Origin: Flavobacteriaceae bacterium
Lineage (GTDB): Bacteria; Bacteroidota; Bacteroidia; Flavobacteriales; Flavobacteriaceae
DNA: 64,000 nucleotides
Assembly: GCA_002746415.1 (NCBI GenBank)
Contig: NVXD01000001.1
Location: forward strand, 124,001-188,000
Direction: 5' to 3'
Made by a program: the position numbers and the translations under genes
Part shown: in pieces, positions 1-64,000 of the stretch
Numbering within the stretch: the first letter of the stretch is position 1
Layout of the letters: every line of letters begins with the position of its first letter
The notes under the pieces: generated by a model
The model's input: only the letters and a program-made list of their open reading frames with translations
Database searches by the model: none
Told to the model about the DNA's origin: nothing

Positions 1-1120
1 ATTGATTGTAAAAAGGTAAAGACAACAAAACGAAAACAACAGCCAATATCATGGCTATACAAGTTATCATAAACGATTCGGATAAAAACTGATACCGCAA
101 TTGCTTCTTATTAGAACCTAGCACTTTATGAATACCTACTTCCTTTGCTCTTTTACTGGCAGCAGCAGTGGAAAGATTCATAAAATTGATACAGGCAATC
201 AATAACATAAAAAGTGCCACTGCACTGAAAACATAGACATATTTAACATCGCCACCCTGCTCCAATTCACTGTAGGAGGAATTATCTGAATACAAATGAA
301 TATCAGTCAAGGGTTGTAGTATAAAACCTATTTGGTTATTTTTTGTAAATTCCTCAAAAGACACCCCCGTTTCCGCCAACATATTTGGCCCCATATTGTG
401 CTGAACTACTTGGGGTAATTTTGCCTCCAAATTCTGATACGCATATCCTTCCTTTAGCTGTAAATAGGTAAAGAAATTTCCGATAAACCAAGAGTTGCTT
501 TTGGCCTCTTCAAGTCCTGTCATGGAAACAAAAACATCAAAATGAAAATGTGAATTTTTGGGCACCTCTTCAATGATTCCTGTTACCGTAATGGGCTCCT
601 CATTACCTTCTACATGAAAAGTTCTACCAATAGGGTTTGTTGCCCCAAAGAATTTGTGGGCTTCCGCTTTGGTAAGCACGGCGGTATTGGGTTCGCTAAG
701 TGGTGATTCTGTATCACCCTCAATTATTGGAAGGGTGAAAAATTTAAAAAAATTAGGGTCTACAAGGGTAAACTTATTGTCGCGATATGAATTATTTTCA
801 ACAATAATTTTTTGAGAACCCATATTTCTGATACGAGTGGCATCCAATACTTCGGGGAAATTTTGCTTTAGAGTTTGGGCTACCGGTGCCATTACGCCCC
901 CCTCTTTTATCTTCTCCCCACCTATGTTAGCTCTGAAAACAATACGAACAATTTCATCTGCCTTTTCATTATAGCGGTCATAGCTAAGCTCATCCACAAC
1001 AAAAAGGGCAATAATCAAACATGTAGCAAGACCAATAGCAAGACCAATCACATTAATACTGAACAAGCCTTTGCTCTTTAAAACATTTCGCCAAGCGATT
1101 TTAAAATGGCTTTTAATCAT
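1..1120 (-). CDS. FtsX/MacB-type ABC transporter permease, 3' part cut by window edge
   Basis: About 373 codons are open from an ATG at 1120 to the left edge with no stop, so the C-terminal half lies outside the window. The N-terminus (MIKSHFKIAWRNVLKSKG) matches the starts of the four other permeases in this cluster. A first membrane segment follows at about residues 20-43, then a periplasmic MacB_PCD-like domain. An FtsX segment begins near residue 300 and carries the INFMNLSTA and KEVGIHKVLGS motifs. The start lies 2 bases from the stop of the DUF2807 gene upstream, so the two are probably cotranscribed. By family it would export or extract a substrate from the inner membrane using a separate ATPase. 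The substrate is unknown. Confidence 0.9.
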   Translation of the reverse strand, partial: MIKSHFKIAWRNVLKSKGLFSINVIGLAIGLATCLIIALFVVDELSYDRYNEKADEIVRIVFRANIGGEKIKEGGVMAPVAQTLKQNFPEVLDATRIRNMGSQKIIVENNSYRDNKFTLVDPNFFKFFTLPIIEGDTESPLSEPNTAVLTKAEAHKFFGATNPIGRTFHVEGNEEPITVTGIIEEVPKNSHFHFDVFVSMTGLEEAKSNSWFIGNFFTYLQLKEGYAYQNLEAKLPQVVQHNMGPNMLAETGVSFEEFTKNNQIGFILQPLTDIHLYSDNSSYSELEQGGDVKYVYVFSAVALFMLLIACINFMNLSTAAASKRAKEVGIHKVLGSNKKQLRYQFLSESFMITCIAMILAVVFVLLSLPFYNQ

Positions 1121-1122
1121 GG

Positions 1123-1884
1123 TTAATGTATTTTCCGTATGATTGTTTCTCCTATAACAATTCCCTTATGCACTGCAGGATTTCCTTCATAAGCTACAAT
1201 AGCCTCTCCATAGGCTGTGACTTTTAAAGTTTCTGAAATATTTAATCTAAAATTACCTTCTCCATAGGATGTTATTTTAGTGGTAGTATTATCTACTCCT
1301 AGGGCGTTTATTTTACCTTCTCCATAAGCTGTGAATCTTTGATGTGTTATGGTTCCTACTTTTATTTCTAAATAACTTTTACCATAGATGGTGGTGTGCA
1401 AGGTTTGTAAGGTCACTTCATTTAAATATACCTGAGATTCCCCATAAATCTTTAACCTGAATTTTTCTATGGTTATTGGGCTTTCACAAACAAAAGTTTC
1501 TTCTCCTCTTAAGGAAAGTTCTTTCAAGTTTTTATAGGTAACAACTGCGCTTACTTGGGTGCCTTTGTAAATAGACTGTTTACTTTTCCATTTATCATTC
1601 TTCACTTTTTCTGATTTAGTTACCATTTTAGCATCATCCAAATAAAGTCGAAGTGTCTTCCCGTGTACTTCAATATTTATTTTATCGTAAGAAACATTCG
1701 TGGTCTCAATATGAACAGATTCTTCATCCCCTTGCCTAAACACTACTTGAATGTGAGGGCTTACAATTACCTTATTAAAATGGGCAACATTGCTAGTTTT
1801 GGACTGTGCCTGTACGTTTTTTACTCCTAAAACAGCTAGAATCAGTACTACTAAAATTTTTAAAGTGATTTTTTTACTTTCCAT
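1123..1884 (-). CDS. Secreted DUF2807 (GIN-domain, putative adhesin-like) protein, 253 aa
   Basis: A signal peptide covers about residues 1-26, ending in VQAQ. The rest is beta-rich, with the repeating short-strand pattern of DUF2807 / head GIN domain proteins: repeated YGEG, YGES, YGKS and YGEA turns spaced about 15-20 residues apart between 150 and 230, as expected for a right-handed beta-helix-like fold. Such proteins are predicted to be periplasmic or surface proteins of Bacteroidota; their biochemical role is not established. It sits between two FtsX permease genes on the same strand (24 bp after one, 2 bp before the next), so it is probably part of the efflux operon. It may be a substrate or a periplasmic partner of the permeases; that is inference. 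Confidence 0.8.
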   Translation of the reverse strand: MESKKITLKILVVLILAVLGVKNVQAQSKTSNVAHFNKVIVSPHIQVVFRQGDEESVHIETTNVSYDKINIEVHGKTLRLYLDDAKMVTKSEKVKNDKWKSKQSIYKGTQVSAVVTYKNLKELSLRGEETFVCESPITIEKFRLKIYGESQVYLNEVTLQTLHTTIYGKSYLEIKVGTITHQRFTAYGEGKINALGVDNTTTKITSYGEGNFRLNISETLKVTAYGEAIVAYEGNPAVHKGIVIGETIIRKIH

Positions 1885-1908
1885 GATTGATTTTTTTATA
1901 ATTGATAA

Positions 1909-4278
1909 TTATTCCGTTCGTAAACTTTCTACTGGGTTTACTAGGGCCGATTTAATAGATTGAAAACCAACAGTTGCCAAGGTGATAATCAGGGCAAAAC
2001 CACCTGCTAAAGCGAACACCCACCATTGAATTTCTATTTTGTACGCAAAATCTTCTAACCAACTAGATATCAGAAAATAAGAAAGGGGAGATGCAATAAA
2101 AAATGCAATGCTTACAAGCTTTAGAAAGTCTTTGGAAAGCAAAGCTGTAATACTACTTACGCTTGCCCCCAATACTTTTCTAATTCCAATTTCTTTAATG
2201 CGTTCTTTTGCCATGAAAGCAGCCAAACCAAAAAGTCCCATACAAGAAATAAGGATGGAGATGAAGGCAAAATAGGTCGTTAAGGTCCCTGTTAGTGTCT
2301 CACTCTTATAAGCTGCCGCATACTCCTCATCAACAAAATCATAATGTAGTGGGACATCAGGTAAAACCTTTGTGAAAATGGCTCCTAAAGAGGCTAGCCC
2401 TATTTTTGTCTCATTAGCTTTCAATTTTACAAACATGGCTCCAGCATCATTTGGATCCAAAAAGAAAATTGATGGCTGAATGCTTTCATAAAGGGACCGA
2501 TTATGAAAATCTTTTAAAACGCCAATAATTTGCCTTTGACTTCCCCAAACCTCAATAGTTTTACCTACAGGGTCTTTAATGTTCATAATTTCAACCGCTT
2601 TTTGATTGACTACAATATTTAAAGTATCAGTACTCCCTTCCCTATAATAGCTCCCAGCATCTAATGGAATCTCAAAGACTTCTGGGAAGTTATGGGCCGT
2701 CCAAAGAATTGAAAATTCAATATGCTCTTGATCCTCACTTTTACCAGACCAATTAATGCCACTTGTAGATGCCCCCATATCTAAAGGGGACGGACCAACC
2801 AAAGTAACATCAGAAATACCATTTGAAGTAAGTAACTCATTGCGTAATACTTCATACTTGCTCGTAAGTTCCTGATCTTGATGAATGGATATGATATGCT
2901 CTTTGGCCAACCCTAAATCTTTCTCATTAATGAAGTTTACCTGTTGTTTTACGACAATGGCTATGACAATCAATAAAATAGAAAGGCCAAATTGAAGCAC
3001 AACAAGTCCCTGTCTAAAAGAAATAGTGTTCTTTTTTTCTTTTCCCAAACCTTTTAAGGCTGTAATAGGCTTAAAGGAGGAAATGACCAAAGCAGGATAA
3101 GCTCCTGATAAAAATGTAGTCAATATAAATACCCCTAGTATCGACAACCAAATTCCAAGGTTTGCTAAATCAATTTGCAACTCCTTGCCTAATAAAGTAC
3201 TAACGATAGGCAAAAGAAGCCATGTAAATAAATAGGCGAAAACGAAAGATATGAAGGTAATTAAAGAGGTTTCTGTAAAAAACTGACCAATTATAGCATT
3301 CTTATTTGCCCCAATTACTTTTCTCACCCCAATTTCACTAGCTCTTTTGGTTGCATAGGCTGTGGAAAGGTTGATGAAATTAATACAAGAAATAAGGAGC
3401 AGAAAGACGGCTGCCCAAGTAAATATTTTTACATATTCTATACGACCGCCACTTACTTGTGCCTTTTCATTAAATTCTCCATACAAATAATGCTCAGAAA
3501 ATTTTTGCAGAAAACTACCCTCCTTAGTTTCTCCTTCAATATTGTCTTGGAAGAGCGTATTGATTTTTTTGGAAACTTGTGCTACATCCACACCTTCTTT
3601 TAATAGGAATGCTCCTTGCATGCCATTATTACCCCATTCTAATAACCACTCATTACTATTTAAATGTTTCTTAAGACTGTAGTAAAAATCATTTTGAATG
3701 GAAGATTTATCAGGAAAATCCTCGTAAACTGCTGCTACTGTAAAATCTCCATTATCTAGTATTTTAATGCTACTCCCTATAGCTTCTTTTAACCAATTGT
3801 CTCCCCAAAAACGATGTGCAAGGCTTTCTGATATTGCTATGGCTTCGGGTTTCTCATCAAGTTGAGAAATATCCCCAATACTGATAGGAAAAGAAAAACT
3901 GCTGAAAAGACTTGCATTTCCAAAGGTCCCCTTTGCTCTATAATCGATATTATTTACTTCTAAATTATCTTCAAAAGTCCTCCCAATTGGAATATACGTC
4001 TGCACCTCAGGCAGTTGCTCTTTGGCAGCATGTAATAATTGATATGGAGCTGTTTCGTAAACATCCAAAACACCACCCTCTAAGGGGATTGTTCTTTTAA
4101 CACGGTACAGTTGTTCATTCTTAGCATGAAATTTATCCATACTATATTCGTCATATACCCAAAGTAACATTAAAAATGATACGGTAAGTGCTAAAGAAAA
4201 TCCAAGCACATTAATAAAAAAGTACCCTCTGTTTTTAAGAAGATTTCTCCATGCAATTTTAAAATAGTTGCGTATCAT
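1909..4278 (-). CDS. FtsX/MacB-type ABC transporter permease, 789 aa
   Basis: A double-length permease. Membrane segments are visible near residues 20-42, 285-307, 332-358, 374-394 and 425-445, with three more in the C-terminal 130 residues. FtsX signature motifs occur twice: SEIGVRKVIGA at about 314-324 and KEIGIRKVLGA at about 695-705. Extracytoplasmic MacB_PCD-like domains lie at about 45-280 and 450-660. It ends in the family tail NPVESLRTE. No ATPase domain is present, so it must use a separate ATPase, presumably the one at 12284-12979. It starts 3 bp after the stop of a DUF2807 gene and is followed by another, giving a permease/secreted-protein alternation. The substrate cannot be read from sequence. 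Confidence 0.93.
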   Translation of the reverse strand: MIRNYFKIAWRNLLKNRGYFFINVLGFSLALTVSFLMLLWVYDEYSMDKFHAKNEQLYRVKRTIPLEGGVLDVYETAPYQLLHAAKEQLPEVQTYIPIGRTFEDNLEVNNIDYRAKGTFGNASLFSSFSFPISIGDISQLDEKPEAIAISESLAHRFWGDNWLKEAIGSSIKILDNGDFTVAAVYEDFPDKSSIQNDFYYSLKKHLNSNEWLLEWGNNGMQGAFLLKEGVDVAQVSKKINTLFQDNIEGETKEGSFLQKFSEHYLYGEFNEKAQVSGGRIEYVKIFTWAAVFLLLISCINFINLSTAYATKRASEIGVRKVIGANKNAIIGQFFTETSLITFISFVFAYLFTWLLLPIVSTLLGKELQIDLANLGIWLSILGVFILTTFLSGAYPALVISSFKPITALKGLGKEKKNTISFRQGLVVLQFGLSILLIVIAIVVKQQVNFINEKDLGLAKEHIISIHQDQELTSKYEVLRNELLTSNGISDVTLVGPSPLDMGASTSGINWSGKSEDQEHIEFSILWTAHNFPEVFEIPLDAGSYYREGSTDTLNIVVNQKAVEIMNIKDPVGKTIEVWGSQRQIIGVLKDFHNRSLYESIQPSIFFLDPNDAGAMFVKLKANETKIGLASLGAIFTKVLPDVPLHYDFVDEEYAAAYKSETLTGTLTTYFAFISILISCMGLFGLAAFMAKERIKEIGIRKVLGASVSSITALLSKDFLKLVSIAFFIASPLSYFLISSWLEDFAYKIEIQWWVFALAGGFALIITLATVGFQSIKSALVNPVESLRTE

Positions 4279-4281
4279 TTA

Positions 4282-4800
4282 TTAATTTTTTATGATTAAA
4301 TTTTCAGAATCCAAGGTGCCTCTTTCATGGTCATTTCCTTTGCTAACCGTCCAGTTATTAGATTCTCCTGAAATAGTCAAATCACCACCATTCATGTTTA
4401 TATCTAAATTATCAGCATATACTATCATATCTGCAGCACCAAAGTCATCCAAAGTAATCACAAGGTTTTTTGATTCTATATGATTCATTCCATGAAATTG
4501 GGCTCTATCTTCTACGACAATCTTTCTAAGATGCCTACTGCTTACATATACCTGAACCACTTCATTATTCGCTTCACCTTTTGTATCTACTTCCAATAAA
4601 CCATCTCTAAAATTTACAATGACTTCAAGCGATGGTGGCACACTTACAATTCTTCGTATTTCTTGGTTTGCATCTTCATTGGTGAAAAACACCTCAGCTA
4701 CACCGCTTACTTTAATAATTTCAATAATGTCCCCCTTTGATTGCCCCATGATTGCATTGGACAATGTTAAAAAGAGCATTAAAATGATTAGTTTTTTCAT
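4282..4800 (-). CDS. Short secreted DUF2807-like (GIN-domain) protein, 172 aa
   Basis: The signal peptide covers about residues 1-19 (hydrophobic core ILMLFLTLSNAIMG, then QSKGD). The mature part of about 150 residues is beta-rich. It reads as a DUF2807-like protein with alternating strands (LEVIVNFRDGLLEVDT; VQVYVSSRHLRKIVV), followed by Asp/Asn/Gly-rich turns. It is shorter than the 253-residue relative at 1123-1884 and lacks that protein's YGEG turns. It lies between two permease genes, 23 bp after one and 3 bp before the next, and so is very likely in the same transcript. Function is unknown. The assignment to DUF2807 rests on pattern only and is less certain than for its larger neighbour. 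Confidence 0.7.
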   Translation of the reverse strand: MKKLIILMLFLTLSNAIMGQSKGDIIEIIKVSGVAEVFFTNEDANQEIRRIVSVPPSLEVIVNFRDGLLEVDTKGEANNEVVQVYVSSRHLRKIVVEDRAQFHGMNHIESKNLVITLDDFGAADMIVYADNLDINMNGGDLTISGESNNWTVSKGNDHERGTLDSENLIIKN

Positions 4801-4823
4801 GATTGATTTATTGATTGATTGAT

Positions 4824-7271
4824 TTATTCCGTTTGCAAACTTTTTACAGGATTTACATTTGCCGATGCCAGCGTTCTAATATTCATAATGACCAATGAGA
4901 TAAACAACATGGCCGCCCCACTAAATGCAAAAACCCACCAACTTAGACTAGTTTTATAGGCAAAATCCTCTAGCCAATTGCTGATGCCATACCAAGCTAT
5001 TGGTGCAGCTATAACAAAGGCAATGCCCACTAAAATCATAAATTCTTTACACAGCAGCACGTTCAATTGCACCAAACTTGCTCCCAAAACTTTTCGAATT
5101 CCAATTTCTTTTGTACGCCTTTCTGTGGTGTGAATGACCAACCCTAAAAGACCCAAACAGCTTATTAAAATGGCAAGTCCAGTTGCCCAGTTCAACAAAA
5201 CAGACATTTTACCTTCTTGTTCGTAAAATCGTTTTACTGTATCATCAATAAAATTCAATCGTATCTCGCTATCTGGATAAATACCTTTCCATATGTTTTC
5301 TACCTGTGCTATGGCTGCTGGCCAGTTTTCAGTGTTTTGGGTCTGTAAGGAAAAATGAACTGTGTTTAATTGAGAATATTCATCCTGATCCCAATCACCA
5401 ATAAGCGCCATAGGATTGATGGATGATTTTAAGGAACGCTGGTTAAAATCTTCCATGACAGCAACAATCGGGTAAGTGGCATCATCTAAGGTTAGCACTT
5501 GACCAATAGCATCTTGAGGATTATTAAACCCTATCATTTTCAAATAGGCCTCATTAATAACAAATTCCCGTATGGTATCATTAAGCGGTTTACGGCCAGC
5601 CAACAGTTTTAAATCATATAGATTCAAATAATTCTGGTCTCCATAAAGAAGCTCCAAGCTGGTATGTATCTCTTTTTCATCGGTTAAATAGGTGACACTA
5701 CTTGAGTGGGTGTTAAAAGATGCTGGCGGACTACCTCCAAGACTTACACCACTTACCTGCGGCAGGGCTTCTATCTCCTTTAAAAAGCGCATGCGTTTAT
5801 CTATGGAAGCATCACTCCAAGGAGTTCTGGCATAGGCAATTGCTTCTGTTTTAAATCCCATGTCCTTGGTCATTACATAATTGATCTGCTTCCCCACAAG
5901 TATAGTGGCAATGATAAAAACTTGGGCAATTACGAATTGAAAGACGGTTAAATATTTCCGTAGCAAGGACTTATTTTGCCCTGCAACTGCCTTACTTTTT
6001 AATACGGATACTGGCTTAAAATGGGAAAGTACCATTGCAGGATAAAAACCTGCTAGCAAGCTTACTGTTATAAGTAAAACTGCAATTAAAATTATAACTA
6101 TTGGGCTTGTAAAAAGTTCAAAACTTAAATCTTTGGGAACAAAATCTGCAAAGATTTTTAGCAACCAAGCCGAAAAGAATAGAGAAACAATGCCAGCTAC
6201 AATAGTCAATAAAAATGTTTCTCCTATAAACTGAAAAACAAGCTGTTTTTTAGAACTTCCTAGTGTTTTTCGGATGCCTATTTCCTTAGCCCGTCTTGTA
6301 GCATTCGCTGTATTTAGGTTTATAAAGTTTATACAGCCCAAGAGCAACAAAAACAAGGCTATAAAAGCCAGACTGACCAAAACTGTCTTACTTGCTGTAC
6401 TTCCACTGTTATTAAATATTCCAAAATTGGAATTAAAATGAAGATCATTCAAGGGTTGTAAATAGAACTTTCTATTTTGACCATAAGAAAGCATTTCTTC
6501 ACTCTCGTGCTCTTTGGCAAGCCTGTCTAATTGTTCCTGAAAAAGCAATTCTTTGTCTTGACCAACTAGCTTAATAAACACTTGAGAACCAGAGCTTGTA
6601 CTGTTCCATTGATCATTAATAATACGGTCTGTCATATTTAAACTGCTTGCAGTTTTAAAAGACACAAACTCTTGAAAAATAAAATCAGATCGTTTATCAA
6701 AATCACCTACAATTCCGGCAACTTTTACCGGTATAGAATCATTATACATCAAAATTTTACCTAGCATTTCTCCAGGTGGAAGGTCTGGAAAGTAGGTTGC
6801 TCCTCTAGATTCTGTTAGTACTACTTCATTAGGTCCAGATAAAATATTGTAAGGAGTGCCAGCCAACCATTGGTATGGAAACAACTCAAAATAGTTTTGA
6901 TCCGCATAAATAAGATGTTCTGGATTTTGAAATACCTTTTCAGTTTCTGAATTCTCTATTTTATTTAGGTATAAATTGAAAAAAGCACTTGTCAATTCAA
7001 CAATGGCCATACTTTCTCTTAGCGTTGTACCAAGAGGAACCGGTACACCACCATTGTAAAAACTGCCTTCGGGCGATGTGAATTCTGAAGTGACACGATA
7101 GATACGCTCACTATCTGGGTGAAATTTATCAAAAGTTAAATCATAATAAATGATTGCACCTATGACGAAAGAAGCACTAAGACCAATGGCTAAACCAATA
7201 ATATTTATGCTGGAAAAGGTTTTGTTACCCCACAAATTTCGAAATGCAATTTTAATATAATTTTTAATCAT
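4824..7271 (-). CDS. FtsX/MacB-type ABC transporter permease, 815 aa
   Basis: The same architecture as its neighbours: an N-terminal membrane helix at about residues 20-43, a periplasmic domain to about 290, an FtsX core with KEIGIRKTLGSS at about 329-340, a second periplasmic domain, then a second FtsX core with KEIGIRKVLGAS at about 721-732 and the tail NPVKSLQTE. No ATP-binding motifs are present. The ATG at 7271 opens the usual MIKNYIKIAFRNL start. It is separated from the preceding permease by 112 bp, the largest gap within the permease run. That gap holds an 18-bp direct repeat just after the preceding stop codon, so a processing site or internal promoter is possible there. Substrate unknown. 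Confidence 0.93.
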   Translation of the reverse strand: MIKNYIKIAFRNLWGNKTFSSINIIGLAIGLSASFVIGAIIYYDLTFDKFHPDSERIYRVTSEFTSPEGSFYNGGVPVPLGTTLRESMAIVELTSAFFNLYLNKIENSETEKVFQNPEHLIYADQNYFELFPYQWLAGTPYNILSGPNEVVLTESRGATYFPDLPPGEMLGKILMYNDSIPVKVAGIVGDFDKRSDFIFQEFVSFKTASSLNMTDRIINDQWNSTSSGSQVFIKLVGQDKELLFQEQLDRLAKEHESEEMLSYGQNRKFYLQPLNDLHFNSNFGIFNNSGSTASKTVLVSLAFIALFLLLLGCINFINLNTANATRRAKEIGIRKTLGSSKKQLVFQFIGETFLLTIVAGIVSLFFSAWLLKIFADFVPKDLSFELFTSPIVIILIAVLLITVSLLAGFYPAMVLSHFKPVSVLKSKAVAGQNKSLLRKYLTVFQFVIAQVFIIATILVGKQINYVMTKDMGFKTEAIAYARTPWSDASIDKRMRFLKEIEALPQVSGVSLGGSPPASFNTHSSSVTYLTDEKEIHTSLELLYGDQNYLNLYDLKLLAGRKPLNDTIREFVINEAYLKMIGFNNPQDAIGQVLTLDDATYPIVAVMEDFNQRSLKSSINPMALIGDWDQDEYSQLNTVHFSLQTQNTENWPAAIAQVENIWKGIYPDSEIRLNFIDDTVKRFYEQEGKMSVLLNWATGLAILISCLGLLGLVIHTTERRTKEIGIRKVLGASLVQLNVLLCKEFMILVGIAFVIAAPIAWYGISNWLEDFAYKTSLSWWVFAFSGAAMLFISLVIMNIRTLASANVNPVKSLQTE

Positions 7272-7331
7272 GATGGTCTTATTAGTATTGAGTATGAAAT
7301 AGATAGAAAGTTCCTTTTTAATCGTCCCTAC

Positions 7332-7370
7332 TCATTGCTCATTATTAATGGTTCATTGCTCATTGTTAAT
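7332..7370. repeat. Two-copy 18-bp direct repeat between permease genes
   Basis: TCATTGCTCATTATTAAT (7332-7349) is repeated as TCATTGCTCATTGTTAAT (7353-7370), 17 of 18 bases identical and 3 bp apart. It lies in the 112-bp space between two permease genes. With only two copies and no flanking pattern it is not a CRISPR. It could be a duplicated binding site or simple sequence slippage. Confidence 0.75.
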
Positions 7371-7383
7371 TGTTACTTGCCAA

Positions 7384-9783
7384 CTATTCCATTCGTAAAC
7401 TCCTAATTGGATTCGCTCTTGCGGCTTTAATGGCTTGAAAACTTACCGTGACCACGGTTACGAACATAGCCCCTAGCATAGCTAACACAAACACCCACCA
7501 TTGTAATTCAATGTGATAGGGATATTCCTGTACCCAGCCATTCATTATATAATATGAAATGGGTATTGCGATGAAACAGGAGATAATCACCAATTTTAAA
7601 AAATCTTTGGAGAGCATGTTCCATACATTAAATACGGAAGCACCCAATACCTTGCGTACCCCAATTTCTTTGGTACGCTGTTCGGCCACAAAAGAAGTAA
7701 GACCAAAAAGACCCAAACAACTGATTAGAATGGCCAATCCCGTAAATATTCCTGAAAGTTTACCGACACGTTCCTCGGCGGCAAATTTTGCCCCATACCG
7801 CTCATCCACAAAATCATATCTAAAAGGAATGTCAGGGAAATGCTCTTTAAAAACCCTTTCTATAATTGCAAGGTTTTCACCTGCACTTTGTTTTGGGTTC
7901 AACCTAAGATTATAATAACTGGCATTTTCATTTTTATCAAATACGTACATACCTTGTTTTACAGGCTCGTACGGCGATTGCGCAATCATATCTTCCACCA
8001 CTCCAATAATCTTAAGTGGAGGATTCGGATCTTCCGCATCGTCATCTTTTAAGTACATACCAATGGGGTTGGTAAGTCCCAAATATTTCACCGCAGTCTG
8101 GTTTAGAAGTACAGCATTAGAGTCAGTGGCCATTTCATTTGAAAAATCCCTACCCGCTACAATTTTTAGCTTTAAGGTCTTGGCATATTCACTGGACACT
8201 TCCGTCCATGCCAAATCCTCTTGAAAACCTTCAGGCTTTCCTTCCCAAGTCCAACCTCCCCTATTAGACCAAATATTGGTGGTAGGACTACTAGAAGTTG
8301 CCATTTCTATTGCTGCACCAGAACCCAAAAATTCGCTTCGCATCAACTCATACTTTCCAGTAAAATCTTGGCTCATAATAGGAATCTGAATCAAGCCTTC
8401 TTTATCATAACCAACAGGTCGGTTTTTAGCATGATTAATTTGCTGCATGACGATGACCGTACCGATAATAAATGCAACGGAGACCGTAAATTGAATGACC
8501 ACTAATATTTTTCTAGGGGTACCTGCATGTCTACCTACTTTAAAGGTGCCCTTTAACACATCAACAGGTTTAAAGGAGGAAAGATATAATGCAGGATAAC
8601 TACCTGCCAATAGTGCAGTAAATAATATGAATACTAGAGAAAGTCCCCAAAAAACAGCACTAGTCCATGGAAATTCAATCTCCTTTTTTGACAGCTCATT
8701 AAAACCATTTAAGGATAGTAAAACGATTCCTAGGGCAATGAAAAAAGCAAATAAAACCACTAAAAAGGATTCGCTCAAAAACTGATAAATCAACTGCCCT
8801 CTTTGCGAACCTATTGATTTTCTAATACCAACTTCCTTGCCTCTTTTTTCTGATCTTGCCGTGCTTAAATTCATAAAATTGATACATGCCAAAAGCAATA
8901 CAAAACCACCAATAATACCAAACAGCCAAACATATTTTATTCTTCCTCCAACCTGCTTTCCATTCTCGAAATTGGCCTTTAAATGCCAATCTTTCATAGG
9001 AAAAAGAAACAACTGAGGATTAAATTCTGCAGTTTCTTCGTTCAGGTTCTTTTTTACATCCTTAATGGTGGCTGTCACCTTATCCATACTTGTATTATTT
9101 GCAATCTGAAGAAACATCTGAAACGAGTTGTTCCCCCAATTGTCTTCTGAATTCTTAACCCATTCTTGCGTGGATGTATATTTTTCCCAAGGCATAATGT
9201 ACTGGGTGTCGCTAAAAGAATTGTTACTAGGAATATCGGCATACACACTGGTCACCATCATATCATATTGACTATTGACCTTAATAATCTGACCAATAGG
9301 CTCTTCATTACCAAACAAAGCATCAGCTGTGGCTTCTGAAAGCATGATAGAATTTATTTCTCGTAAGCCATCTTTTTCCCCCTTTAAAATCTTAAGATCT
9401 AACATTTCTGGAGCTTCGGACTGCATAAAGTTGCCAGTTCTAGAAATATCAGTTTCTTTAAACTTTAAGTACTGGGAATTGTTCCAGGAAGACATGACCA
9501 AATACTTAAAGTTATCCCCATAGTTATCTCTTAATGCCTTTTCTAAAGGTCTGGGAATTGCAGGGCCTGAATCAGTTTCCCCATTAAAAGTTTGCGATTG
9601 CAATACTTGTGCAATCTTGTCTTTGTTCGTAAAATAAGCGTTATGGGTGAGCTCATCTTGTATCCATAAGCCTATAATAAGCGTTACTGCCATACCCAAG
9701 GCAAGGCCTCCTATATTGATAACAGAGTAGCCTTTGTTCTTATAAAGGTTTCTCCAAGCGATTTTTAAATAATTCTTTATCAT
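7384..9783 (-). CDS. FtsX/MacB-type ABC transporter permease, 799 aa
   Basis: A two-module permease. The first membrane helix is at about residues 20-42. The first FtsX motif, KEVGIRKSIGSQ, lies at about 316-327 after an INFMNLSTA membrane segment. The second, KEIGVRKVLGAS, lies at about 705-716, and the protein ends NPIRSLRME. It is closest in wording to the next permease upstream (9822-12218): shared stretches include QSQTFNGE/QSQTFGGD, VWLFGIIG, AEQRTKEIGVRKVLGA and VSFQAIKAA. That points to a recent tandem duplication of this pair. It is probably powered by the shared ATPase at 12284-12979. Its start is preceded by a 38-bp spacer made almost entirely of TGATT-type short repeats. Confidence 0.93.
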   Translation of the reverse strand: MIKNYLKIAWRNLYKNKGYSVINIGGLALGMAVTLIIGLWIQDELTHNAYFTNKDKIAQVLQSQTFNGETDSGPAIPRPLEKALRDNYGDNFKYLVMSSWNNSQYLKFKETDISRTGNFMQSEAPEMLDLKILKGEKDGLREINSIMLSEATADALFGNEEPIGQIIKVNSQYDMMVTSVYADIPSNNSFSDTQYIMPWEKYTSTQEWVKNSEDNWGNNSFQMFLQIANNTSMDKVTATIKDVKKNLNEETAEFNPQLFLFPMKDWHLKANFENGKQVGGRIKYVWLFGIIGGFVLLLACINFMNLSTARSEKRGKEVGIRKSIGSQRGQLIYQFLSESFLVVLFAFFIALGIVLLSLNGFNELSKKEIEFPWTSAVFWGLSLVFILFTALLAGSYPALYLSSFKPVDVLKGTFKVGRHAGTPRKILVVIQFTVSVAFIIGTVIVMQQINHAKNRPVGYDKEGLIQIPIMSQDFTGKYELMRSEFLGSGAAIEMATSSSPTTNIWSNRGGWTWEGKPEGFQEDLAWTEVSSEYAKTLKLKIVAGRDFSNEMATDSNAVLLNQTAVKYLGLTNPIGMYLKDDDAEDPNPPLKIIGVVEDMIAQSPYEPVKQGMYVFDKNENASYYNLRLNPKQSAGENLAIIERVFKEHFPDIPFRYDFVDERYGAKFAAEERVGKLSGIFTGLAILISCLGLFGLTSFVAEQRTKEIGVRKVLGASVFNVWNMLSKDFLKLVIISCFIAIPISYYIMNGWVQEYPYHIELQWWVFVLAMLGAMFVTVVTVSFQAIKAARANPIRSLRME

Positions 9784-9821
9784 GATTGATTTGATTTGAT
9801 TGTTTTGATTTGATTGATTGA
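9784..9821. repeat. Short tandem TGATT/TGATTT tract between permease genes
   Basis: The 38-bp spacer is an irregular run of TGATT, TTGATT and TGATTTGATT units. Related tracts lie at 4801-4823 (before the 815-aa permease stop) and, in shorter form, at 1885-1897. On the coding (minus) strand each reads as AATCAATC just before an ATG. Bacteroidota genes often lack a Shine-Dalgarno sequence and favour A-rich leaders, so the tract may set translation initiation; slippage is the simple alternative. Confidence 0.6.
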
Positions 9822-12218
9822 TTATTCCGTTCGTAAACTTTTAACTGGGTTAGCAATTGCCGCTTTAATGGCTTGGAAGCTGACCGTTAGCAATGTAATC
9901 ACCAAAGCGCCAAGGATTGATGCCGCATAAATTTCCCAACTTATTTCCGTGCGGTAGGCATATTCTTCTATCCATCCATTCATATAATAATTGCCTATTG
10001 GAATTGCTATACAACAAGAAATTAACACCATCAACACAAATTCCTTAGACAATAATTGCCATAAATTATATAATGTTGCGCCCAAAACTTTGCGCACCCC
10101 AATCTCTTTTGTTCGTTGTTCGGCAACAAAGGCAGCAAGACCAAAAATTCCCAAGCAGCTTATTAATATGGCGAGAAAAGCAAAAAAACTAACCAAGCTC
10201 CCCATACGTTCTTCACTGTTAAAATTCTTGGCATATTCTTCATTCAAGAAATTATAAGAGAAGAGGCTCTCAGGGTCGTGTTTTTTAAAGACACGTTCTA
10301 TATGAGCCAAAGCTTCTTTAGTATTGCCTCCTTTATTTATTTTAATATTAACATAATTTAGAAAACGACCATAGTGAAGAATAAACAACATTGGACGTAC
10401 TTGTTCAAAAGGTGACCGAGTCACCATATCCTTAGCGACTCCCACAATTTTATACTGACCATTATCTCCCCATTGCACCATTTCACCAACTGGGTTTTCT
10501 AGCCCCATATAAGTTACCGCAGTTTCATTTACGATAAAGGCTATAGAATCGCTTTTAAACTCCCTAGAAAAATCACGGCCTTCCTTAATTTCCCAATTGA
10601 TCATATCTCCATAACCATAGGTGGCCCGCAGCGTATTAAATTCCTCGCTCATATTGGGGTCCTTCCCTTTCCAATCAAAACCACCATTTGTAGTGTAAGT
10701 GCCTGTGTTTAAAACATCAGAGGCAGCAACTTCCTTAATGTGGTTAGAACTCAGCAGCTCGTTTCTTACCGCTTCAAAATGTGTGATGACTTCTGAGGTA
10801 TTGATGGGAACATATAACATCTGATCCTGATTATAACCTACAGGTCTATTTTTTACATGCTCTAATTGTTTAAAAATAGTAAGGGTGCCAAAGATGAGCA
10901 CTACGGATATTGTAAATTGGAAGACCACTAAAACCCTACGTAATCTAGAGGCTCCTTGCCCGCCGTCCTGTTTTCCACTTAACACTTTTACTGGTCTAAA
11001 AGAAGACAGGTAAAAGGCAGGATAGCTGCCTGAAACTAAACTGGTGAAAACAATAAAGGCCAAAGAAATCATCCAAAAAACTGGACTACCCCAAGGAATA
11101 CTGATTGTCTTATTTGTAAGGTCATTAAAGAAAGGCTGCGCAAGTAATACCAAAATACAGGAAACTACAAAACTTAAAATTACTATCAAAAAAGACTCGC
11201 TAAGAAACTGAGTAACCAACTGTGCCTTAACAGACCCTATTGTTTTACGGATACCTACTTCTTTGGCCCGCTTAACTGATTTGGCAGTACTAAGGTTCAT
11301 AAAATTGATACAGGCCAATAGCAAAATGAAAATACCTATGATGCCAAACAACCACACTCGGTCTATGGCTCCCCCCGTATTGACACCATTTTCAAATTGG
11401 GAATATAAATGCCATTTGTTCATAGTATGTAGATGAATAACGGGCTTGGTAGTCACGGCATAATCATCGTCATCATTTTTAATATTATTGTACTTAACAT
11501 CCTTTATTAATTTGGACACAGCGGTACTGCTTACACCATCTTCTAATTGGGCAATTACTTGAAACCAATTGTTTCCCCAACCCAATCGTCCTTCAAAATT
11601 TGCAGTGGTCTTAAGAAGCTCCCATGGGGCTATAAAATTTAAATTTGAAAAATCACTATTCTCTGGCAGATCTTTATATACCCCAGCTACCTGGGCTTGC
11701 ATCGTGGTACCAATTTTTACAGTTTTACCCATTGGGTCTTCATCACCAAACAGTAAAGTTGCAGTGGATGCGGATACAAGCATAGAAGTTGGATCTTCCA
11801 AAGCTGTTCTTGTCCCTTTTAACATGTTTAAGGACAACATTTCGCCTATACCCGGTTCCATAAAATTTCCGGAGCGGGACACTTTGTGTTCCGCTACACT
11901 TAGTAATTGTGTTCGCGTAAAACTACTGGTAACAATATGTTTAAAATGATCCTGATACCCATCGCGCAAAGCAGGCGCCAATTGCATGGGTTGGTTATCT
12001 CCTGTATTGATATCACCACCAAAAGTCTGACTTTGCATGACCTGAACAATGGAATCATAATTTTCTATCTCAGAATTATAAGAAAGTTCACTGTACACCC
12101 ACATTCCAATAAGCATGGTTGCAGCCATTCCAACCGCAAGCCCCCCAATATTTAGTGCTGCATATCCCTTTTTCTTTAGTAAACCTCTCCAAGCAATTTT
12201 GAAATAGTTTTTGATCAT
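9822..12218 (-). CDS. FtsX/MacB-type ABC transporter permease, 798 aa
   Basis: This is the first permease after the ATPase in transcription order and so the likeliest primary partner of that ATPase. The first helix is at about residues 20-42. The first FtsX core carries INFMNLSTA and KEVGIRKTIGSV (about 319-330); the second carries KEIGVRKVLGAT (about 704-715); the tail is NPVKSLRTE. Two large extracytoplasmic domains lie between. It is a close paralogue of the 7384-9783 product. A 65-bp gap separates it from the ATPase gene. In MacAB-TolC type machines such permeases work as mechanotransmitters that push periplasmic substrates into a TolC duct. Whether each of the five permeases makes its own complex, or they form heterodimers, is unknown. 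Confidence 0.93.
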   Translation of the reverse strand: MIKNYFKIAWRGLLKKKGYAALNIGGLAVGMAATMLIGMWVYSELSYNSEIENYDSIVQVMQSQTFGGDINTGDNQPMQLAPALRDGYQDHFKHIVTSSFTRTQLLSVAEHKVSRSGNFMEPGIGEMLSLNMLKGTRTALEDPTSMLVSASTATLLFGDEDPMGKTVKIGTTMQAQVAGVYKDLPENSDFSNLNFIAPWELLKTTANFEGRLGWGNNWFQVIAQLEDGVSSTAVSKLIKDVKYNNIKNDDDDYAVTTKPVIHLHTMNKWHLYSQFENGVNTGGAIDRVWLFGIIGIFILLLACINFMNLSTAKSVKRAKEVGIRKTIGSVKAQLVTQFLSESFLIVILSFVVSCILVLLAQPFFNDLTNKTISIPWGSPVFWMISLAFIVFTSLVSGSYPAFYLSSFRPVKVLSGKQDGGQGASRLRRVLVVFQFTISVVLIFGTLTIFKQLEHVKNRPVGYNQDQMLYVPINTSEVITHFEAVRNELLSSNHIKEVAASDVLNTGTYTTNGGFDWKGKDPNMSEEFNTLRATYGYGDMINWEIKEGRDFSREFKSDSIAFIVNETAVTYMGLENPVGEMVQWGDNGQYKIVGVAKDMVTRSPFEQVRPMLFILHYGRFLNYVNIKINKGGNTKEALAHIERVFKKHDPESLFSYNFLNEEYAKNFNSEERMGSLVSFFAFLAILISCLGIFGLAAFVAEQRTKEIGVRKVLGATLYNLWQLLSKEFVLMVLISCCIAIPIGNYYMNGWIEEYAYRTEISWEIYAASILGALVITLLTVSFQAIKAAIANPVKSLRTE

Positions 12219-12283
12219 GATTATTTATTTTTTGATTACCCCTTAGGTCATTGAGGGTGATGAATAAACTCCTTTGCTATACG

Positions 12284-12979
12284 CTAAACCATTGCTCCTA
12301 TTTCCCTGTTTTTACTTTCAGTTACGACTTGTCCGTCAAAAAGATTTACCACACGGTGTGCGTAATGTGAATCCCTATCCGAGTGCGTTACCATTACTAT
12401 GGTGGTGCCTTCTTGGTTCATTTCTGTTAACAAATTCATTACTTCTATTCCGTTTTTAGAATCCAGGTTTCCTGTAGGCTCATCTGCCAATATTAATTTT
12501 GGTATGGTGACTACTGCTCTAGAAATCGCAACACGCTGTTGTTGTCCACCAGATAATTGTTGCGGAAAATGTTTTGCCCTATGAGCAATTTTCATACGCT
12601 CCAGAACCTTCATTACCTTTTCTTTACGCTCTGTTTTGTTCATCTTAAGGTAAATCAAAGGCAGTTCTACATTTTCATATACCGTAAGTTCATCAATAAG
12701 GTTAAAACTTTGAAAAACAAAACCTAGATTTCCCTTTCTGAGTTGCGTACGCTGACTTTCCTTTAAACCAGCAACTTCATGCCCAGCAAATTGATAGCTT
12801 CCCTCTGTTGGGTTGTCTAACATTCCTATGATATTCAATAGGGTAGATTTACCACATCCTGATGGCCCCATAATGGCTACAAATTCGCCCTCTTTTACAT
12901 TTAGGTTGACACTGTTCAATGCCAAGGTTTCTACTTCCTCAGTTCTAAAGCTCTTTTTTAACTCTTTGATTTTTATCAT
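12284..12979 (-). CDS. ABC transporter ATP-binding protein (LolD/MacB type), 231 aa
   Basis: A complete nucleotide-binding domain with every core motif: Walker A GPSGCGKST at 38-46, Q-loop Gln90, signature LSGGQ at 142-146, Walker B LILADEP at 162-168 and the switch His199. The length and the sequence around the motifs (NIIGMLD; AISRAV) are those of the LolD/MacB/FtsE-like group that drives FtsX-type permeases. It is the only ATPase gene for at least five permease genes on this strand. It lies 147 bp downstream of the membrane fusion protein gene and 65 bp upstream of the first permease gene. It is expected on the cytoplasmic face of the inner membrane. Confidence 0.96.
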   Translation of the reverse strand: MIKIKELKKSFRTEEVETLALNSVNLNVKEGEFVAIMGPSGCGKSTLLNIIGMLDNPTEGSYQFAGHEVAGLKESQRTQLRKGNLGFVFQSFNLIDELTVYENVELPLIYLKMNKTERKEKVMKVLERMKIAHRAKHFPQQLSGGQQQRVAISRAVVTIPKLILADEPTGNLDSKNGIEVMNLLTEMNQEGTTIVMVTHSDRDSHYAHRVVNLFDGQVVTESKNREIGAMV

Positions 12980-13126
12980 GTTTCTACATATTTACTTCAA
13001 TGGCTACTACACCTCTCGAAGTGTGATTTATTTTCATTTATTTAAAGACATCTAGATTGCTCTTAATGTTACACTTATGAATTCTTTTTTTATATTTCCT
13101 TTGGTCCCTTCATATTAGGAGGAAAA

Positions 13127-14377
13127 TCATTTCAGTACTATTTTTTCTGCTTCCCCAAAATTGTCATAATTACTGGTAATCACCTGTTCCCCTGGTTCTA
13201 ATCCTTCCAATAATTCATAATACCTTGAGTTTTGTTTTCCAATTCTAATATTTCGCCTTAAAGCCTCATCGCCTGAATCATTAACTACAAAAATCCATTG
13301 CCCGCCTGTACTCTGGAAGAAACTTCCTTTTGGCAATAAAAGCGCATCGCTAGATTCACCCAACTGCAGTTTAATATTGTAACTCTGTCCTGTACGAATA
13401 GTTTCGGGTTTATCCCCAGTAAAAACTAAATCCACTCTAAATCTTCCATTTCGAACTTCTGGGTATACTTTACGAACACGCAATTTATATTCTGTTCCAT
13501 TACGTTCAAAAGAAGCCACTAAACCCCTTTTTACACGATCAATATAATGTTCATCTATATCTGCTTCAATCTTATAATTTGTAAGCACATTAATTTGTCC
13601 GATACGTTCTCCTCTAGGAATATTTTGTCCAATTTCTGCATCTAAAAAACCAAGTTGGCCATCAGCAGGAGCTCGAACATTTAAATGATCCAAACGTTGG
13701 TATACCATTCCCAAGGTTTTCTGCATTCGGGCTAAATCAACATCCAGTCCTGTTAAAGATGTTTTACGCAATTCGTCATCATTCTCTGTTTGTAGTTTTA
13801 CAATATCAAATTGCTTTTGGGATAGTTCATAGTCCTCTTTGGATAGCAAATACGCTTCCTTAGAAATAAGCTCATCCTCATATAACGCTTTGTTTTGCCC
13901 ATAATTCCGCTTTAAACGCTGTAAATTAGTACTGGCAGTCGCTAAGGATCTACGTCCTTCCACTTGTCGAGAATCAAAAGTCAATCTTGTTGAGCGCAAG
14001 TCATTTTGTTTTAAAGCCAAATTACTTTCGCTTGCCAATATCTGCTCATAAAGGTTTGTGTTTTCTAACTTTAGAATAATATCTCCTTTTTTAACCATGG
14101 CGCCTTCTTCTATCAGTTTATCGGTTACGCGACCGCCTTCATAAGCATCCATATAGATTGTTGTAATAGGTGCTACATTTCCATTTATGGTGATGTAATC
14201 ATCAAACTTGCCTTGGGTTACGGCAGCTATAGAGAGTTTATCCTTTTCTGTCCTAAAGGTGGACAATGTACTTCCAAAAGCCATTTTCCATCCCACAAAT
14301 AATAGGAGCAATCCAAGAGCTATATAGCCATAATGTTTTGGGCGTAATCCTTTTTTCTTTTCAAGTTGTATATCCAT
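13127..14377 (-). CDS. Membrane fusion protein (HlyD/MacA-like periplasmic adaptor), 416 aa
   Basis: The N-terminal inner-membrane anchor is at about residues 16-35. It is followed by a first half of a biotinyl-lipoyl domain (TINGNVAPI; GAMVKKGDIILKLEN), a long coiled-coil hairpin at about 105-220, the return lipoyl half (RAPADGQLGFL), a beta-barrel and a C-terminal membrane-proximal domain (LEGLEPGEQVITS). This is the standard adaptor layout that joins an inner-membrane transporter to a TolC duct. It is anchored by a helix rather than a lipid, as no lipobox cysteine is present. It lies between the TolC and ATPase genes on the same strand, so it is most likely the adaptor for the permease array. 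Confidence 0.94.
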   Translation of the reverse strand: MDIQLEKKKGLRPKHYGYIALGLLLLFVGWKMAFGSTLSTFRTEKDKLSIAAVTQGKFDDYITINGNVAPITTIYMDAYEGGRVTDKLIEEGAMVKKGDIILKLENTNLYEQILASESNLALKQNDLRSTRLTFDSRQVEGRRSLATASTNLQRLKRNYGQNKALYEDELISKEAYLLSKEDYELSQKQFDIVKLQTENDDELRKTSLTGLDVDLARMQKTLGMVYQRLDHLNVRAPADGQLGFLDAEIGQNIPRGERIGQINVLTNYKIEADIDEHYIDRVKRGLVASFERNGTEYKLRVRKVYPEVRNGRFRVDLVFTGDKPETIRTGQSYNIKLQLGESSDALLLPKGSFFQSTGGQWIFVVNDSGDEALRRNIRIGKQNSRYYELLEGLEPGEQVITSNYDNFGEAEKIVLK

Positions 14378-14504
14378 TGTATTCTAGTGTTGAGTATATA
14401 GTAATTAGTACTTATACCTATGTTATGTTTAGCTATTGCTATTTTTTATCTGTTTATTCGTTTCTTTCCTGATGTTCTCTTTACTCATTCCTCTTTTAGT
14501 TCCG

Positions 14505-15848
14505 CTATGGCGTTATATTAAAAATGGGCAGACCACCATAAAAATCAAGTGTTTTTTCATTGACTTTAAGGCGTAACCTAGCTTGTAAATTTTCATTTTG
14601 AGAGGTGCCATATAAATTTTTTGCTTGAACAAGCTCTAAGGCATTGATCAATCCTTTATCGTATTTTTTTTGTGCTATGGTAAATGCCAGTTCTTGGGAC
14701 TCCATTTGTTTTGTGCTTTGTTCTACCTCTGTTTGTAAAGCATTGAGCTCCTGCACCAATTGCTGAATTAATTTAAAAAGTTCTTGTTCCTGAATGTCTA
14801 CTGCATTATTTGCACGTTTTAAATTAATTTTTTGTTGTTTTATTCTAGAGCGTCCAGACCAGCGACTGAAAATAGGAACCGATAAAGAAGCACCTATATA
14901 TCTAGATGCATTGTCCTTGATTTGGTTATTAAAAGGAATAATTAACCCTAAAGAATCCACAGTTGTTTCATAATATCCTGTACCATATCCTGCAAATATG
15001 GATAAAGATGGGGAAAGCAATCCTTTAGCAACTGCAACTTCTTTCTTGGCTGCCTTTGCTCTAAACTCCTGAGCTTTTAATAGAGGAATAAACGCTTTGG
15101 CTGCATTGTATACAGAATCCATATCTACATTTTTCTCTTCCTTTTCAACCTTACCCATTTCATCCAAAAGCACTATATCTGTTATTTTTTCTAGATTCAT
15201 CTCTTGTAGTAATATAAGTTTTCCTGCGGCCAATAGATTCTTATTTTGGGTAACCAAGAGCTGATCCCCCAATAATGTCGCCTCTGCCTCATATAAATCT
15301 GCTCCCGCTTTAAGACCTAATTCAATTTGTCTTTTCACCAAATCAAAATTGGTTTGTGAAATTTCAGCTTGCTCTTCCGAATTGTTTACCAATCCTTCAT
15401 AGAATTTAATATCATAATAGGCAGACATTACCCTAAATGCCAAAAGATATTTTTGCTGCTGCACATCTTCCATTGCTGCCCTATACAAAAATTTTGAAGC
15501 CTTAATGGAATTGAGTTTCTGAAACCCCTGAAAAATATCCATTGAGGTATTAAGGGAATAACTGTTGGAAAAGAAATCTGAATTAACAATATCATTGGTA
15601 TTAGGGTCTGTTGAACGACCATAACTAATACTATAATTTGAGGAGCCACTTACAGATGGCAACAGATTCCTGACAGATTGCCGATAAGTTTCTTTACCAG
15701 AATCTTTAATATATGTAAAGTCTTTGAGTAAAAGATTATGTTCTATCGCATAAGCTACACAATCATCCAATGACCATGTTTCTTGGGAGGATACCTTAAT
15801 TGAAATCAGTAAGAATAAAAATAATAGTATCGGTTTTTTTAAATGCAT
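14505..15848 (-). CDS. TolC-family outer membrane efflux protein, 447 aa
   Basis: The signal peptide covers about residues 1-22 (LLFLFLLISIKVSSQ), followed by the OEP/TolC pattern of two homologous halves rich in long amphipathic helices. The typical opening SLDDCVAYAIEHN is present and, in each half, an alpha-hairpin region (for example KKYDKGLINALELVQAKNLY near the end, the equivalent of the conserved second-half helix). It forms the outer-membrane exit duct. It is the first gene of the efflux locus and is divergent from the response regulator gene with 200 bp between them, so that gap should hold the operon promoter. A sigma-54-like element sits 26 bp before the start codon. Confidence 0.95.
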   Translation of the reverse strand: MHLKKPILLFLFLLISIKVSSQETWSLDDCVAYAIEHNLLLKDFTYIKDSGKETYRQSVRNLLPSVSGSSNYSISYGRSTDPNTNDIVNSDFFSNSYSLNTSMDIFQGFQKLNSIKASKFLYRAAMEDVQQQKYLLAFRVMSAYYDIKFYEGLVNNSEEQAEISQTNFDLVKRQIELGLKAGADLYEAEATLLGDQLLVTQNKNLLAAGKLILLQEMNLEKITDIVLLDEMGKVEKEEKNVDMDSVYNAAKAFIPLLKAQEFRAKAAKKEVAVAKGLLSPSLSIFAGYGTGYYETTVDSLGLIIPFNNQIKDNASRYIGASLSVPIFSRWSGRSRIKQQKINLKRANNAVDIQEQELFKLIQQLVQELNALQTEVEQSTKQMESQELAFTIAQKKYDKGLINALELVQAKNLYGTSQNENLQARLRLKVNEKTLDFYGGLPIFNITP

Positions 15849-15873
15849 ATCTTATTATGTGTGCCAAACTGTA

Positions 15874-15889
15874 TTCTATAGTCGTGCCA
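15874..15889 (-). promoter_or_regulatory. Candidate sigma-54 (-24/-12) promoter element for the efflux operon
   Basis: On the minus strand the sequence is TGGCACGACTATAGAA. The -24 half TGGCACG is a perfect match to the sigma-54 consensus. At the -12 half, where TTGCW is expected, it reads TAGAA (G kept, the -12 C missing). A start of transcription about 12 bp on would fall near 15863, giving a leader of about 15 nt before the TolC start at 15848. The adjacent divergent gene encodes a sigma-54-type activator, which supports the idea. The imperfect -12 half keeps confidence moderate. Confidence 0.4.
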
Positions 15890-16048
15890 TAAATATAAGT
15901 AATTGAAAATCAGTTAAATATAATATAAATATCTGTGCAAGCATATTGAGTATGTAAAATAATTATACAAATACTGTCAAAAAATTATACACTTATAAAT
16001 GCAGTACTGTTTCATATCGTAGCTTTACCTATATAATAAAGTATATTC

Positions 16049-17404
16049 ATGTTAGATGGTAAAATTTTATTGGTAGATGATAACAAAAGTATTCTAAGTG
16101 CCTTAGAGATTCTATTGCAATTTGAATTTAAAACGGTCAACACCATCTCCAACCCCAACCAGATATCTTCCTTTCCTGATTTGGAAAGCTATGATATTGT
16201 ACTATTGGATATGAATTTTTCAGCTGGAGTAAATACTGGCAATGAAGGTTTGTACTGGCTAAAAGAAATCAAGAAAAAAACACCGCATACCTCTGTAATT
16301 ATGATGACTGCCTATGGTGCTGTGGACTTGGCAGTACAAGCATTAAAAGAAGGGGCTACTGATTTTATTTTAAAGCCTTGGAACAATGAAAAACTTTTGG
16401 TGACCGTAAAATCGGCTTATCAATTACGTAGATCGATAAAAGAAATTCATAAATTAAAAGAAAAGGAAAGCAATCTAAAACAAGTTATCAATCAAGATAA
16501 GAACTTTATCATTGGCAATTCCAAAGCCCTTACTGCCGTCTTGAATCTTACCCGTAAGGTGGCTAAAACTGATGTAAATGTACTTATTACTGGTGAAAAC
16601 GGAACTGGCAAAGAACTAATTGCTAGAGAATTACATAGGGTATCAAAACGAAATAATGAAGTTTTCATCAATGTAGATATGGGTTCCATTTCCGAAACCC
16701 TTTTTGAAAGTGAATTGTTTGGGCATACAAAAGGTGCTTTTACCGATGCCAAAGAAGACCGTGCTGGTAAATTTGAAGCCGCAAATGGAGGCACTTTATT
16801 CTTGGATGAAATTGGCAACCTATCCCTGCAAACCCAAGCAAAATTATTATCTGCCATCCAGAATAAGACAGTGGTTAGAGTAGGGTCAAATAAACCTATT
16901 ACAGTAGATATTCGATTGATTTGCGCAACCAATTGCAACTTAGATACAATGGTTTCCGATGGCATTTTTCGGGAAGATTTGCTGTACCGCATCAATACCA
17001 TTCATATAGAAGTACCCTCTTTACGGGAACGGGAAAAAGACGTCCTGCTTCTCGCGGATTTTTACCTGAGAAAGTTTGCTGATAAATACGGAAAGCAAGG
17101 GCTCAGAATAAACAATGCTTCCGAAGAGAAATTAATGGGATATCATTGGCCAGGAAATGTTAGGGAACTACAGCATACAATGGAAAGAACAGTGATATTA
17201 AGCGAAGGAACTGTTTTAAAGCCATCAGATTTTCTGTTGAATCCTAAAACCCCTATTTCTTTTGATGTTGGCCCCGATACTATAGAAGAAATGGAACATC
17301 TGATGATAATCAAGGCGCTAGAAAAACACAATGGAAATTATAGTGCTGCTGCCAATCAATTGGGAATTACCCGACAAACCCTATATAACAAAATAAAAAA
17401 GTAA
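16049..17404 (+). CDS. NtrC-family sigma-54-dependent response regulator, 451 aa
   Basis: A receiver domain spans 1-125, with acidic pocket Asp10/Asp11, phosphoacceptor Asp54 and Lys109. It is followed by a AAA+ sigma-54 interaction domain (about 152-385) with Walker A GENGTGKE at 182-189, Walker B GGTLFLDE at about 247-254 and an R-finger region RLICATN. The C-terminus is a Fis-type helix-turn-helix (AAANQLGITRQTLYNKIKK). The sigma-54 contact loop reads GAFTDA at 229-234 instead of the classical GAFTGA. Its stop codon overlaps the start of the kinase gene by one base (TAATG), so the two are translationally coupled. Divergence from the efflux operon suggests it activates that operon after phosphorylation. 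Confidence 0.96.
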   Translation: MLDGKILLVDDNKSILSALEILLQFEFKTVNTISNPNQISSFPDLESYDIVLLDMNFSAGVNTGNEGLYWLKEIKKKTPHTSVIMMTAYGAVDLAVQALKEGATDFILKPWNNEKLLVTVKSAYQLRRSIKEIHKLKEKESNLKQVINQDKNFIIGNSKALTAVLNLTRKVAKTDVNVLITGENGTGKELIARELHRVSKRNNEVFINVDMGSISETLFESELFGHTKGAFTDAKEDRAGKFEAANGGTLFLDEIGNLSLQTQAKLLSAIQNKTVVRVGSNKPITVDIRLICATNCNLDTMVSDGIFREDLLYRINTIHIEVPSLREREKDVLLLADFYLRKFADKYGKQGLRINNASEEKLMGYHWPGNVRELQHTMERTVILSEGTVLKPSDFLLNPKTPISFDVGPDTIEEMEHLMIIKALEKHNGNYSAAANQLGITRQTLYNKIKK

Positions 17405-18756
17405 TGGTAAGTAGACACATTTATGTACAGTTAGTGCTGCGAATTTTGTTGATCACTTTAGCTGCTATGGGGATGTCTTATTTCTTCTTTAAGGGGCAAT
17501 ACATTTTTGCCTCATTCTTTTTGATACTACTTACAATGCAGACCGCATATTTAATACGATATGTAAACCATACCAATAGAAAAATAGCGTATTTTTTTGA
17601 TGCCATAAAGAATGAGGATTTCACATTACGCTTTCCTGAAAAACTGAGTGTAAAATCCTTGGAAGAATTGAACCACAGCCTTAACATGCTGAATGAACAG
17701 ATTCAAAACATCCATTTAAAAAAGCAGGAACAGGAACAATATTATCAAGAAATTCTTAAGCAAGCCAATATTGGCATATTGACCTTTAATAAGAAAGGGC
17801 ATATTCTTTTTGCCAATCCAACAGTAGAAAAATTGTTGAACCACAAACCTCTGAATCACATCAAGCAACTGAATCAAGTGGATGAAGAATTGTATGAATT
17901 GTTTGCTGCGCTAAAACCATTTGACAGAAAGCTTTTTCAATTGACCAATGAACGTGAGAAAACACAACTCACTTTAAAATCCACATCCATCACCATCGAC
18001 AAACAAGAACTATTATTGGTTGTTATTCAAGATATTTATAAAGAATTGGATGAAAAAGAAACCGATTCTTGGGTGCGACTCATAAAAGTACTGACCCATG
18101 AAATCATGAATACCATTACGCCCATAACTTCAATTTCTGATTCCATTATAAAATATTTTAAGGCTAAGGATGGTGTGGTTTCATTGGATGATTTTGATGA
18201 AAATCAAATCATAAATACTGTAAAAGGGTTGGAAGTCATTAAAGAACAAGGGAATGATTTAATGAGTTTTGTACAATCTTATCGCAGTATCTTAAGTGTC
18301 CCGGCACCTGATAAAGAACTTGTCCTTGCCCAAAAATTATTGGATCGCGTAAAAATATTAATGGACCAAACAGAACAGACTACAAATGTTTCTTTTGAAG
18401 TTCTTGTTCATCCAGAAAATTTAGAATTGTTTATTGATGAAAAACAAATAGCTCAAGTATTGCTTAATCTGAGCAAGAATTCATTGCAATCAATTGGAAA
18501 TCGGGAAGATGCAAAGATTAAACTTTCTGCTGGAATTGATAATGTGGGAAATAAATACGTCCTCGTATGGGACAATGGTCCTGGGATACCTGAAGATCTT
18601 ATTGATGAAGTTTTTGTTCCTTTTTTCACAACAAAAAATACGGGCACAGGAGTTGGTTTAAGTCTATCCAAACAAATAGTGCGCCTTCATGGAGGCAGCT
18701 TAAAAGTTAGATCCATACCCAATAAAGAAACGGTATTTATTATGCGTTTCAAATAA
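17404..18756 (+). CDS. Sensor histidine kinase, 450 aa
   Basis: Two membrane helices at about 9-29 and 33-52 enclose almost no periplasmic loop, so the signal is probably sensed within the membrane or cytoplasm. A HAMP-like linker and a PAS domain follow (about 110-212). The dimerisation/phosphoacceptor region carries the H-box LTHEIMNTITPI with His232. The ATPase domain shows the N-box (NLSKNSLQSIG), G1 box DNGPGIPE, F-box PFFTTK and G2 box GTGVGLSLS. It resembles NtrB/AtoS-like kinases that pair with sigma-54 regulators. It is the cognate kinase of the regulator it overlaps by one base. An envelope or lipid-stress signal would suit the neighbouring efflux genes, but this is inference. Confidence 0.95.
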   Translation: MVSRHIYVQLVLRILLITLAAMGMSYFFFKGQYIFASFFLILLTMQTAYLIRYVNHTNRKIAYFFDAIKNEDFTLRFPEKLSVKSLEELNHSLNMLNEQIQNIHLKKQEQEQYYQEILKQANIGILTFNKKGHILFANPTVEKLLNHKPLNHIKQLNQVDEELYELFAALKPFDRKLFQLTNEREKTQLTLKSTSITIDKQELLLVVIQDIYKELDEKETDSWVRLIKVLTHEIMNTITPITSISDSIIKYFKAKDGVVSLDDFDENQIINTVKGLEVIKEQGNDLMSFVQSYRSILSVPAPDKELVLAQKLLDRVKILMDQTEQTTNVSFEVLVHPENLELFIDEKQIAQVLLNLSKNSLQSIGNREDAKIKLSAGIDNVGNKYVLVWDNGPGIPEDLIDEVFVPFFTTKNTGTGVGLSLSKQIVRLHGGSLKVRSIPNKETVFIMRFK

Positions 18757-18818
18757 ATTCTGGTTCTCAATCTAGATTCTCAGATGCTTTATGCAATCTA
18801 TTTTCTTGGGGTTATAAA

Positions 18819-18848
18819 AATGCCCCGAAGGAAAACCGACAGGGCATT
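18819..18848 (-). terminator. Rho-independent terminator of the aldo/keto reductase gene
   Basis: AATGCCC (18819-18825) pairs with GGGCATT (18842-18848) around a 16-nt loop. On the minus strand the stem is followed by a run of T (TTTTTATAA), placing it 34 bp after the aldo/keto reductase stop codon. It faces the convergent kinase gene. Confidence 0.65.
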
Positions 18849-18881
18849 AAATTGAATTTCATTATTAATTTCAACGCTATT

Positions 18882-19898
18882 TTACTTCAAAATAGTTTCA
18901 ATTAAACTTAATTCATCTTTACTGAATGCTAAATTATCTAACGCTTTAATATTATCCAACAATTGTTCTTTTCTACTAACACCTACAAGAACAGTACTTA
19001 CTCTCTCATCTTTTAGCAACCAAGCCACAGCCATTTGCGCCAAACTCTGCCCTCTGGATTCTGCGATATCATTCAACTTTCTCACTTTATCCAAAACTTC
19101 TGGCGTAATCTGGTTGGTATTTAAATATCTTGCATCCTTTACCGCTCTGGAATCTTCGGGGAATCCTTTTAAGTATTTATTGGTCAGAATACCTTGTTCC
19201 AATGGCGAGAAAGCGATGGAACCCACTCCTTTTTCACCCAAAACATCCATAAGCCCATTTTCTGCCCAACGATCAAACATATTGTAACGTGGTTGGTGTA
19301 TCAGTAATGGGGTGCCCATTTCTTTTAATATTTCATGAGCTCTAGCGGTGTCTTCAGCGCTGTATTGTGAAATGCCCACATACAAAGCTTTTCCTTGTTG
19401 GACAATGCTGTGTAAGGCGCCCATAGTTTCTTCCAAAGGTGTATCTGGGTCACGTCTGTGACTATAGAAAATATCCACATAATCAACTCCCATCCTTTTT
19501 AGACTTTGATCCAAACTGGCAATTAAATATTTTCTAGAACCCAAGTTTCCGTAGGGTCCGGGCCACATATCCCAACCTGCCTTCGTTGACAAGATTAACT
19601 CATCCCTGTAGGGCACAAAATCCATTTTAAACATGCGTCCAAAATTTTCTTCAGCTGCACCGTATGGAGGCCCATAATTGTTGGCCAAATCAAAATGACA
19701 AATACCGTTATCAAAAGCAGTTCTTAATATATCTCGCCCTTTATTAAAATCGTCCGAATTTCCAAAATTATGCCACAATCCCAAAGATAACATGGGTAGC
19801 ATAATTCCACTTTTTCCACAACGACGATACTTCATTGTATCATATCTATCATCTGCTGCTTGGTAGGTACCAAAAGGGTCGTCGTCGTTAATTCTCAT
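18882..19898 (-). CDS. gpr: Aldo/keto reductase, YghZ/Gpr-like (L-glyceraldehyde 3-phosphate reductase type), 338 aa
   Basis: An NADPH-dependent aldo/keto reductase barrel. The catalytic tetrad is visible: Asp70 and Tyr75 (HFDLANNYGPP), Lys106 (STKAGWDMWPGPYG) and His147 (FYSHRRD). The wording SLGLWHNFG, SLDQSLKRMG and AWLLKDERV follows Escherichia coli YghZ/Gpr closely. That enzyme (AKR14) reduces L-glyceraldehyde 3-phosphate and other aldehydes such as methylglyoxal. A C-terminal cofactor-binding region (LVGVSRKEQLLDN) is present. The N-terminus has about 20 extra residues before the conserved core, as in the E. coli protein. It is a single gene with its own terminator. The substrate assignment is by similarity and other small aldehydes are possible. 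Confidence 0.9.
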   Translation of the reverse strand: MRINDDDPFGTYQAADDRYDTMKYRRCGKSGIMLPMLSLGLWHNFGNSDDFNKGRDILRTAFDNGICHFDLANNYGPPYGAAEENFGRMFKMDFVPYRDELILSTKAGWDMWPGPYGNLGSRKYLIASLDQSLKRMGVDYVDIFYSHRRDPDTPLEETMGALHSIVQQGKALYVGISQYSAEDTARAHEILKEMGTPLLIHQPRYNMFDRWAENGLMDVLGEKGVGSIAFSPLEQGILTNKYLKGFPEDSRAVKDARYLNTNQITPEVLDKVRKLNDIAESRGQSLAQMAVAWLLKDERVSTVLVGVSRKEQLLDNIKALDNLAFSKDELSLIETILK

Positions 19899-20023
19899 AT
19901 GTTCTATTTAGTTTGAAAAATTAGTTTTTATGCAAGCGCTAAACTTACTGCTTTTTTATAGAATAGCTATAATCTAATAGCATAGTTCTAATATCATATA
20001 TTCAAAATTGTGATGATACGCCA

Positions 20024-20206
20024 TTATTGTCCTAATTCTTGAACTTCAAATTGCACCATTTCATTATTTATAAAATGGGATGTAATTTCCATGGGGTTAC
20101 AACATACTTCACAATCTTCCACATAGGTCTGTTGGTTAATCGAAGTATCCAATAACATAGATATCTCCTCCCAGCAATAAGGACATTGAAAAAAATGTTC
20201 GTACAT
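20024..20206 (-). CDS. CPXCG motif-containing small zinc-ribbon-like protein, 60 aa
   Basis: A 60-residue protein with a CPYC knuckle at residues 8-11 and a second cysteine set CEVCC at 32-36, enough to hold one metal ion. The layout (FFQCPYCWEEISM, about 20 residues, VEDCEVCCNPMEI) is that of the CPXCG-motif cysteine-rich family seen in many Gram-negative bacteria. No function has been established for the family. The tryptophan after the second cysteine is shared with many members. The gene stands alone, 102 bp from the membrane-protein gene upstream. It lies on the same strand as both neighbours, so readthrough cotranscription is possible. Confidence 0.85.
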   Translation of the reverse strand: MYEHFFQCPYCWEEISMLLDTSINQQTYVEDCEVCCNPMEITSHFINNEMVQFEVQELGQ

Positions 20207-20308
20207 TCTTTTGATTTTGAAGTTATTACCCTTGACTAATCTAAATAATTACTGGAAAGGAACACTTAAAAAGTGTGCTTTTACTTTCAAAAAAGTATTA
20301 CAATTTAA

Positions 20309-20986
20309 TTAGACGTCTGTTTTCAAAGCCTTAAATAGTTCTTGGACTGTCATGGCCTGAATAATATTTTTATTGCTTCCACGTAAAATTTCTTCAGTCC
20401 CCAGTTTTAAAACTAGATGATTTGACTGTTTTTCCAAACTTAAATCATCCTCAGCTTTTTCCACCTCCTCAAGTTTCATGTCAAATCTCTTTCTCAACTT
20501 TATAACGCCATTTGAGCTCATTAACTGAAATCCCCAATAATCAAACAAACGTTTAATTCCGTTAAGAAAATCAATTCCAAATTTACCTGAAATAATCAGT
20601 AATATATTTATCACCAAACTAAAAAGGCTAAATTCATTTTCACTAGAAAAAGAACCTATTAAGCGCGTAATTCCAAAAATTCCCGCGACACAAAGTGCCA
20701 TGCCCAATATTATCGCTATTACATCCATGACCGTTGCTTTAACTGTCCGAGTAACCTTAATTGAATCTTCAAATTTCTCTGCTTTAAATCCAATATCATT
20801 TAAATGAGCCAATTCTGCAATAGCTATGTATTTTTTGTCAATTAAAGAATTTAATGCACTAATATCCTCAGACATATTCCTTCTATTTAATTCTTTCTGC
20901 AAGTTAAGCTGAGATTGAAAAGTCAAATTTTCATGCTTTTGAAGCAACTGCAATAATTCCTTATCAGCTTGATTTGTATACATCAT
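20309..20986 (-). CDS. Hypothetical protein with two membrane helices, 225 aa
   Basis: I do not recognise a named family. The first 80 residues are charged and helical (KELLQLLQKHENLTFQSQL). Two hydrophobic segments follow at about 85-110 (VMDVIAIILGMALCVAGIFGI) and 120-140. The C-terminal 80 residues are soluble, with a basic patch (IKLRKRFDMKLEEVEKAEDD) and a beta-rich end. Both tails should face the cytoplasm. Two adjacent ATG codons open the frame. Its context (a CPXCG protein downstream, an RND efflux operon on the same strand upstream) does not suggest a role. Codon use and base composition look like those of the neighbours. Confidence 0.75.
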   Translation of the reverse strand: MMYTNQADKELLQLLQKHENLTFQSQLNLQKELNRRNMSEDISALNSLIDKKYIAIAELAHLNDIGFKAEKFEDSIKVTRTVKATVMDVIAIILGMALCVAGIFGITRLIGSFSSENEFSLFSLVINILLIISGKFGIDFLNGIKRLFDYWGFQLMSSNGVIKLRKRFDMKLEEVEKAEDDLSLEKQSNHLVLKLGTEEILRGSNKNIIQAMTVQELFKALKTDV

Positions 20987-21053
20987 TCTTTCCTATTAAT
21001 TGTTATCAAACATAAAATAGCATGTCACCCCTTAAAGGTGCGCACTTATAATT

Positions 21054-22418
21054 TTATAATTCAACATTCAAAAGTTGACCCGTAAGTTGTAACAGTTGTA
21101 ACTCTGCTAACTTAGCATCATACTTGGCTAAATTTTTATTGGTCTGTGCATTCAACAGATTAATTTGTGCCTGTCTAAACTCAATGGATGTTATTCTTCC
21201 CAATTGAAACTGTTCTCTGGAACGTTCAAAATTATTTTCATTGGTAAGAACATTTTGCCCTTGTATATCATAGATAAGCAATCTGTTTTCATAAATGGCC
21301 AAAGCATTTTGGATGTCCCTATTGACCTCCAATTCAATTTGTTTTTTTAATAACTCCTGGTTTTTAAACGCAATTTTAGCGTTCCTTACACGAACGGTAG
21401 TTCCTCCACCATCAAATAAATTCCATGTTAAATTTGCCCCTAAACCAAAATTTAAGGTGGTGGAATTTGTCCCAGGAAAAACAACTCCAGTTAAAAAGGC
21501 AGATGGGGCGCTTTGGTTTAAATTCCATCCATAAGAACCCGTTAATCCTAAGGTAGGCAAATACCCTGCTTTGTTGACCTTAATGTCATATTTATTGATG
21601 GTTAAACTTCTTTCGGTCTGCAAAATAGCGACATTGTTCTCTATTGCCTGTTGTATAAATTCGTCCAACTTTATCTTAGGCAAAAATTGCACAATAGTAT
21701 CCACGCTATAGGTTTCATTAAGATTTTCATTCAATAAAACATTAAGATCCCTTTTTGTATTTTTTAGTTGTTGTCTAGTATTCAACAAATTAATACTATC
21801 ATTGGTCACATCTACCATAGCATTCAAAATATCTAACTTTGTATTTTGACCATATTCAAAAGCATATTCTGCTCTTTTATTCCTGTTTTTGGATATCTCT
21901 AATGCCTGTAGTAATACATGTTCATTTTCAGTAAGTCTTGCCACCTCAAAATAGACACTAAAAAGTTGTAAGATTGTATTTTCTATTGTTTCTCTGGCTT
22001 GCAGCTCACTTAATTGATAGCGTTCTTTTAATATTTTATAATTATAAAACCGCCCCAAACCATCAAAAAGGGTATAATTTAAGTTTAACCCAGAGTTGTA
22101 CCGTTGGCTTTCTGCCTTATTCACTTCAGCATCTCCTCTAGGAGTGCCATCCTCCAGTGTTTGCCCTGGAAATTCGGTTGTAGAATCACTCCTATTGAAA
22201 CTGGCGCCAGCTGTGCCCGTTAGACTAGGCAGGTAACCTGAATTTAAAATGCTCCTATTATTGTTGGCTACTCTTACAGAATTTTTGGCTACTTGAATGC
22301 CGTAATTTTTATCCAACACCAAAGCTACAGCCTCTTCTTTGGACAACAATTTCTCTTGTGCATTGCTACTTATAAAAAAGGTAAATACGAAAATGGTGAC
22401 ACTATATATTTTTCTCAT
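21054..22418 (-). CDS. TolC-family outer membrane efflux protein of the RND operon, 454 aa
   Basis: The start was placed at the ATG at 22418 because this begins a clean signal peptide (MRKIYSVTIFVFTFFISSNAQ). A longer frame opens at 22448. The mature part opens KLLSKEEAVALVLDKN, typical of TolC-family proteins, and contains two hairpin repeats; the second includes the conserved FQLGRITSIEFRQAQINLLNAQ stretch. It would form the outer-membrane duct for the RND pump encoded 73 bp upstream on the same strand. It is clearly a different paralogue from the TolC at 14505-15848. Substrates are unknown. Confidence 0.94.
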   Translation of the reverse strand: MRKIYSVTIFVFTFFISSNAQEKLLSKEEAVALVLDKNYGIQVAKNSVRVANNNRSILNSGYLPSLTGTAGASFNRSDSTTEFPGQTLEDGTPRGDAEVNKAESQRYNSGLNLNYTLFDGLGRFYNYKILKERYQLSELQARETIENTILQLFSVYFEVARLTENEHVLLQALEISKNRNKRAEYAFEYGQNTKLDILNAMVDVTNDSINLLNTRQQLKNTKRDLNVLLNENLNETYSVDTIVQFLPKIKLDEFIQQAIENNVAILQTERSLTINKYDIKVNKAGYLPTLGLTGSYGWNLNQSAPSAFLTGVVFPGTNSTTLNFGLGANLTWNLFDGGGTTVRVRNAKIAFKNQELLKKQIELEVNRDIQNALAIYENRLLIYDIQGQNVLTNENNFERSREQFQLGRITSIEFRQAQINLLNAQTNKNLAKYDAKLAELQLLQLTGQLLNVEL

Positions 22419-22491
22419 TGTTTTATGTCGTCTTAAACTTAGGCACACAGTATTTTATGAATATCACGTATTCTATTATTTGGGTAATCCT

Positions 22492-25400
22492 TTATGTATG
22501 TGATTCTTCTTTCAGTTCTTTAATAGCTCTTTCCTCTTCCTCTTTAGCGCCTTCAATCCCCATTTTAAACCATTTCACGGTCACTTTGGCCTTATTACTA
22601 AAAGAAAGGAAGATTGGCAACATTAGCAAAGTTAAAATAGTTGCAAAACCAATACCATAGGCAATAGCAATTGCCATTGGCTTTAAAAATTGGGCTTGTC
22701 TACTTTTCTCTAAAAGCAAAGGTGCCAAACCTGCTATAGTGGTTATTGAGGTTAAGAAAATAGCTCTAAAACGAGAACGACCTGCTTCATAAATAGCGTT
22801 ATCAAAGGTCATTCCTTCACGCAAATTGCTATTGAATCTTCCTATGAGCACTAATCCATCATTGACCATAATCCCTATAAGCGCAATGATTCCCAACATA
22901 GAAAGTATATTAATTGGAAAACCATGGAACCAATGCCCCCATGCAACAGCGGTTAGGCTAAAAGGTACCAAAAGGATGAGCATTAAGGGTTGACTAAAAC
23001 TTCTAAAGGTAAAGGCAATCGTAATATAAATAAGGGCCAAAACCGTTAAGCCTGCAAAATTTAATGAATCAAAAAGTTTATTTGCTTCCCTGTTTTGTCC
23101 TTCAAATGATGCTGTTACCGTTGGGTATCTAGATTGTATGTCTGGCATAATATTGGTGCGGATGTCTGTCATAATATCCGTGGCACTTGTAGTTTCCACA
23201 TCTTTTATATCTGCAGAAATTTGAATCTCTCTTCTTCCATCCAAATGGTTGATGGCCACATCTCCCCTTTCAATGGTATAGCTTGCAATTTCGTTCAAAG
23301 GCACTTTACTTCCACTTGGTGTTCTAATGCGCATTTCATCCAAATCTGCGATAGATGATCTATTTTCTCTATCATACCGGACCCAAACACGAATCTCATC
23401 CTGTCCTCGTTGAAAACGTTGTGCCTGAGTACCAAAGAAACCTGCTCGAACCTGACTCATTATGCTACTCAAATCCAAGCCTAGGGCATAGGCATTATCT
23501 TTTAGTTTTAGTCGTATTTCCTTAATCCCAGCCGGATCATTATCCTCAACATCCTTTAGCAAAGAATTATCTACCATAGCTGTTTTTAACTCTTCTTTGG
23601 CTGCCTTTAATTCCCTTATATTGCTTCCCAAAAGGGATACTGAAACTGGGCTACCCCCAAAATTACCGCCAGAACCAAAAATTAGGCTTTCCACACCAAT
23701 GATAGGCCCCACAAGCTCTCTTAACCTATTGGAAACTAAATCTGATCTAATCTCATTTGGACGTTCTTCTCCAGGAAGCATATTAATAACTACCGAAGCT
23801 GCAGATGATCCTGGGCCGACAGTTTTTATAACATTTACAAACAATTTCTTGTCTTCACCTTGTAAATATTTAGCTGTATATTCATCATTTACAAGCTGTG
23901 CCTTATCATAAATCATACTAATGATAGAATCAGTAACCTTCTCATTTGTACCATTGGGCATCAATAAATTTACGGCAATCCTATCACTAGCGATTCTAGG
24001 AAAGAATGACGTTCTTATAATACCACCCCCTATTGATCCAAAAGTGAGGACCAAGGCCATAACAAAAAAAGAAAATGCTAATATTTTATATTTAAGCGAA
24101 AAATGCAATGCCGGGCTGTATACCTTGTCTCGCATCCAAGTCATAAATTGATCTCCCACTTTATTAATAACTCGTAATTTGGAGAACATCTTTGCAAAAC
24201 CAGTTTTAGGGGAATCATCTTGAGCCCTTAATGCCTTTGAATGTGCTAAATGTGCAGGTAATATAATCAATGCCTCCACCAAAGAAACTGCTAAAGTAAG
24301 GATGACAATCACCGAAACCTCCCCAAAAAACTCACCAATCCTACTATCTAAATAGAAGAAGATAGAAAATGCTAGTATAGTAGTTATGATAGCCGATACT
24401 ATTGGCGGAATTACTTCCATGGTGCCATCTATAGCAGCTTGCACAGGACTCTTTCCTTTTTCATAATGCTGATAAATGTTCTCGGCTATTACGATACCAT
24501 CATCCACTAGAATACCGATTACAATAATCATCCCGAAAAGGGAAAGCACATTAATAGTAACATCGAACATAGGCGCCACCATAAACATTCCCAAAAAAGC
24601 CACAGGAAGGCCAAAAGCCACCCAAAATGCCAAACGGGTATTTAAAAAGAGGGATAAAAATATGAGGACCAATACCATGCCCATCCATGCATTTTTGGCC
24701 AATAGGTCTGTTCTTTGATTCAAGACTTTAGACTGGTCATTAACAATACTCAACTGAACATTGTTATATTTTTGATTGAACTCCTCTATATATTCCTTTA
24801 CCCTGTCGGCAGAAGAAATTAAATCTTCTGTATTTGTACTGGTAATAGCAATATTGACTGACAAATTCCCATTAAAAAATGAAGCATTGGGTGTTTCAGA
24901 AAACCGATCCCGAACAATGGCCACATCTTTTAATCTTACGGTCCTGCCCGATGCATCTGCCCTAACAATTAAATTGGATAGTTCATCGCCATAATAACTT
25001 CTATTATTAGCCCGAATTAAATATTCTTCTGTATTTGTTTTTATGTTACCTCCAGTAACCAAAATATTGGCACTCCTAACAGCTTTGGCTACTTCATCAA
25101 AGGACATATCATAGGCAAGCAAACTATTTTCATTAACAGCTATCTCTATTTCTTCTTGTGGATAACCCGTTATATTTATCTGGGATATTCCGTCTATACC
25201 TCTAAGATCATTTTCTACTTCTCTTCCTATTTGCTTAAGGGTTGCCAATGGGATTTGGTCTCCACTGATTGCAAAACTTATAGTTTGTCTTACAGGCCTA
25301 CGTTTAGAAACCACTAATGGCTCCATGCCTGTCGGAAAAGTAGGTACTCTGTCTACTGCGTTTTTAACTTCCAGCAGCATAAAATCCACATCCCTTCCTT

Positions 25401-25692
25401 TTTCTATCTCTACATTGATTGTACCACTATTTTCTCTGGAAGTAGAAGTCACCCGATCTACTCCTTCTAAGCCTTTTAAATTATCCTCAATTTGCAAGAC
25501 TATCCCTTCTTCAATTTCTTGAGGGGAAGCTCCAGGGTACGTAATAGAAATATTTATGTTTTTAGAATCTATGAGCGGAAAAAAAGAAGATTTAAGGGTT
25601 AAGAAGCCTACAACTCCAAAAACGAAAAAAGCAATAATTATAACATTTACCGCTACATGATACTTTATGAAATAAGCTATTAATTTTCTCAT
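22492..25692 (-). CDS. Efflux RND transporter permease subunit (AcrB-like), 1066 aa
   Basis: Full-length inner-membrane proton-driven pump. Layout: TM1 at about 12-33, a porter/docking domain at 40-330, TM2-6 at about 335-500, TM7 near 540, a second porter domain, then TM8-12 to about 1040. The proton-relay aspartate pair is present as Asp397-Asp398 (GILVDDGIVIAEN). The pseudo-repeat in TM10 reads GIMVNDGLVLIGR. Sequence style is that of the hydrophobic/amphiphilic efflux (AcrB/MexF) group rather than heavy-metal CusA. Its start codon overlaps the stop of the adaptor gene by one base (TAATG), so adaptor and pump are translationally coupled. Confidence 0.96.
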   Translation of the reverse strand: MRKLIAYFIKYHVAVNVIIIAFFVFGVVGFLTLKSSFFPLIDSKNINISITYPGASPQEIEEGIVLQIEDNLKGLEGVDRVTSTSRENSGTINVEIEKGRDVDFMLLEVKNAVDRVPTFPTGMEPLVVSKRRPVRQTISFAISGDQIPLATLKQIGREVENDLRGIDGISQINITGYPQEEIEIAVNENSLLAYDMSFDEVAKAVRSANILVTGGNIKTNTEEYLIRANNRSYYGDELSNLIVRADASGRTVRLKDVAIVRDRFSETPNASFFNGNLSVNIAITSTNTEDLISSADRVKEYIEEFNQKYNNVQLSIVNDQSKVLNQRTDLLAKNAWMGMVLVLIFLSLFLNTRLAFWVAFGLPVAFLGMFMVAPMFDVTINVLSLFGMIIVIGILVDDGIVIAENIYQHYEKGKSPVQAAIDGTMEVIPPIVSAIITTILAFSIFFYLDSRIGEFFGEVSVIVILTLAVSLVEALIILPAHLAHSKALRAQDDSPKTGFAKMFSKLRVINKVGDQFMTWMRDKVYSPALHFSLKYKILAFSFFVMALVLTFGSIGGGIIRTSFFPRIASDRIAVNLLMPNGTNEKVTDSIISMIYDKAQLVNDEYTAKYLQGEDKKLFVNVIKTVGPGSSAASVVINMLPGEERPNEIRSDLVSNRLRELVGPIIGVESLIFGSGGNFGGSPVSVSLLGSNIRELKAAKEELKTAMVDNSLLKDVEDNDPAGIKEIRLKLKDNAYALGLDLSSIMSQVRAGFFGTQAQRFQRGQDEIRVWVRYDRENRSSIADLDEMRIRTPSGSKVPLNEIASYTIERGDVAINHLDGRREIQISADIKDVETTSATDIMTDIRTNIMPDIQSRYPTVTASFEGQNREANKLFDSLNFAGLTVLALIYITIAFTFRSFSQPLMLILLVPFSLTAVAWGHWFHGFPINILSMLGIIALIGIMVNDGLVLIGRFNSNLREGMTFDNAIYEAGRSRFRAIFLTSITTIAGLAPLLLEKSRQAQFLKPMAIAIAYGIGFATILTLLMLPIFLSFSNKAKVTVKWFKMGIEGAKEEEERAIKELKEESHT

Positions 25693-26840
25693 TACTCTAT
25701 CTCATTGGATTTTGCGGTTGTACGATTCTCTTCATAGACCTTCACCAACATCCCTACGTATGCACCTGCAACCGGTTTATTTATAATTGTTGTCCCGTTT
25801 GGAACTTCTTTCAATACTACACGTTCATCCGAAAAGTAAACAGGTTTTACATCTATTACATCTAGAATAGAATCCCGAACAACAAAAATTCGATTATTTT
25901 CCAATAATAATCCTCTGTCAATTTCTATAGCATCAGGTTCTTCTCTTGCATTGAGGTTGGCTTCCAAATACATCCCTTCTTTTAGGCTAGCACTTCTTAC
26001 TTCAATAAACGCCGTTATCGTTTGAGAGGCCTGATCCACACGACCATTAATACGGCTTACCGTTCCCGAATAGTTTTCGGTTCCTTCTAGGTTTACCAAT
26101 GCTACAGCTTCCCCTATTTTTAACAAATCACTGTATGTTTTGCTTATGGCAACTTCTAACTCATAAACCCCAACATTTATATATTCTCCTAGCTTTTGAC
26201 CAACGCGAACCAATGTCCCCTCAGTCACTAATGCTTCCGTTAGAATTCCTTTATATGGTGCTGCAATAGTATATTTAGACAATCGTTGTTCCTGATTTTT
26301 AACATTGTAGTAATTAGTCAACACGCCACGTCCAGAAATAAAGAATTTTTCTTTTTCGGAAGTCATTTCTGGCAAAGGAGGTGTTCTTTTATTTATATCA
26401 AAGCTTCTTAGGTATGCATCCCATTTTGGAAAATCATCTGGGTAGTCCAAACGCAAATCTGGCATTATAGATGTTATTAGATTATATAGGCTACTTTTAG
26501 AAGATTGCACACTTGCATAATATTCCGAAGCATCAATATTGATTAGCGTTTCTCCAGCACCATATTTTTGCCCTGCTTTAAAAAGTTTTTTACTTCTCCT
26601 AAAAACCCCTTGCACCTCAGCATAAAGCTCCATTCGTCTTTTTGCAACAAGATTACCGTTTGCAGATATAACAATAGGAATTGTACCGTTTTGAACAATG
26701 TCCACAAATACCGATTTAATAACTTTATTGGGTCGTGGTTTGGGCGTGTTTTTACTTTTCACTATTAACTGTGCCCCATAAAAAGCAACAACAATTAACA
26801 GCACTCCTAAAATTGATAAAATGAGTTTTCTTAGATTCAT
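25692..26840 (-). CDS. RND efflux periplasmic adaptor (membrane fusion protein), 382 aa
   Basis: The start was set at the ATG at 26840 (MNLRKLILSILGVLLIVVAFYG, a membrane anchor or uncleaved signal). A longer frame from 26873 would begin inside a good -7 box at 26871-26878, so it is unlikely. Adaptor domains follow: a lipoyl half (GNLVAKRRMELYAEVQG; AGQKYGAGETLINID), a short helical hairpin, the second lipoyl half (TIAAPYKGILTEALV), a barrel domain and a C-terminal domain. It links the RND pump to the TolC duct. It is first in the operon MFP-RND-TolC. Confidence 0.93.
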   Translation of the reverse strand: MNLRKLILSILGVLLIVVAFYGAQLIVKSKNTPKPRPNKVIKSVFVDIVQNGTIPIVISANGNLVAKRRMELYAEVQGVFRRSKKLFKAGQKYGAGETLINIDASEYYASVQSSKSSLYNLITSIMPDLRLDYPDDFPKWDAYLRSFDINKRTPPLPEMTSEKEKFFISGRGVLTNYYNVKNQEQRLSKYTIAAPYKGILTEALVTEGTLVRVGQKLGEYINVGVYELEVAISKTYSDLLKIGEAVALVNLEGTENYSGTVSRINGRVDQASQTITAFIEVRSASLKEGMYLEANLNAREEPDAIEIDRGLLLENNRIFVVRDSILDVIDVKPVYFSDERVVLKEVPNGTTIINKPVAGAYVGMLVKVYEENRTTAKSNEIE

Positions 26841-26870
26841 AAAACTATAAGATAGATTGGTATTAGATTG

Positions 26871-26878
26871 CAAAACTA
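26871..26878 (-). promoter_or_regulatory. Bacteroidota -7 box for the RND efflux operon
   Basis: Minus-strand TAGTTTTG fits the TAnnTTTG consensus exactly. Transcription starting about 7 nt on would leave a leader of about 24 nt before the ATG at 26840, supporting that start. No clear TTTG -33 element was found at the usual spacing. Confidence 0.5.
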
Positions 26879-26934
26879 TCCATTAGTTTAAGCCTATTTA
26901 GTTAAAAATATCTTAAAAGAAACTGGGTGCGTAC

Positions 26935-26967
26935 TAAAAAAGGGTGCCATATGGCACCCTTTTTTTC
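26935..26967 (-). terminator. Terminator of the leucine-rich-repeat gene
   Basis: A perfect 20-bp palindrome (AGGGTGCCAT/ATGGCACCCT, 26941-26960) is flanked by A6 on one side and T7 on the other, so it can act on both strands. It lies 33 bp after the LRR gene's stop codon and upstream of the RND operon, and insulates the two. Confidence 0.85.
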
Positions 26968-26992
26968 TCAAACTAACTAAATATAAATATCA

Positions 26993-27874
26993 CTACTTAT
27001 CATTATCATCTTCAAACTTGGTATCGGCCATTCTTGTTTTACTAAAATTAAGATTCTTGAAGTCAATTTTTTCAACTTCCTTATCGTAATCAAAGACTAA
27101 AAATTCTTTTGACTCCATCATTTCCAAGCTTTTAACAGAATTAAATTTATTATTTTGAATCTGTAAAACTTCTAGGCTTGCCAATTGTCCAAATTCTTTA
27201 GGTACTTCTCCTCCTAAATCATTATTGGCCAAAACCAATTCTTTTAATTGTACTAAGTTACCAAGCTCCGATGGGATAGTTCCATCCAATGTGTTTTCAA
27301 AAAGACCTAGACTCTGTAATAAGGTTAGGTTCCCTATAGTTGATGGTATTTCTCCTTTTAAATTGTTGCTGGATAAATTGAGTATTTTTAAACCACTAAT
27401 GTCTCCTATGCTTTGCGGAATACTACCATTTAAAAAATTATTAAAAAGAGACAATTCTTCCAAACTTTTCATTTTTCCAATGTTTTCCGGAATCTCTCCT
27501 TTTATTCTATTCATTTCCAGCTTTAACACTTTTAGACCTTCCAATTTTGTCACTTCATTTGGGAACTGACCTGTTAATCCATTAAAAGCTAAATTGAGAT
27601 GTGTTAGATACTTTAATTTTCCTATACTTTGTGGAATGACACCAACAAGATTATTTCTAAATAAATTAATTTCAACTACATGATCATCCACTACCTTAAC
27701 ACCATACCATTGTGACACAGGAGTCTTGATATCCCATTTCTTTGTCCAATCAGAACCATTGGTTGTATGGAACAAATCTATGAGTACTTTCTTCTCCTTT
27801 TTAGGAACTTCTGCATAAAGTAATCCTCCAAATATCATAAACACTGCCAGAGTAAATAGTAGTTTTCTCATCAT
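26993..27874 (-). CDS. Secreted leucine-rich-repeat protein, 293 aa
   Basis: The signal peptide covers about 1-21 (LLFTLAVFMIFGGLLYA). An N-terminal cap follows (DLFHTTNGSDWTKKW, similar to the cap of plant-type LRR proteins), then seven full 24-residue repeats and a partial eighth at about 68-250. These follow the plant-type pattern LxxLxLxxNxLxGxIPxxIGxL (for example SSNNLKGEIPSTIGN). The last 45 residues are charged with no repeat. I see no T9SS C-terminal sorting domain, so it may stay in the periplasm or use another export route. It probably binds protein or glycan ligands through the concave face; the partner is unknown. Single-gene unit with its own terminator. Confidence 0.9.
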   Translation of the reverse strand: MMRKLLFTLAVFMIFGGLLYAEVPKKEKKVLIDLFHTTNGSDWTKKWDIKTPVSQWYGVKVVDDHVVEINLFRNNLVGVIPQSIGKLKYLTHLNLAFNGLTGQFPNEVTKLEGLKVLKLEMNRIKGEIPENIGKMKSLEELSLFNNFLNGSIPQSIGDISGLKILNLSSNNLKGEIPSTIGNLTLLQSLGLFENTLDGTIPSELGNLVQLKELVLANNDLGGEVPKEFGQLASLEVLQIQNNKFNSVKSLEMMESKEFLVFDYDKEVEKIDFKNLNFSKTRMADTKFEDDNDK

Positions 27875-28079
27875 ACTTTGAGTTTATATTTTAAGTAATT
27901 CGTACATAATTTCGTACTTTCTTATTATTTTATAAGATTTTACCTACAACAAAGTAACAGTTTTAACGGTGGAACAGCAAAAATACTCGATAAATAACGG
28001 AGTGTTTTTTAAGATTTGTTGTGAAAGTGCTAAAAAGCGTGGTTAACCAACACTAATAAGTCTCTTATACCCAATAAAT

Positions 28080-29993
28080 TTAGGCCAATTCTTCCAATTG
28101 AATTGTAATATTCTCCCAGTTTTTCATTAATTCTTCCAGTTCTTTTTTCTTTTTCTGATAATTATCAAAAAAATTGGGTTTTTCTATGGTAGTATCATAG
28201 TTCATTAATAACTCATGGTCTATTTCTTTAATTTCCTTTTCCAATGTAGCTATTTTACTTTCTGCTGTACTCAACCTATTTTTCAAGGATTTCATCAATT
28301 TCTGACCTTTGTAATCTGTATTCTTGTTTTTTATTTTCTGTTTGGATTCTGGATTCTTTTCTTTCTTCTCAATGGCTCTAAAATCTTCCACTTTTCTTTG
28401 GTCTAGATAATAGTCAATATCACCCAAATATTCTTTTATTTTTCTATCCTTAAACTCATACACTTTATTGGTAAGCCCTTGCAAGAAATCCCTATCGTGG
28501 GAAACCAAAATCAGAGTGCCTTCAAAATTTATCAAGGCTTGTTTTAAAACATTTTTGGATTTGATATCCAAGTGATTGGTTGGTTCATCCATCACCAAAA
28601 CATTAAAGGGCTGTAAAAGCATTTTTGCCAATGCCAATCTATTACGCTCTCCTCCAGACAAAACCCGTACATACTTCTCTACCTCATCACCCCTAAAGAG
28701 GAAAGAACCTAGAATATCCCTTACTTTACTCCTAGTCTTTTCATTTGCAGCATCTATCATTGTATCCAATACAGTCTTGGTACCGTCCAAATATTCCGCT
28801 TGGTTTTGGGCAAAATATCCTATTTGTACATTATGCCCCAACTTAAGGTGCCCATTATATTCTAAATCCCCAACTATTACTTTTGCCAAGGTGGATTTCC
28901 CTTGTCCATTCTGCCCCACAAATGCTGTTTTGCCATCTCTTTCCAAAAGCAAATCTATTCCGCTCAACACATGTTTATCTCCATAACTTTTAGACAAACC
29001 TTCCATTTCCACAATTATCTTACCTGGAGTAACAGATATTGGGAATCTTAAACTCATGACACTATTATCATCCTCATCTACTTCAATACGCTCTATTTTA
29101 TCCAATTTTTTAATTAGGGATTGTGCCATAGATGCTTTTGTAGATTTGGCCCTGAATTTTTCTATCAATCTTTCAGCTTGCTGTATTTCCTTTTGCTGGT
29201 TTTTCTGAGCATTCAATTGTTGCGCTTTCATTTCACTCCTCAATACTAAATATTTGGAGTAAGGCTTGTTATAATCATATATCCTGCCCAATGAAATTTC
29301 AATGGTTCTATTGGTTACATTATCTAAAAACATTTTATCGTGAGAAACAATTACAACCGCTCCAGGATAATTTTTAAGAAATTGCTCTAACCAAATAATA
29401 GATTCTATATCCAAATGGTTGGTAGGCTCATCCAGCAACAACACGTCGTTATTTTGCAAAAGTAATTTGGCCAACTCTATACGCATACGCCATCCCCCGG
29501 AAAAAGTATCTGTTTTATTATTAAAATCTTGCCGTAAAAAACCTAAGCCTTGAAGAATTTTTTCTGTATCCCCTTGATAATTATACCCTCCTAAAATTTC
29601 ATATCTATGGGTAACATCATTAAGGTCAATTATAATTTGGTTATAACTTTCACTTTCATAATCCGTTCTTTCTGTCAATTGACGATTGATATCATCCAAT
29701 TGCAGTTCCAATTCCTTAATCTCTTCAAAAGCCTGGTATGCTTCTTCCAGAACTGTTCTTCCTTGTTCAAAATCTATATCTTGTCTTAAAAAACCTATTT
29801 TCACTTCCTTGTCTGAAGCTATTACTCCAGTATCTGGCATGGTATCTTTGGATAATAATTTTAACAGAGTAGACTTCCCCGCTCCATTTTTACCAATAAG
29901 ACCTACACGGTCTCCAGAATTTAACATAAATGAAATCTCTTCAAACAAATATTCCCCTCCGAATGCAACAGAAAGGTTATGGATATTCAGCAT
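28080..29993 (-). CDS. ABC-F family ATP-binding protein (Uup/YheS-like), 637 aa
   Basis: Two ABC ATPase domains in one chain and no membrane segments, the mark of ABC-F proteins that act on ribosomes. Domain 1: Walker A GKNGAGKST (about 36-44), signature FSGGWRMRIELAKLL, Walker B LLLDEPTNHLD. A charged linker (P-site tRNA interaction motif region, about 240-300) joins them. Domain 2: GQNGQGKST, LSGGERNRLALAKML and LVMDEPTNHLD. A lysine-rich linker and C-terminal coiled coil (about 545-637) follow, as in Uup or YheS. Members of this group modulate translation elongation or rescue; none of the features points specifically to antibiotic resistance. It is divergent from the DUF983 gene, sharing a 64-bp intergenic region. 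Confidence 0.93.
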   Translation of the reverse strand: MLNIHNLSVAFGGEYLFEEISFMLNSGDRVGLIGKNGAGKSTLLKLLSKDTMPDTGVIASDKEVKIGFLRQDIDFEQGRTVLEEAYQAFEEIKELELQLDDINRQLTERTDYESESYNQIIIDLNDVTHRYEILGGYNYQGDTEKILQGLGFLRQDFNNKTDTFSGGWRMRIELAKLLLQNNDVLLLDEPTNHLDIESIIWLEQFLKNYPGAVVIVSHDKMFLDNVTNRTIEISLGRIYDYNKPYSKYLVLRSEMKAQQLNAQKNQQKEIQQAERLIEKFRAKSTKASMAQSLIKKLDKIERIEVDEDDNSVMSLRFPISVTPGKIIVEMEGLSKSYGDKHVLSGIDLLLERDGKTAFVGQNGQGKSTLAKVIVGDLEYNGHLKLGHNVQIGYFAQNQAEYLDGTKTVLDTMIDAANEKTRSKVRDILGSFLFRGDEVEKYVRVLSGGERNRLALAKMLLQPFNVLVMDEPTNHLDIKSKNVLKQALINFEGTLILVSHDRDFLQGLTNKVYEFKDRKIKEYLGDIDYYLDQRKVEDFRAIEKKEKNPESKQKIKNKNTDYKGQKLMKSLKNRLSTAESKIATLEKEIKEIDHELLMNYDTTIEKPNFFDNYQKKKKELEELMKNWENITIQLEELA

Positions 29994-30034
29994 ATTTTAT
30001 GACTATTGTTACAGCAAATATTAAACAGTTATGG

Positions 30035-30042
30035 TAGTTTTG
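30035..30042 (+). promoter_or_regulatory. Bacteroidota -7 box for the DUF983 gene
   Basis: TAGTTTTG matches TAnnTTTG and lies 15 bp before the chosen ATG at 30058. This argues against translation beginning at 30031, which would be upstream of the box. No good -33 element was seen. Confidence 0.45.
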
Positions 30043-30057
30043 CTAAAACTTTTGCAA

Positions 30058-30447
30058 ATGTTAAAAAAAGGAAACAAACTCTACAGTATTTTAACAGGAA
30101 CTTGTCCTAAATGTCATGAAGAAAGTATGTATAAGGATAAAAACCCGTATCATATGGGAAATATCTTTGAAATGCATGAGCGTTGTTCTAGTTGCAACAC
30201 CAAATATAAAATAGAACCCTCTTTTTTTTATGGAGCTATGTATGTAAGCTATGGTCTTGGAATTGCTTTTTCCGTGGCCGCATTTATTATTTCCTTTCTC
30301 TTTATTGGAGCTTCCTTAAAAACTTCATTTATTGCCATCGTCGTCACCCTTATTGGTTTTATGCCTTTTATTATTAGAATTTCCAGAAACATCTGGATTA
30401 ATATTTTTATAGGCTATGACCCCAACGTGGAAATAAAGAAGCATTAA
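30058..30447 (+). CDS. DUF983 family membrane protein with zinc ribbon, 129 aa
   Basis: The start was set at 30058 (MLKKGNKLYSILTGTCPKC), because a -7 promoter box overlaps the upstream ATG at 30031. A zinc-ribbon-like pair of knuckles, CPKC and CSSC, sits near residues 16-19 and 42-45, followed by two hydrophobic helices at about 60-80 and 88-105. This order is characteristic of DUF983, a small membrane family with no assigned function. In Bacteroidota it appears as a stand-alone gene. Its last 4 bases overlap the convergent oxidoreductase gene. Confidence 0.85.
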   Translation: MLKKGNKLYSILTGTCPKCHEESMYKDKNPYHMGNIFEMHERCSSCNTKYKIEPSFFYGAMYVSYGLGIAFSVAAFIISFLFIGASLKTSFIAIVVTLIGFMPFIIRISRNIWINIFIGYDPNVEIKKH

Positions 30448-31499
30448 TCTTTAAAATGCTTTTTAGTGAACCTTGCTATATCCATTTCTTTGGGCAAGGA
30501 CTCATTGTGCTCAATATAGTGATACAATTTTTCTGAGGCCACAGGGGCAATCATAACACCACGAGAACCAAAACCATTTAATGCATACATATTTTGATGC
30601 ACCGGATGTCTTCCTACCAAAGGTCTCCTATCAGCTACTGTGGGCCTAATTCCTGCCACATGATCTACCACTTCATATGCACACTTTAAAAAGGAGTTTA
30701 ATTTCTCCAAAAGCTCTGCCTTAGCTTCATTTGTGGGTACATTGGTTTTATCTTTCCATTTATAGGTTGCTCCCACTCTATATAGGTCATTGCCCAAAGG
30801 AATAATAAAAACCCCAGATTTAATCACCCTCTCTTCTTTTAAACTAGGTGCCTTAATGGTCAACAATTCCCCTTTTGTACCATTTAGAGGCAAATAATTA
30901 AAGTAAGGATTTTCTTTTAGTCCATATCCGGTAGCAAAAACAATATTTTTTGCTTTTATAGATTGATATGAAATATAACCTTCTTTAAATTGAATAGCTT
31001 TAAATTGAAACGACTCCCTAATCAATAGCTTCTTTTGTAATAGATATGCTTCATACGTTTTTTGCAATAACTTAGTATCTATTCTGCCAGTTCCAATCAC
31101 TTGACCGTAACCAAAAGGAGCATCAATACCAGTGTTTTTATTTTGAAGAATTTCTGTAGACAACAAAGATTGAAGAATGGGTTTGTCAGCAGCTTCAAAC
31201 CAGAGGTTTTGTTCTTCAATGGAAGCAAATCGCCTAAGAACCGGTATTTTATAATCTAATTGAACTGCTAACTTCTCTTCCAATTCTTTATAAAATGGAA
31301 GTGCAATATGCAATTGTTCTTTAGCATTCCATGCCAGTGTAAACCGTTTTAAAATAACCGGATTATATAATCCTCCAGCTACGGTTGATGATTTTTGGGA
31401 ATCATCCGCAATAACTTTAAAAGTCTTCTGTTGCTTTTCCAAGGTTTCACAAAAAGAAATCCCAGCCAAACCTAAACCTACTATTATATAATCTAGCAT
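30444..31499 (-). CDS. FAD-dependent oxidoreductase (DAO family), 351 aa
   Basis: The N-terminal FAD-binding Rossmann motif IIVGLGLAGIS is at about residues 5-15. The typical DAO-family elements follow, with a substrate-binding region of mixed beta strands and a C-terminal FAD-contact motif (GIRPTVADRRPLVG, then NGFGSRGVMIAP). The C-terminal wording also resembles the oxidoreductase half of MnmC and glycine-oxidase-like enzymes. Without the methyltransferase half or a clear active-site signature, the substrate (an amine or amino acid) cannot be named. No signal peptide, so cytoplasmic. It is convergent with the DUF983 gene (4-bp overlap) and stands alone upstream of the gld genes on the same strand. 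Confidence 0.85.
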   Translation of the reverse strand: MLDYIIVGLGLAGISFCETLEKQQKTFKVIADDSQKSSTVAGGLYNPVILKRFTLAWNAKEQLHIALPFYKELEEKLAVQLDYKIPVLRRFASIEEQNLWFEAADKPILQSLLSTEILQNKNTGIDAPFGYGQVIGTGRIDTKLLQKTYEAYLLQKKLLIRESFQFKAIQFKEGYISYQSIKAKNIVFATGYGLKENPYFNYLPLNGTKGELLTIKAPSLKEERVIKSGVFIIPLGNDLYRVGATYKWKDKTNVPTNEAKAELLEKLNSFLKCAYEVVDHVAGIRPTVADRRPLVGRHPVHQNMYALNGFGSRGVMIAPVASEKLYHYIEHNESLPKEMDIARFTKKHFKD

Positions 31500-31604
31500 G
31501 CTGTAAAAATAAACTACCCTAGGGCAAACACACGAGACATTAGGAAGAATAATTTATATATTTCGATACAAGCGTCGTGGCATTAAAACCAACAATATGA
31601 AAAT

Positions 31605-31640
31605 AAAAAAGCTGCACTTAATAAAGTGCAGCTTTTTTAT
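31605..31640 (-). terminator. Terminator at the end of the gldKLMN operon
   Basis: GCTGCACTT (31611-31619) and AAGTGCAGC (31624-31632) form a 9-bp perfect stem with a 4-nt loop, between A6 and T6 tracts. It lies about 50 bp after the gldN stop codon on the minus strand. Confidence 0.88.
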
Positions 31641-31684
31641 TTTATACTTGAATTGGAATTCAATATACTATAATGGGATTCTAA

Positions 31685-32587
31685 TTAATAGGCCCACATA
31701 TCTTGTTCTCTATCTCTAATTGTTTCTTTAATACGCTTAGCTTCCAACAATTGGAACAGTGCATTATCGGCAATATAGTCATTGACCTTACGGTCTCCAT
31801 GAACATTGTCCTCTCTATATATAACTGCATTGAACCTCCTTGCATTCAATAACATATCAAAAGAAATAGGTCTTGCAGAATTACGTTGGTTAAACACTTT
31901 GGCCTCATGCAATATTTTTCTTGCGCTTGGAAACCACACCCAGAACAATTCTACTTTAGCATCTTCTAAATCCATAGACTCATCATCTATAAAGTTAACA
32001 TCTGGTGCTACTGGTGCAATGCCAAGTAAACGATATTTTAATTCACCTAAACGTTTGTCAAAATACCACATACCTTTAATACGATATTCTTCAATATCAG
32101 CAGCTGTAAGCTCTCTTTCATTAATATACTCAAGAGAAATTTCTTCACCTGCATTGTATTGTTCATATCCAAAATCTGTAGTGTCTATTTTTTTCAAAGT
32201 AGCCTGCAAATCTTCTAGCTTTCTTTTTTCAGTAAAATAAGAATCTACATATACATCCGTTAGTTTTCCATTTTTAATGTTTTTCATAAAAACATCATAT
32301 AAAGATCTTCTATCTGAGCCTATATCAATGGTATCTGTAGGGTAGTATAAAGGAAAATTAACACGCTCATCTAAATCTATGGTTTCCCATAAGGTTTTGG
32401 ACCAAAGAATATCTCTATCATCCACATAAGCATAATCAAGAGGAGTATCATTATCCAGTGCAATTTGCGCTTCTGTTTTTACTCCAATTTCCTGAGGCAA
32501 TTTGGCATTTAAAATATTTGCCTGAGCCATAATGGATACTGGCAACATTGTCACAGCTCCTATTAATAAAACATTTTTCCAATTCAT
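31685..32587 (-). CDS. gldN: Gliding motility / type IX secretion protein GldN, 300 aa
   Basis: The signal peptide is MNWKNVLLIGAVTMLPVSIMAQ. The mature protein has the GldN/PorN pattern (SKTLWETIDLDERVNFPLYYP; DRRSLYDVFMKNI; YRIKGMWYFDKRLGELKYRLLGIAP). GldN/PorN is periplasmic and forms the outer-membrane-associated ring with the lipoprotein GldK/PorK, which is driven by the GldL-GldM motor. Its position as the last gene of gldK-gldL-gldM-gldN is the canonical one. It is separated from gldM by 104 bp containing a 13-bp perfect hairpin that may tune its expression. No sequence defect is seen. Confidence 0.96.
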   Translation of the reverse strand: MNWKNVLLIGAVTMLPVSIMAQANILNAKLPQEIGVKTEAQIALDNDTPLDYAYVDDRDILWSKTLWETIDLDERVNFPLYYPTDTIDIGSDRRSLYDVFMKNIKNGKLTDVYVDSYFTEKRKLEDLQATLKKIDTTDFGYEQYNAGEEISLEYINERELTAADIEEYRIKGMWYFDKRLGELKYRLLGIAPVAPDVNFIDDESMDLEDAKVELFWVWFPSARKILHEAKVFNQRNSARPISFDMLLNARRFNAVIYREDNVHGDRKVNDYIADNALFQLLEAKRIKETIRDREQDMWAY

Positions 32588-32627
32588 TTGTTAAAATTTA
32601 TTTGTTTTCACTTGTTAGATAAAATTT

Positions 32628-32668
32628 GCCAATTAGCTGTATAGTATTTAAACACACAGCTAATTGGC
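32628..32668 (-). promoter_or_regulatory. Intergenic hairpin between gldM and gldN
   Basis: GCCAATTAGCTGT (32628-32640) is perfectly complementary to ACAGCTAATTGGC (32656-32668): 13 bp with a 15-nt loop. On the minus strand the stem is followed by AAATTTTATC, only a weak T-run, so it reads better as a partial terminator or an mRNA processing/stability element than as a full terminator. Confidence 0.65.
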
Positions 32669-32691
32669 TTATTTTACTATAAGTAATTTTA

Positions 32692-34269
32692 CTAGTTTGT
32701 TATCTCAATAACAACTGGAGATACTTTTTTCAACTTGTAAGTCCTGTTGTTTGTGATATATCCTTGTACATCAAAAATCTGTACAGCATCACCTCTTTTT
32801 GCTCTTCTTAAAGCTGATTTCGCTCTAGCATCCAACTTGTTTCCTTTTACGTTAACCGTTGGTTGTCCAGGTACTTTAAATTTAAACCCGCTTACGCCAA
32901 GGTTCAAATCAAAATCAAAATCTTCTAATATGGCTCCAACAGTTGCAATCTCCAAGTTTTTTCTTGGCATTTTTGCACTACCGGCTTCTCCTCTAATAGA
33001 ACCTGCTGGTCTTGGAATATCTTTAATCCTAAATTCAGCACTAGAAGATACTGGGCTACCATCAGGTAATGAACCACGAGCAGTAATCTTAACTGTTCTT
33101 CCTTTACCAGGATTCATCACATAACTACTTCCACTTCTTCTACTAAGACCTGGAGCATTTGCACTTACTTTGTTACTTGGTATTCCAGGAATAGAAATTG
33201 TCATTGGATTAGCAACACCACGATAAACTACATTCATTTTATCAGCAGCAATTAAAGCAGCATTGGGCTTAGTAATTGTTGCGAACTTCTGAGAAACTGC
33301 AACTTCTGTACGCTCACCATCTTGTAAGAATACTAAGTTTCCTTTTATCTCATGATCACCAGGACTACCAGCGCTAATCAACAATCTTACTTTACCTTCT
33401 TCTATAACAAAGTCTTTTTCCTCTGTTAATTTTCTACCGTCCAAAGTAAGATTTACTTCATTTGGTCTTGTTGTTCCATCTTTACGACCCAAAACAATAC
33501 TTCCTGTGAACTTTTCACCTGCATAATAAGCAGATTTTTCTTGTTCCAACAAAGTTGTATAGTTAGTCATAGAAATTTCACTGGTCAATTGCCCTTGCAA
33601 CATTGCTTTTAAAGCATCTTCTTCAGTGGCTTTAATGTCAGATTGCAAAGCAGTCAATTTGGTCAAAGAAGCTATCAATGGAAAACCTTCGTAATGATAG
33701 TTAATCCAATCTTGTCTTGTGCCATCTCTTTTTTCTACTTTACCGTCATCCTTTAAATCATCGCCAGTAGCAAATCTAGATTCAACAGCAGACTTCACCT
33801 CTTTCATCTCTTTTGGTAAAATAATAGAGACTTGCGTGCGATAGTCATTTATTCTTTTTAAGAATTCTTTTCCTTCTTCTCCTAGATTATCTCCTTGGAA
33901 AAATTTCTGATCTAAATAATCCGACTTGTCCATAACGGCATAGTCTTTAGGATCCTTTACGTCTTTGGTTATTTCAACCTTAAGAGTCTCTAAATAATCA
34001 AAGTACTCTTTGGATAAATTCTTAATCTCTTGCGCTTTCTTGTAAAGAGGACCAAATTTTTCCTCATTCTCAGACGCTTTAGTTTCCAAACCGTTTAGGA
34101 AAGCAAGATTGCTCTCTCCGGTTTTTATATTGGAAGTTTCCATTTTTTCGTTCATAAGACCGAACGCTGCTAGAACTTCTTTACTCATGTTCAACGCCAA
34201 CATACAAATGAATACCAGGTACATTAGGTTTACCATTTTCTGACGTGGTGATTGTTTTCCTCCTGCCAT
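32692..34269 (-). CDS. gldM: Gliding motility / type IX secretion motor protein GldM, 525 aa
   Basis: The N-terminus (MAGGKQSPRQKMVNLMYLVF) runs into a single membrane helix at about 13-33, with the short cytoplasmic segment and KEVLAAFGLMNEKME after the helix. The long periplasmic part has helical then Ig-like beta domains (D1-D4), ending in a GldM C-terminal domain (RTYKLKKVSPVVIEITN). GldM is the shaft of the proton-driven T9SS motor: its helix sits inside the GldL pentamer and its periplasmic domains reach the GldK/GldN ring. Its length is normal for the family. It follows gldL with 53 bp between them. Confidence 0.97.
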   Translation of the reverse strand: MAGGKQSPRQKMVNLMYLVFICMLALNMSKEVLAAFGLMNEKMETSNIKTGESNLAFLNGLETKASENEEKFGPLYKKAQEIKNLSKEYFDYLETLKVEITKDVKDPKDYAVMDKSDYLDQKFFQGDNLGEEGKEFLKRINDYRTQVSIILPKEMKEVKSAVESRFATGDDLKDDGKVEKRDGTRQDWINYHYEGFPLIASLTKLTALQSDIKATEEDALKAMLQGQLTSEISMTNYTTLLEQEKSAYYAGEKFTGSIVLGRKDGTTRPNEVNLTLDGRKLTEEKDFVIEEGKVRLLISAGSPGDHEIKGNLVFLQDGERTEVAVSQKFATITKPNAALIAADKMNVVYRGVANPMTISIPGIPSNKVSANAPGLSRRSGSSYVMNPGKGRTVKITARGSLPDGSPVSSSAEFRIKDIPRPAGSIRGEAGSAKMPRKNLEIATVGAILEDFDFDLNLGVSGFKFKVPGQPTVNVKGNKLDARAKSALRRAKRGDAVQIFDVQGYITNNRTYKLKKVSPVVIEITN

Positions 34270-34322
34270 GTTTTTTCTAATTAGGTTTAATTAATAATTT
34301 GATTTGGTTATAACTAAACTAA

Positions 34323-34976
34323 TTAGTTTTTGCTCATTGCAGATAGCATACCACCATAAACTCCATTCAATGAAGAAAGGTTTGTTGCCAAAGATTCCAT
34401 TTGATCTTTAAGAGCTCCTGATTTCTCAACAACTTCTTCGTTGATAGATGCTTGTTTGCTAGCACTTTCTAATTGTACTTTATACAAACTGTTCAAAGAT
34501 TCCATTTGAGAAGCTGCCTCAGACATTTCATCAGAATATTTCTTAGTAGACTCCATAGCATCAACTGTTGGAGCTATTCCTTTAGCTGCTCCTTCAAAAT
34601 TCTTGATACTAGTACCTAAACTGCTCATTAAATCAGCATCTACACCAGCTTCTTTTAGCAATGTATCTAATTTTCTAGACAATAATCCTTCAGCTTCTTT
34701 AGCTTCTTTAGCATCATTCTTTTTACTTCCTGAAGTCTCACCACCAGCTAATTCTGGATAAACAAGAGACCAATCAAATTCATCATCAATTGGCTCAAAT
34801 GCACTAATAGCAAAAATAAGTGCTTCTGTAATAAGACCAACTGCTAATAAAAGACCACCTGTTAAAGGTCCAAATTCCCAGTGTAAAATTTTAAATAGTG
34901 CACCAATGATAACAATCGATGCTCCAAGCCCATAGGCCATGTTAAATAATTTCTTTGTTGATTTTGACTGTGCCAT
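34323..34976 (-). CDS. gldL: Gliding motility / type IX secretion motor protein GldL, 217 aa
   Basis: Two membrane helices lie at about 15-33 and 38-60, followed by a long cytoplasmic helical domain. Residues reported as important in Flavobacterium johnsoniae GldL are in register with an offset of two: Tyr15, Lys29, His32, Glu51 and Glu61, including the intramembrane glutamate implicated in proton-driven rotation. The protein forms the inner-membrane pentamer around GldM. The start follows the family (MAQSKSTKKLFNMAYG). It lies between gldK (74 bp) and gldM (53 bp) on the same strand, the usual operon order. Confidence 0.97.
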   Translation of the reverse strand: MAQSKSTKKLFNMAYGLGASIVIIGALFKILHWEFGPLTGGLLLAVGLITEALIFAISAFEPIDDEFDWSLVYPELAGGETSGSKKNDAKEAKEAEGLLSRKLDTLLKEAGVDADLMSSLGTSIKNFEGAAKGIAPTVDAMESTKKYSDEMSEAASQMESLNSLYKVQLESASKQASINEEVVEKSGALKDQMESLATNLSSLNGVYGGMLSAMSKN

Positions 34977-35050
34977 AATTTTAATTTAAGTTTAATGTTA
35001 AAAATAATAAGTAATTGGTTAAATTTAAGATAAGGTTTGTAATAATTTTT

Positions 35051-36412
35051 TTATCTGATTCCTTCTGGGTCTTCTTCACCCATGAAATCTTGTACAGTTC
35101 GGAAACCAATATAGCTCCTTGCTGAATCTTGGTATTCATAATCTCTTGTGCTCACCTGTAGGAAGTAAGCAACATCTTTCCAAGAGCCACCTCTGATAAC
35201 TTTTCTTTCATTATCAGCAGAGATAGCATTGGGGTTCATTGTTGAAACATATTCATATGATCCTGGATCATAGCTAGAATTTGTCCATTCGGCAACATTT
35301 CCTGCCATATTAAATAAGTTATAGTCGTTTGGCTCAAATGATTTTGCCTCTACTGTATATAATGCAGTATCTGCAGCATAATCCCCACGTTGTGGTTTAA
35401 AGTTTGCCATAAAACAACCTGTGTCACTGATTACATAAGGACCACCCCAAGGATATGTACCACTTTCAATACCTCCTCTTGCAGCATATTCCCATTCAGC
35501 TTCCGTTGGCAATCTAAATTGATTTACAAACTGCTTGCCTTTATTTCTCTGATCATCATTCTTAAACTTGGTTCTCCAATTACAGAATGCTTTTGCCTGT
35601 GCCCAAGAAACACCTACTACAGGATAGTCACTATAAGCATCATGCCAAAAATAATCGTTGTGCATTGGTTCATTATAAGAATATGCAAAATCTCTTATCC
35701 AAACTGTTGTGTCTGGGTAAATTTTTAATTCTTCATGTCTTATAAAATCTTTTCTACTTCCGCTCCTGGATTTTGCAGCAGCTTCAATATCCATCCAACT
35801 GTACTTATATTTCAATATGGTAACATCTACAGTTCTCTGTCCATTATAAGACTCCTCTTCAGGAAGATAAATAGAATCCATAATTTCTGCATAATATTCA
35901 TCAGGATAATCTGAAGTGTCCCATGTTAAATCTTCATCTGTATTCAGGGCTCTACCTTCATAACCCGTTTCTCCCATACCAGAATAATTGTCCATCATAT
36001 ACTTATCATAAACAGACATTTTAGTGGTATCCGCATCCTTAAATGCAAAATCACCAATACCACCATCTTCTGGCCCCAATCCTAGCTCATCTGCTAAAAT
36101 TGCCAACTTGGTTCTGGTAATGGAGTCTCTCACCCAATCCACATATTGACGGTATTCACTATTTGTAATTTCCGTATCGTCCATATAAAAAGAACGTACC
36201 GTAACTGTTTTTGTAGGGGCATTAAGAACTTTTGCAACGTCCTCTTCTGCTTTACCCATTATAAAGGCACCCTGCGGAATCAATTCCATTCCATACGGTT
36301 TTTCAGGATACCATTTCTTTCCTTTGGCTCCCACCAGTTCTCCTTGTGTTTTAGACCCACAACTTGCGAGTAAAAAAACAAATGCTATAGAAGGTAACAA
36401 TAGCTTCTTCAT
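35051..36412 (-). CDS. gldK: Gliding motility / type IX secretion lipoprotein GldK, 453 aa
   Basis: A lipoprotein signal with lipobox LLASC (Cys18) leads into a formylglycine-generating-enzyme/sulfatase-modifying (SUMF1-like) fold. The family motifs are clear: IPQGAFIMGKAEED near the start, DDTEITNSEYRQYVDWV, VVGVSWAQAKAFCNW, RLPTEAEWEYAARGG, NMAGNVAEWTNSSYD and VIRGGSWKDVAYFLQVSTRD. GldK/PorK forms the outer-membrane-bound ring with GldN. The large insert at about 100-240 is typical of GldK compared with simple SUMF1 proteins. It is the first gene of the gld operon; the 116-bp gap upstream should hold the operon promoter, though I could not identify convincing boxes. Confidence 0.96.
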   Translation of the reverse strand: MKKLLLPSIAFVFLLASCGSKTQGELVGAKGKKWYPEKPYGMELIPQGAFIMGKAEEDVAKVLNAPTKTVTVRSFYMDDTEITNSEYRQYVDWVRDSITRTKLAILADELGLGPEDGGIGDFAFKDADTTKMSVYDKYMMDNYSGMGETGYEGRALNTDEDLTWDTSDYPDEYYAEIMDSIYLPEEESYNGQRTVDVTILKYKYSWMDIEAAAKSRSGSRKDFIRHEELKIYPDTTVWIRDFAYSYNEPMHNDYFWHDAYSDYPVVGVSWAQAKAFCNWRTKFKNDDQRNKGKQFVNQFRLPTEAEWEYAARGGIESGTYPWGGPYVISDTGCFMANFKPQRGDYAADTALYTVEAKSFEPNDYNLFNMAGNVAEWTNSSYDPGSYEYVSTMNPNAISADNERKVIRGGSWKDVAYFLQVSTRDYEYQDSARSYIGFRTVQDFMGEEDPEGIR

Positions 36413-36528
36413 ACTTTAGGTTAAATTTGGATTAAGACTTTTAAAAATGCACTTGCAATTATTACTCTCTAAAACTATTTTTTGAGTGTATTATTGTGCT
36501 AAAAACATTTATCTTAAAATTATTTCAA

Positions 36529-37686
36529 TCAGTTAAAGCCTTTCTTATATGCTTTAAACCACCTTTCAGGAATGTTTTGGTTACATGCGTCCAAATAATC
36601 TTGTTCGGTGCATGGTAATAACGCAGGTGAATTTGATTTAGTATGTGAAGTTAAAATAGATGGTACCTCTACCCACCATCTTTCTGTTAGGTGGCTTTTG
36701 TAATAGACCAACTCCTCTGTATCTGTAGGGACTATGAACTTCGTAAAGTCTTCATTTTTAGAACTTGGGACTTCCTTTACGCGATAATTGAATCCCTCGA
36801 TGAAATACCAAATGATCTGGGCAATCAACTGAAAGGATTGGGGTGTATTCTCACTTTCATATATTCCGAATACCAATACTTCATCACTCATGCCTGCATA
36901 CCTTGAAATGGCACAAATCTCCCTTCCATTGAAACCATTAGGAGAGAAATTATTGGACATACTGATATCGCTTGCTCTTACAGCCCTAAGATCCATGCTT
37001 ACGATATGGGCATTTCTCAATACCGGTTCTGCCAGTGCGATGTTTGCAGAAATATCCCCTAAGCGATATGCATCAAAAAAAAGACGCTCCATTAAATCCA
37101 CTTCCTCTTGTGCATTAAAATAGCTTTGATATCCAATATTGGAGAAATTGAAAAGATTGTTTGGTGCGTCTGTAATAATTTTGCTCATATAAGAATTGGA
37201 TGATATCAATTCTTCATCCTGACCAAAATCAAACCTACTATCTATGGCCACCAAATTTACCATATCCTTAATACCATCAAAAGCTCTATAGGTAGCATAA
37301 GTGACATCTTGTGTTGCACCAATAACAATCGGAATTACATTCTCTTCCAATAGACCAGCAACAATTTCTTTTACCACAAAATAGGTGTCCGCTACAGTCT
37401 CCCCTTCCTCGATATCCCCTAAGTCTACAATTGTGGCATCCCAATTGCCCATCATTAATTTGTACAACTCCAATCTAATTCCAGAGATATCCAGAGGTTC
37501 CAGTTTCTTTTCAAAGGCATTTCTGGATTCAAGGACTCCCATAATGGCAAAAGATGCATTGGCAAGAACTGGCAATCCTTTACGTTGGGTATGCTTATGT
37601 ATATTACTTCCCAATGCTTGAGGCGGAAGTAGTTCACAATGTGCCAACACTTTATCTGCTACTGGAATTAAAAAATCAAATGCCAT
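36529..37686 (-). CDS. Ureohydrolase (arginase/formimidoylglutamase)-fold protein with degraded metal site, 385 aa
   Basis: The overall fold signature of the arginase/agmatinase/formiminoglutamase family is present: a leading VIPIVIGATQD strand-loop at about 117-127, VNLVAIDSRFD at about 143-153 and HIVSMDLRAVRASD at about 227-240. The catalytic manganese ligands are not intact. The GGDHS position reads GATQD (no histidine), DAHxD reads DSRFD (histidine to arginine), and the S-x-D-x-D motif keeps only Asp232. A binuclear Mn enzyme therefore looks unlikely, and the usual automatic name formimidoylglutamase is doubtful. No signal peptide. It sits between topA and gldK on the same strand, 116 bp before gldK. 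No hut (histidine degradation) genes are nearby. Confidence 0.85.
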   Translation of the reverse strand: MAFDFLIPVADKVLAHCELLPPQALGSNIHKHTQRKGLPVLANASFAIMGVLESRNAFEKKLEPLDISGIRLELYKLMMGNWDATIVDLGDIEEGETVADTYFVVKEIVAGLLEENVIPIVIGATQDVTYATYRAFDGIKDMVNLVAIDSRFDFGQDEELISSNSYMSKIITDAPNNLFNFSNIGYQSYFNAQEEVDLMERLFFDAYRLGDISANIALAEPVLRNAHIVSMDLRAVRASDISMSNNFSPNGFNGREICAISRYAGMSDEVLVFGIYESENTPQSFQLIAQIIWYFIEGFNYRVKEVPSSKNEDFTKFIVPTDTEELVYYKSHLTERWWVEVPSILTSHTKSNSPALLPCTEQDYLDACNQNIPERWFKAYKKGFN

Positions 37687-37782
37687 ATTTATTCCTGCCA
37701 GTGGGGTTAATGGTCCGATGCACGCATCGAATTGTTAAAATTTTACCTTATTCAATACCTCATAAGCTTACGCTGAGGCATC

Positions 37783-40278
37783 TTACTTTTTAGCTTTTGG
37801 TTTTGCCTTAGCTTTGGTTTTCTTCTTTGGGGTTTTCTTTTCTATTAATTTTTGAGCTTCTTCTAAAGAAATTTTAGTCGCGTCAACAGATTTTGCAAGT
37901 TCAACTTTAATTTTCCCTTTTAAAATATTATGTCTTCCCCAACGAGCCTTCTCGATACGAATACCTTCTTCTGGCCAATCTTGGATTAATTTGTCAATCT
38001 CTTTCTGCTTCTTAGCTTCAATCAACTCTTCTATATCTTCTTGGGAAAGGGTATCAAAATCATACTTTTTGTTCACATTAATGAACATTCCATCCCATTT
38101 AATAAAGGGGCCAAATCTACCTACTCCTTTGGTAACATCCTTATTTTCATATGCCGCAACGGGAGCATCTGCTTTTTGTTTTTCCTTTATTAGCTCTATG
38201 GCTCTTTCCAAATCCACATCAAAAGCACTTTCGCCCTTTGCAAGTGAAACAAACTTTTTTCCAAACTTCACATAAGGACCAAAACGACCTACATTAGCCT
38301 GTATTTCTTCCCCTTCAAAGACGCCAAGATCTCTTGGAAGCGTAAAAAGCTCCATGGCCTCATCATAGGTAATTGATGCTAATGATTGTTCTGGCAATAG
38401 ACTAGCAAACAATGGTTTATCTTCATCTTCCACCGTCCCTATTTGTACCATAGGCCCAAACCTACCCAATCTAACCGAAACCTGTCTTCCTGTTTTAGGA
38501 TCTGTTCCCAAAACACGTTCTCCACTGGCACGACCTGCATTCTCTTGCACATCTAAAACATTGGGATGAAAATCTTTATAAAAATTTTTCATCATTTCTT
38601 TCCAATCCTCATTGCCACTGGCTATCTCATCAAAATTCTGTTCTACTTTGGCGGTAAAATTATAATCTAAAATATTGGCAAAATTACTTACCAAGAAATC
38701 GTTTACAATTATTCCAATATCAGTAGGTACTAATTTTCCTTTCTCTGAGCCTATAGTCTCTGATAATTTTTTTTCTGACACATTCCCTTCTTCCAAAAGC
38801 AATTGTGCATAATTTCTTTGGGTTCCTTCAACAGTCCCTTTTTCTATATATCCCCTGTTCTGGATTGTTGATATTGTTGGGGCATAAGTAGATGGTCTTC
38901 CTATTCCAAGTTCCTCCAATTTCTTAACCAAAGATGCTTCTGTATACCTATATGGTGGTCTGGAGAAACGTTCCGTTGCAGTAATATAATTGTTTTGCAA
39001 TGCATCAGCAACACTCATTGCAGGCAACATCCCTTCTTGCTCCTCCGCCATATCTTCCTCATCCTTTCCTTCCAGATATACCTTAAGGAAGCCATCAAAT
39101 TTTATAACCTCTCCATTAGCTCCAAATTCTTCAGCATGCGTATTGGCTTTTATTTTAACATTGGTACGTTCTAATTGTGCATCACTCATTTGAGATGCCA
39201 AAGTACGTTTCCATATCAATTCATATAATTTGGATTGATCTCTTTCCAAAGTAACAGATTGCCTTTTCATATCTGTAGGGCGAATGGCCTCGTGGGCTTC
39301 TTGAGCTCCTTTGGATTTTCCTGTAAAATTTCTAACCTTACTATATTCCTTGCCATAATTTTCCTCTATGGCATCTTTGGCAGCATTAATAGCCTCTGGA
39401 GAAAGGTTTACGCTGTCTGTTCTCATATAGGTGATAAGACCTGCCTCATACAAGCGCTGGGCTACTTGCATTGTTCTGCCCACAGAAAAATATAATTTTC
39501 TTGATGCTTCTTGTTGTAAGGTTGATGTTGTAAACGGTGCTGCGGGAGACTTTTTTGCTGGCTTTTTATCCAAAGTGGAAACCGAAAAATTAGCCGTGGC
39601 ATTTTCTTGTAAAAACTTTTCTGCTGCCTCTTTTGAGCTGAATGTTTTCCCTAGTTTGGCAGAAAAAATACTTCCTTCTTTAGTTTGGAATTGCGCAACT
39701 ACCTTATAAGAAGCCTTTGGTGAAAATACTTCAATATCTCGTTCTCTTTCAACAATAAGACGCACTGCAACAGATTGCACCCTACCTGCAGATAGTCCTG
39801 GTTTTATTTTCCTCCACAATACTGGCGACAACTCATAGCCAACCAAACGATCTAATACTCGTCTTGCTTGCTGTGCGTTTACCAAATTATAGTTAATATC
39901 TCTAGGGTTTTCAATGGCCTTTTGAATGGCAGACTTGGTAATCGAGTTAAAAACAATACGCCTAGTTTTTTCTTTATCCAGTTTTAATGCTTCAACCAAG
40001 TGCCATGATATGGCTTCTCCCTCTCGATCCTCATCACTCGCTAACCATATGGTATCTGCCTTTTTAGCTAAATCTTTTAGTTTTTTTACCAGTGCCTTTT
40101 TATCCTTGTCAACAATATATTTAGGGGCAAAATCATTCTCAACATCTACGCCTAGTTCTTTTGAGGGAAGGTCAGCAATATGACCAAAACTAGACTCCAC
40201 TTTAAAATCTTTTCCTAAAAAATTTTCTATTGTTTTTGCCTTAGCCGGCGACTCTACAATTACTAAATTCTTTGCCAT
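37783..40278 (-). CDS. topA: DNA topoisomerase I (type IA), 831 aa
   Basis: The TOPRIM domain opens the protein (LVIVESPAKAKTIENFLG, with the acidic SDEDREGEAISWH at about 81-93). The type IA core includes GLSAGRVQSVAVR at about 161-173 and the active-site Tyr284 in GLITYMRTDS. Instead of classical four-cysteine zinc fingers, the C-terminal region has cysteine-free repeats of the GRFGPxVxxG type (four or five, about 590-790). It ends in a lysine-rich tail (PKKKTKAKAKPKAKK) that likely contacts DNA. This cysteine-free C-terminus is usual in Bacteroidota. It relaxes negative supercoils ahead of and behind transcription. It lies 96 bp upstream of the ureohydrolase-like gene on the same strand. 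Confidence 0.97.
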   Translation of the reverse strand: MAKNLVIVESPAKAKTIENFLGKDFKVESSFGHIADLPSKELGVDVENDFAPKYIVDKDKKALVKKLKDLAKKADTIWLASDEDREGEAISWHLVEALKLDKEKTRRIVFNSITKSAIQKAIENPRDINYNLVNAQQARRVLDRLVGYELSPVLWRKIKPGLSAGRVQSVAVRLIVERERDIEVFSPKASYKVVAQFQTKEGSIFSAKLGKTFSSKEAAEKFLQENATANFSVSTLDKKPAKKSPAAPFTTSTLQQEASRKLYFSVGRTMQVAQRLYEAGLITYMRTDSVNLSPEAINAAKDAIEENYGKEYSKVRNFTGKSKGAQEAHEAIRPTDMKRQSVTLERDQSKLYELIWKRTLASQMSDAQLERTNVKIKANTHAEEFGANGEVIKFDGFLKVYLEGKDEEDMAEEQEGMLPAMSVADALQNNYITATERFSRPPYRYTEASLVKKLEELGIGRPSTYAPTISTIQNRGYIEKGTVEGTQRNYAQLLLEEGNVSEKKLSETIGSEKGKLVPTDIGIIVNDFLVSNFANILDYNFTAKVEQNFDEIASGNEDWKEMMKNFYKDFHPNVLDVQENAGRASGERVLGTDPKTGRQVSVRLGRFGPMVQIGTVEDEDKPLFASLLPEQSLASITYDEAMELFTLPRDLGVFEGEEIQANVGRFGPYVKFGKKFVSLAKGESAFDVDLERAIELIKEKQKADAPVAAYENKDVTKGVGRFGPFIKWDGMFINVNKKYDFDTLSQEDIEELIEAKKQKEIDKLIQDWPEEGIRIEKARWGRHNILKGKIKVELAKSVDATKISLEEAQKLIEKKTPKKKTKAKAKPKAKK

Positions 40279-40297
40279 TCATTGGGTTTTGAAGTCA

Positions 40298-40305
40298 CAA
40301 AAGTA
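40298..40305 (-). promoter_or_regulatory. Bacteroidota -7 box for topA
   Basis: Minus-strand TACTTTTG matches TAnnTTTG exactly, ending 19 bp before the topA ATG. A TTTA at roughly 17 bp upstream is the only -33 candidate and is weak. Confidence 0.5.
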
Positions 40306-40349
40306 TATCAATTTTTTGATTTTAAACCCTACAATATAGTTATACATAA

Positions 40350-40378
40350 AAAAAGCACCCATTTTTGGTGGGTGCTTT
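40350..40378 (-). terminator. Terminator of the LVIVD-repeat lipoprotein gene
   Basis: AAAGCACCCA (40352-40361) pairs with TGGGTGCTTT (40369-40378), a 10-bp stem and 7-nt loop followed on the minus strand by a T-run (TTTTTTTATG). It lies 18 bp after the lipoprotein stop codon. Confidence 0.85.
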
Positions 40379-40396
40379 AATATTATTAATACTAGT

Positions 40397-41653
40397 TTAA
40401 TTCAGATTTAACGTACTAATCAATTTTATTTTTTCGTCTAAATATTCATATTGATAAAGCACTTCATCCCCAACCATAAGTAATGTTTCTTCCAAAGGAA
40501 TCACATCAAAAGTTATGATGTTTTCAAAATGATTTAAGGAAACTAAATCTTCAATATCAGTCTTATCATAGACTTTTAAACCTGATGCCCCATCGCAGAT
40601 AAAAAGTTTTTCATCCTTTATTCCTAATCCATATGGTTCATCCATTGCATAGGTTTCTGACAAAACTGGGTTTTCAATATTAGAAATGTCAACAATAAAA
40701 AGTCCGCTCTCTGTTGCACCACAACGATTACCTCCTCTTAAGGTTACGTATGCGTAATCTCCATCTACAACAACGGGATCACAAGCGGTTCCATGCTGAA
40801 ACTCTGAAACAAACTCGGGTTTGTCTGGAGCGCTTATATCATAAATATACATGCCACTCATACTCCCCAAGAACAAATGATTCCCTCTGTTAAAAATGGT
40901 CTCAATATCAAAACCTGCATACACATCTTCTAAGTCTAAAGGGTAGTCTAAATCTTGGATATTAAATACATTTATAGAATGACTGTCAACAGCATACAAA
41001 TAATCCTCAACAATTTTAAAACGAGCCAATGAGCCGCCTTGACCAGTATTACCGCCAGCGTCATTTAAGGCTTCGGCAAAGAATATATTCCCACCTCCAC
41101 CTCTTTGTTCATATTCTTCTTTTAATCTCCTCTCTGTAACGGTTTCCCATCCCACAACAATATCTTTCTCATAATCTATACCATCAGCCTCTATAAAATC
41201 TGCTTCAAATGGCCAATTAACATATCCACTCAATACCCCCTCCATTCTTTTAACCATGTTTATATTATTAATGTCAGAAATATCTATGACAATTAAATCA
41301 CTTAAAGAATCGGCATAGAGATAATCGTCCTTAATAGATATGTCCACATTGCCAGGGATTTTAATAAAAGCAACTTTTCTAGGGTTTGATGGAATAGCAT
41401 TATCAATAACATGCACTCCTGTAGCTTTATCATTCACAAAAATAAAATTCTTGTAGGCATATATTTTTCCAGATACTTGTATTGGTGCGGGACCAATTAT
41501 ATCTATGCCATTCTTAAATTCTTCTGTAGTCATTTTAATGGGGTGCGCCACCAGATAATCTGCATAGTTCTCATTGTCTAAATCATCATTGTTTTGACAG
41601 GACACCATTCCCAAAACCACAATGGATAAAATTATTAAAAAGTTCTTTTTCAT
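40397..41653 (-). CDS. LVIVD-repeat (beta-propeller-like) lipoprotein, 418 aa
   Basis: A lipoprotein signal ends in GMVSC (Cys19), followed by an Asp/Asn-rich spacer. The rest consists of LVIVD-type repeats of about 40-45 residues, of the form AYVTLRGGxxxxGLFIVDISNIENPVLSETY. Examples are at about 75-90 (GVHVIDNAIPSNPRKVAF), 110-130, 220-240, 260-285 and 300-345. These are predicted to form a beta-propeller and occur in surface proteins of Bacteroidota and others. No enzymatic role is known. It stands alone, divergent from miaB, with its own terminator. Confidence 0.88.
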   Translation of the reverse strand: MKKNFLIILSIVVLGMVSCQNNDDLDNENYADYLVAHPIKMTTEEFKNGIDIIGPAPIQVSGKIYAYKNFIFVNDKATGVHVIDNAIPSNPRKVAFIKIPGNVDISIKDDYLYADSLSDLIVIDISDINNINMVKRMEGVLSGYVNWPFEADFIEADGIDYEKDIVVGWETVTERRLKEEYEQRGGGGNIFFAEALNDAGGNTGQGGSLARFKIVEDYLYAVDSHSINVFNIQDLDYPLDLEDVYAGFDIETIFNRGNHLFLGSMSGMYIYDISAPDKPEFVSEFQHGTACDPVVVDGDYAYVTLRGGNRCGATESGLFIVDISNIENPVLSETYAMDEPYGLGIKDEKLFICDGASGLKVYDKTDIEDLVSLNHFENIITFDVIPLEETLLMVGDEVLYQYEYLDEKIKLISTLNLN

Positions 41654-41738
41654 AGTTGTTTTTTTTAGGTTAACACTATTTAGATGAGTTTCTTGCGCAG
41701 ACGTTGCGTTCTCTTTTTGATAAATATTTAACTGTCAT

Positions 41739-41771
41739 TTTGTCATCATTCCTTAATTAGCATTATCTTTG
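41739..41771 (+). promoter_or_regulatory. Promoter of miaB (Bacteroidota sigma-A type)
   Basis: The -33 element TTTG is at 41739-41742 and the -7 element TATCTTTG at 41764-41771, with 21 bp between them, all matching the Bacteroidota consensus. The start codon at 41796 is 24 bp further on. Confidence 0.75.
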
Positions 41772-41795
41772 TATACCCAATGACAGATAGAGTTC

Positions 41796-43241
41796 ATGGA
41801 AAAAACAATAGACGAAACTGTTCAAGGCAGTGTATTAGACATAGAGAACAAGAAGAATAACACTCGTAAGCTTTACATAGAAAGTTATGGTTGTCAAATG
41901 AATTTTTCTGACAGCGAAATTGTAGCTTCCATCCTGGCAAACGAAGGATATAGCACTACCAAAAAACTGGAGGAAGCAGATTTGGTTTTGGTCAATACTT
42001 GTTCTATCAGGGAAAAAGCGGAGCTCACTGTCAGAAAACGTTTGGCAAAATTTAATGCCGTAAAAAAAATAAATCCCAAAATGAAAGTTGGGGTTTTGGG
42101 TTGCATGGCAGAGCGTCTTAAAAATAAATTCTTAGAGGAAGAAAAAATTGTGGATATGGTTGTTGGGCCAGATGCCTATAAAGACCTTCCTAATCTTATC
42201 CAAGAAATTGACGAAGGCAGAGATGCAGTAAACGTAGTCCTATCTAAAGATGAGACTTATGGCGATGTTGCTCCTGTGCGCTTAAACTCAAATGGCGTCA
42301 CCGCCCTTGTATCCATTACTCGTGGTTGTGACAATATGTGTACTTTTTGCGTTGTGCCCTTTACCCGTGGACGGGAACGTAGTCGTGACCCACATTCTAT
42401 TATTGACGAGATAAATACACTTTGGAATAAAGGATATAAAGAGATAACTCTTTTGGGTCAAAATGTTGATAGTTATCTATGGTATGGCGGCGGCTTAAAA
42501 AAGGAATTTGAGAAAGCTACTGATATGCAAAAAGCTACTTCTGTAGACTTTTCCAGCCTTTTAGAAATGGTAGCCCTTGCACAGACAAAAATGAGAATTC
42601 GGTTTTCAACATCCAATCCCCAAGACATGTCATTGGAGGCAATTAGAGTGATGGCCAAATATGAAAATATATGCAACCATATTCACCTTCCAGTACAAAG
42701 TGGAAGCAATCGTATTCTTAAGGCTATGAATCGTTTGCATACAAGAGAAGAATATTTTGAATTGATAGATGCCATCAGAAAAATTATTCCTGATTGTGCC
42801 ATATCACAGGACATGATTATTGGTTTCCCTACTGAAACGGAAGAAGACCATAAGGACACACTTTCACTCATGGACTATGTAAAGTATGAATATGGATATA
42901 TGTTTTCCTATTCCGAAAGACCTGGAACTATGGCGGCCAGAAAATTGGAGGATGATATTCCAGAAGATACAAAACAAAGAAGGTTAGCAGAGGTAATTGC
43001 CTTGCAACGGGAACATTGCCAATATAGAACTGAGCAAAACCTAGGGCAGGTTCAAGAAATTTTGATTGAAGGGGCATCTAAAAAATCTGATGCGCATTGG
43101 ATGGGAAGAAGTTCTCAAAATACCGTCGCCATATTCCCAAAAGAACATTATAAGGTGGGGGATTTTGTTCTTGTAAAAATGAACGATTGTACTTCTGCCA
43201 CATTATTGGGAGAAGCTGTTGGACTAAGTAAAAACAATTAA
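41796..43241 (+). CDS. miaB: tRNA-2-methylthio-N6-dimethylallyladenosine synthase MiaB, 481 aa
   Basis: A methylthiotransferase. The N-terminal UPF0004 domain carries three cluster cysteines (Cys33 in YGCQMN, Cys69 in VNTCS, Cys103 in LGCMAE). The radical-SAM core has CxxxCxxC at Cys178, Cys182 and Cys185 ([11 protein letters not shown]). A C-terminal TRAM domain lies at about 418-478. It adds a methylthio group to i6A at position 37 of tRNAs reading UNN codons, using S-adenosylmethionine and two iron-sulfur clusters. The 20-residue N-terminal extension before KLYIESYGC is common in this phylum. It is followed 36 bp later by the sigma-54 activator gene, so it likely heads the run to secG. Confidence 0.97.
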
Positions 43242-43277
43242 ACAAATTTCTGTCTTGACAGGAATCATTATAAAAAA

Positions 43278-44549
43278 ATGGAAAGTATACAAGCCATAAA
43301 GCAACGTTTTGAACTCATTGGCAATGACATAAAATTAAATCGTGCCATTGAAAAATCCATTCAAGTAGCGCCAACGGATATTTCCGTTTTGGTTACTGGT
43401 GAAAGTGGGGTTGGTAAAGAGGCCATTCCAAAAATAATACATGCATTATCCCATAGAAAACATGCTAAATATATTGCGGTAAACTGTGGAGCCATTCCAG
43501 AAGGCACTATAGATAGTGAGCTTTTTGGACATGAAAAAGGAGCATTTACCGGCGCTACACAAACACGTAACGGTTATTTTGAAGTTGCAGATGGCGGAAC
43601 CATTTTTTTGGATGAAGTAGGAGAATTGCCCTTAACCACCCAAGTTAGACTACTTAGGGTCTTGGAAAATGGTGAGTTTTTTAAAGTAGGGTCTTCACAG
43701 GTACAAAAAACTAACGTACGTATTGTTGCTGCAACTAACATCAATATGTTTGACGCCATTAAAAAAGAAAAATTTAGAGAAGACCTGTACTACAGATTAA
43801 GTACGGTAGAAATAAACATACCACCACTAAGAGAACGTAAAGAGGATATCCATCTATTGTTTCGCAAATTTGCATCAGATTTTGGGCAGAAATACAAAAT
43901 GCCAACGATCCGATTAGAAGATGATGCCATTCAGCTTTTGCTAAAATATAGATGGCCAGGGAATATTAGACAATTGAGAAATATTGCAGAACAAATTTCT
44001 GTTTTAGAAGAAAAGAGAAGCATCACCTTAGCTTCTCTTCATAGCTATCTTCCCAACGCAAACAATTCCAATTTACCGGCTGTAATTGGTGGGGATAAAA
44101 AAGAAGGTGATTTCAGCAATGAAAGAGAAATTCTGTACAAGGTGTTATTTGACATGAAAGGAGATTTAAACGACTTAAAAAAGTTGACCTTAGAGTTGCT
44201 TAAAAACAATGATGGCGAGAAAGTACAAGAAGAAAATGAAACACTTATCAGGAAAATCTACGGAAGCAATGAGGAAAATGTAGAAAGAGTACCAGGAGAG
44301 GCAGTGGAAGTTTTACAATTGCCAGAACCTGAAGTAGAAACCTACACCAACATTTCACCTACTCAAGCAGGCAAGTACCATTTTGCCGAGGAAATAGAAG
44401 AGGAAGAAACCTTATCTTTACAAGAGAAGGAAATAGAGCTCATTAAAAAATCTTTGGAACGAAATCGCGGAAAAAGAAAAGCAGCTGCCACAGAATTAGG
44501 CATTTCTGAACGAACACTTTATAGGAAAATCAAACAGTATGATTTGTAG
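43278..44549 (+). CDS. Receiver-less sigma-54 interaction (AAA+) transcriptional regulator, 423 aa
   Basis: The protein begins almost directly with the AAA+ domain: Walker A GESGVGKE at 41-48, the sigma-54 contact loop GAFTGA at 88-93 (canonical), Walker B GGTIFLDE at 106-113, and WPGNIRQLRN before the domain end near 245. There is no receiver, GAF or PAS domain in front. A long acidic linker (about 250-385) leads to a Fis-type helix-turn-helix (AAATELGISERTLYRKIKQ). With no sensor domain, it may be constitutively active or controlled by its level or a partner protein. It lies between miaB and lptE, 36 and 86 bp away. Confidence 0.94.
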   Translation: MESIQAIKQRFELIGNDIKLNRAIEKSIQVAPTDISVLVTGESGVGKEAIPKIIHALSHRKHAKYIAVNCGAIPEGTIDSELFGHEKGAFTGATQTRNGYFEVADGGTIFLDEVGELPLTTQVRLLRVLENGEFFKVGSSQVQKTNVRIVAATNINMFDAIKKEKFREDLYYRLSTVEINIPPLRERKEDIHLLFRKFASDFGQKYKMPTIRLEDDAIQLLLKYRWPGNIRQLRNIAEQISVLEEKRSITLASLHSYLPNANNSNLPAVIGGDKKEGDFSNEREILYKVLFDMKGDLNDLKKLTLELLKNNDGEKVQEENETLIRKIYGSNEENVERVPGEAVEVLQLPEPEVETYTNISPTQAGKYHFAEEIEEEETLSLQEKEIELIKKSLERNRGKRKAAATELGISERTLYRKIKQYDL

Positions 44550-44614
44550 AAAAGTGGGTCATTAACAAAACTTTAATCTTAAAAGATCAATAAAATATTA
44601 GGAGTTTAACCCTT

Positions 44615-44622
44615 TATTTTTG
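44615..44622 (+). promoter_or_regulatory. Possible -7 box for lptE
   Basis: TATTTTTG matches TAnnTTTG and lies 13 bp before the lptE ATG. No -33 element was found, and transcription may also enter from miaB, so this is tentative. Confidence 0.35.
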
Positions 44623-44635
44623 GAATTTTATCAGA

Positions 44636-45154
44636 ATGAAAAAATACATAACAAAAACTTTCCATCTCTTCTTACCTCTATTATTGTGTAGTTGTGGGGC
44701 TTATAATTTCACTGGGGGAGATGTTGGTGATGCGGAAACTTTCCAAGTAAGTTATTTTCAAAATTATGCCACCCAAAGTGCCGGCTCTACAATTGAACCG
44801 GGTTTGGACAGGGATTTTACTTTGGCCCTACAAGATTTAATCTTAAATCAGACCAGTTTAGATTTGGTCTCGTCCAATGGGGATTTGCTATATGAAGGTG
44901 AAATTGTGGAATATCGTGTTGCACCCATGAGTGCCACCGCAGCACAAACAGCGGCGCAAAATAGACTTACTATTTCCATAAATGTTCGTTTTTACAATAA
45001 AACCAAAGAAGATGTAGATTTTGAAAGACGCTTTTCTCATTTCTTTGACTATCCCGCAAACTCATTGTTAGATGCTGTTAAAAGTGAAGCGCATGAGGAA
45101 ATTTTTGAAAGGATAAACCAAGATATATTTAATGAAGCTTTAGCAGATTGGTAA
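44636..45154 (+). CDS. lptE: LPS-assembly lipoprotein LptE, 172 aa
   Basis: The lipoprotein signal is MKKYITKTFHLFLPLLLCSC with Cys20 as the lipidated residue, followed by GAYNFTGG, which is characteristic of LptE in Bacteroidota (the family's Y-x-F-x-G start). The fold is a two-layer alpha/beta sandwich; conserved pieces include DLILNQTSLDLV and YRVAPMSATAAQTAAQNRLTI. LptE plugs the LptD barrel and helps insert LPS into the outer leaflet. Its length matches the family. It is followed by two short genes at 6 and 2 bp spacing, giving the operon lptE-TPR protein-secG. Confidence 0.92.
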   Translation: MKKYITKTFHLFLPLLLCSCGAYNFTGGDVGDAETFQVSYFQNYATQSAGSTIEPGLDRDFTLALQDLILNQTSLDLVSSNGDLLYEGEIVEYRVAPMSATAAQTAAQNRLTISINVRFYNKTKEDVDFERRFSHFFDYPANSLLDAVKSEAHEEIFERINQDIFNEALADW

Positions 45155-45160
45155 TAAGTA

Positions 45161-46081
45161 ATGAACGTATCAGACTTTACATATCTATTACAAAAACCCA
45201 ATAAGGTTGATTCTCCTGTACAGACCAAACAGTTAGAAGATATCCTAACGGAATACCCCTACTTTCAAGCTGCAAGGGCTGTTCATTTAAAAGGCCTAAA
45301 AAATCTCAATAGTTACAAATACAATAATGCCTTAAAAATAACAGCTGCCCATACAGCTGATAGAGATGTTCTTTTTGATTTTATAACATCAGAAGAATTT
45401 TTGCAAAACAATGTTGCCAATAGTATTGCAGGAAGGGATAGCTACCTGAACGATATGGAAACAATATCAGAAGAGGTAAGCCAAATTGAAAAAACTAAAA
45501 TGCTTCATGATGCATATTCTAAGGACAAGCCCCTTCCACAAAGCATTAAGGATGCCGAAGAAATATTAGACCCTAAACTCTTTAAATCCAAGGATCCAAA
45601 AATAGACAAGGCAATTTTGCGGGAAAAAGAATTGGCGGAAAAAGAATTAGAATTAGGCAAGCCATTAGAGTTTACCAAAAAGGAAAAACATTCTTTTGCT
45701 GAATGGCTACAATTAACATCCATTAAACAAAAAAACGAATCTACAATTGAATTCAAGACTAAAATAAAGGAAATAGAAATCCCTTTGAAACAAGATGCGT
45801 TAAAGAGGAAAAAGTTTGATTTAATTGATAAGTTCATTGAGAACAATCCTAAAATTGTTCCAAAAGGAAATTCAACCCAAAAAATAAACATCAAAGAGTC
45901 TTCCAAATTTGATAAGAATGAATTGATGACAGAGACTTTGGCAAAAGTATATTTGGAACAAAAAAAGTATAAAAAAGCCATACAAGCGTACAAAATTTTA
46001 AGTTTGAAATATCCAGAAAAAAGTAGTTTCTTTGCAGACCGAATTAAAGCAACAACAAAAATACAACAGGAAAATATATAG
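45161..46081 (+). CDS. Conserved hypothetical protein with C-terminal TPR-like motif, 306 aa
   Basis: No signal peptide and no membrane segment. The N-terminus (MNVSDFTYLLQKP; LEDILTEYPYFQAARAVHLKGL) is helical and resembles a repeat pair. The middle is highly charged with many Lys and Glu (about 100-230). Near the C-terminus is one TPR-like helix pair at about 255-290 (TLAKVYLEQKKYKKAIQAYKILSLKYPE). I know of no assigned function. It begins 6 bp after lptE and ends 2 bp before secG, so it is translated from the same message as two envelope-biogenesis genes. A scaffolding role there is possible but unproven. Confidence 0.85.
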   Translation: MNVSDFTYLLQKPNKVDSPVQTKQLEDILTEYPYFQAARAVHLKGLKNLNSYKYNNALKITAAHTADRDVLFDFITSEEFLQNNVANSIAGRDSYLNDMETISEEVSQIEKTKMLHDAYSKDKPLPQSIKDAEEILDPKLFKSKDPKIDKAILREKELAEKELELGKPLEFTKKEKHSFAEWLQLTSIKQKNESTIEFKTKIKEIEIPLKQDALKRKKFDLIDKFIENNPKIVPKGNSTQKINIKESSKFDKNELMTETLAKVYLEQKKYKKAIQAYKILSLKYPEKSSFFADRIKATTKIQQENI

Positions 46082-46083
46082 AA

Positions 46084-46449
46084 ATGAGTACATTTTCAAT
46101 CTTCTTGATTTTAATACTAGCAGTATGCCTTTTACTGGTATTGGTTATCATGGTACAAAACCCAAAAGGCGGTGGTCTTTCTTCTTCTTTCGGAGGTGGC
46201 GGCACACAAATAGTTGGCGGTGTTAAAAAAACAGGTGACTTTTTAGATAAAAGTACATGGACATTGGCAACTTTATTGATCGTATTGATTCTTTTATCCA
46301 ATGTGGCCTTAAAAGGAAATTATGCAGCAGCAGATTCTAAGTTGCTTCAAGGAGATGACATTGAAAATACACCTCCTGTGCTTCCTGACACAACTACTCC
46401 TGAAGAAACAACAACAGATGGGGTAACTCCTATCGACACGACTGAATAA
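46084..46449 (+). CDS. secG: Preprotein translocase subunit SecG, 121 aa
   Basis: Two membrane helices at about 3-22 and 58-75 flank the conserved SecG loop (VIMVQNPKGGGLSSSFGGGGTQ). SecG is the non-essential third subunit of the SecYEG channel and helps SecA-driven export. The C-terminal tail of about 40 residues after the second helix is rich in Thr, Pro and Asp, as often seen in Bacteroidota SecG. It starts 2 bp after the preceding stop codon and is followed by a strong terminator. Confidence 0.95.
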   Translation: MSTFSIFLILILAVCLLLVLVIMVQNPKGGGLSSSFGGGGTQIVGGVKKTGDFLDKSTWTLATLLIVLILLSNVALKGNYAAADSKLLQGDDIENTPPVLPDTTTPEETTTDGVTPIDTTE

Positions 46450-46480
46450 TATAAAAACAAATCGTGGAAAACATATTTAA

Positions 46481-46514
46481 AATGCCAGCAAAAATGACAA
46501 GCTGGCATTTTTTG
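46481..46514 (+). terminator. Terminator after secG
   Basis: AATGCCAGC (46481-46489) pairs with GCTGGCATT (46501-46509), a 9-bp stem and 11-nt loop followed by TTTTG. It ends the lptE-secG message and separates it from groES. Confidence 0.85.
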
Positions 46515-46540
46515 TTTTACAATATGTCAGTTTTACGTAA

Positions 46541-46555
46541 TGGCACAATTTCTGC
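46541..46555 (+). promoter_or_regulatory. Possible sigma-54 (-24/-12) element upstream of groES
   Basis: TGGCACAATTTCTGC has TGGCAC, five bases, then CTGC (consensus TTGC). The GG and GC pairs are 10 bp apart, the canonical spacing. Transcription would start near 46567, leaving a 33-nt leader before groES. It could be coincidental, since no good Bacteroidota -7 box was found here to compare with. Confidence 0.3.
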
Positions 46556-46599
46556 TTTTAAAAAACAAGAATTTAATTATCAAACTAAAAAATAAAAAC

Positions 46600-46878
46600 A
46601 TGGCTAAAGTTAGCATTAAACCATTAGCAGACAGAGTTCTTATTGAGCCCATGGCAGCCGAAACCAAAACTGCGTCTGGAATCATTATACCTGATACTGC
46701 TAAAGAAAAACCTCAAAAAGGAAAAGTAGTGGCAGTTGGCCCAGGAACAAAAGATGAAAAAGTCACCGTTAAGGTTGGTGATTCAGTTCTTTATGGAAAA
46801 TACGCTGGTACGGAGCTAAAATTAGATGGCACTGATTATTTAATGATGCGCGAAAGTGACATTTTAGCAATTGTTTAA
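46600..46878 (+). CDS. groES: Co-chaperonin GroES, 92 aa
   Basis: The start was set at 46600 ([17 protein letters not shown]), which gives the usual length. A frame opening at 46540 would add 20 Lys/Leu/Asn-rich residues not found in the family. The mobile loop ([19 protein letters not shown]) and the C-terminal [16 protein letters not shown] are conserved. Seven subunits cap GroEL during folding. It lies 19 bp upstream of groEL. No CIRCE-type inverted repeat is visible in the 150 bp before it. Confidence 0.97.
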
Positions 46879-46894
46879 TTATAAAAATAACTGA

Positions 46895-48532
<1,638 letters not shown>

Positions 48533-48556
48533 TTATTTATAATACTGTACAAATAT

Positions 48557-48588
48557 AAAAGCCGTTCTAGAAATAGAACGGCTTTTTT
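48557..48588. terminator. Bidirectional terminator between groEL and the DUF3179 gene
   Basis: GCCGTTCTA (48561-48569) and TAGAACGGC (48574-48582) form a 9-bp perfect stem with a GAAA tetraloop, preceded by A4 and followed by T7. It serves the convergent genes on both sides. Confidence 0.88.
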
Positions 48589-48611
48589 TATAAGTACTAA
48601 ACTAAAACTGC

Positions 48612-49712
48612 CTAATTATAGATTTCAGCATTGGGATAAAATGCTCCAATAGAAAACCAATAGGCAATAAACGATACCGTAGATTTCAATTTATTCCCTT
48701 GACCCGGACCTGAAATAGCTTCTCCGAACACATTCCATACTGTTCCTTCATTATCACTAAAAAAAGCTTCAGCTCCATTAAAGGCATACTCAAACTCTAA
48801 AGAATTTGTATTACCCTCCAATTCAAAAGAAACTATGGTTGTTCCATCGCCAACCAGAAGAATATCCTTTCCATTGACCTCATCTATAATAATATTACCA
48901 TTTCCAAAAGCATTAAACTGATATGCCTTGGCAGCCTCATCATCTATAATGGCATGCACACGTTCTTTTGAAGGCAATCTTTCATCCTCAGGATTTAACG
49001 GGAATATTAAATAGGAATTATTAGTCTTATAATCTCCATATGGATAAACTCCATAATTTCTAGAAAAACCTGTATCGGCATTCATCACCTTTGTATCAGG
49101 ATACATTGATTTCCATACTTCCCAAGTTGTCTCTAAAACAGGGATAACCTCTGGTATTTCTCCTATTAAATCACCATTGATGCATTTTAAACCTACCTGT
49201 GACCAATTACTATCGGTTGCCCTGTCATAAAGAATTAAATTGTTATTGTACAACAAACCAGAAACCCCAAAAGAAGTTTCTTCACCATCCATAATTCTGC
49301 TCCAACCCATTGAAGTCCCAGTTAATGGGCATAAAGAAACAGTAATTGATGTTCCATTGACATCATCATTTACCACTTCATGCCAATCCAAAATAAAATG
49401 TGGATATGCTCTAGTCTCGTCTCCAACTTTAAGTCCTATGACCAATAAGTCATCAGAACCTGCCGGGACATCATTTACTGTAAAAAATTTAGGGTTATCT
49501 ATAGATGGTATACCATCTTTTCCTGGACCACCATCTCTTACTTCCGCTACTGGCACTAACCAACCGTCTGTGGCTGTTCCTCCAATACTACCGCCCCCGC
49601 CCGAGTTGATGTTTCCCGCTGTGTTATCATCATCACCGCCAGACACATCACTACTACTGCATGCAACCACAAGCAATGCACTGTAAAGCATTATTAAAAT
49701 TTTATTTTTCAT
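48612..49712 (-). CDS. DUF3179 domain-containing lipoprotein, 366 aa
   Basis: Lipoprotein signal with lipobox LVVAC (Cys18), then a serine/glycine/aspartate-rich tether. The DUF3179 domain occupies most of the rest. Recognisable pieces are RAYPHFILDWHEVVND, SLCPLTGTSMGW (the conserved cysteine-containing segment), FGVSGLLYNNNLILYDRATDSNW and NADTGFSRNYGVYPYG. The family's function is unknown; it is widespread in marine bacteria. Its ATG shares one base with the stop of the outer-membrane protein gene before it (TAATG), so the two are translationally coupled and probably act together at the outer membrane. Confidence 0.88.
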   Translation of the reverse strand: MKNKILIMLYSALLVVACSSSDVSGGDDDNTAGNINSGGGGSIGGTATDGWLVPVAEVRDGGPGKDGIPSIDNPKFFTVNDVPAGSDDLLVIGLKVGDETRAYPHFILDWHEVVNDDVNGTSITVSLCPLTGTSMGWSRIMDGEETSFGVSGLLYNNNLILYDRATDSNWSQVGLKCINGDLIGEIPEVIPVLETTWEVWKSMYPDTKVMNADTGFSRNYGVYPYGDYKTNNSYLIFPLNPEDERLPSKERVHAIIDDEAAKAYQFNAFGNGNIIIDEVNGKDILLVGDGTTIVSFELEGNTNSLEFEYAFNGAEAFFSDNEGTVWNVFGEAISGPGQGNKLKSTVSFIAYWFSIGAFYPNAEIYN

Positions 49713-50710
49713 TATTCTGAGTTTAGGTTAATTTTATTTTTTTTACCGTTTAAATTAAATACAAAGCCACTTGAAAACCTATAAGTAGGCGTAAGCTGTG
49801 TCCCATCCACATTACTGATGACAGGAAGTTCCAATTTGTTTAAAAATGTTATTTCTGGAGACAGTTTTATAGACAAACTAGGGATTACAAACAGCCATTT
49901 CCCTCCAGTGTTATCTAACTCATTACCATCAATGATATCCCTATTGGCACTTCTGTATTTAAAAGTAAGACCAGGATTTATAATGGTATTAAAAACCAAA
50001 AACTGATCAGTTACCCCAAAAAACAGTTGAGTTTCATCTCCATACTCGTAAATGGATGCCCCATCTAAGTACTCTTTGTTTTCTCCTGTAATTCTATTTA
50101 TGACTCTTGCAGAAAAAGTAGTAGTTGGCCTAAATTTAAAATTTTTACTAAATGAAGCAAATAAAATAATATCCCAGGCCCCACTTCCTGGTTGTAAATC
50201 TGCAATATATGTTATCCCATCACCATTTACTTCGTCAAAAGACCCTAATGGAATTTTACTCCCAGCTCCTAAAGTCACGTCACTTGTTTCTCCTAAAATT
50301 TTTGGAAAACTATATTTGGCCAACACAACCGCATCCCCAAAACCACTTGTTTGTTGCAAGTCTGTATTTCCAAACTGATTGATAATTCTACGCTGGTTTA
50401 CCCAAGTAAACAAAGTCTCAACAGACCATCTATTTGTAATTGAATAACCAATGTTAAACAGTGCAGAATGTGTGATTCTGTGTCTTGAATCATCATCCAA
50501 TTTATCACTCCCCGCATTAAGAGTACTTAAATTATTATAATCATAGTGCAGTCCCAACTGTACGGAACCCTTGCCTTCGTTTGATAAACCAAGGCTGTTG
50601 GACAAGGGTATTCCTCCAGAGCAACAGGTTTGAGAATATAATGATTGAATTGATAAAAAAATCAATAAGATAAGAACATGTCTAATGTACATAAGTTTGG
50701 ATTTGCACAT
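49712..50710 (-). CDS. Outer-membrane beta-barrel protein with N-terminal Cys-Cys pair, 332 aa
   Basis: A signal peptide (hydrophobic stretch HVLILLIFLSIQSLYSQ) is followed by TCCSGGIP; residues Cys29-Cys30 sit at the very start of the mature chain. The remainder alternates amphipathic strands ending in aromatic residues (for example RWSVETLFTWVNQR; VVLAKYSFPKIL; YRFSSGFVFNL), fitting a barrel of about 12-14 strands. Similar proteins are annotated as transporters or outer-membrane proteins near metal genes, but no substrate is known. An internal ATG at 50692 would give an equally good signal peptide and is a possible start. It is coupled to the DUF3179 gene by a one-base overlap. Confidence 0.8.
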   Translation of the reverse strand: MCKSKLMYIRHVLILLIFLSIQSLYSQTCCSGGIPLSNSLGLSNEGKGSVQLGLHYDYNNLSTLNAGSDKLDDDSRHRITHSALFNIGYSITNRWSVETLFTWVNQRRIINQFGNTDLQQTSGFGDAVVLAKYSFPKILGETSDVTLGAGSKIPLGSFDEVNGDGITYIADLQPGSGAWDIILFASFSKNFKFRPTTTFSARVINRITGENKEYLDGASIYEYGDETQLFFGVTDQFLVFNTIINPGLTFKYRSANRDIIDGNELDNTGGKWLFVIPSLSIKLSPEITFLNKLELPVISNVDGTQLTPTYRFSSGFVFNLNGKKNKINLNSE

Positions 50711-50786
50711 TTTTAGTATGTAGCAAATGGAACTCCTTACATTAAATCATTATTTTAACGTATTGAAACATGGTGTTTTAACATTT

Positions 50787-51290
50787 TCAAAAAGCCAACA
50801 TCCAGATCGCCATGGCCAACATAATGGCATTTTCTATGAATGTAGCCCCAGTCATAGGCAGTTTTAAAGCAGTTCCCAAACAAGCACAGCGAATACTTTT
50901 TTTATCCATTAAGGTTTTAACAACACCAAAAGTTGTAATGCCCAATACTAGTATTGTCACATAAAGTGCAATTTGAGTCTGAAATCGCATTAAAAACAAA
51001 AGTCCTAGTACAAGTTCAATAAAGGGATACTCCCAGCCATAAGCTGGAAAGTCCTTTGCCAATGGGTCATACATCCTAAAACTATCTGGAAAACCTCTCA
51101 AGTCTAATAACTAAAAACAATGTAGAAAAGCCACATAAAATCCAACATGGCCTCTACAATATTCCAATCTTTATAATTCAGTAAAATTTACCGAAACACT
51201 AGATACTCCTTTTACATTTTCTAATTTTCCCTAGACCAATGCTACGTATCCGCTACAGGTCATTCCTAATACGCTATAGGTGTGTTTCAT
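50787..51290 (-). pseudogene. Decayed HMA domain-MauE/DoxX membrane fusion gene
   Basis: Reading from an ATG at 51290 gives MKHTYSVLGMTCSGYVALV then a stop (TAG), KLENVKGVSSVSVNFTEL then a stop (TAA): the first half of a heavy-metal-associated domain whose second metal cysteine is Tyr. After a deletion, MLDFMWLFYIVFS appears in a second frame. LLDLRGFPDSFRMYDPLAKDF then continues in a third stretch that stays open to 50787, with three further membrane helices and the CACLGTALKLPM motif of MauE-like proteins. Intact relatives are single fused HMA-MauE proteins of roughly 230 residues. This copy has two stops, a frameshift and an internal loss. A 104-residue remnant (from a TTG at 51101) could still be made. 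Confidence 0.8.
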
Positions 51291-51293
51291 ACG

Positions 51294-51662
51294 TTAATGC
51301 TTGTGCTTATGCTCATCACTATCATCTGTATTGTCTTCCCTATACTTACAGCAAGGGTGAACACTCTCGTAAGCTTCCTCTGTAGCCTTCAATTCTTTAG
51401 TGTCATGACCAACAGACACCAAAGCTGTTTTTATTACCATAGGGTTAGTCTTGCGTTCATCAATGATTAATGACAGTTGGTGAGAGGGAATATCCCAAAT
51501 AGCATATTTTACTCCTGTTACTCCTAGCGCTGCTTTTTCTATCCGCATTTTGCACATTTCACATTTACCATCAACTTCAAATGCTACTTTTTTATTCTTT
51601 TCCTGAGCAAACATTCCTATTGACAGCAACAAAAATGTCATTCCTAAAATTATTTTTTTCAT
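51294..51662 (-). CDS. Secreted heavy-metal-associated (HMA) domain protein with His-rich tail, 122 aa
   Basis: The start was set at the ATG at 51662 (MKKIILGMTFLLLSIGMFAQ, a clear signal peptide). A longer frame from 51710 would overlap the TonB receptor gene. The HMA fold begins at residue 26, with the metal-binding pair Cys34 and Cys37 (DGKCEMCKMR). The C-terminus adds a second possible site: HPCC (Cys104-Cys105) and a tail ending EHKHKH. Periplasmic HMA proteins of this kind bind soft metals such as copper. It follows the TonB receptor gene by 22 bp and precedes the decayed HMA-MauE gene by 3 bp, all on one strand. Confidence 0.88.
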   Translation of the reverse strand: MKKIILGMTFLLLSIGMFAQEKNKKVAFEVDGKCEMCKMRIEKAALGVTGVKYAIWDIPSHQLSLIIDERKTNPMVIKTALVSVGHDTKELKATEEAYESVHPCCKYREDNTDDSDEHKHKH

Positions 51663-51684
51663 TATCTTATTTTTTAAAAAATTA

Positions 51685-53922
51685 TTATAATTTAAATCTA
51701 AACCCCGCATAATAAGTAGCTCCCATAATAGGGGCGTACACTATACTGGTATCAAAATATGCGCCAAAAGGGTCATCAGCACCCAAAATAGGATTATTTT
51801 GGCTAAAGTTAGTTAAATTCTCCCCTCCTATGTACACCTCAAATTTCTTAGAGAATACTTTGGTGATTTGTGCATTCATTAAACTATAGGATTCAGAAAA
51901 CTCATTTAACTTGTATGGCTCTGGGTTAATTGATGTATTGTGCAACCGTTGTTTACTCAATGTATGTAGCGTATAATCCATACGCCACTGAGAGCCATTC
52001 TCTTTTGGCTGGGTCACATATCCTAAATTGGCAAAAAATCGATGTTGGGCCTGCAAAGGTTTCTGCAACAAACCTGATTGATAATCGGTTTTTACATCGT
52101 AGTACTTGTATGCGGTACGCAATTCCACATTTTTTATCACCTCATAATTCACCTCAAATTGCACACTACTGGCAGTACTTTCACCTGTTAGATTATAGAA
52201 TGAAACTTCTTGAGGGTTCTCCCAATCCACCACAACTTGATTTTCAAAATCGGTTCTATAAAAATCCAATGTAATGTTCCCTGTTCTTTCAAAAGCTGTG
52301 AATCCTTGTAAAAAACTAACACCATAGTTCCAAGCTACCTCAGGATCTAAGCCATATATTTTTCCATCAGTATCTAAAATTCGAATCTGTCTCGAGGAGG
52401 CAAACAATTGCTGGTTTTCAGCAAAAATATTTGCCGCTCTTCTTCCTTTTCCAAATGAAACCCTAAGGCTTCCTTTTTCCCAAGGAGTATAACGCGCATG
52501 TAACCTGGGTGTCATAAACGTTCCCAATCTATTATGAGCATCAACCCTAACTCCTGCCACCAAACTTAATCTTTCTAGGTTGTCATAGCTATATTCAAAA
52601 AAAGCACCTACTGAATTATCCGTTCTTGCATATGTGCTTCCATTTACAAATTCATCAAATTTATCATATGTAAAAGACAACCCCGTTTTGAATTTGTTTT
52701 GAGTATTTCCAATAATGGAATTGAACAGAGCATTAGAATATATACTTTGATGTGTAATGTCATATTGATTAAATCCATAATAAGAATCTTGTTTATGGAT
52801 ACTGTAAGACGATTGAAAACCAAAACTTTGATATGGAATTTCCGGGAAAACATATCCCAATTTCACCGAAGAATCAAATCTTCTTGTATCTATTTCACCT
52901 CCCCAAGAATTAGTGGTAAACTTATCCCTATCCGGATTAAAATTAGTTTCACCTACCTGCTTTTCATCATTTAAAAAACGAACGTTAATAAAGCTTACCC
53001 ATCCAGTTTCTGGATTTTGGTACTGCCAACGATTCATAATATTTATCTGATTGGCCAAGGGAACATCTAAAAACCCATCATTGTTTTCATCAACTTTGTC
53101 CTTCCTAAGATTACCATGCAGATACAATCCCGTACTCCATTTTTCGGTAAGTTTTCTACTGATATGCGTGTTAAGCTCTAACCTACCGTTTTTATTGGCA
53201 TATGCATTCACAAAAAGGGCATGGTCTGTAAGTGGTTTTACCAGTTCTGTGTTTATTTGTCCTGAAATACTTTCATAACCATTAACAACACTGCCTGCAC
53301 CTTTTGTAATTTGAATACTTTCTACCCAAGTTCCGGGTGTGAAAGTTAACCCATATGCCTGAGAAGCGCCTCTTACCATTGGTATGTTCTCCTGGGTGAT
53401 TAATAAATAAGGGCTGGTTAGCCCCAACATCTGAATTTGTTTTGTTCCGGTAAGTGCGTCAGAAAAATTAACATCAATAGCCGGGTTGGTCTCAAAACTT
53501 TCTGAAAGATTGCAACAAGCTGCCTTTAGTAATTCGGCGCTGTTCACTGTAATAACATTTCGCGCGTTGAAAAAAGTTTTTTGTACAGCATCTCGCTCTT
53601 TTACCACCACTACTTCATCCAATGCATTGGAAGCTTGCAACCAATGATGTACCATTTTTGGTTCGTCTATAGTTAGGGTATCAGCTTTAAAGCCTACATA
53701 ACTTATAATTAATTTATTAAACTCTTTTTTATAAGGAATAGAAAACAGCCCTTCTGCATTGGTCATTGTCCCCACTTGAGAATTTAACCAATACACATTG
53801 GCTCCCGGAAGTCCAATATGTTTGTTTTCTGAATTTGCCTCCATAATCATCCCTTCTACCTTATCATTTTGTGAAGTGGCCATCAATGGGAGCAATAGTA
53901 ATAGATATATATATTGTTTCAT
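51685..53922 (-). CDS. TonB-dependent outer-membrane receptor, probably metal-related, 745 aa
   Basis: A signal peptide (about 1-17) is followed by a carboxypeptidase-regulatory-like beta-sandwich (about 20-100, VEGMIMEANSENKHIGLPGANVYW), the plug domain (about 105-235, SIQITKGAGSVVNGYESISGQIN), then a 22-strand-type barrel ending in the aromatic terminus TYYAGFRFKL. In the plug, AACCNLSESFETNPAIDV carries a Cys136-Cys137 pair, typical of a receptor subgroup found beside HMA-domain genes. It likely imports a metal ion or metal complex (copper is the first guess from neighbours). It lies between the HYC_CC_PP gene (106 bp) and the HMA gene (22 bp). Confidence 0.92.
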   Translation of the reverse strand: MKQYIYLLLLLPLMATSQNDKVEGMIMEANSENKHIGLPGANVYWLNSQVGTMTNAEGLFSIPYKKEFNKLIISYVGFKADTLTIDEPKMVHHWLQASNALDEVVVVKERDAVQKTFFNARNVITVNSAELLKAACCNLSESFETNPAIDVNFSDALTGTKQIQMLGLTSPYLLITQENIPMVRGASQAYGLTFTPGTWVESIQITKGAGSVVNGYESISGQINTELVKPLTDHALFVNAYANKNGRLELNTHISRKLTEKWSTGLYLHGNLRKDKVDENNDGFLDVPLANQINIMNRWQYQNPETGWVSFINVRFLNDEKQVGETNFNPDRDKFTTNSWGGEIDTRRFDSSVKLGYVFPEIPYQSFGFQSSYSIHKQDSYYGFNQYDITHQSIYSNALFNSIIGNTQNKFKTGLSFTYDKFDEFVNGSTYARTDNSVGAFFEYSYDNLERLSLVAGVRVDAHNRLGTFMTPRLHARYTPWEKGSLRVSFGKGRRAANIFAENQQLFASSRQIRILDTDGKIYGLDPEVAWNYGVSFLQGFTAFERTGNITLDFYRTDFENQVVVDWENPQEVSFYNLTGESTASSVQFEVNYEVIKNVELRTAYKYYDVKTDYQSGLLQKPLQAQHRFFANLGYVTQPKENGSQWRMDYTLHTLSKQRLHNTSINPEPYKLNEFSESYSLMNAQITKVFSKKFEVYIGGENLTNFSQNNPILGADDPFGAYFDTSIVYAPIMGATYYAGFRFKL

Positions 53923-54028
53923 TTATTTAATTTTAGTATTCAATTAATAAGTTTCCAAATGGAAATCATCTAACTACCGAATTCCCATAAAAAAGGAAAA
54001 CGAAAGCGTCTTACTATGAATAATAAAA

Positions 54029-54430
54029 TCAAATAATAAAAACCTGGTCCAAAACCTGTATGTCTCTGACCAGTATGGGAGGTGGGTAGTCTTTATTTGG
54101 GACAGGCTGTTCCAATACCACATCAAATAAACCAAAATAAGAATGGGTATAGGCTGCTATGAATAATTGTTGGTCACTACTTAAATCATTAAAAGTGATT
54201 TTTAGATCATCTAGTCCTTCAACAAAAGTAACTTCATCTGAACAGCAATTCATTTCAATATTCTCTTCAGCATCCAACAATTGCATACCACAACCCTCAG
54301 CCTCCTGAAAAATAGCAATATCCATAAGACGACCCATACAATAATGCTTCTCTACTGTCCACGAAGTAGTGGAAACCAGTAAGAATAAGGCCATGAATAC
54401 TGATGCTATTTTACGAAACAAATCTTTCAT
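54029..54430 (-). CDS. HYC_CC_PP family secreted protein, 133 aa
   Basis: The start was set at the ATG at 54430; an upstream GTG at 54433 would add one residue. A signal-like helix lies at about 8-25. The three motifs that name the family are all visible: HYC at 29-31, CC at 62-63 (EMNCCSDE) and PPP at 116-118 (YPPPILVRDIQVLDQVF). It is found in Bacteroidota, commonly just before a TonB-dependent receptor of the metal type, as here. The conserved histidine and cysteines suggest metal binding in the periplasm, but the role has not been established. It is first in the metal-related gene run, 106 bp before the receptor. Confidence 0.88.
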   Translation of the reverse strand: MKDLFRKIASVFMALFLLVSTTSWTVEKHYCMGRLMDIAIFQEAEGCGMQLLDAEENIEMNCCSDEVTFVEGLDDLKITFNDLSSDQQLFIAAYTHSYFGLFDVVLEQPVPNKDYPPPILVRDIQVLDQVFII

Positions 54431-54537
54431 CACAACAAAAATACAAAATATTACACCTGCCCTATAGCAGCATATACATTATTAACTAAATTTTAAGTGC
54501 AATATTGTCGTAATTTTACCTTGAAAATATATCGATA

Positions 54538-54990
54538 ATGTTCACTACGCTTCAACCAAAGGTTACTTCAATAACTAACAATCCCGACATTGATACTGAT
54601 GAGAAACTGCAGCAAATATGTGCACTTTTAAAACACAACATTCCTTATTATGACTGGGTAGGTTTTTATTTTAAAAATGGAGATAAAAAAGAACTAAAAT
54701 TGGGTCCTTATGCGGGAGCACCTACTGATCATACAATTATCCCATTTGGAAAAGGCATTTGTGGACAGGTTGCAGAGTCTAATAAAAATTTTGTTGTCCC
54801 AGACGTCATGGCACAAGACAATTATATTGCATGCAGCATCACCGTAAAAGCAGAAATTGTAATTCCTCTATTTGTAAATGGGAAAAATATTGGGCAAATA
54901 GATATAGATTCTAACACTCCAAATCCATTTACGGAAGCAGATGAGCACTTTTTAGAATTTGTAAATGAAGAAGTAGCCGAAATTCTTTAA
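54538..54990 (+). CDS. GAF-domain protein, free-methionine-(R)-sulfoxide-reductase-like, 150 aa
   Basis: A single GAF domain with no other module. The arrangement PFGKGICGQVAE ... YIACS ... AEIVIPL follows free methionine-R-sulfoxide reductase (fRMsr, E. coli MsrC/YebR). Of that enzyme's three active-site cysteines, the second and third positions are kept (Cys75 and Cys99, 24 residues apart as in the enzyme). The first, ten residues earlier, is His65. The aspartate that usually follows the third is Ser100. It may be an altered reductase or a ligand-binding GAF protein. It stands in front of purH, separated by 92 bp with its own purH -7 box. Confidence 0.82.
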   Translation: MFTTLQPKVTSITNNPDIDTDEKLQQICALLKHNIPYYDWVGFYFKNGDKKELKLGPYAGAPTDHTIIPFGKGICGQVAESNKNFVVPDVMAQDNYIACSITVKAEIVIPLFVNGKNIGQIDIDSNTPNPFTEADEHFLEFVNEEVAEIL

Positions 54991-55042
54991 AACTTTAGGA
55001 ATTTTGTTACTAAAACTGATGTCTATTTAGCTTCAAAAAAAG

Positions 55043-55050
55043 TACTTTTG
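55043..55050 (+). promoter_or_regulatory. Bacteroidota -7 box for purH
   Basis: TACTTTTG matches TAnnTTTG exactly and lies 32 bp before the purH start. No TTTG was found at the expected -33 spacing; the nearest is 36 bp upstream. No purine riboswitch fold was recognised in the leader. Confidence 0.45.
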
Positions 55051-55082
55051 TAGCCTAATTCTTTTCAAACCAACACGTAAAA

Positions 55083-56615
55083 ATGAATACCTCTAAAAAA
55101 GCCACTTCGGCCTTAATTTCTGTTTTCCATAAAGATGGTCTAGAACCAATTGTTAAAAAATTCAATGAACTGGGAATCACCATTTATTCCACTGGAGGTA
55201 CAGAGAAGTTCATCAAAGATCTAGGAATTGATGTTGTTGCCGTAGAGGACGTTACCAGCTATCCTTCCATACTTGGCGGCAGAGTAAAAACATTGCACCC
55301 AAAAGTTTTTGGAGGTATTTTAAACAGACAGGACAATGAAAATGATGTAGCTCAGTTGAAAGAGTTTAATATTCCTCAACTAGACATAGTCATTGTAGAT
55401 CTTTATCCTTTTGAAAAAACAGTTGCCAGTGGAGCATCTGAACAAGATATTATTGAAAAAATTGACATCGGTGGCATTTCCTTGATACGTGCTGCTGCCA
55501 AAAACTACAAAGATGTTATTTGTGTTTCATCCATGGAAGATTACGCAGATTTTCTAGAGGTAATCTCTTCTGAAAATGGAATTACCACAATTGAAGACCG
55601 AAAACGTTTTGCTGCAAAAGCGTTTAACGTTTCTTCACATTATGACACTGCAATATTTAACTACTTCAATCAAAATCATGAGGAAGCGGTATTAAAAATA
55701 AGTGAAACCAATGGGAAAGTACTTCGTTACGGAGAAAACCCTCATCAAAAAGGATTTTTCTTTGGTGATTTTGATGCTATGTTCAGCAAGCTTCATGGCA
55801 AAGAATTGTCATACAACAATCTTTTAGATGTTGATGCTGCAGTAAACCTCATCAATGAATTTAAAAAAGACGCTCCTACTTTTGCTATCTTAAAACACAA
55901 CAATGCTTGTGGATTAGCAATTAGGGAGACCTTACATCAAGCCTATGTGGATGCTTTGGCAGGAGACCCTGTTTCTGCTTTTGGTGGCGTTTTAATTAGT
56001 AATAAAGAAATTGACGTGGCAACTGCAGAAGAAATTCACAAACTATTTTGCGAAGTTGTTATTGCGCCAAGTTATGCTGATGATGCCTTGGCAATTTTGA
56101 AAGGAAAAAAGAATCGAATCATCCTTATACAAAAGGATATTGAATTACGGGAAACATCCGTTAGAACATGTTTAAACGGCATCCTTGTCCAAGATAAAGA
56201 CAATATCACTGATGCGCTTTCAGATTTTTCAAATGCCACAACTACAAGTCCGTCTGAAAACGAATTAGAAGATTTAATATTTGCCTCCAAACTATGTAAG
56301 CACACAAAGAGCAATACTATTGTTTTGGCAAAAAACAAACAATTATGTGCTAGTGGTACTGGGCAGACTTCTAGAGTAGATGCATTGAACCAAGCCATTC
56401 ACAAAGCACAGTCTTTTAATTTTGATTTAAAAGGTGCAGTAATGGCCAGTGACGCATTTTTTCCATTCCCAGATTGTGTTGAAATTGCTAGTAATGCAGG
56501 TGTTTCAAGTATCATTCAACCAGGAGGTTCCATTAAGGATCAACTAAGTGTAGATTACTGTAATGAGAATGGAGTTTCCATGGTTATGACTGGAACTAGA
56601 CATTTTAAACATTAA
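55083..56615 (+). CDS. purH: Bifunctional AICAR formyltransferase / IMP cyclohydrolase PurH, 510 aa
   Basis: The N-terminal IMP cyclohydrolase (MGS-like) domain spans about 1-195 (STGGTEKFIKD; GGRVKTLHPKVFGGIL; DLYPFEKTV; DIGGISLIRAAAKN). It is joined to the AICAR formyltransferase domain, with LRYGENPHQKG, AILKHNNACGLA (catalytic Lys-His pair), GDPVSAFGGVL and the C-terminal FPFPDCVEIASNAGVSSIIQPGGSIKD. It carries out the last two steps of IMP synthesis using 10-formyl-tetrahydrofolate. The length is typical. It precedes mreB by 57 bp on the same strand but probably forms a separate unit, as a promoter-like element lies between them. Confidence 0.97.
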   Translation: MNTSKKATSALISVFHKDGLEPIVKKFNELGITIYSTGGTEKFIKDLGIDVVAVEDVTSYPSILGGRVKTLHPKVFGGILNRQDNENDVAQLKEFNIPQLDIVIVDLYPFEKTVASGASEQDIIEKIDIGGISLIRAAAKNYKDVICVSSMEDYADFLEVISSENGITTIEDRKRFAAKAFNVSSHYDTAIFNYFNQNHEEAVLKISETNGKVLRYGENPHQKGFFFGDFDAMFSKLHGKELSYNNLLDVDAAVNLINEFKKDAPTFAILKHNNACGLAIRETLHQAYVDALAGDPVSAFGGVLISNKEIDVATAEEIHKLFCEVVIAPSYADDALAILKGKKNRIILIQKDIELRETSVRTCLNGILVQDKDNITDALSDFSNATTTSPSENELEDLIFASKLCKHTKSNTIVLAKNKQLCASGTGQTSRVDALNQAIHKAQSFNFDLKGAVMASDAFFPFPDCVEIASNAGVSSIIQPGGSIKDQLSVDYCNENGVSMVMTGTRHFKH

Positions 56616-56616
56616 T

Positions 56617-56648
56617 CTTGTTAATTTCATCGATAAAACTTACTTTTA
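56617..56648 (+). promoter_or_regulatory. Candidate promoter of the mreBCD-mrdA-rodA operon
   Basis: CTTG (56617-56620, three of four -33 bases) and TACTTTTA (56641-56648, one mismatch to TAnnTTTG) are 20 bp apart. The mreB ATG follows 24 bp later at 56673. Confidence 0.5.
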
Positions 56649-56672
56649 AACCGAAACGAAACGAATATATAA

Positions 56673-57701
56673 ATGGGATTTTTTGATTTCTTAACCGAGG
56701 AGATAGCTATTGATTTAGGTACAGCCAACACTCTTATCATTCATATGGACAAAGTAGTGGTAGACAGTCCGTCCATTGTTGCTAGAGATCGCATCACTGG
56801 AAAAATTATTGCTGTTGGTAGAGAAGCCAATATGATGCAGGGTAAGACCCATGAAAACATTAAAACGATTAGGCCTTTAAAAGATGGGGTTATTGCAGAT
56901 TTTGATGCTTCGGAAAAGATGATTAATATGTTCATCAAAAACATTCCTGCCTTAAAGAAAAAATGGTTCCCACCTGCTTTACGCATGGTCATCTGTATTC
57001 CTTCTGGCATTACGGAAGTTGAAATGCGTGCTGTTAAGGAATCTGCTGAAAGAGTAAATGGAAAAGAAGTCTATTTAATTCATGAACCTATGGCCGCAGC
57101 GATAGGTATTGGGTTGGATATTATGCAACCAAAAGGAAATATGATTGTAGATATAGGTGGTGGTACCACTGAAATTGCAGTAATTGCTCTTGGCGGAATT
57201 GTTTGTGACAAATCTGTAAAAATTGCAGGTGACGTATTTACAAACGACATTATATACTATATGAGAACCCAGCATAATTTATATGTAGGGGAAAGCAGTG
57301 CTGAAAACATTAAAATACAGATTGGTTCAGCTATAGAAGACCTACAGAGTCCACCTGAAGACATGTCCGTACAAGGCAGGGACTTATTGACTGGAAAACC
57401 CAAACAAGTATCCATATCGTACAGGGAAATTGCAAAAGCATTGGACAAATCCATTCTTAGAGTAGAAGATGCCGTTATGGAAACATTATCACAAACACCA
57501 CCAGAACTAGCCGCAGACATCTACAACACGGGAATTTATATGGCCGGTGGCGGGTCAATGCTTAGAGGGTTAGACAAGCGCTTGTCGTTAAAAACAGATT
57601 TACCAGTATATATTGCAGAAGACCCTTTAAGGGCTGTAGTAAGAGGAACAGGAATTGCATTAAAAAATCTAGAACGTTACAAGAGTATTCTCATTAAGTA
57701 A
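56673..57701 (+). CDS. mreB: Rod shape-determining actin homologue MreB, 342 aa
   Basis: Actin-fold ATPase with phosphate-1 motif IAIDLGTANTLI at about 11-22, phosphate-2 DIGGGTTEIAVI near 155-166 and the adenosine motif GGGSMLRGLD at about 290-299. The N-terminus (MGFFDFLTEEIAIDLG) includes the membrane-binding amphipathic start. MreB filaments lie under the inner membrane and guide the elongasome. It is first in the cluster mreB-mreC-mreD-mrdA-rodA, all on one strand and mostly overlapping. Confidence 0.98.
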   Translation: MGFFDFLTEEIAIDLGTANTLIIHMDKVVVDSPSIVARDRITGKIIAVGREANMMQGKTHENIKTIRPLKDGVIADFDASEKMINMFIKNIPALKKKWFPPALRMVICIPSGITEVEMRAVKESAERVNGKEVYLIHEPMAAAIGIGLDIMQPKGNMIVDIGGGTTEIAVIALGGIVCDKSVKIAGDVFTNDIIYYMRTQHNLYVGESSAENIKIQIGSAIEDLQSPPEDMSVQGRDLLTGKPKQVSISYREIAKALDKSILRVEDAVMETLSQTPPELAADIYNTGIYMAGGGSMLRGLDKRLSLKTDLPVYIAEDPLRAVVRGTGIALKNLERYKSILIK

Positions 57702-57747
57702 TTGCTTCTTTGATACTTTTTTAATGGTTTGCTAAAACAAAAAGTGA

Positions 57748-58566
57748 ATGCAGCAGATTATCAATTTTATAATTAGATATAAAATAACCTTACTTTATAT
57801 CTTATTGATGATAATTGCTTTGGGATTTACAGTTCGGTCAAAATCTTACCACGAGGCAAAGTTTTTCAATTCTGCAAATCAAATTTCTGGAGGCATCTAT
57901 AATACTTTCAGTAATGCTACTTCGTATTTTGATTTAAATGAGCAAAACAAAAGACTCCTTCAAGAGAATAAGGATCTAAGAAAACTCTTGTTCAACAAAA
58001 AGGAAGGGGATTCGATAAAAATTGACACAATCAACATCAACTATATTATAACTTCTGCAAAAATTATTAAAAATAGCTATGCAAGCCCACGAAATTATTT
58101 AACAATAAATAAAGGGAAAAACGATGGCATTGAGCAGGATATGGGTGTGATAACCGATAAAGGCATTTTGGGAATTATAGATTATACATCATCCAACTAT
58201 GGAAAAGTCCAAAGTATACTGAACACCAAATCTAATATAAATGCAAAAATAAAAAACACCAACTATTTTGGTTCTTTGGTTTGGGATACAGAAAGATATG
58301 ATGTCGTACAATTAGTGGACATTCCTAGATCGGTTCCGTTACATGTTGGAGATACCATTACAACTGGAGCCATGTCTAGTATTTTTCCAGAGAATATCCC
58401 TATAGGCGTTATCAAAAAATACAATCTAAATGCTTCGCAATCTCTTTATGACATTAATGTTCAATTGTTCAATGACATGACCAACATTAAGAACATATAT
58501 ATTATAAAAAATATAAATAGACCAGAAATCATAGCATTGGAATCTAACATAGAAAATGTTCCGTAA
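57748..58566 (+). CDS. mreC: Rod shape-determining protein MreC, 272 aa
   Basis: One N-terminal membrane helix (about 8-27) is followed by a short coiled coil (LNEQNKRLLQENKDLRKLL, about 68-90) and the two-barrel periplasmic domain (YLTINKGKNDGIEQDMGVIT; GKVQSILNTKSNINAKI; GDTITTGAMSSIFPENIPIGVI). MreC links MreB and MreD to PBP2 and switches on the elongasome. The gene starts 46 bp after mreB and overlaps mreD by 11 bp. Confidence 0.95.
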   Translation: MQQIINFIIRYKITLLYILLMIIALGFTVRSKSYHEAKFFNSANQISGGIYNTFSNATSYFDLNEQNKRLLQENKDLRKLLFNKKEGDSIKIDTININYIITSAKIIKNSYASPRNYLTINKGKNDGIEQDMGVITDKGILGIIDYTSSNYGKVQSILNTKSNINAKIKNTNYFGSLVWDTERYDVVQLVDIPRSVPLHVGDTITTGAMSSIFPENIPIGVIKKYNLNASQSLYDINVQLFNDMTNIKNIYIIKNINRPEIIALESNIENVP

Positions 58567-59065
58567 TAACTACTTTATAAATATAACCAGATTTGTGCTG
58601 CTTGTACTTGTACAGGTATTAGTATTCAATAAATTAAACTTTTTGGGGTACATAAATCCATTTGTTTATATTCTTTTCCTGTACTGGTACCCCATAAAAG
58701 ATAATAAGGGTGCTTTTATTATGACAGCTTTTTTCCTGGGCCTATGTATTGACATTTTTTCTGATACTTTAGCACTACACTCGGCATCAGCCGTTACTAT
58801 AGCATTTATAAGACCAACCATTATGCGTTTTGTTTTTGGGGTTAACTATGAATTTCAAAGTTTTAAGCTAAGTAGCTCAACCAGAGCACAACAAATAACT
58901 TTTTTAGCGTTATTAATTATATTGCATCATTTGGTTTTCTTTTCTTTAGAAATTTTTAGCTTTTCAAACATACTATTGATTATTAAGAAAACCTTTTTTA
59001 CCTTTTGTGGCACTTTAGTGATTTGTTTATTGCTAAATTCACTTTTTAGTTTTGAGAAAAAATGA
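58556..59065 (+). CDS. mreD: Rod shape-determining protein MreD, 169 aa
   Basis: A small, very hydrophobic protein with five or six membrane helices (first at about 10-28). Its position between mreC and mrdA, the length and pieces such as YPIKDNKGAFIMTAFFLGLCIDIFSD identify it as MreD. It partners with MreC in the inner membrane. It overlaps mreC by 11 bp and the mrdA start codon by 4 bp (ATGA), so translation of the three is coupled. Confidence 0.92.
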   Translation: MFRNNYFINITRFVLLVLVQVLVFNKLNFLGYINPFVYILFLYWYPIKDNKGAFIMTAFFLGLCIDIFSDTLALHSASAVTIAFIRPTIMRFVFGVNYEFQSFKLSSSTRAQQITFLALLIILHHLVFFSLEIFSFSNILLIIKKTFFTFCGTLVICLLLNSLFSFEKK

Positions 59066-60927
59066 AAAAATTTCTACTGTCCTCCATCATCATTATCATT
59101 GGAATAATCTTTGTTGGTAGGCTTTCTTATTTGCAAATTTTTAAATTTTCCCCAAGCCAGGTAATAGAGGATACAGCTGTAAAAGCAATTTATGACTATC
59201 CAGAGCGCGGCTATATTTATGACCGCAATGGAAAACTCTTGGTTGCCAACCAGCCAGCATATGATGTTATGGTTATTCCTAGGGAAGTAAAACCCCTGGA
59301 TACTTTGGAATTTTGCACCCTATTGGGCCTGGACAAGGACCAATTTATTAAAAAATTAAAAAAAGCAAGAATATATTCTCCTAGACTACCTTCCGTTGTA
59401 GTTCCTCAATTATCCAAAAAGGATTATGCCAGACTACAGGAGAAAATGAGGAAATATGAAGGTTTTTATATCCAAAAGAGATCGCTTAGGGATTATGCCA
59501 CTATAAGTGCCGCCAATGTCTTAGGGTACATTAGTGAGGTAAATGATCGGGATTTAGAAAAAAACCCTTATTACATTGCTGGAGAATTAACAGGTAGAAC
59601 AGGTGTTGAAAAACAATATGAAGAAACCTTAAGAGGAAAGAAAGGAGTTCAATATATTCAAAAAGATCGTTTCAATAGAGATCTAGGTCCTTTTAAGGAA
59701 GGGAAACATGATACGCTGCCAGTACAAGGAAAAGACATTCATATTACTATAGATAAAATTTTACAGGAATATGGAGAAAAATTAATGAATGGAAAACGTG
59801 GTGGCATAGTTGCCATAGAGCCAAGTTCTGGTGAAATTTTAGCTATGATTTCGGGCCCATCTTATGACCCATCTCTTTTAGTTGGTAGGGAACGTTCTAA
59901 AAATTATAGCAAACTATACTATGATTCAATTGCAAAACCAACATGGGACCGCTCCGTTTTAGCCCAGCCCTCTCCTGGATCTCCATTTAAAACACTTAAT
60001 GCCCTAATCGCATTACAAGAAGGTGTCATGACAACCAAAACCAAAGTGAGGTGTTACAATGGTTTTTATGTGGGCAGCATAAAAAGAGGTTGTCATTGCG
60101 GTGGTGGAATGCGAGACATGAATTCTGGTATTTATAAATCCTGCAATGCCTATTTTGCCCATACGTTTAGAAAAATATATGATAAATATCCAACTACAGA
60201 TGAAGGAATGGATGTTTGGGAAAAACACATGAAAAGTTTTGGTCTTGGAGGTTATCTAGGGTCTGATCTATATACTGGGAGCCCTGGAAGAATTCCTGGC
60301 AAGGCATATTATGATAGGATATATGGTGATAATCGATGGTCTTCCTCTTTTATCATCTCTAACTCCATTGGACAAGGAGAAGTTGCGGCCACGCCTATTC
60401 AATTGGCCAATATGACCGCCGCTATAGCCAATAAAGGATATTTCTATACTCCGCATATTATTAAAGAAATTGCTGGAACCTCCATAGAATCAAAATTTAC
60501 ACAGCGAAAATACACCACCATTGACAAAGAACACTTTGAACCCATTATTGAGGGTATGGCAAACGTATACAAGTATGGAACTGCAAAATGGATACAAGTA
60601 AAAGGAATTGATATTGCTGGGAAAACAGGTACGGTAGAAAATTTCACTAAAATAGATGGGGTACGGACCCAGCTAACCGATCATTCTGTTTTTATTGCTT
60701 TTGCTCCTGTGGAAAACCCAAAAATAGCAATAGCTGTTTATATCGAGAATGGCTATTTTGGGGGTAGATATGCTGGGCATATTGCTTCGCTTTTAATTGA
60801 GAAATATTTAAAAGGGGAAATAACGCGAAAAGATTTAGAACAAAGAATGCTAGAAAAAACCTTGGAACATGAATATGCTAAACCCCATAGTGGTGAACCG
60901 TTCAAGATAAACGAATATGTTTGGTAA
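59062..60927 (+). CDS. mrdA: Penicillin-binding protein 2 (peptidoglycan transpeptidase), 621 aa
   Basis: One N-terminal membrane anchor (about 5-24) is followed by the non-catalytic dimerisation domain (DYPERGYIYDRNGKLL; GELTGRTGVEKQYE) and the transpeptidase domain. Active-site motifs are visible: SxxK as Ser307-Pro-Phe-Lys310 (PSPGSPFKT), SxN as Ser360-Cys-Asn362, and KTG in IAGKTGTVEN near residue 520. Four cysteines and a histidine cluster just before the SxN motif (Cys331, Cys344, His345, Cys346, Cys361). It crosslinks glycan strands made by RodA during elongation. It overlaps mreD by 4 bp and rodA by 11 bp. Confidence 0.97.
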   Translation: MKKFLLSSIIIIIGIIFVGRLSYLQIFKFSPSQVIEDTAVKAIYDYPERGYIYDRNGKLLVANQPAYDVMVIPREVKPLDTLEFCTLLGLDKDQFIKKLKKARIYSPRLPSVVVPQLSKKDYARLQEKMRKYEGFYIQKRSLRDYATISAANVLGYISEVNDRDLEKNPYYIAGELTGRTGVEKQYEETLRGKKGVQYIQKDRFNRDLGPFKEGKHDTLPVQGKDIHITIDKILQEYGEKLMNGKRGGIVAIEPSSGEILAMISGPSYDPSLLVGRERSKNYSKLYYDSIAKPTWDRSVLAQPSPGSPFKTLNALIALQEGVMTTKTKVRCYNGFYVGSIKRGCHCGGGMRDMNSGIYKSCNAYFAHTFRKIYDKYPTTDEGMDVWEKHMKSFGLGGYLGSDLYTGSPGRIPGKAYYDRIYGDNRWSSSFIISNSIGQGEVAATPIQLANMTAAIANKGYFYTPHIIKEIAGTSIESKFTQRKYTTIDKEHFEPIIEGMANVYKYGTAKWIQVKGIDIAGKTGTVENFTKIDGVRTQLTDHSVFIAFAPVENPKIAIAVYIENGYFGGRYAGHIASLLIEKYLKGEITRKDLEQRMLEKTLEHEYAKPHSGEPFKINEYVW

Positions 60928-62200
60928 AAGTGTCCTAAAAAGAATTGACTGGTTTACCATTTTGCTATATGTACTATTAGCAGGTATTGGATGGATTAAT
61001 ATTTACTCTAGCACCTATTCAGAAAACACTTCCTCAATTTTTGATTTTAGTCAGCTTTATGGCAAGCAATTATTTTTCATCGGTGTAAGTTTTGTTGCCA
61101 TTGTTGTTATTTTGGCTTTAGAAACAAGCTTTTTTGAACGATTTTCAAGCGTATTATACGTCATTGGTTTAATATCACTTCTAGGCCTTTTTGTTTTTGG
61201 AAAAACAGTTGCTGGGGCTACATCCTGGTACAATTTGGGTTTTTTCAACTTACAACCATCAGAATTCGTAAAAATTGTTACTGCCTTAGCATTGGCAAAA
61301 TATCTCAGTGATATACAAACGGATATTAATCGGAGAAAAGACCAACTCTATGCCTTCTTAATTGTCTTGATACCAACAATCCTAATTGTACCACAACCAG
61401 ATCCTGGCAGTGCTTTGGTATTTCTTGCACTGCTATTTGTTTTGTTCAGGGAAGGTGTCCCGTTGTTTTACTTAGTAATAGCATTTTTAATGGTACTCAT
61501 ATTTGTCACTACTTTAATGTTTGGCACCATTTGGGTGGGTATTGCATTAGGATTAATAATTATTCTTTTTTTCTTGCTTAAAAAAACAAGTTTTAAAGTC
61601 CCTATATTACCTGTAGCTTCATTTTTTGTAATCGCAATAGTATTTTCCCTTTCCGTAAACTTTGTTTTCAATTCTGTATTTGAACAACGGCATAGAGATC
61701 GGTTTGGTCTTTGGCTTCGATTGGAAAAAGATCCAAAAAAATTGGAAGAAATTAGAAAAACAATTGGGTACAATACACATCAGTCTGAAAAAGCTATAGA
61801 GTCTGGAGGCTTCTTTGGGAAGGGTTTTCTGGAAGGCACAAGAACAAAAGGAGGTTTCGTACCAGAACAACATTCCGATTATATTTTTACTACGGTAGGA
61901 GAAGAATGGGGGTTTGTTGGCACAGTAACCATAATTATTCTTTTTACGCTTCTGCTTCTTAGATTAGTTCATATAGCAGAACGGCAAAAATCTGCCTTTA
62001 ACAGAATGTATGGTTACGGCGTTATTTCCATTTTATTGATTCATTACTTTATCAATATCGGAATGGTAATTGGCATTTTGCCTACCATTGGCATACCCTT
62101 GCCTTTCTTTAGCTATGGAGGGTCAAGTATGTTAGGGTTTTCTATCTTACTTTTTATCTTTCTTAAATTGGATACCAACAGACTGAATGAATGGCATTAA
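60917..62200 (+). CDS. rodA: Rod shape-determining SEDS glycosyltransferase RodA, 427 aa
   Basis: A polytopic SEDS-family protein with about ten membrane helices. Family motifs present: GATSWYNLGFFNLQPSEFVKI, the catalytic-loop QPDPGSALVFLALLFVLFREG, SGGFFGKGFLEGTRTKGGFVPEQHSDYIFTT (split here for the known extracellular loop) and the final GIPLPFFSYGGSSMLGF. It polymerises lipid II into glycan strands, working with PBP2 encoded just upstream. It is last in the mre operon and overlaps the stop region of the convergent nuclease gene by 4 bp, with no separate terminator visible. Confidence 0.96.
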   Translation: MFGKSVLKRIDWFTILLYVLLAGIGWINIYSSTYSENTSSIFDFSQLYGKQLFFIGVSFVAIVVILALETSFFERFSSVLYVIGLISLLGLFVFGKTVAGATSWYNLGFFNLQPSEFVKIVTALALAKYLSDIQTDINRRKDQLYAFLIVLIPTILIVPQPDPGSALVFLALLFVLFREGVPLFYLVIAFLMVLIFVTTLMFGTIWVGIALGLIIILFFLLKKTSFKVPILPVASFFVIAIVFSLSVNFVFNSVFEQRHRDRFGLWLRLEKDPKKLEEIRKTIGYNTHQSEKAIESGGFFGKGFLEGTRTKGGFVPEQHSDYIFTTVGEEWGFVGTVTIIILFTLLLLRLVHIAERQKSAFNRMYGYGVISILLIHYFINIGMVIGILPTIGIPLPFFSYGGSSMLGFSILLFIFLKLDTNRLNEWH

Positions 62201-63003
62201 AATTTCCATTCCTTAGCACTTGACTTGCTTTCAAATTTACGTTCAAAATCATCGGGCATTTTTTCAAAAAAGTCAATTTTAGTGATTTCCTCTAATTCAT
62301 CTATTGACACAATGAACGTATGTAATTGTTCCGTACTTGCCTTATGTGGAAATAAAAAGGCCACCACTATTAGGTTTTCTGAACTGCCCCTACTGACTAT
62401 CTTATAAAAATAGTTGGGGATTGCCACGTCCTCATCTCCAATGGTTTTCAACCCCTTTTCTAAAACGCCGCCAGTGACCACATGTAGTGTTCCATATTTT
62501 TTTGTCCAGTACCTAACTTGCTTTTCCAATCTGTTCCACACACCCGCATTAAAATCATTGTCCTGTGGACTAATATTACTTGTGTAAAAAGTTTCGTTAT
62601 AGGCATATTCAGAAAAACGTCGATCCCCCGCTGGACAAAGATGCCCTCGGTCATATCCAGAGCCCTTATAATTGCGCCAATCTGCGGATTTAGTTTTTAC
62701 TTTAGGGTCTTCAATAAAATAGGGTCGCTTTCTATCATCATAGGTTAAATGACTTTTCTGTAGTGTATAGGCAACCCATTCTGACTGTTCGTATTTTTCA
62801 TGATATGAAAAAGAAAAATGGTTATGATTAATAACTACCCCTGTTGTTGAACTTGGCATGAAATCTTCCGCCACTAACGTTATTGAACCTTCACCTTCTG
62901 GAGTTGAATAAGAATCTGGTGTATAAAAATTCTCAAATAACCAAAACCCTATCATACATAACATGATCAATATCGTATAAATGGTTTTGTTGGTTCTTCT
63001 CAT
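62197..63003 (-). CDS. Membrane-anchored DNA/RNA non-specific endonuclease (NUC family), 268 aa
   Basis: A hydrophobic helix at about 8-24 serves as signal anchor. The beta-beta-alpha-metal nuclease domain follows: the catalytic DRGH motif at 118-121 with His121 as general base, and the downstream SNISPQDNDFNAGVWNRLE (about 142-160) supplying the magnesium-binding Asn and Glu160. The family (Serratia nuclease, NucA, EndoG) cuts single- and double-stranded DNA and RNA without sequence preference. In the periplasm it would degrade incoming nucleic acids, for nutrition or defence. A promoter lies only 7 bp before the ATG. It ends overlapping rodA by 4 bp. Confidence 0.92.
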   Translation of the reverse strand: MRRTNKTIYTILIMLCMIGFWLFENFYTPDSYSTPEGEGSITLVAEDFMPSSTTGVVINHNHFSFSYHEKYEQSEWVAYTLQKSHLTYDDRKRPYFIEDPKVKTKSADWRNYKGSGYDRGHLCPAGDRRFSEYAYNETFYTSNISPQDNDFNAGVWNRLEKQVRYWTKKYGTLHVVTGGVLEKGLKTIGDEDVAIPNYFYKIVSRGSSENLIVVAFLFPHKASTEQLHTFIVSIDELEEITKIDFFEKMPDDFERKFESKSSAKEWKF

Positions 63004-63010
63004 CTTAAAT

Positions 63011-63042
63011 CAAAATTAGTCCTATTTTAAGACTAGGTCAAG
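63011..63042 (-). promoter_or_regulatory. Candidate promoter of the endonuclease gene
   Basis: On the minus strand CTTG (63039-63042, three of four -33 bases) precedes TAATTTTG (63011-63018, exact TAnnTTTG) by 20 bp. The ATG at 63003 is only 7 bp downstream, so the message would be almost leaderless, or translation begins at a later ATG. Confidence 0.5.
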
Positions 63043-63054
63043 CTTTCTTCAACA

Positions 63055-63098
63055 CAAAGAGCCCTGTTTTTGGTTGAATCCAAAAACAGGGCTCTTTG
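63055..63098 (-). terminator. Long hairpin terminator after the tail-specific protease gene
   Basis: A 19-bp perfect stem (CAAAGAGCCCTGTTTTTGG, 63055-63073, with its complement at 63080-63098) and a 6-nt loop, about 20 bp after the protease stop codon. The T-run after the stem is weak on the minus strand, but the stem is very stable. Confidence 0.75.
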
Positions 63099-63118
63099 AT
63101 TAATTTATAATAGGTTAA

Positions 63119-64000
63119 TTACCCTCTAATACTTGCCAGTTTAGCGTTATTTTTAATTGCATTTTGTTTAAGGTCTTGCAATACATTAACAGCTTCTTCT
63201 ACATATACATCTTTAGCCAAATTCTGGTGCCAACGATTTCTCTTCTCCCTTAAGACAGAATCTTTGGTAAACAAGCCTTGTTCATATTTTAAAGATTCAA
63301 AAGACAAATGTGAATCATATTGAGAAAGTGACTTAAAGTAATTTGCTTTTTCTTTAAACTTTTCTTCTTCGGACTTATAATCATCATAATTTAAAGACAC
63401 TATAATATTATCCTGTTGTTCTTTTAACCATCTAGCATTTTCTTCTATTAATTTAATTTGAGCATTACCAGCCATACGTTTAGCACTATTTTCTATAGTC
63501 AGTTCATAATCTATATATCCGTCCCATATTTTATACTCTGCAGGAGTAATTTTATCCCATGCCAATGGGTTATCTTGGTTTCTCTCCCCTAATTCTATAT
63601 AACTGTATTTATCTGGCACCACCACATCACTTTTAACTCCTTCTAATTGAGTGGAACCTCCATTGATTCTATAAAATTTTTGGGTTGTAAGTTTAATAGC
63701 TCCCAAATCACCATGCTCATTGCTTCTCACTATATTGTCCAAAGGAATTACATTTTGAACTGTTCCTTTGCCAAATGTTTGTTTGCTACCAATTACCACG
63801 GCTCTTTTATAATCTTGCATAGCTGCAGCCAAAATTTCTGACGCAGAAGCCGAAAGTTCATTCACTAAGATTACTAGAGGACCATCCCATTGTACACGTT
63901 CATCTTTATCATCATAAACATCCTTTCCTTTTCCGGATGATTTTACCTGAACGATTGGTCCGTCTTTGATAAATAATCCAGCCATTTCCACTACTGTTTT
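63119..64000 (-). CDS. prc: Tail-specific (carboxy-terminal processing) protease, S41 family, C-terminal part
   Basis: The frame is open from the right edge to a stop at 63119 (293 codons), so the N-terminal signal and PDZ region lie outside the window. The S41 catalytic region is present: the nucleophile segment NELSASASEILAAAMQDY and, 20-25 residues on, the lysine in KQTFGKGTVQN. The C-terminal DUF3340-like extension (KITPAEYKIWDGYIDYEL onward) is the mark of the large Prc/Tsp type rather than the short CtpA type. Prc trims or degrades periplasmic proteins with nonpolar C-termini and, in E. coli, regulates peptidoglycan hydrolase levels. That fits its place near the mre operon, although it is transcribed in the opposite direction. 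Confidence 0.92.
   Translation of the reverse strand, partial: KTVVEMAGLFIKDGPIVQVKSSGKGKDVYDDKDERVQWDGPLVILVNELSASASEILAAAMQDYKRAVVIGSKQTFGKGTVQNVIPLDNIVRSNEHGDLGAIKLTTQKFYRINGGSTQLEGVKSDVVVPDKYSYIELGERNQDNPLAWDKITPAEYKIWDGYIDYELTIENSAKRMAGNAQIKLIEENARWLKEQQDNIIVSLNYDDYKSEEEKFKEKANYFKSLSQYDSHLSFESLKYEQGLFTKDSVLREKRNRWHQNLAKDVYVEEAVNVLQDLKQNAIKNNAKLASIRG

Follow-up and report, generated by a model that had tools for sequence, protein, structure and literature searches.

The founding role of MauE is in the maturation of methylamine dehydrogenase. The Pfam profile of that family (PF07291) is matched both by an intact orthologue of the gene studied here (L024, 67.4 bits) and by the remnant of that gene described below; in these, however, the MauE part is fused to an HMA domain and lies within metal loci, unlike the setting of the founding role. 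The HMA part is of the Atx1/CopZ/MerP type (PF00403), and the intact L024 protein shares the CxxC motif of such domains, whereas the gene studied here has Tyr at the second Cys and a stop. Among the open-access papers listed in our searches, we found none that describes an HMA-MauE fusion. At the outer membrane, copper uptake has been proposed for OprC and for the TonB receptor G2EC70 of the flavobacterium Bizionia argentinensis (PMC11213822).

The window, by which we mean the whole 64,000-base stretch that was analysed (G000:C26:124001-188000), belongs to the 3.82 Mb draft assembly of a marine-type flavobacterium, in 36 contigs and with a completeness of 96.75%. Within it, the sequence from 51290 to 50787 is in our judgement very probably a recently formed unitary pseudogene of HMA-MauE, and most likely one visible stage of a loss that recurs in several lineages of the family.

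Results

A nonsense codon, a lost metal cysteine and two deletions disrupt the HMA-MauE gene

On the minus strand of the window, the genes of the locus run in the order HYC_CC_PP, TonB receptor, HMAsec, broken HMA-MauE, barrel and DUF3179 (Table 1), and the island that they form lies between what we take, from the sequences, to be GroEL on one side and a GAF-type gene with PurH on the other. The ATG of HMA-MauE lies 3 bases after the HMAsec stop. From the matching Met, the L024 orthologue has 240 codons plus a stop, or 723 bases by arithmetic, as compared with 504 here. Translation from the ATG at 51290 gives MKHTYSVLGMTCSGYVALV, a stop, GKLENVKGVSSVSVNFTEL, a stop, RLEYCRGHVGFYVAFLHCF, a stop and then LLDLRGFPDSF..., with the in-frame stops at 51233-51231, 51173-51171 and 51113-51111 (codons 20, 40 and 60). 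An earlier, sequence-only reading had counted two such stops; they are real, but three precede the open stretch, and of these the first alone interrupts the HMA reading frame as a nonsense codon, the second and third sitting in sequence that is read out of frame past a deletion.

Table 1 Coordinates of the features of the locus, as positions in the window
Feature	Positions	Strand	Basis or remark
HYC_CC_PP family protein	54029..54433	-	NF047658, 2.2e-31
TonB-dependent receptor, 745 aa, open	51685..53922	-	omega 0.048 vs 0.045, not significant
HMAsec: small protein, N-terminal hydrophobic stretch, GKCEMC motif; open	51294..51662	-	weak NCBIfam MerT_CopZ_Se match
Broken HMA-MauE gene, ATG to stop	50787..51290	-	504 bases; translation and tblastn
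HMA remnant, 35 codons, MKHTYSVLGMTCSGYVALV-stop-GKLENVKGVSSVSVN	51186..51290	-	tblastn; PF00403 28.4 bits, one TAG inside
Tyr codon TAC at second metal cysteine	51246..51248	-	column is Cys in 95/95 unique orthologues
TAG nonsense codon, within HMA part	51231..51233	-	
Out-of-frame remnant, end of TM1 and TM2, ILLNYKDWNIVEAMLDFMWLFYIVFS	51110..51187	-	tblastn
Second deletion junction, about 7-10 bases gone, original frame restored; limits approximate	51104..51115	-	
Open 104-codon remnant, MauE C-part: amphipathic stretch, TM3-TM5, CACLG loop	50787..51101	-	Pfam; helices from L046 model
"Barrel", 332 aa, CCSGG near N end; name from its look	49712..50710	-	
DUF3179 protein	48612..49712	-	PF11376, 2.3e-84

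The intact protein of L003 (in G033; the same gene as L024) served as the tblastn query. In the first frame, and interrupted by one stop, it aligned over the HMA part as far as roughly residue 35. A gap of about 65 residues comes next, then ILLNYKDWNIVEAMLDFMWLFYIVFS in another frame, and after a further loss of about 7-10 bases the sequence from LLDLRGF to the end is back in the first frame. Both the deletion of the middle and the frameshift before LLDLRGFPDS that the sequence-only reading had described were thereby recovered, the latter as the small loss that restores the first frame. Against a 700-base stretch, the C-part was matched far beyond chance, at 1e-60 with L003 and 1e-63 with L002, and the corresponding values were 3e-9 and 8e-6 for the HMA piece and 5e-12 and 4e-12 for the TM1/TM2 piece. 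The HMA piece exceeds the PF00403 cut-off of 24.8 bits, yet it has the TAG inside and lacks a CxxC in an open domain; the Tyr at the second metal cysteine, also spotted earlier, together with the stop behind it makes a working HMA domain impossible from this gene.

The HMA part and the C-part share one frame, and a shortened HMA-MauE could in principle be produced by recoding, through readthrough combined with frameshifting. Such a product would nevertheless call for three stops to be passed, with an out-of-frame stretch between, and would still be without the metal Cys and most of TM1, and we consider it scarcely credible. The draft state of the assembly, in 36 contigs, raises the separate prospect of an assembly or sequencing error in a gene that is intact in the organism. 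An error would, however, have to account for a nonsense codon, a missense change that hits an invariant Cys and two deletions, one of about 65 codons and one of about 7-10 bases, all within 300 bases, while the adjoining genes are open and remnants of the same gene are kept in other lineages (see below); we therefore judge it very unlikely.

No second place with HMA-MauE, intact or otherwise, was found in the assembly, where matches to PF00403 and PF07291 coincide only in the window gene, although at 96.75% completeness a second copy could have been missed. The other genes of the locus are all open, as had been claimed, and the two that were tested, those for the TonB receptor and HMAsec, are constrained: relaxed constraint was detected in neither (12 taxa). 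For HMAsec, omega was 0.022 on the window branch as compared with 0.034 elsewhere (not significant; 12 of 23 taxa). The HMAsec protein, which ends in HPCCKY...HKHKH, had no Pfam match, and the barrel protein matched neither Pfam nor NCBIfam. A PDB sequence search with the TonB receptor returned just weak matches to the colicin I receptor. Across 121 receptors, a CC pair at residues 136-137 is invariant and Met/His at residues 165, 269 and 376 are near-invariant, and these residues are possible metal ligands.

Intact orthologues join an HMA domain to a MauE membrane part

Among 60 genomes searched (the window's own included), 16 others hold an orthologue (E 3.5e-27 at most) in a frame of 236-262 codons, and 4 more hold weak matches alone. 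From a scan of named genomes that gave 570 confirmed places, we took the best 80 by match to the window C-part, which is not an even sample; these loci are mostly Flavobacteriaceae by title. Some genomes are likely to be in both collections, as overlapping positions of G027 and L105 indicate. At all 96 orthologous loci (16 + 80; 95 different proteins) the gene is intact, with 229-255 aa from the first ATG. A naturally short, MauE-only orthologue was found neither at these 96 loci nor among the matches listed from 349 genomes of the family, which have open frames of 234-281 codons, as compared with 107 for the window. Together with translation, tblastn and Pfam, the 96 intact loci bear out the sequence-only reading of an eroded HMA-MauE fusion. 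Viral contigs held one distant partial match only (38% identity). One HMA-MauE protein, 75% identical to the window C-part, comes from a contig titled Candidatus Marinimicrobia (AG-426-E20; L082), which may be mislabelled or reflect transfer. Two HMA-MauE loci are present in Psychroserpens mesophilus JCM 13413: L087, in a TonB/HMAsec setting, and L054, where the fetched stretch gave no TonB match.

The intact protein consists of HMA (PF00403) and MauE (PF07291) domains by Pfam. In an AlphaFold model of the L046 protein (mean pLDDT 78.4, pTM 0.58), an HMA fold at residues 2-66 is followed by a disordered linker and by predicted helices at 87-103, 110-131, 136-149 (in two parts), 151-169, 174-197 and 215-235, with residues 200-213 around CACLG poorly ordered. 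The window remnant aligns from after the second long helix, so that neither the HMA domain nor the first two helices are part of it. A fold search with the model found nothing at 0.001 or better; its best matches, spanning about 67 residues, were to MerP, HAH1 and further HMA domains and reached E 2.6e-3, most of the best 50 rows were HMA domains, and three rows for copper ATPases covered more of the model only at an rmsd over 17. By sequence, the closest solved relatives of the L024 HMA domain are copper ATPase and CopZ-like domains. These relatives and the settings of the loci suggest that copper is the metal.

In most TonB-type loci, HMA-MauE lies between HYC and TonB. It lies behind HMAsec, as in the window, at 10 loci (Allomuricauda, Muricauda, Flagellimonas, Croceivirga and Croceitalea), where the order is HYC-TonB-HMAsec-MauE. 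The tree of the MauE end part is too weakly supported to bear on an origin of the window gene, together with its position, in the Allomuricauda-type arrangement; the TonB tree pairs the window with G080 instead.

The C-part remnant is open and the break appears recent

The open frame of 104 codons starts with TTG at 51101, and an internal ATG at 51074 would yield 95 aa. It matches PF07291 at 55.3 bits (1.1e-14; cut-off 27) over profile positions 29-127 of 128, thus in the C-part only, and shares 61-79% identity with the other 14 rows of alignment A1, in keeping with the earlier description of a downstream part that is open and well conserved. These features raise the question of whether the remnant, of 104 or 95 residues, continues to be produced and to serve as a three-helix membrane protein that has the CACLG loop and is without the HMA domain, TM1 and TM2. 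Such a half-protein might serve the TonB/HMAsec pair and represent one of several routes by which the family has dismantled the fusion, another being the HMA-only gene at L168; we regard both the use of the remnant and this role for it as unlikely, for the reasons that follow.

Besides the open frame, an omega below 1 would be consistent with use. On a 23-taxon tree, the rough estimate for the C-part was 0.079 on the window branch and 0.053 elsewhere, which are indistinguishable (log-likelihood difference 0.36), and with 12 taxa the estimates were 0.095 and 0.047 (difference 0.9). These values are rough because the window branch is saturated at synonymous sites: under free or shared omega, its length was fitted at about 3 to 8 with the C-part, HMAsec and TonB, and it came to as much as 39.5 with the upstream set and 307 with the short HMA piece. 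An omega of 1 for the whole window branch was rejected for the C-part (log-likelihood difference 7.5); its upper limit of about 0.2 (difference 2.0) would, by arithmetic, permit roughly 15% of the branch to be neutral. For the upstream pieces (61 codons), omega was 0.158 as compared with 0.104, which is not significant, and a value of 1 was marginally rejected (2.0); the optimiser was limited to 60 iterations, and for the upstream set with 12 taxa the freer model had the lower likelihood, not having converged. The window branch probably for the most part predates the break.

Of the 36 C-part columns that at least 98% of orthologues conserve, the window alters none, as compared with 5 of 13 upstream (p 0.0007), but 3 of those 5 lie at or past the deletion junctions; without the junction columns the counts are 2 of 10 upstream and 0 of 36 in the C-part (p 0.04), so that the test looked strong only because these columns had been counted. 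At cut-offs of 100, 95 and 90%, p was 0.23, 0.07 and 0.16. In the C-part, no column changed out of 49 conserved in at least 95% of orthologues, and 1 of 64 at 90%, a record that speaks for use.

Residues private to the window number 5 of 35 in the HMA piece, the stop included and junction columns excluded (4 of 95 orthologues reach that), and 3 of 104 in the C-part (reached by 12 of 95). By this measure the HMA piece looks more decayed, as a used remnant would also lead one to expect, although the ratio of 6 upstream to 3 in the C-part does not differ from the 123 to 134 of the orthologues (p 0.32). Against use, the private changes in the C-part include one from a hydrophobic position (commonest residues Ile/Val/Leu/Ala) to Glu and one from Glu/Lys to Gly. 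The TM1/TM2 piece, with its single private residue in 26 (equalled or exceeded by 28 of 95 orthologues), makes the break look recent, and after a recent break an open C-part frame is expected; that the three disabling lesions all lie upstream of the C-part has a chance of about 0.19. Nor do promoter-like matches between 50600 and 51400 favour use, with 2 found as compared with 3.2 expected from shuffles.

Mean C-part identity of the window to 22 taxa is 0.771, as compared with 0.792 for 160 comparable pairs, and the C-part of the window has diverged slightly more quickly than would be predicted from TonB, with the second lowest residual of 23 taxa, a further point against use; the HMAsec residual of the window is the third highest of the 23. 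Overall, with synonymous sites saturated, the constraint tests show a small and mostly non-significant acceleration of the window gene. They fit a break that is young relative to the branch and a C-part that is perhaps slightly accelerated, and an open frame is in that case no proof of use. A remnant of this form is also absent from the 96 orthologous loci and from the matches listed in the 349 family genomes. Of the two options that the sequence-only reading had left, a recent loss of the membrane step and a remnant in use, we favour recent loss and hold use to be improbable.

Many relatives lack HMA-MauE, keep remnants of it or have another gene in its place

Of the 349 family genomes, 222 have a TonB orthologue (E <=1e-150) and 148 a MauE match (1e-20). 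Both occur in 116 (the window's broken gene included), TonB alone in 106 and MauE alone in 32. Among the 65 genera with at least two TonB-bearing genomes, 14 are mixed, 28 have MauE throughout and 23 are without it throughout. That about half of the family's sampled TonB-bearing genomes are without the gene, and that other lineages keep remnants of it, could not be seen from the window's letters.

We read 67 of the 106 TonB-only loci, namely those with coordinates among the matches listed, so that the least similar receptors are missing from the sample. HMAsec follows TonB in all 67. In 13, an HMA-bearing frame of P-type-ATPase size (799-855 codons) precedes TonB; Pfam confirmed a P-type ATPase in L133, the one of the 13 checked. 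Beside the L133 ATPase, at 4215-4781, is an AraC-type regulator whose N-terminal CxxC (MVCDRC) resembles an HMA start. At another locus (L146 6612-8850, in G250) the TonB receptor matches in two overlapping pieces, as if frameshifted, with a frame of 636 codons.

Remnants of HMA-MauE are clear at five of the 67 loci and borderline at a sixth. At L145, some 20-26 HMA residues are fused in frame to the TonB gene; L147 keeps the final 18 residues; L151 keeps about 29 HMA residues, with Gly at the second Cys, and then the last helix; L168 (4607-4816) has an open HMA domain of 69 residues, with both cysteines kept, alone in the HMA-MauE slot, which is the opposite half to that kept in the window; and L191 has, after HMAsec, an HMA piece that contains a stop and a C-part that is frameshifted. 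The L151 sequence at 5927-6103 is an open 58-residue chimera of the HMA start and the last MauE helix; GroEL matches there in two overlapping pieces, so that this assembly may hold indel errors. The scores at L145, L147, L151 and L168 exceed those of all 1005 shuffled slots, whereas the 25.4 bits of the borderline L182 are reached in 2 of 1005; the shuffles keep two-base blocks and span only the 400 bases before TonB, so that L191 falls outside this control.

On a TonB tree of 121 rows (53 labelled intact, 48 none, 13 ATPase and 7 remnant, the window included), presence and absence need 21 changes, of which 18 are forced by starred branches, and the seven remnants are seven separate changes, six of them forced. 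Excluded from the tree were 43 of the 96 MauE-bearing loci, in whose fetched stretch no TonB orthologue reached 1e-100. L175 was labelled none, though an HMA-bearing frame of 917 codons lies about 3.4 kb upstream. Change counts of this kind cannot separate loss from regain; the remnants, however, do show loss, and at loci free of remnants we would likewise presume loss rather than gain. G080, the sister of the window on this tree (support 89, not starred), keeps HYC-TonB-HMAsec, with no trace of MauE either before TonB or after HMAsec. In G001, the one other genome of the genus in the collection, the island from HYC to DUF3179 is absent between GroEL and the GAF gene, which lie about 190 bases apart (L131, G001:C1:2676000-2694000, about 12568-12760); genome-wide, G001 has no MauE or HMAsec match, and its best TonB match is 28% identical.

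Discussion

In the intact protein, an Atx1/CopZ-like HMA domain bearing the CxxC is fused to a MauE membrane part that has some five helices and a CACLG loop. We propose that this protein probably acts as the inner-membrane step of a locus for copper, or a similar soft metal, alongside the TonB receptor and HMAsec, a secreted CxxC protein; the direction of transport is something we infer. In the window lineage, a nonsense codon, the change of Cys to Tyr and two deletions have taken out the HMA domain, TM1 and TM2, and the 104 open codons would be the part that has not yet decayed, presumably functionless, rather than a sign of use. With both the TonB receptor and HMAsec apparently under constraint, the locus is probably still functional in the absence of the fusion.

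One pseudogene is nothing unusual; more can be learned from the broader pattern. About half of the sampled TonB-bearing genomes (106/222) retain the TonB receptor without HMA-MauE, with HMAsec beside it in the 67 loci read and sometimes an ATPase-sized gene in the slot, and many relatives lack the gene, have it replaced or keep only remnants, all of which suggests that the fusion is a dispensable or exchangeable inner-membrane step of the locus. The 14 mixed genera offer close natural pairs with and without the fusion, suited to testing its role in copper handling.

The locus differs from the known copper systems that it most resembles. The CxxxM and HxM parts of the OprC motif (PMC11213822) are missing from the window receptor, which has no C...M and no H.M across its 745 aa and has the invariant CC pair instead. 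A link to Cus-type RND copper/silver efflux is seen in Winogradskyella eckloniae (L043), where an intact HMA-MauE lies between OEP and CusB-like genes, with an AcrB-family pump upstream of them; unlike Cus-type RND operons, however, the window locus has no RND pump among the genes listed and has a TonB receptor instead. The P1B-type ATPases (L133 and others) occupy the same HYC-TonB slot as HMA-MauE does elsewhere and, like it, start with an HMA domain, but they differ in carrying the membrane engine of an E1-E2 ATPase, in a protein of 831 aa at L133.
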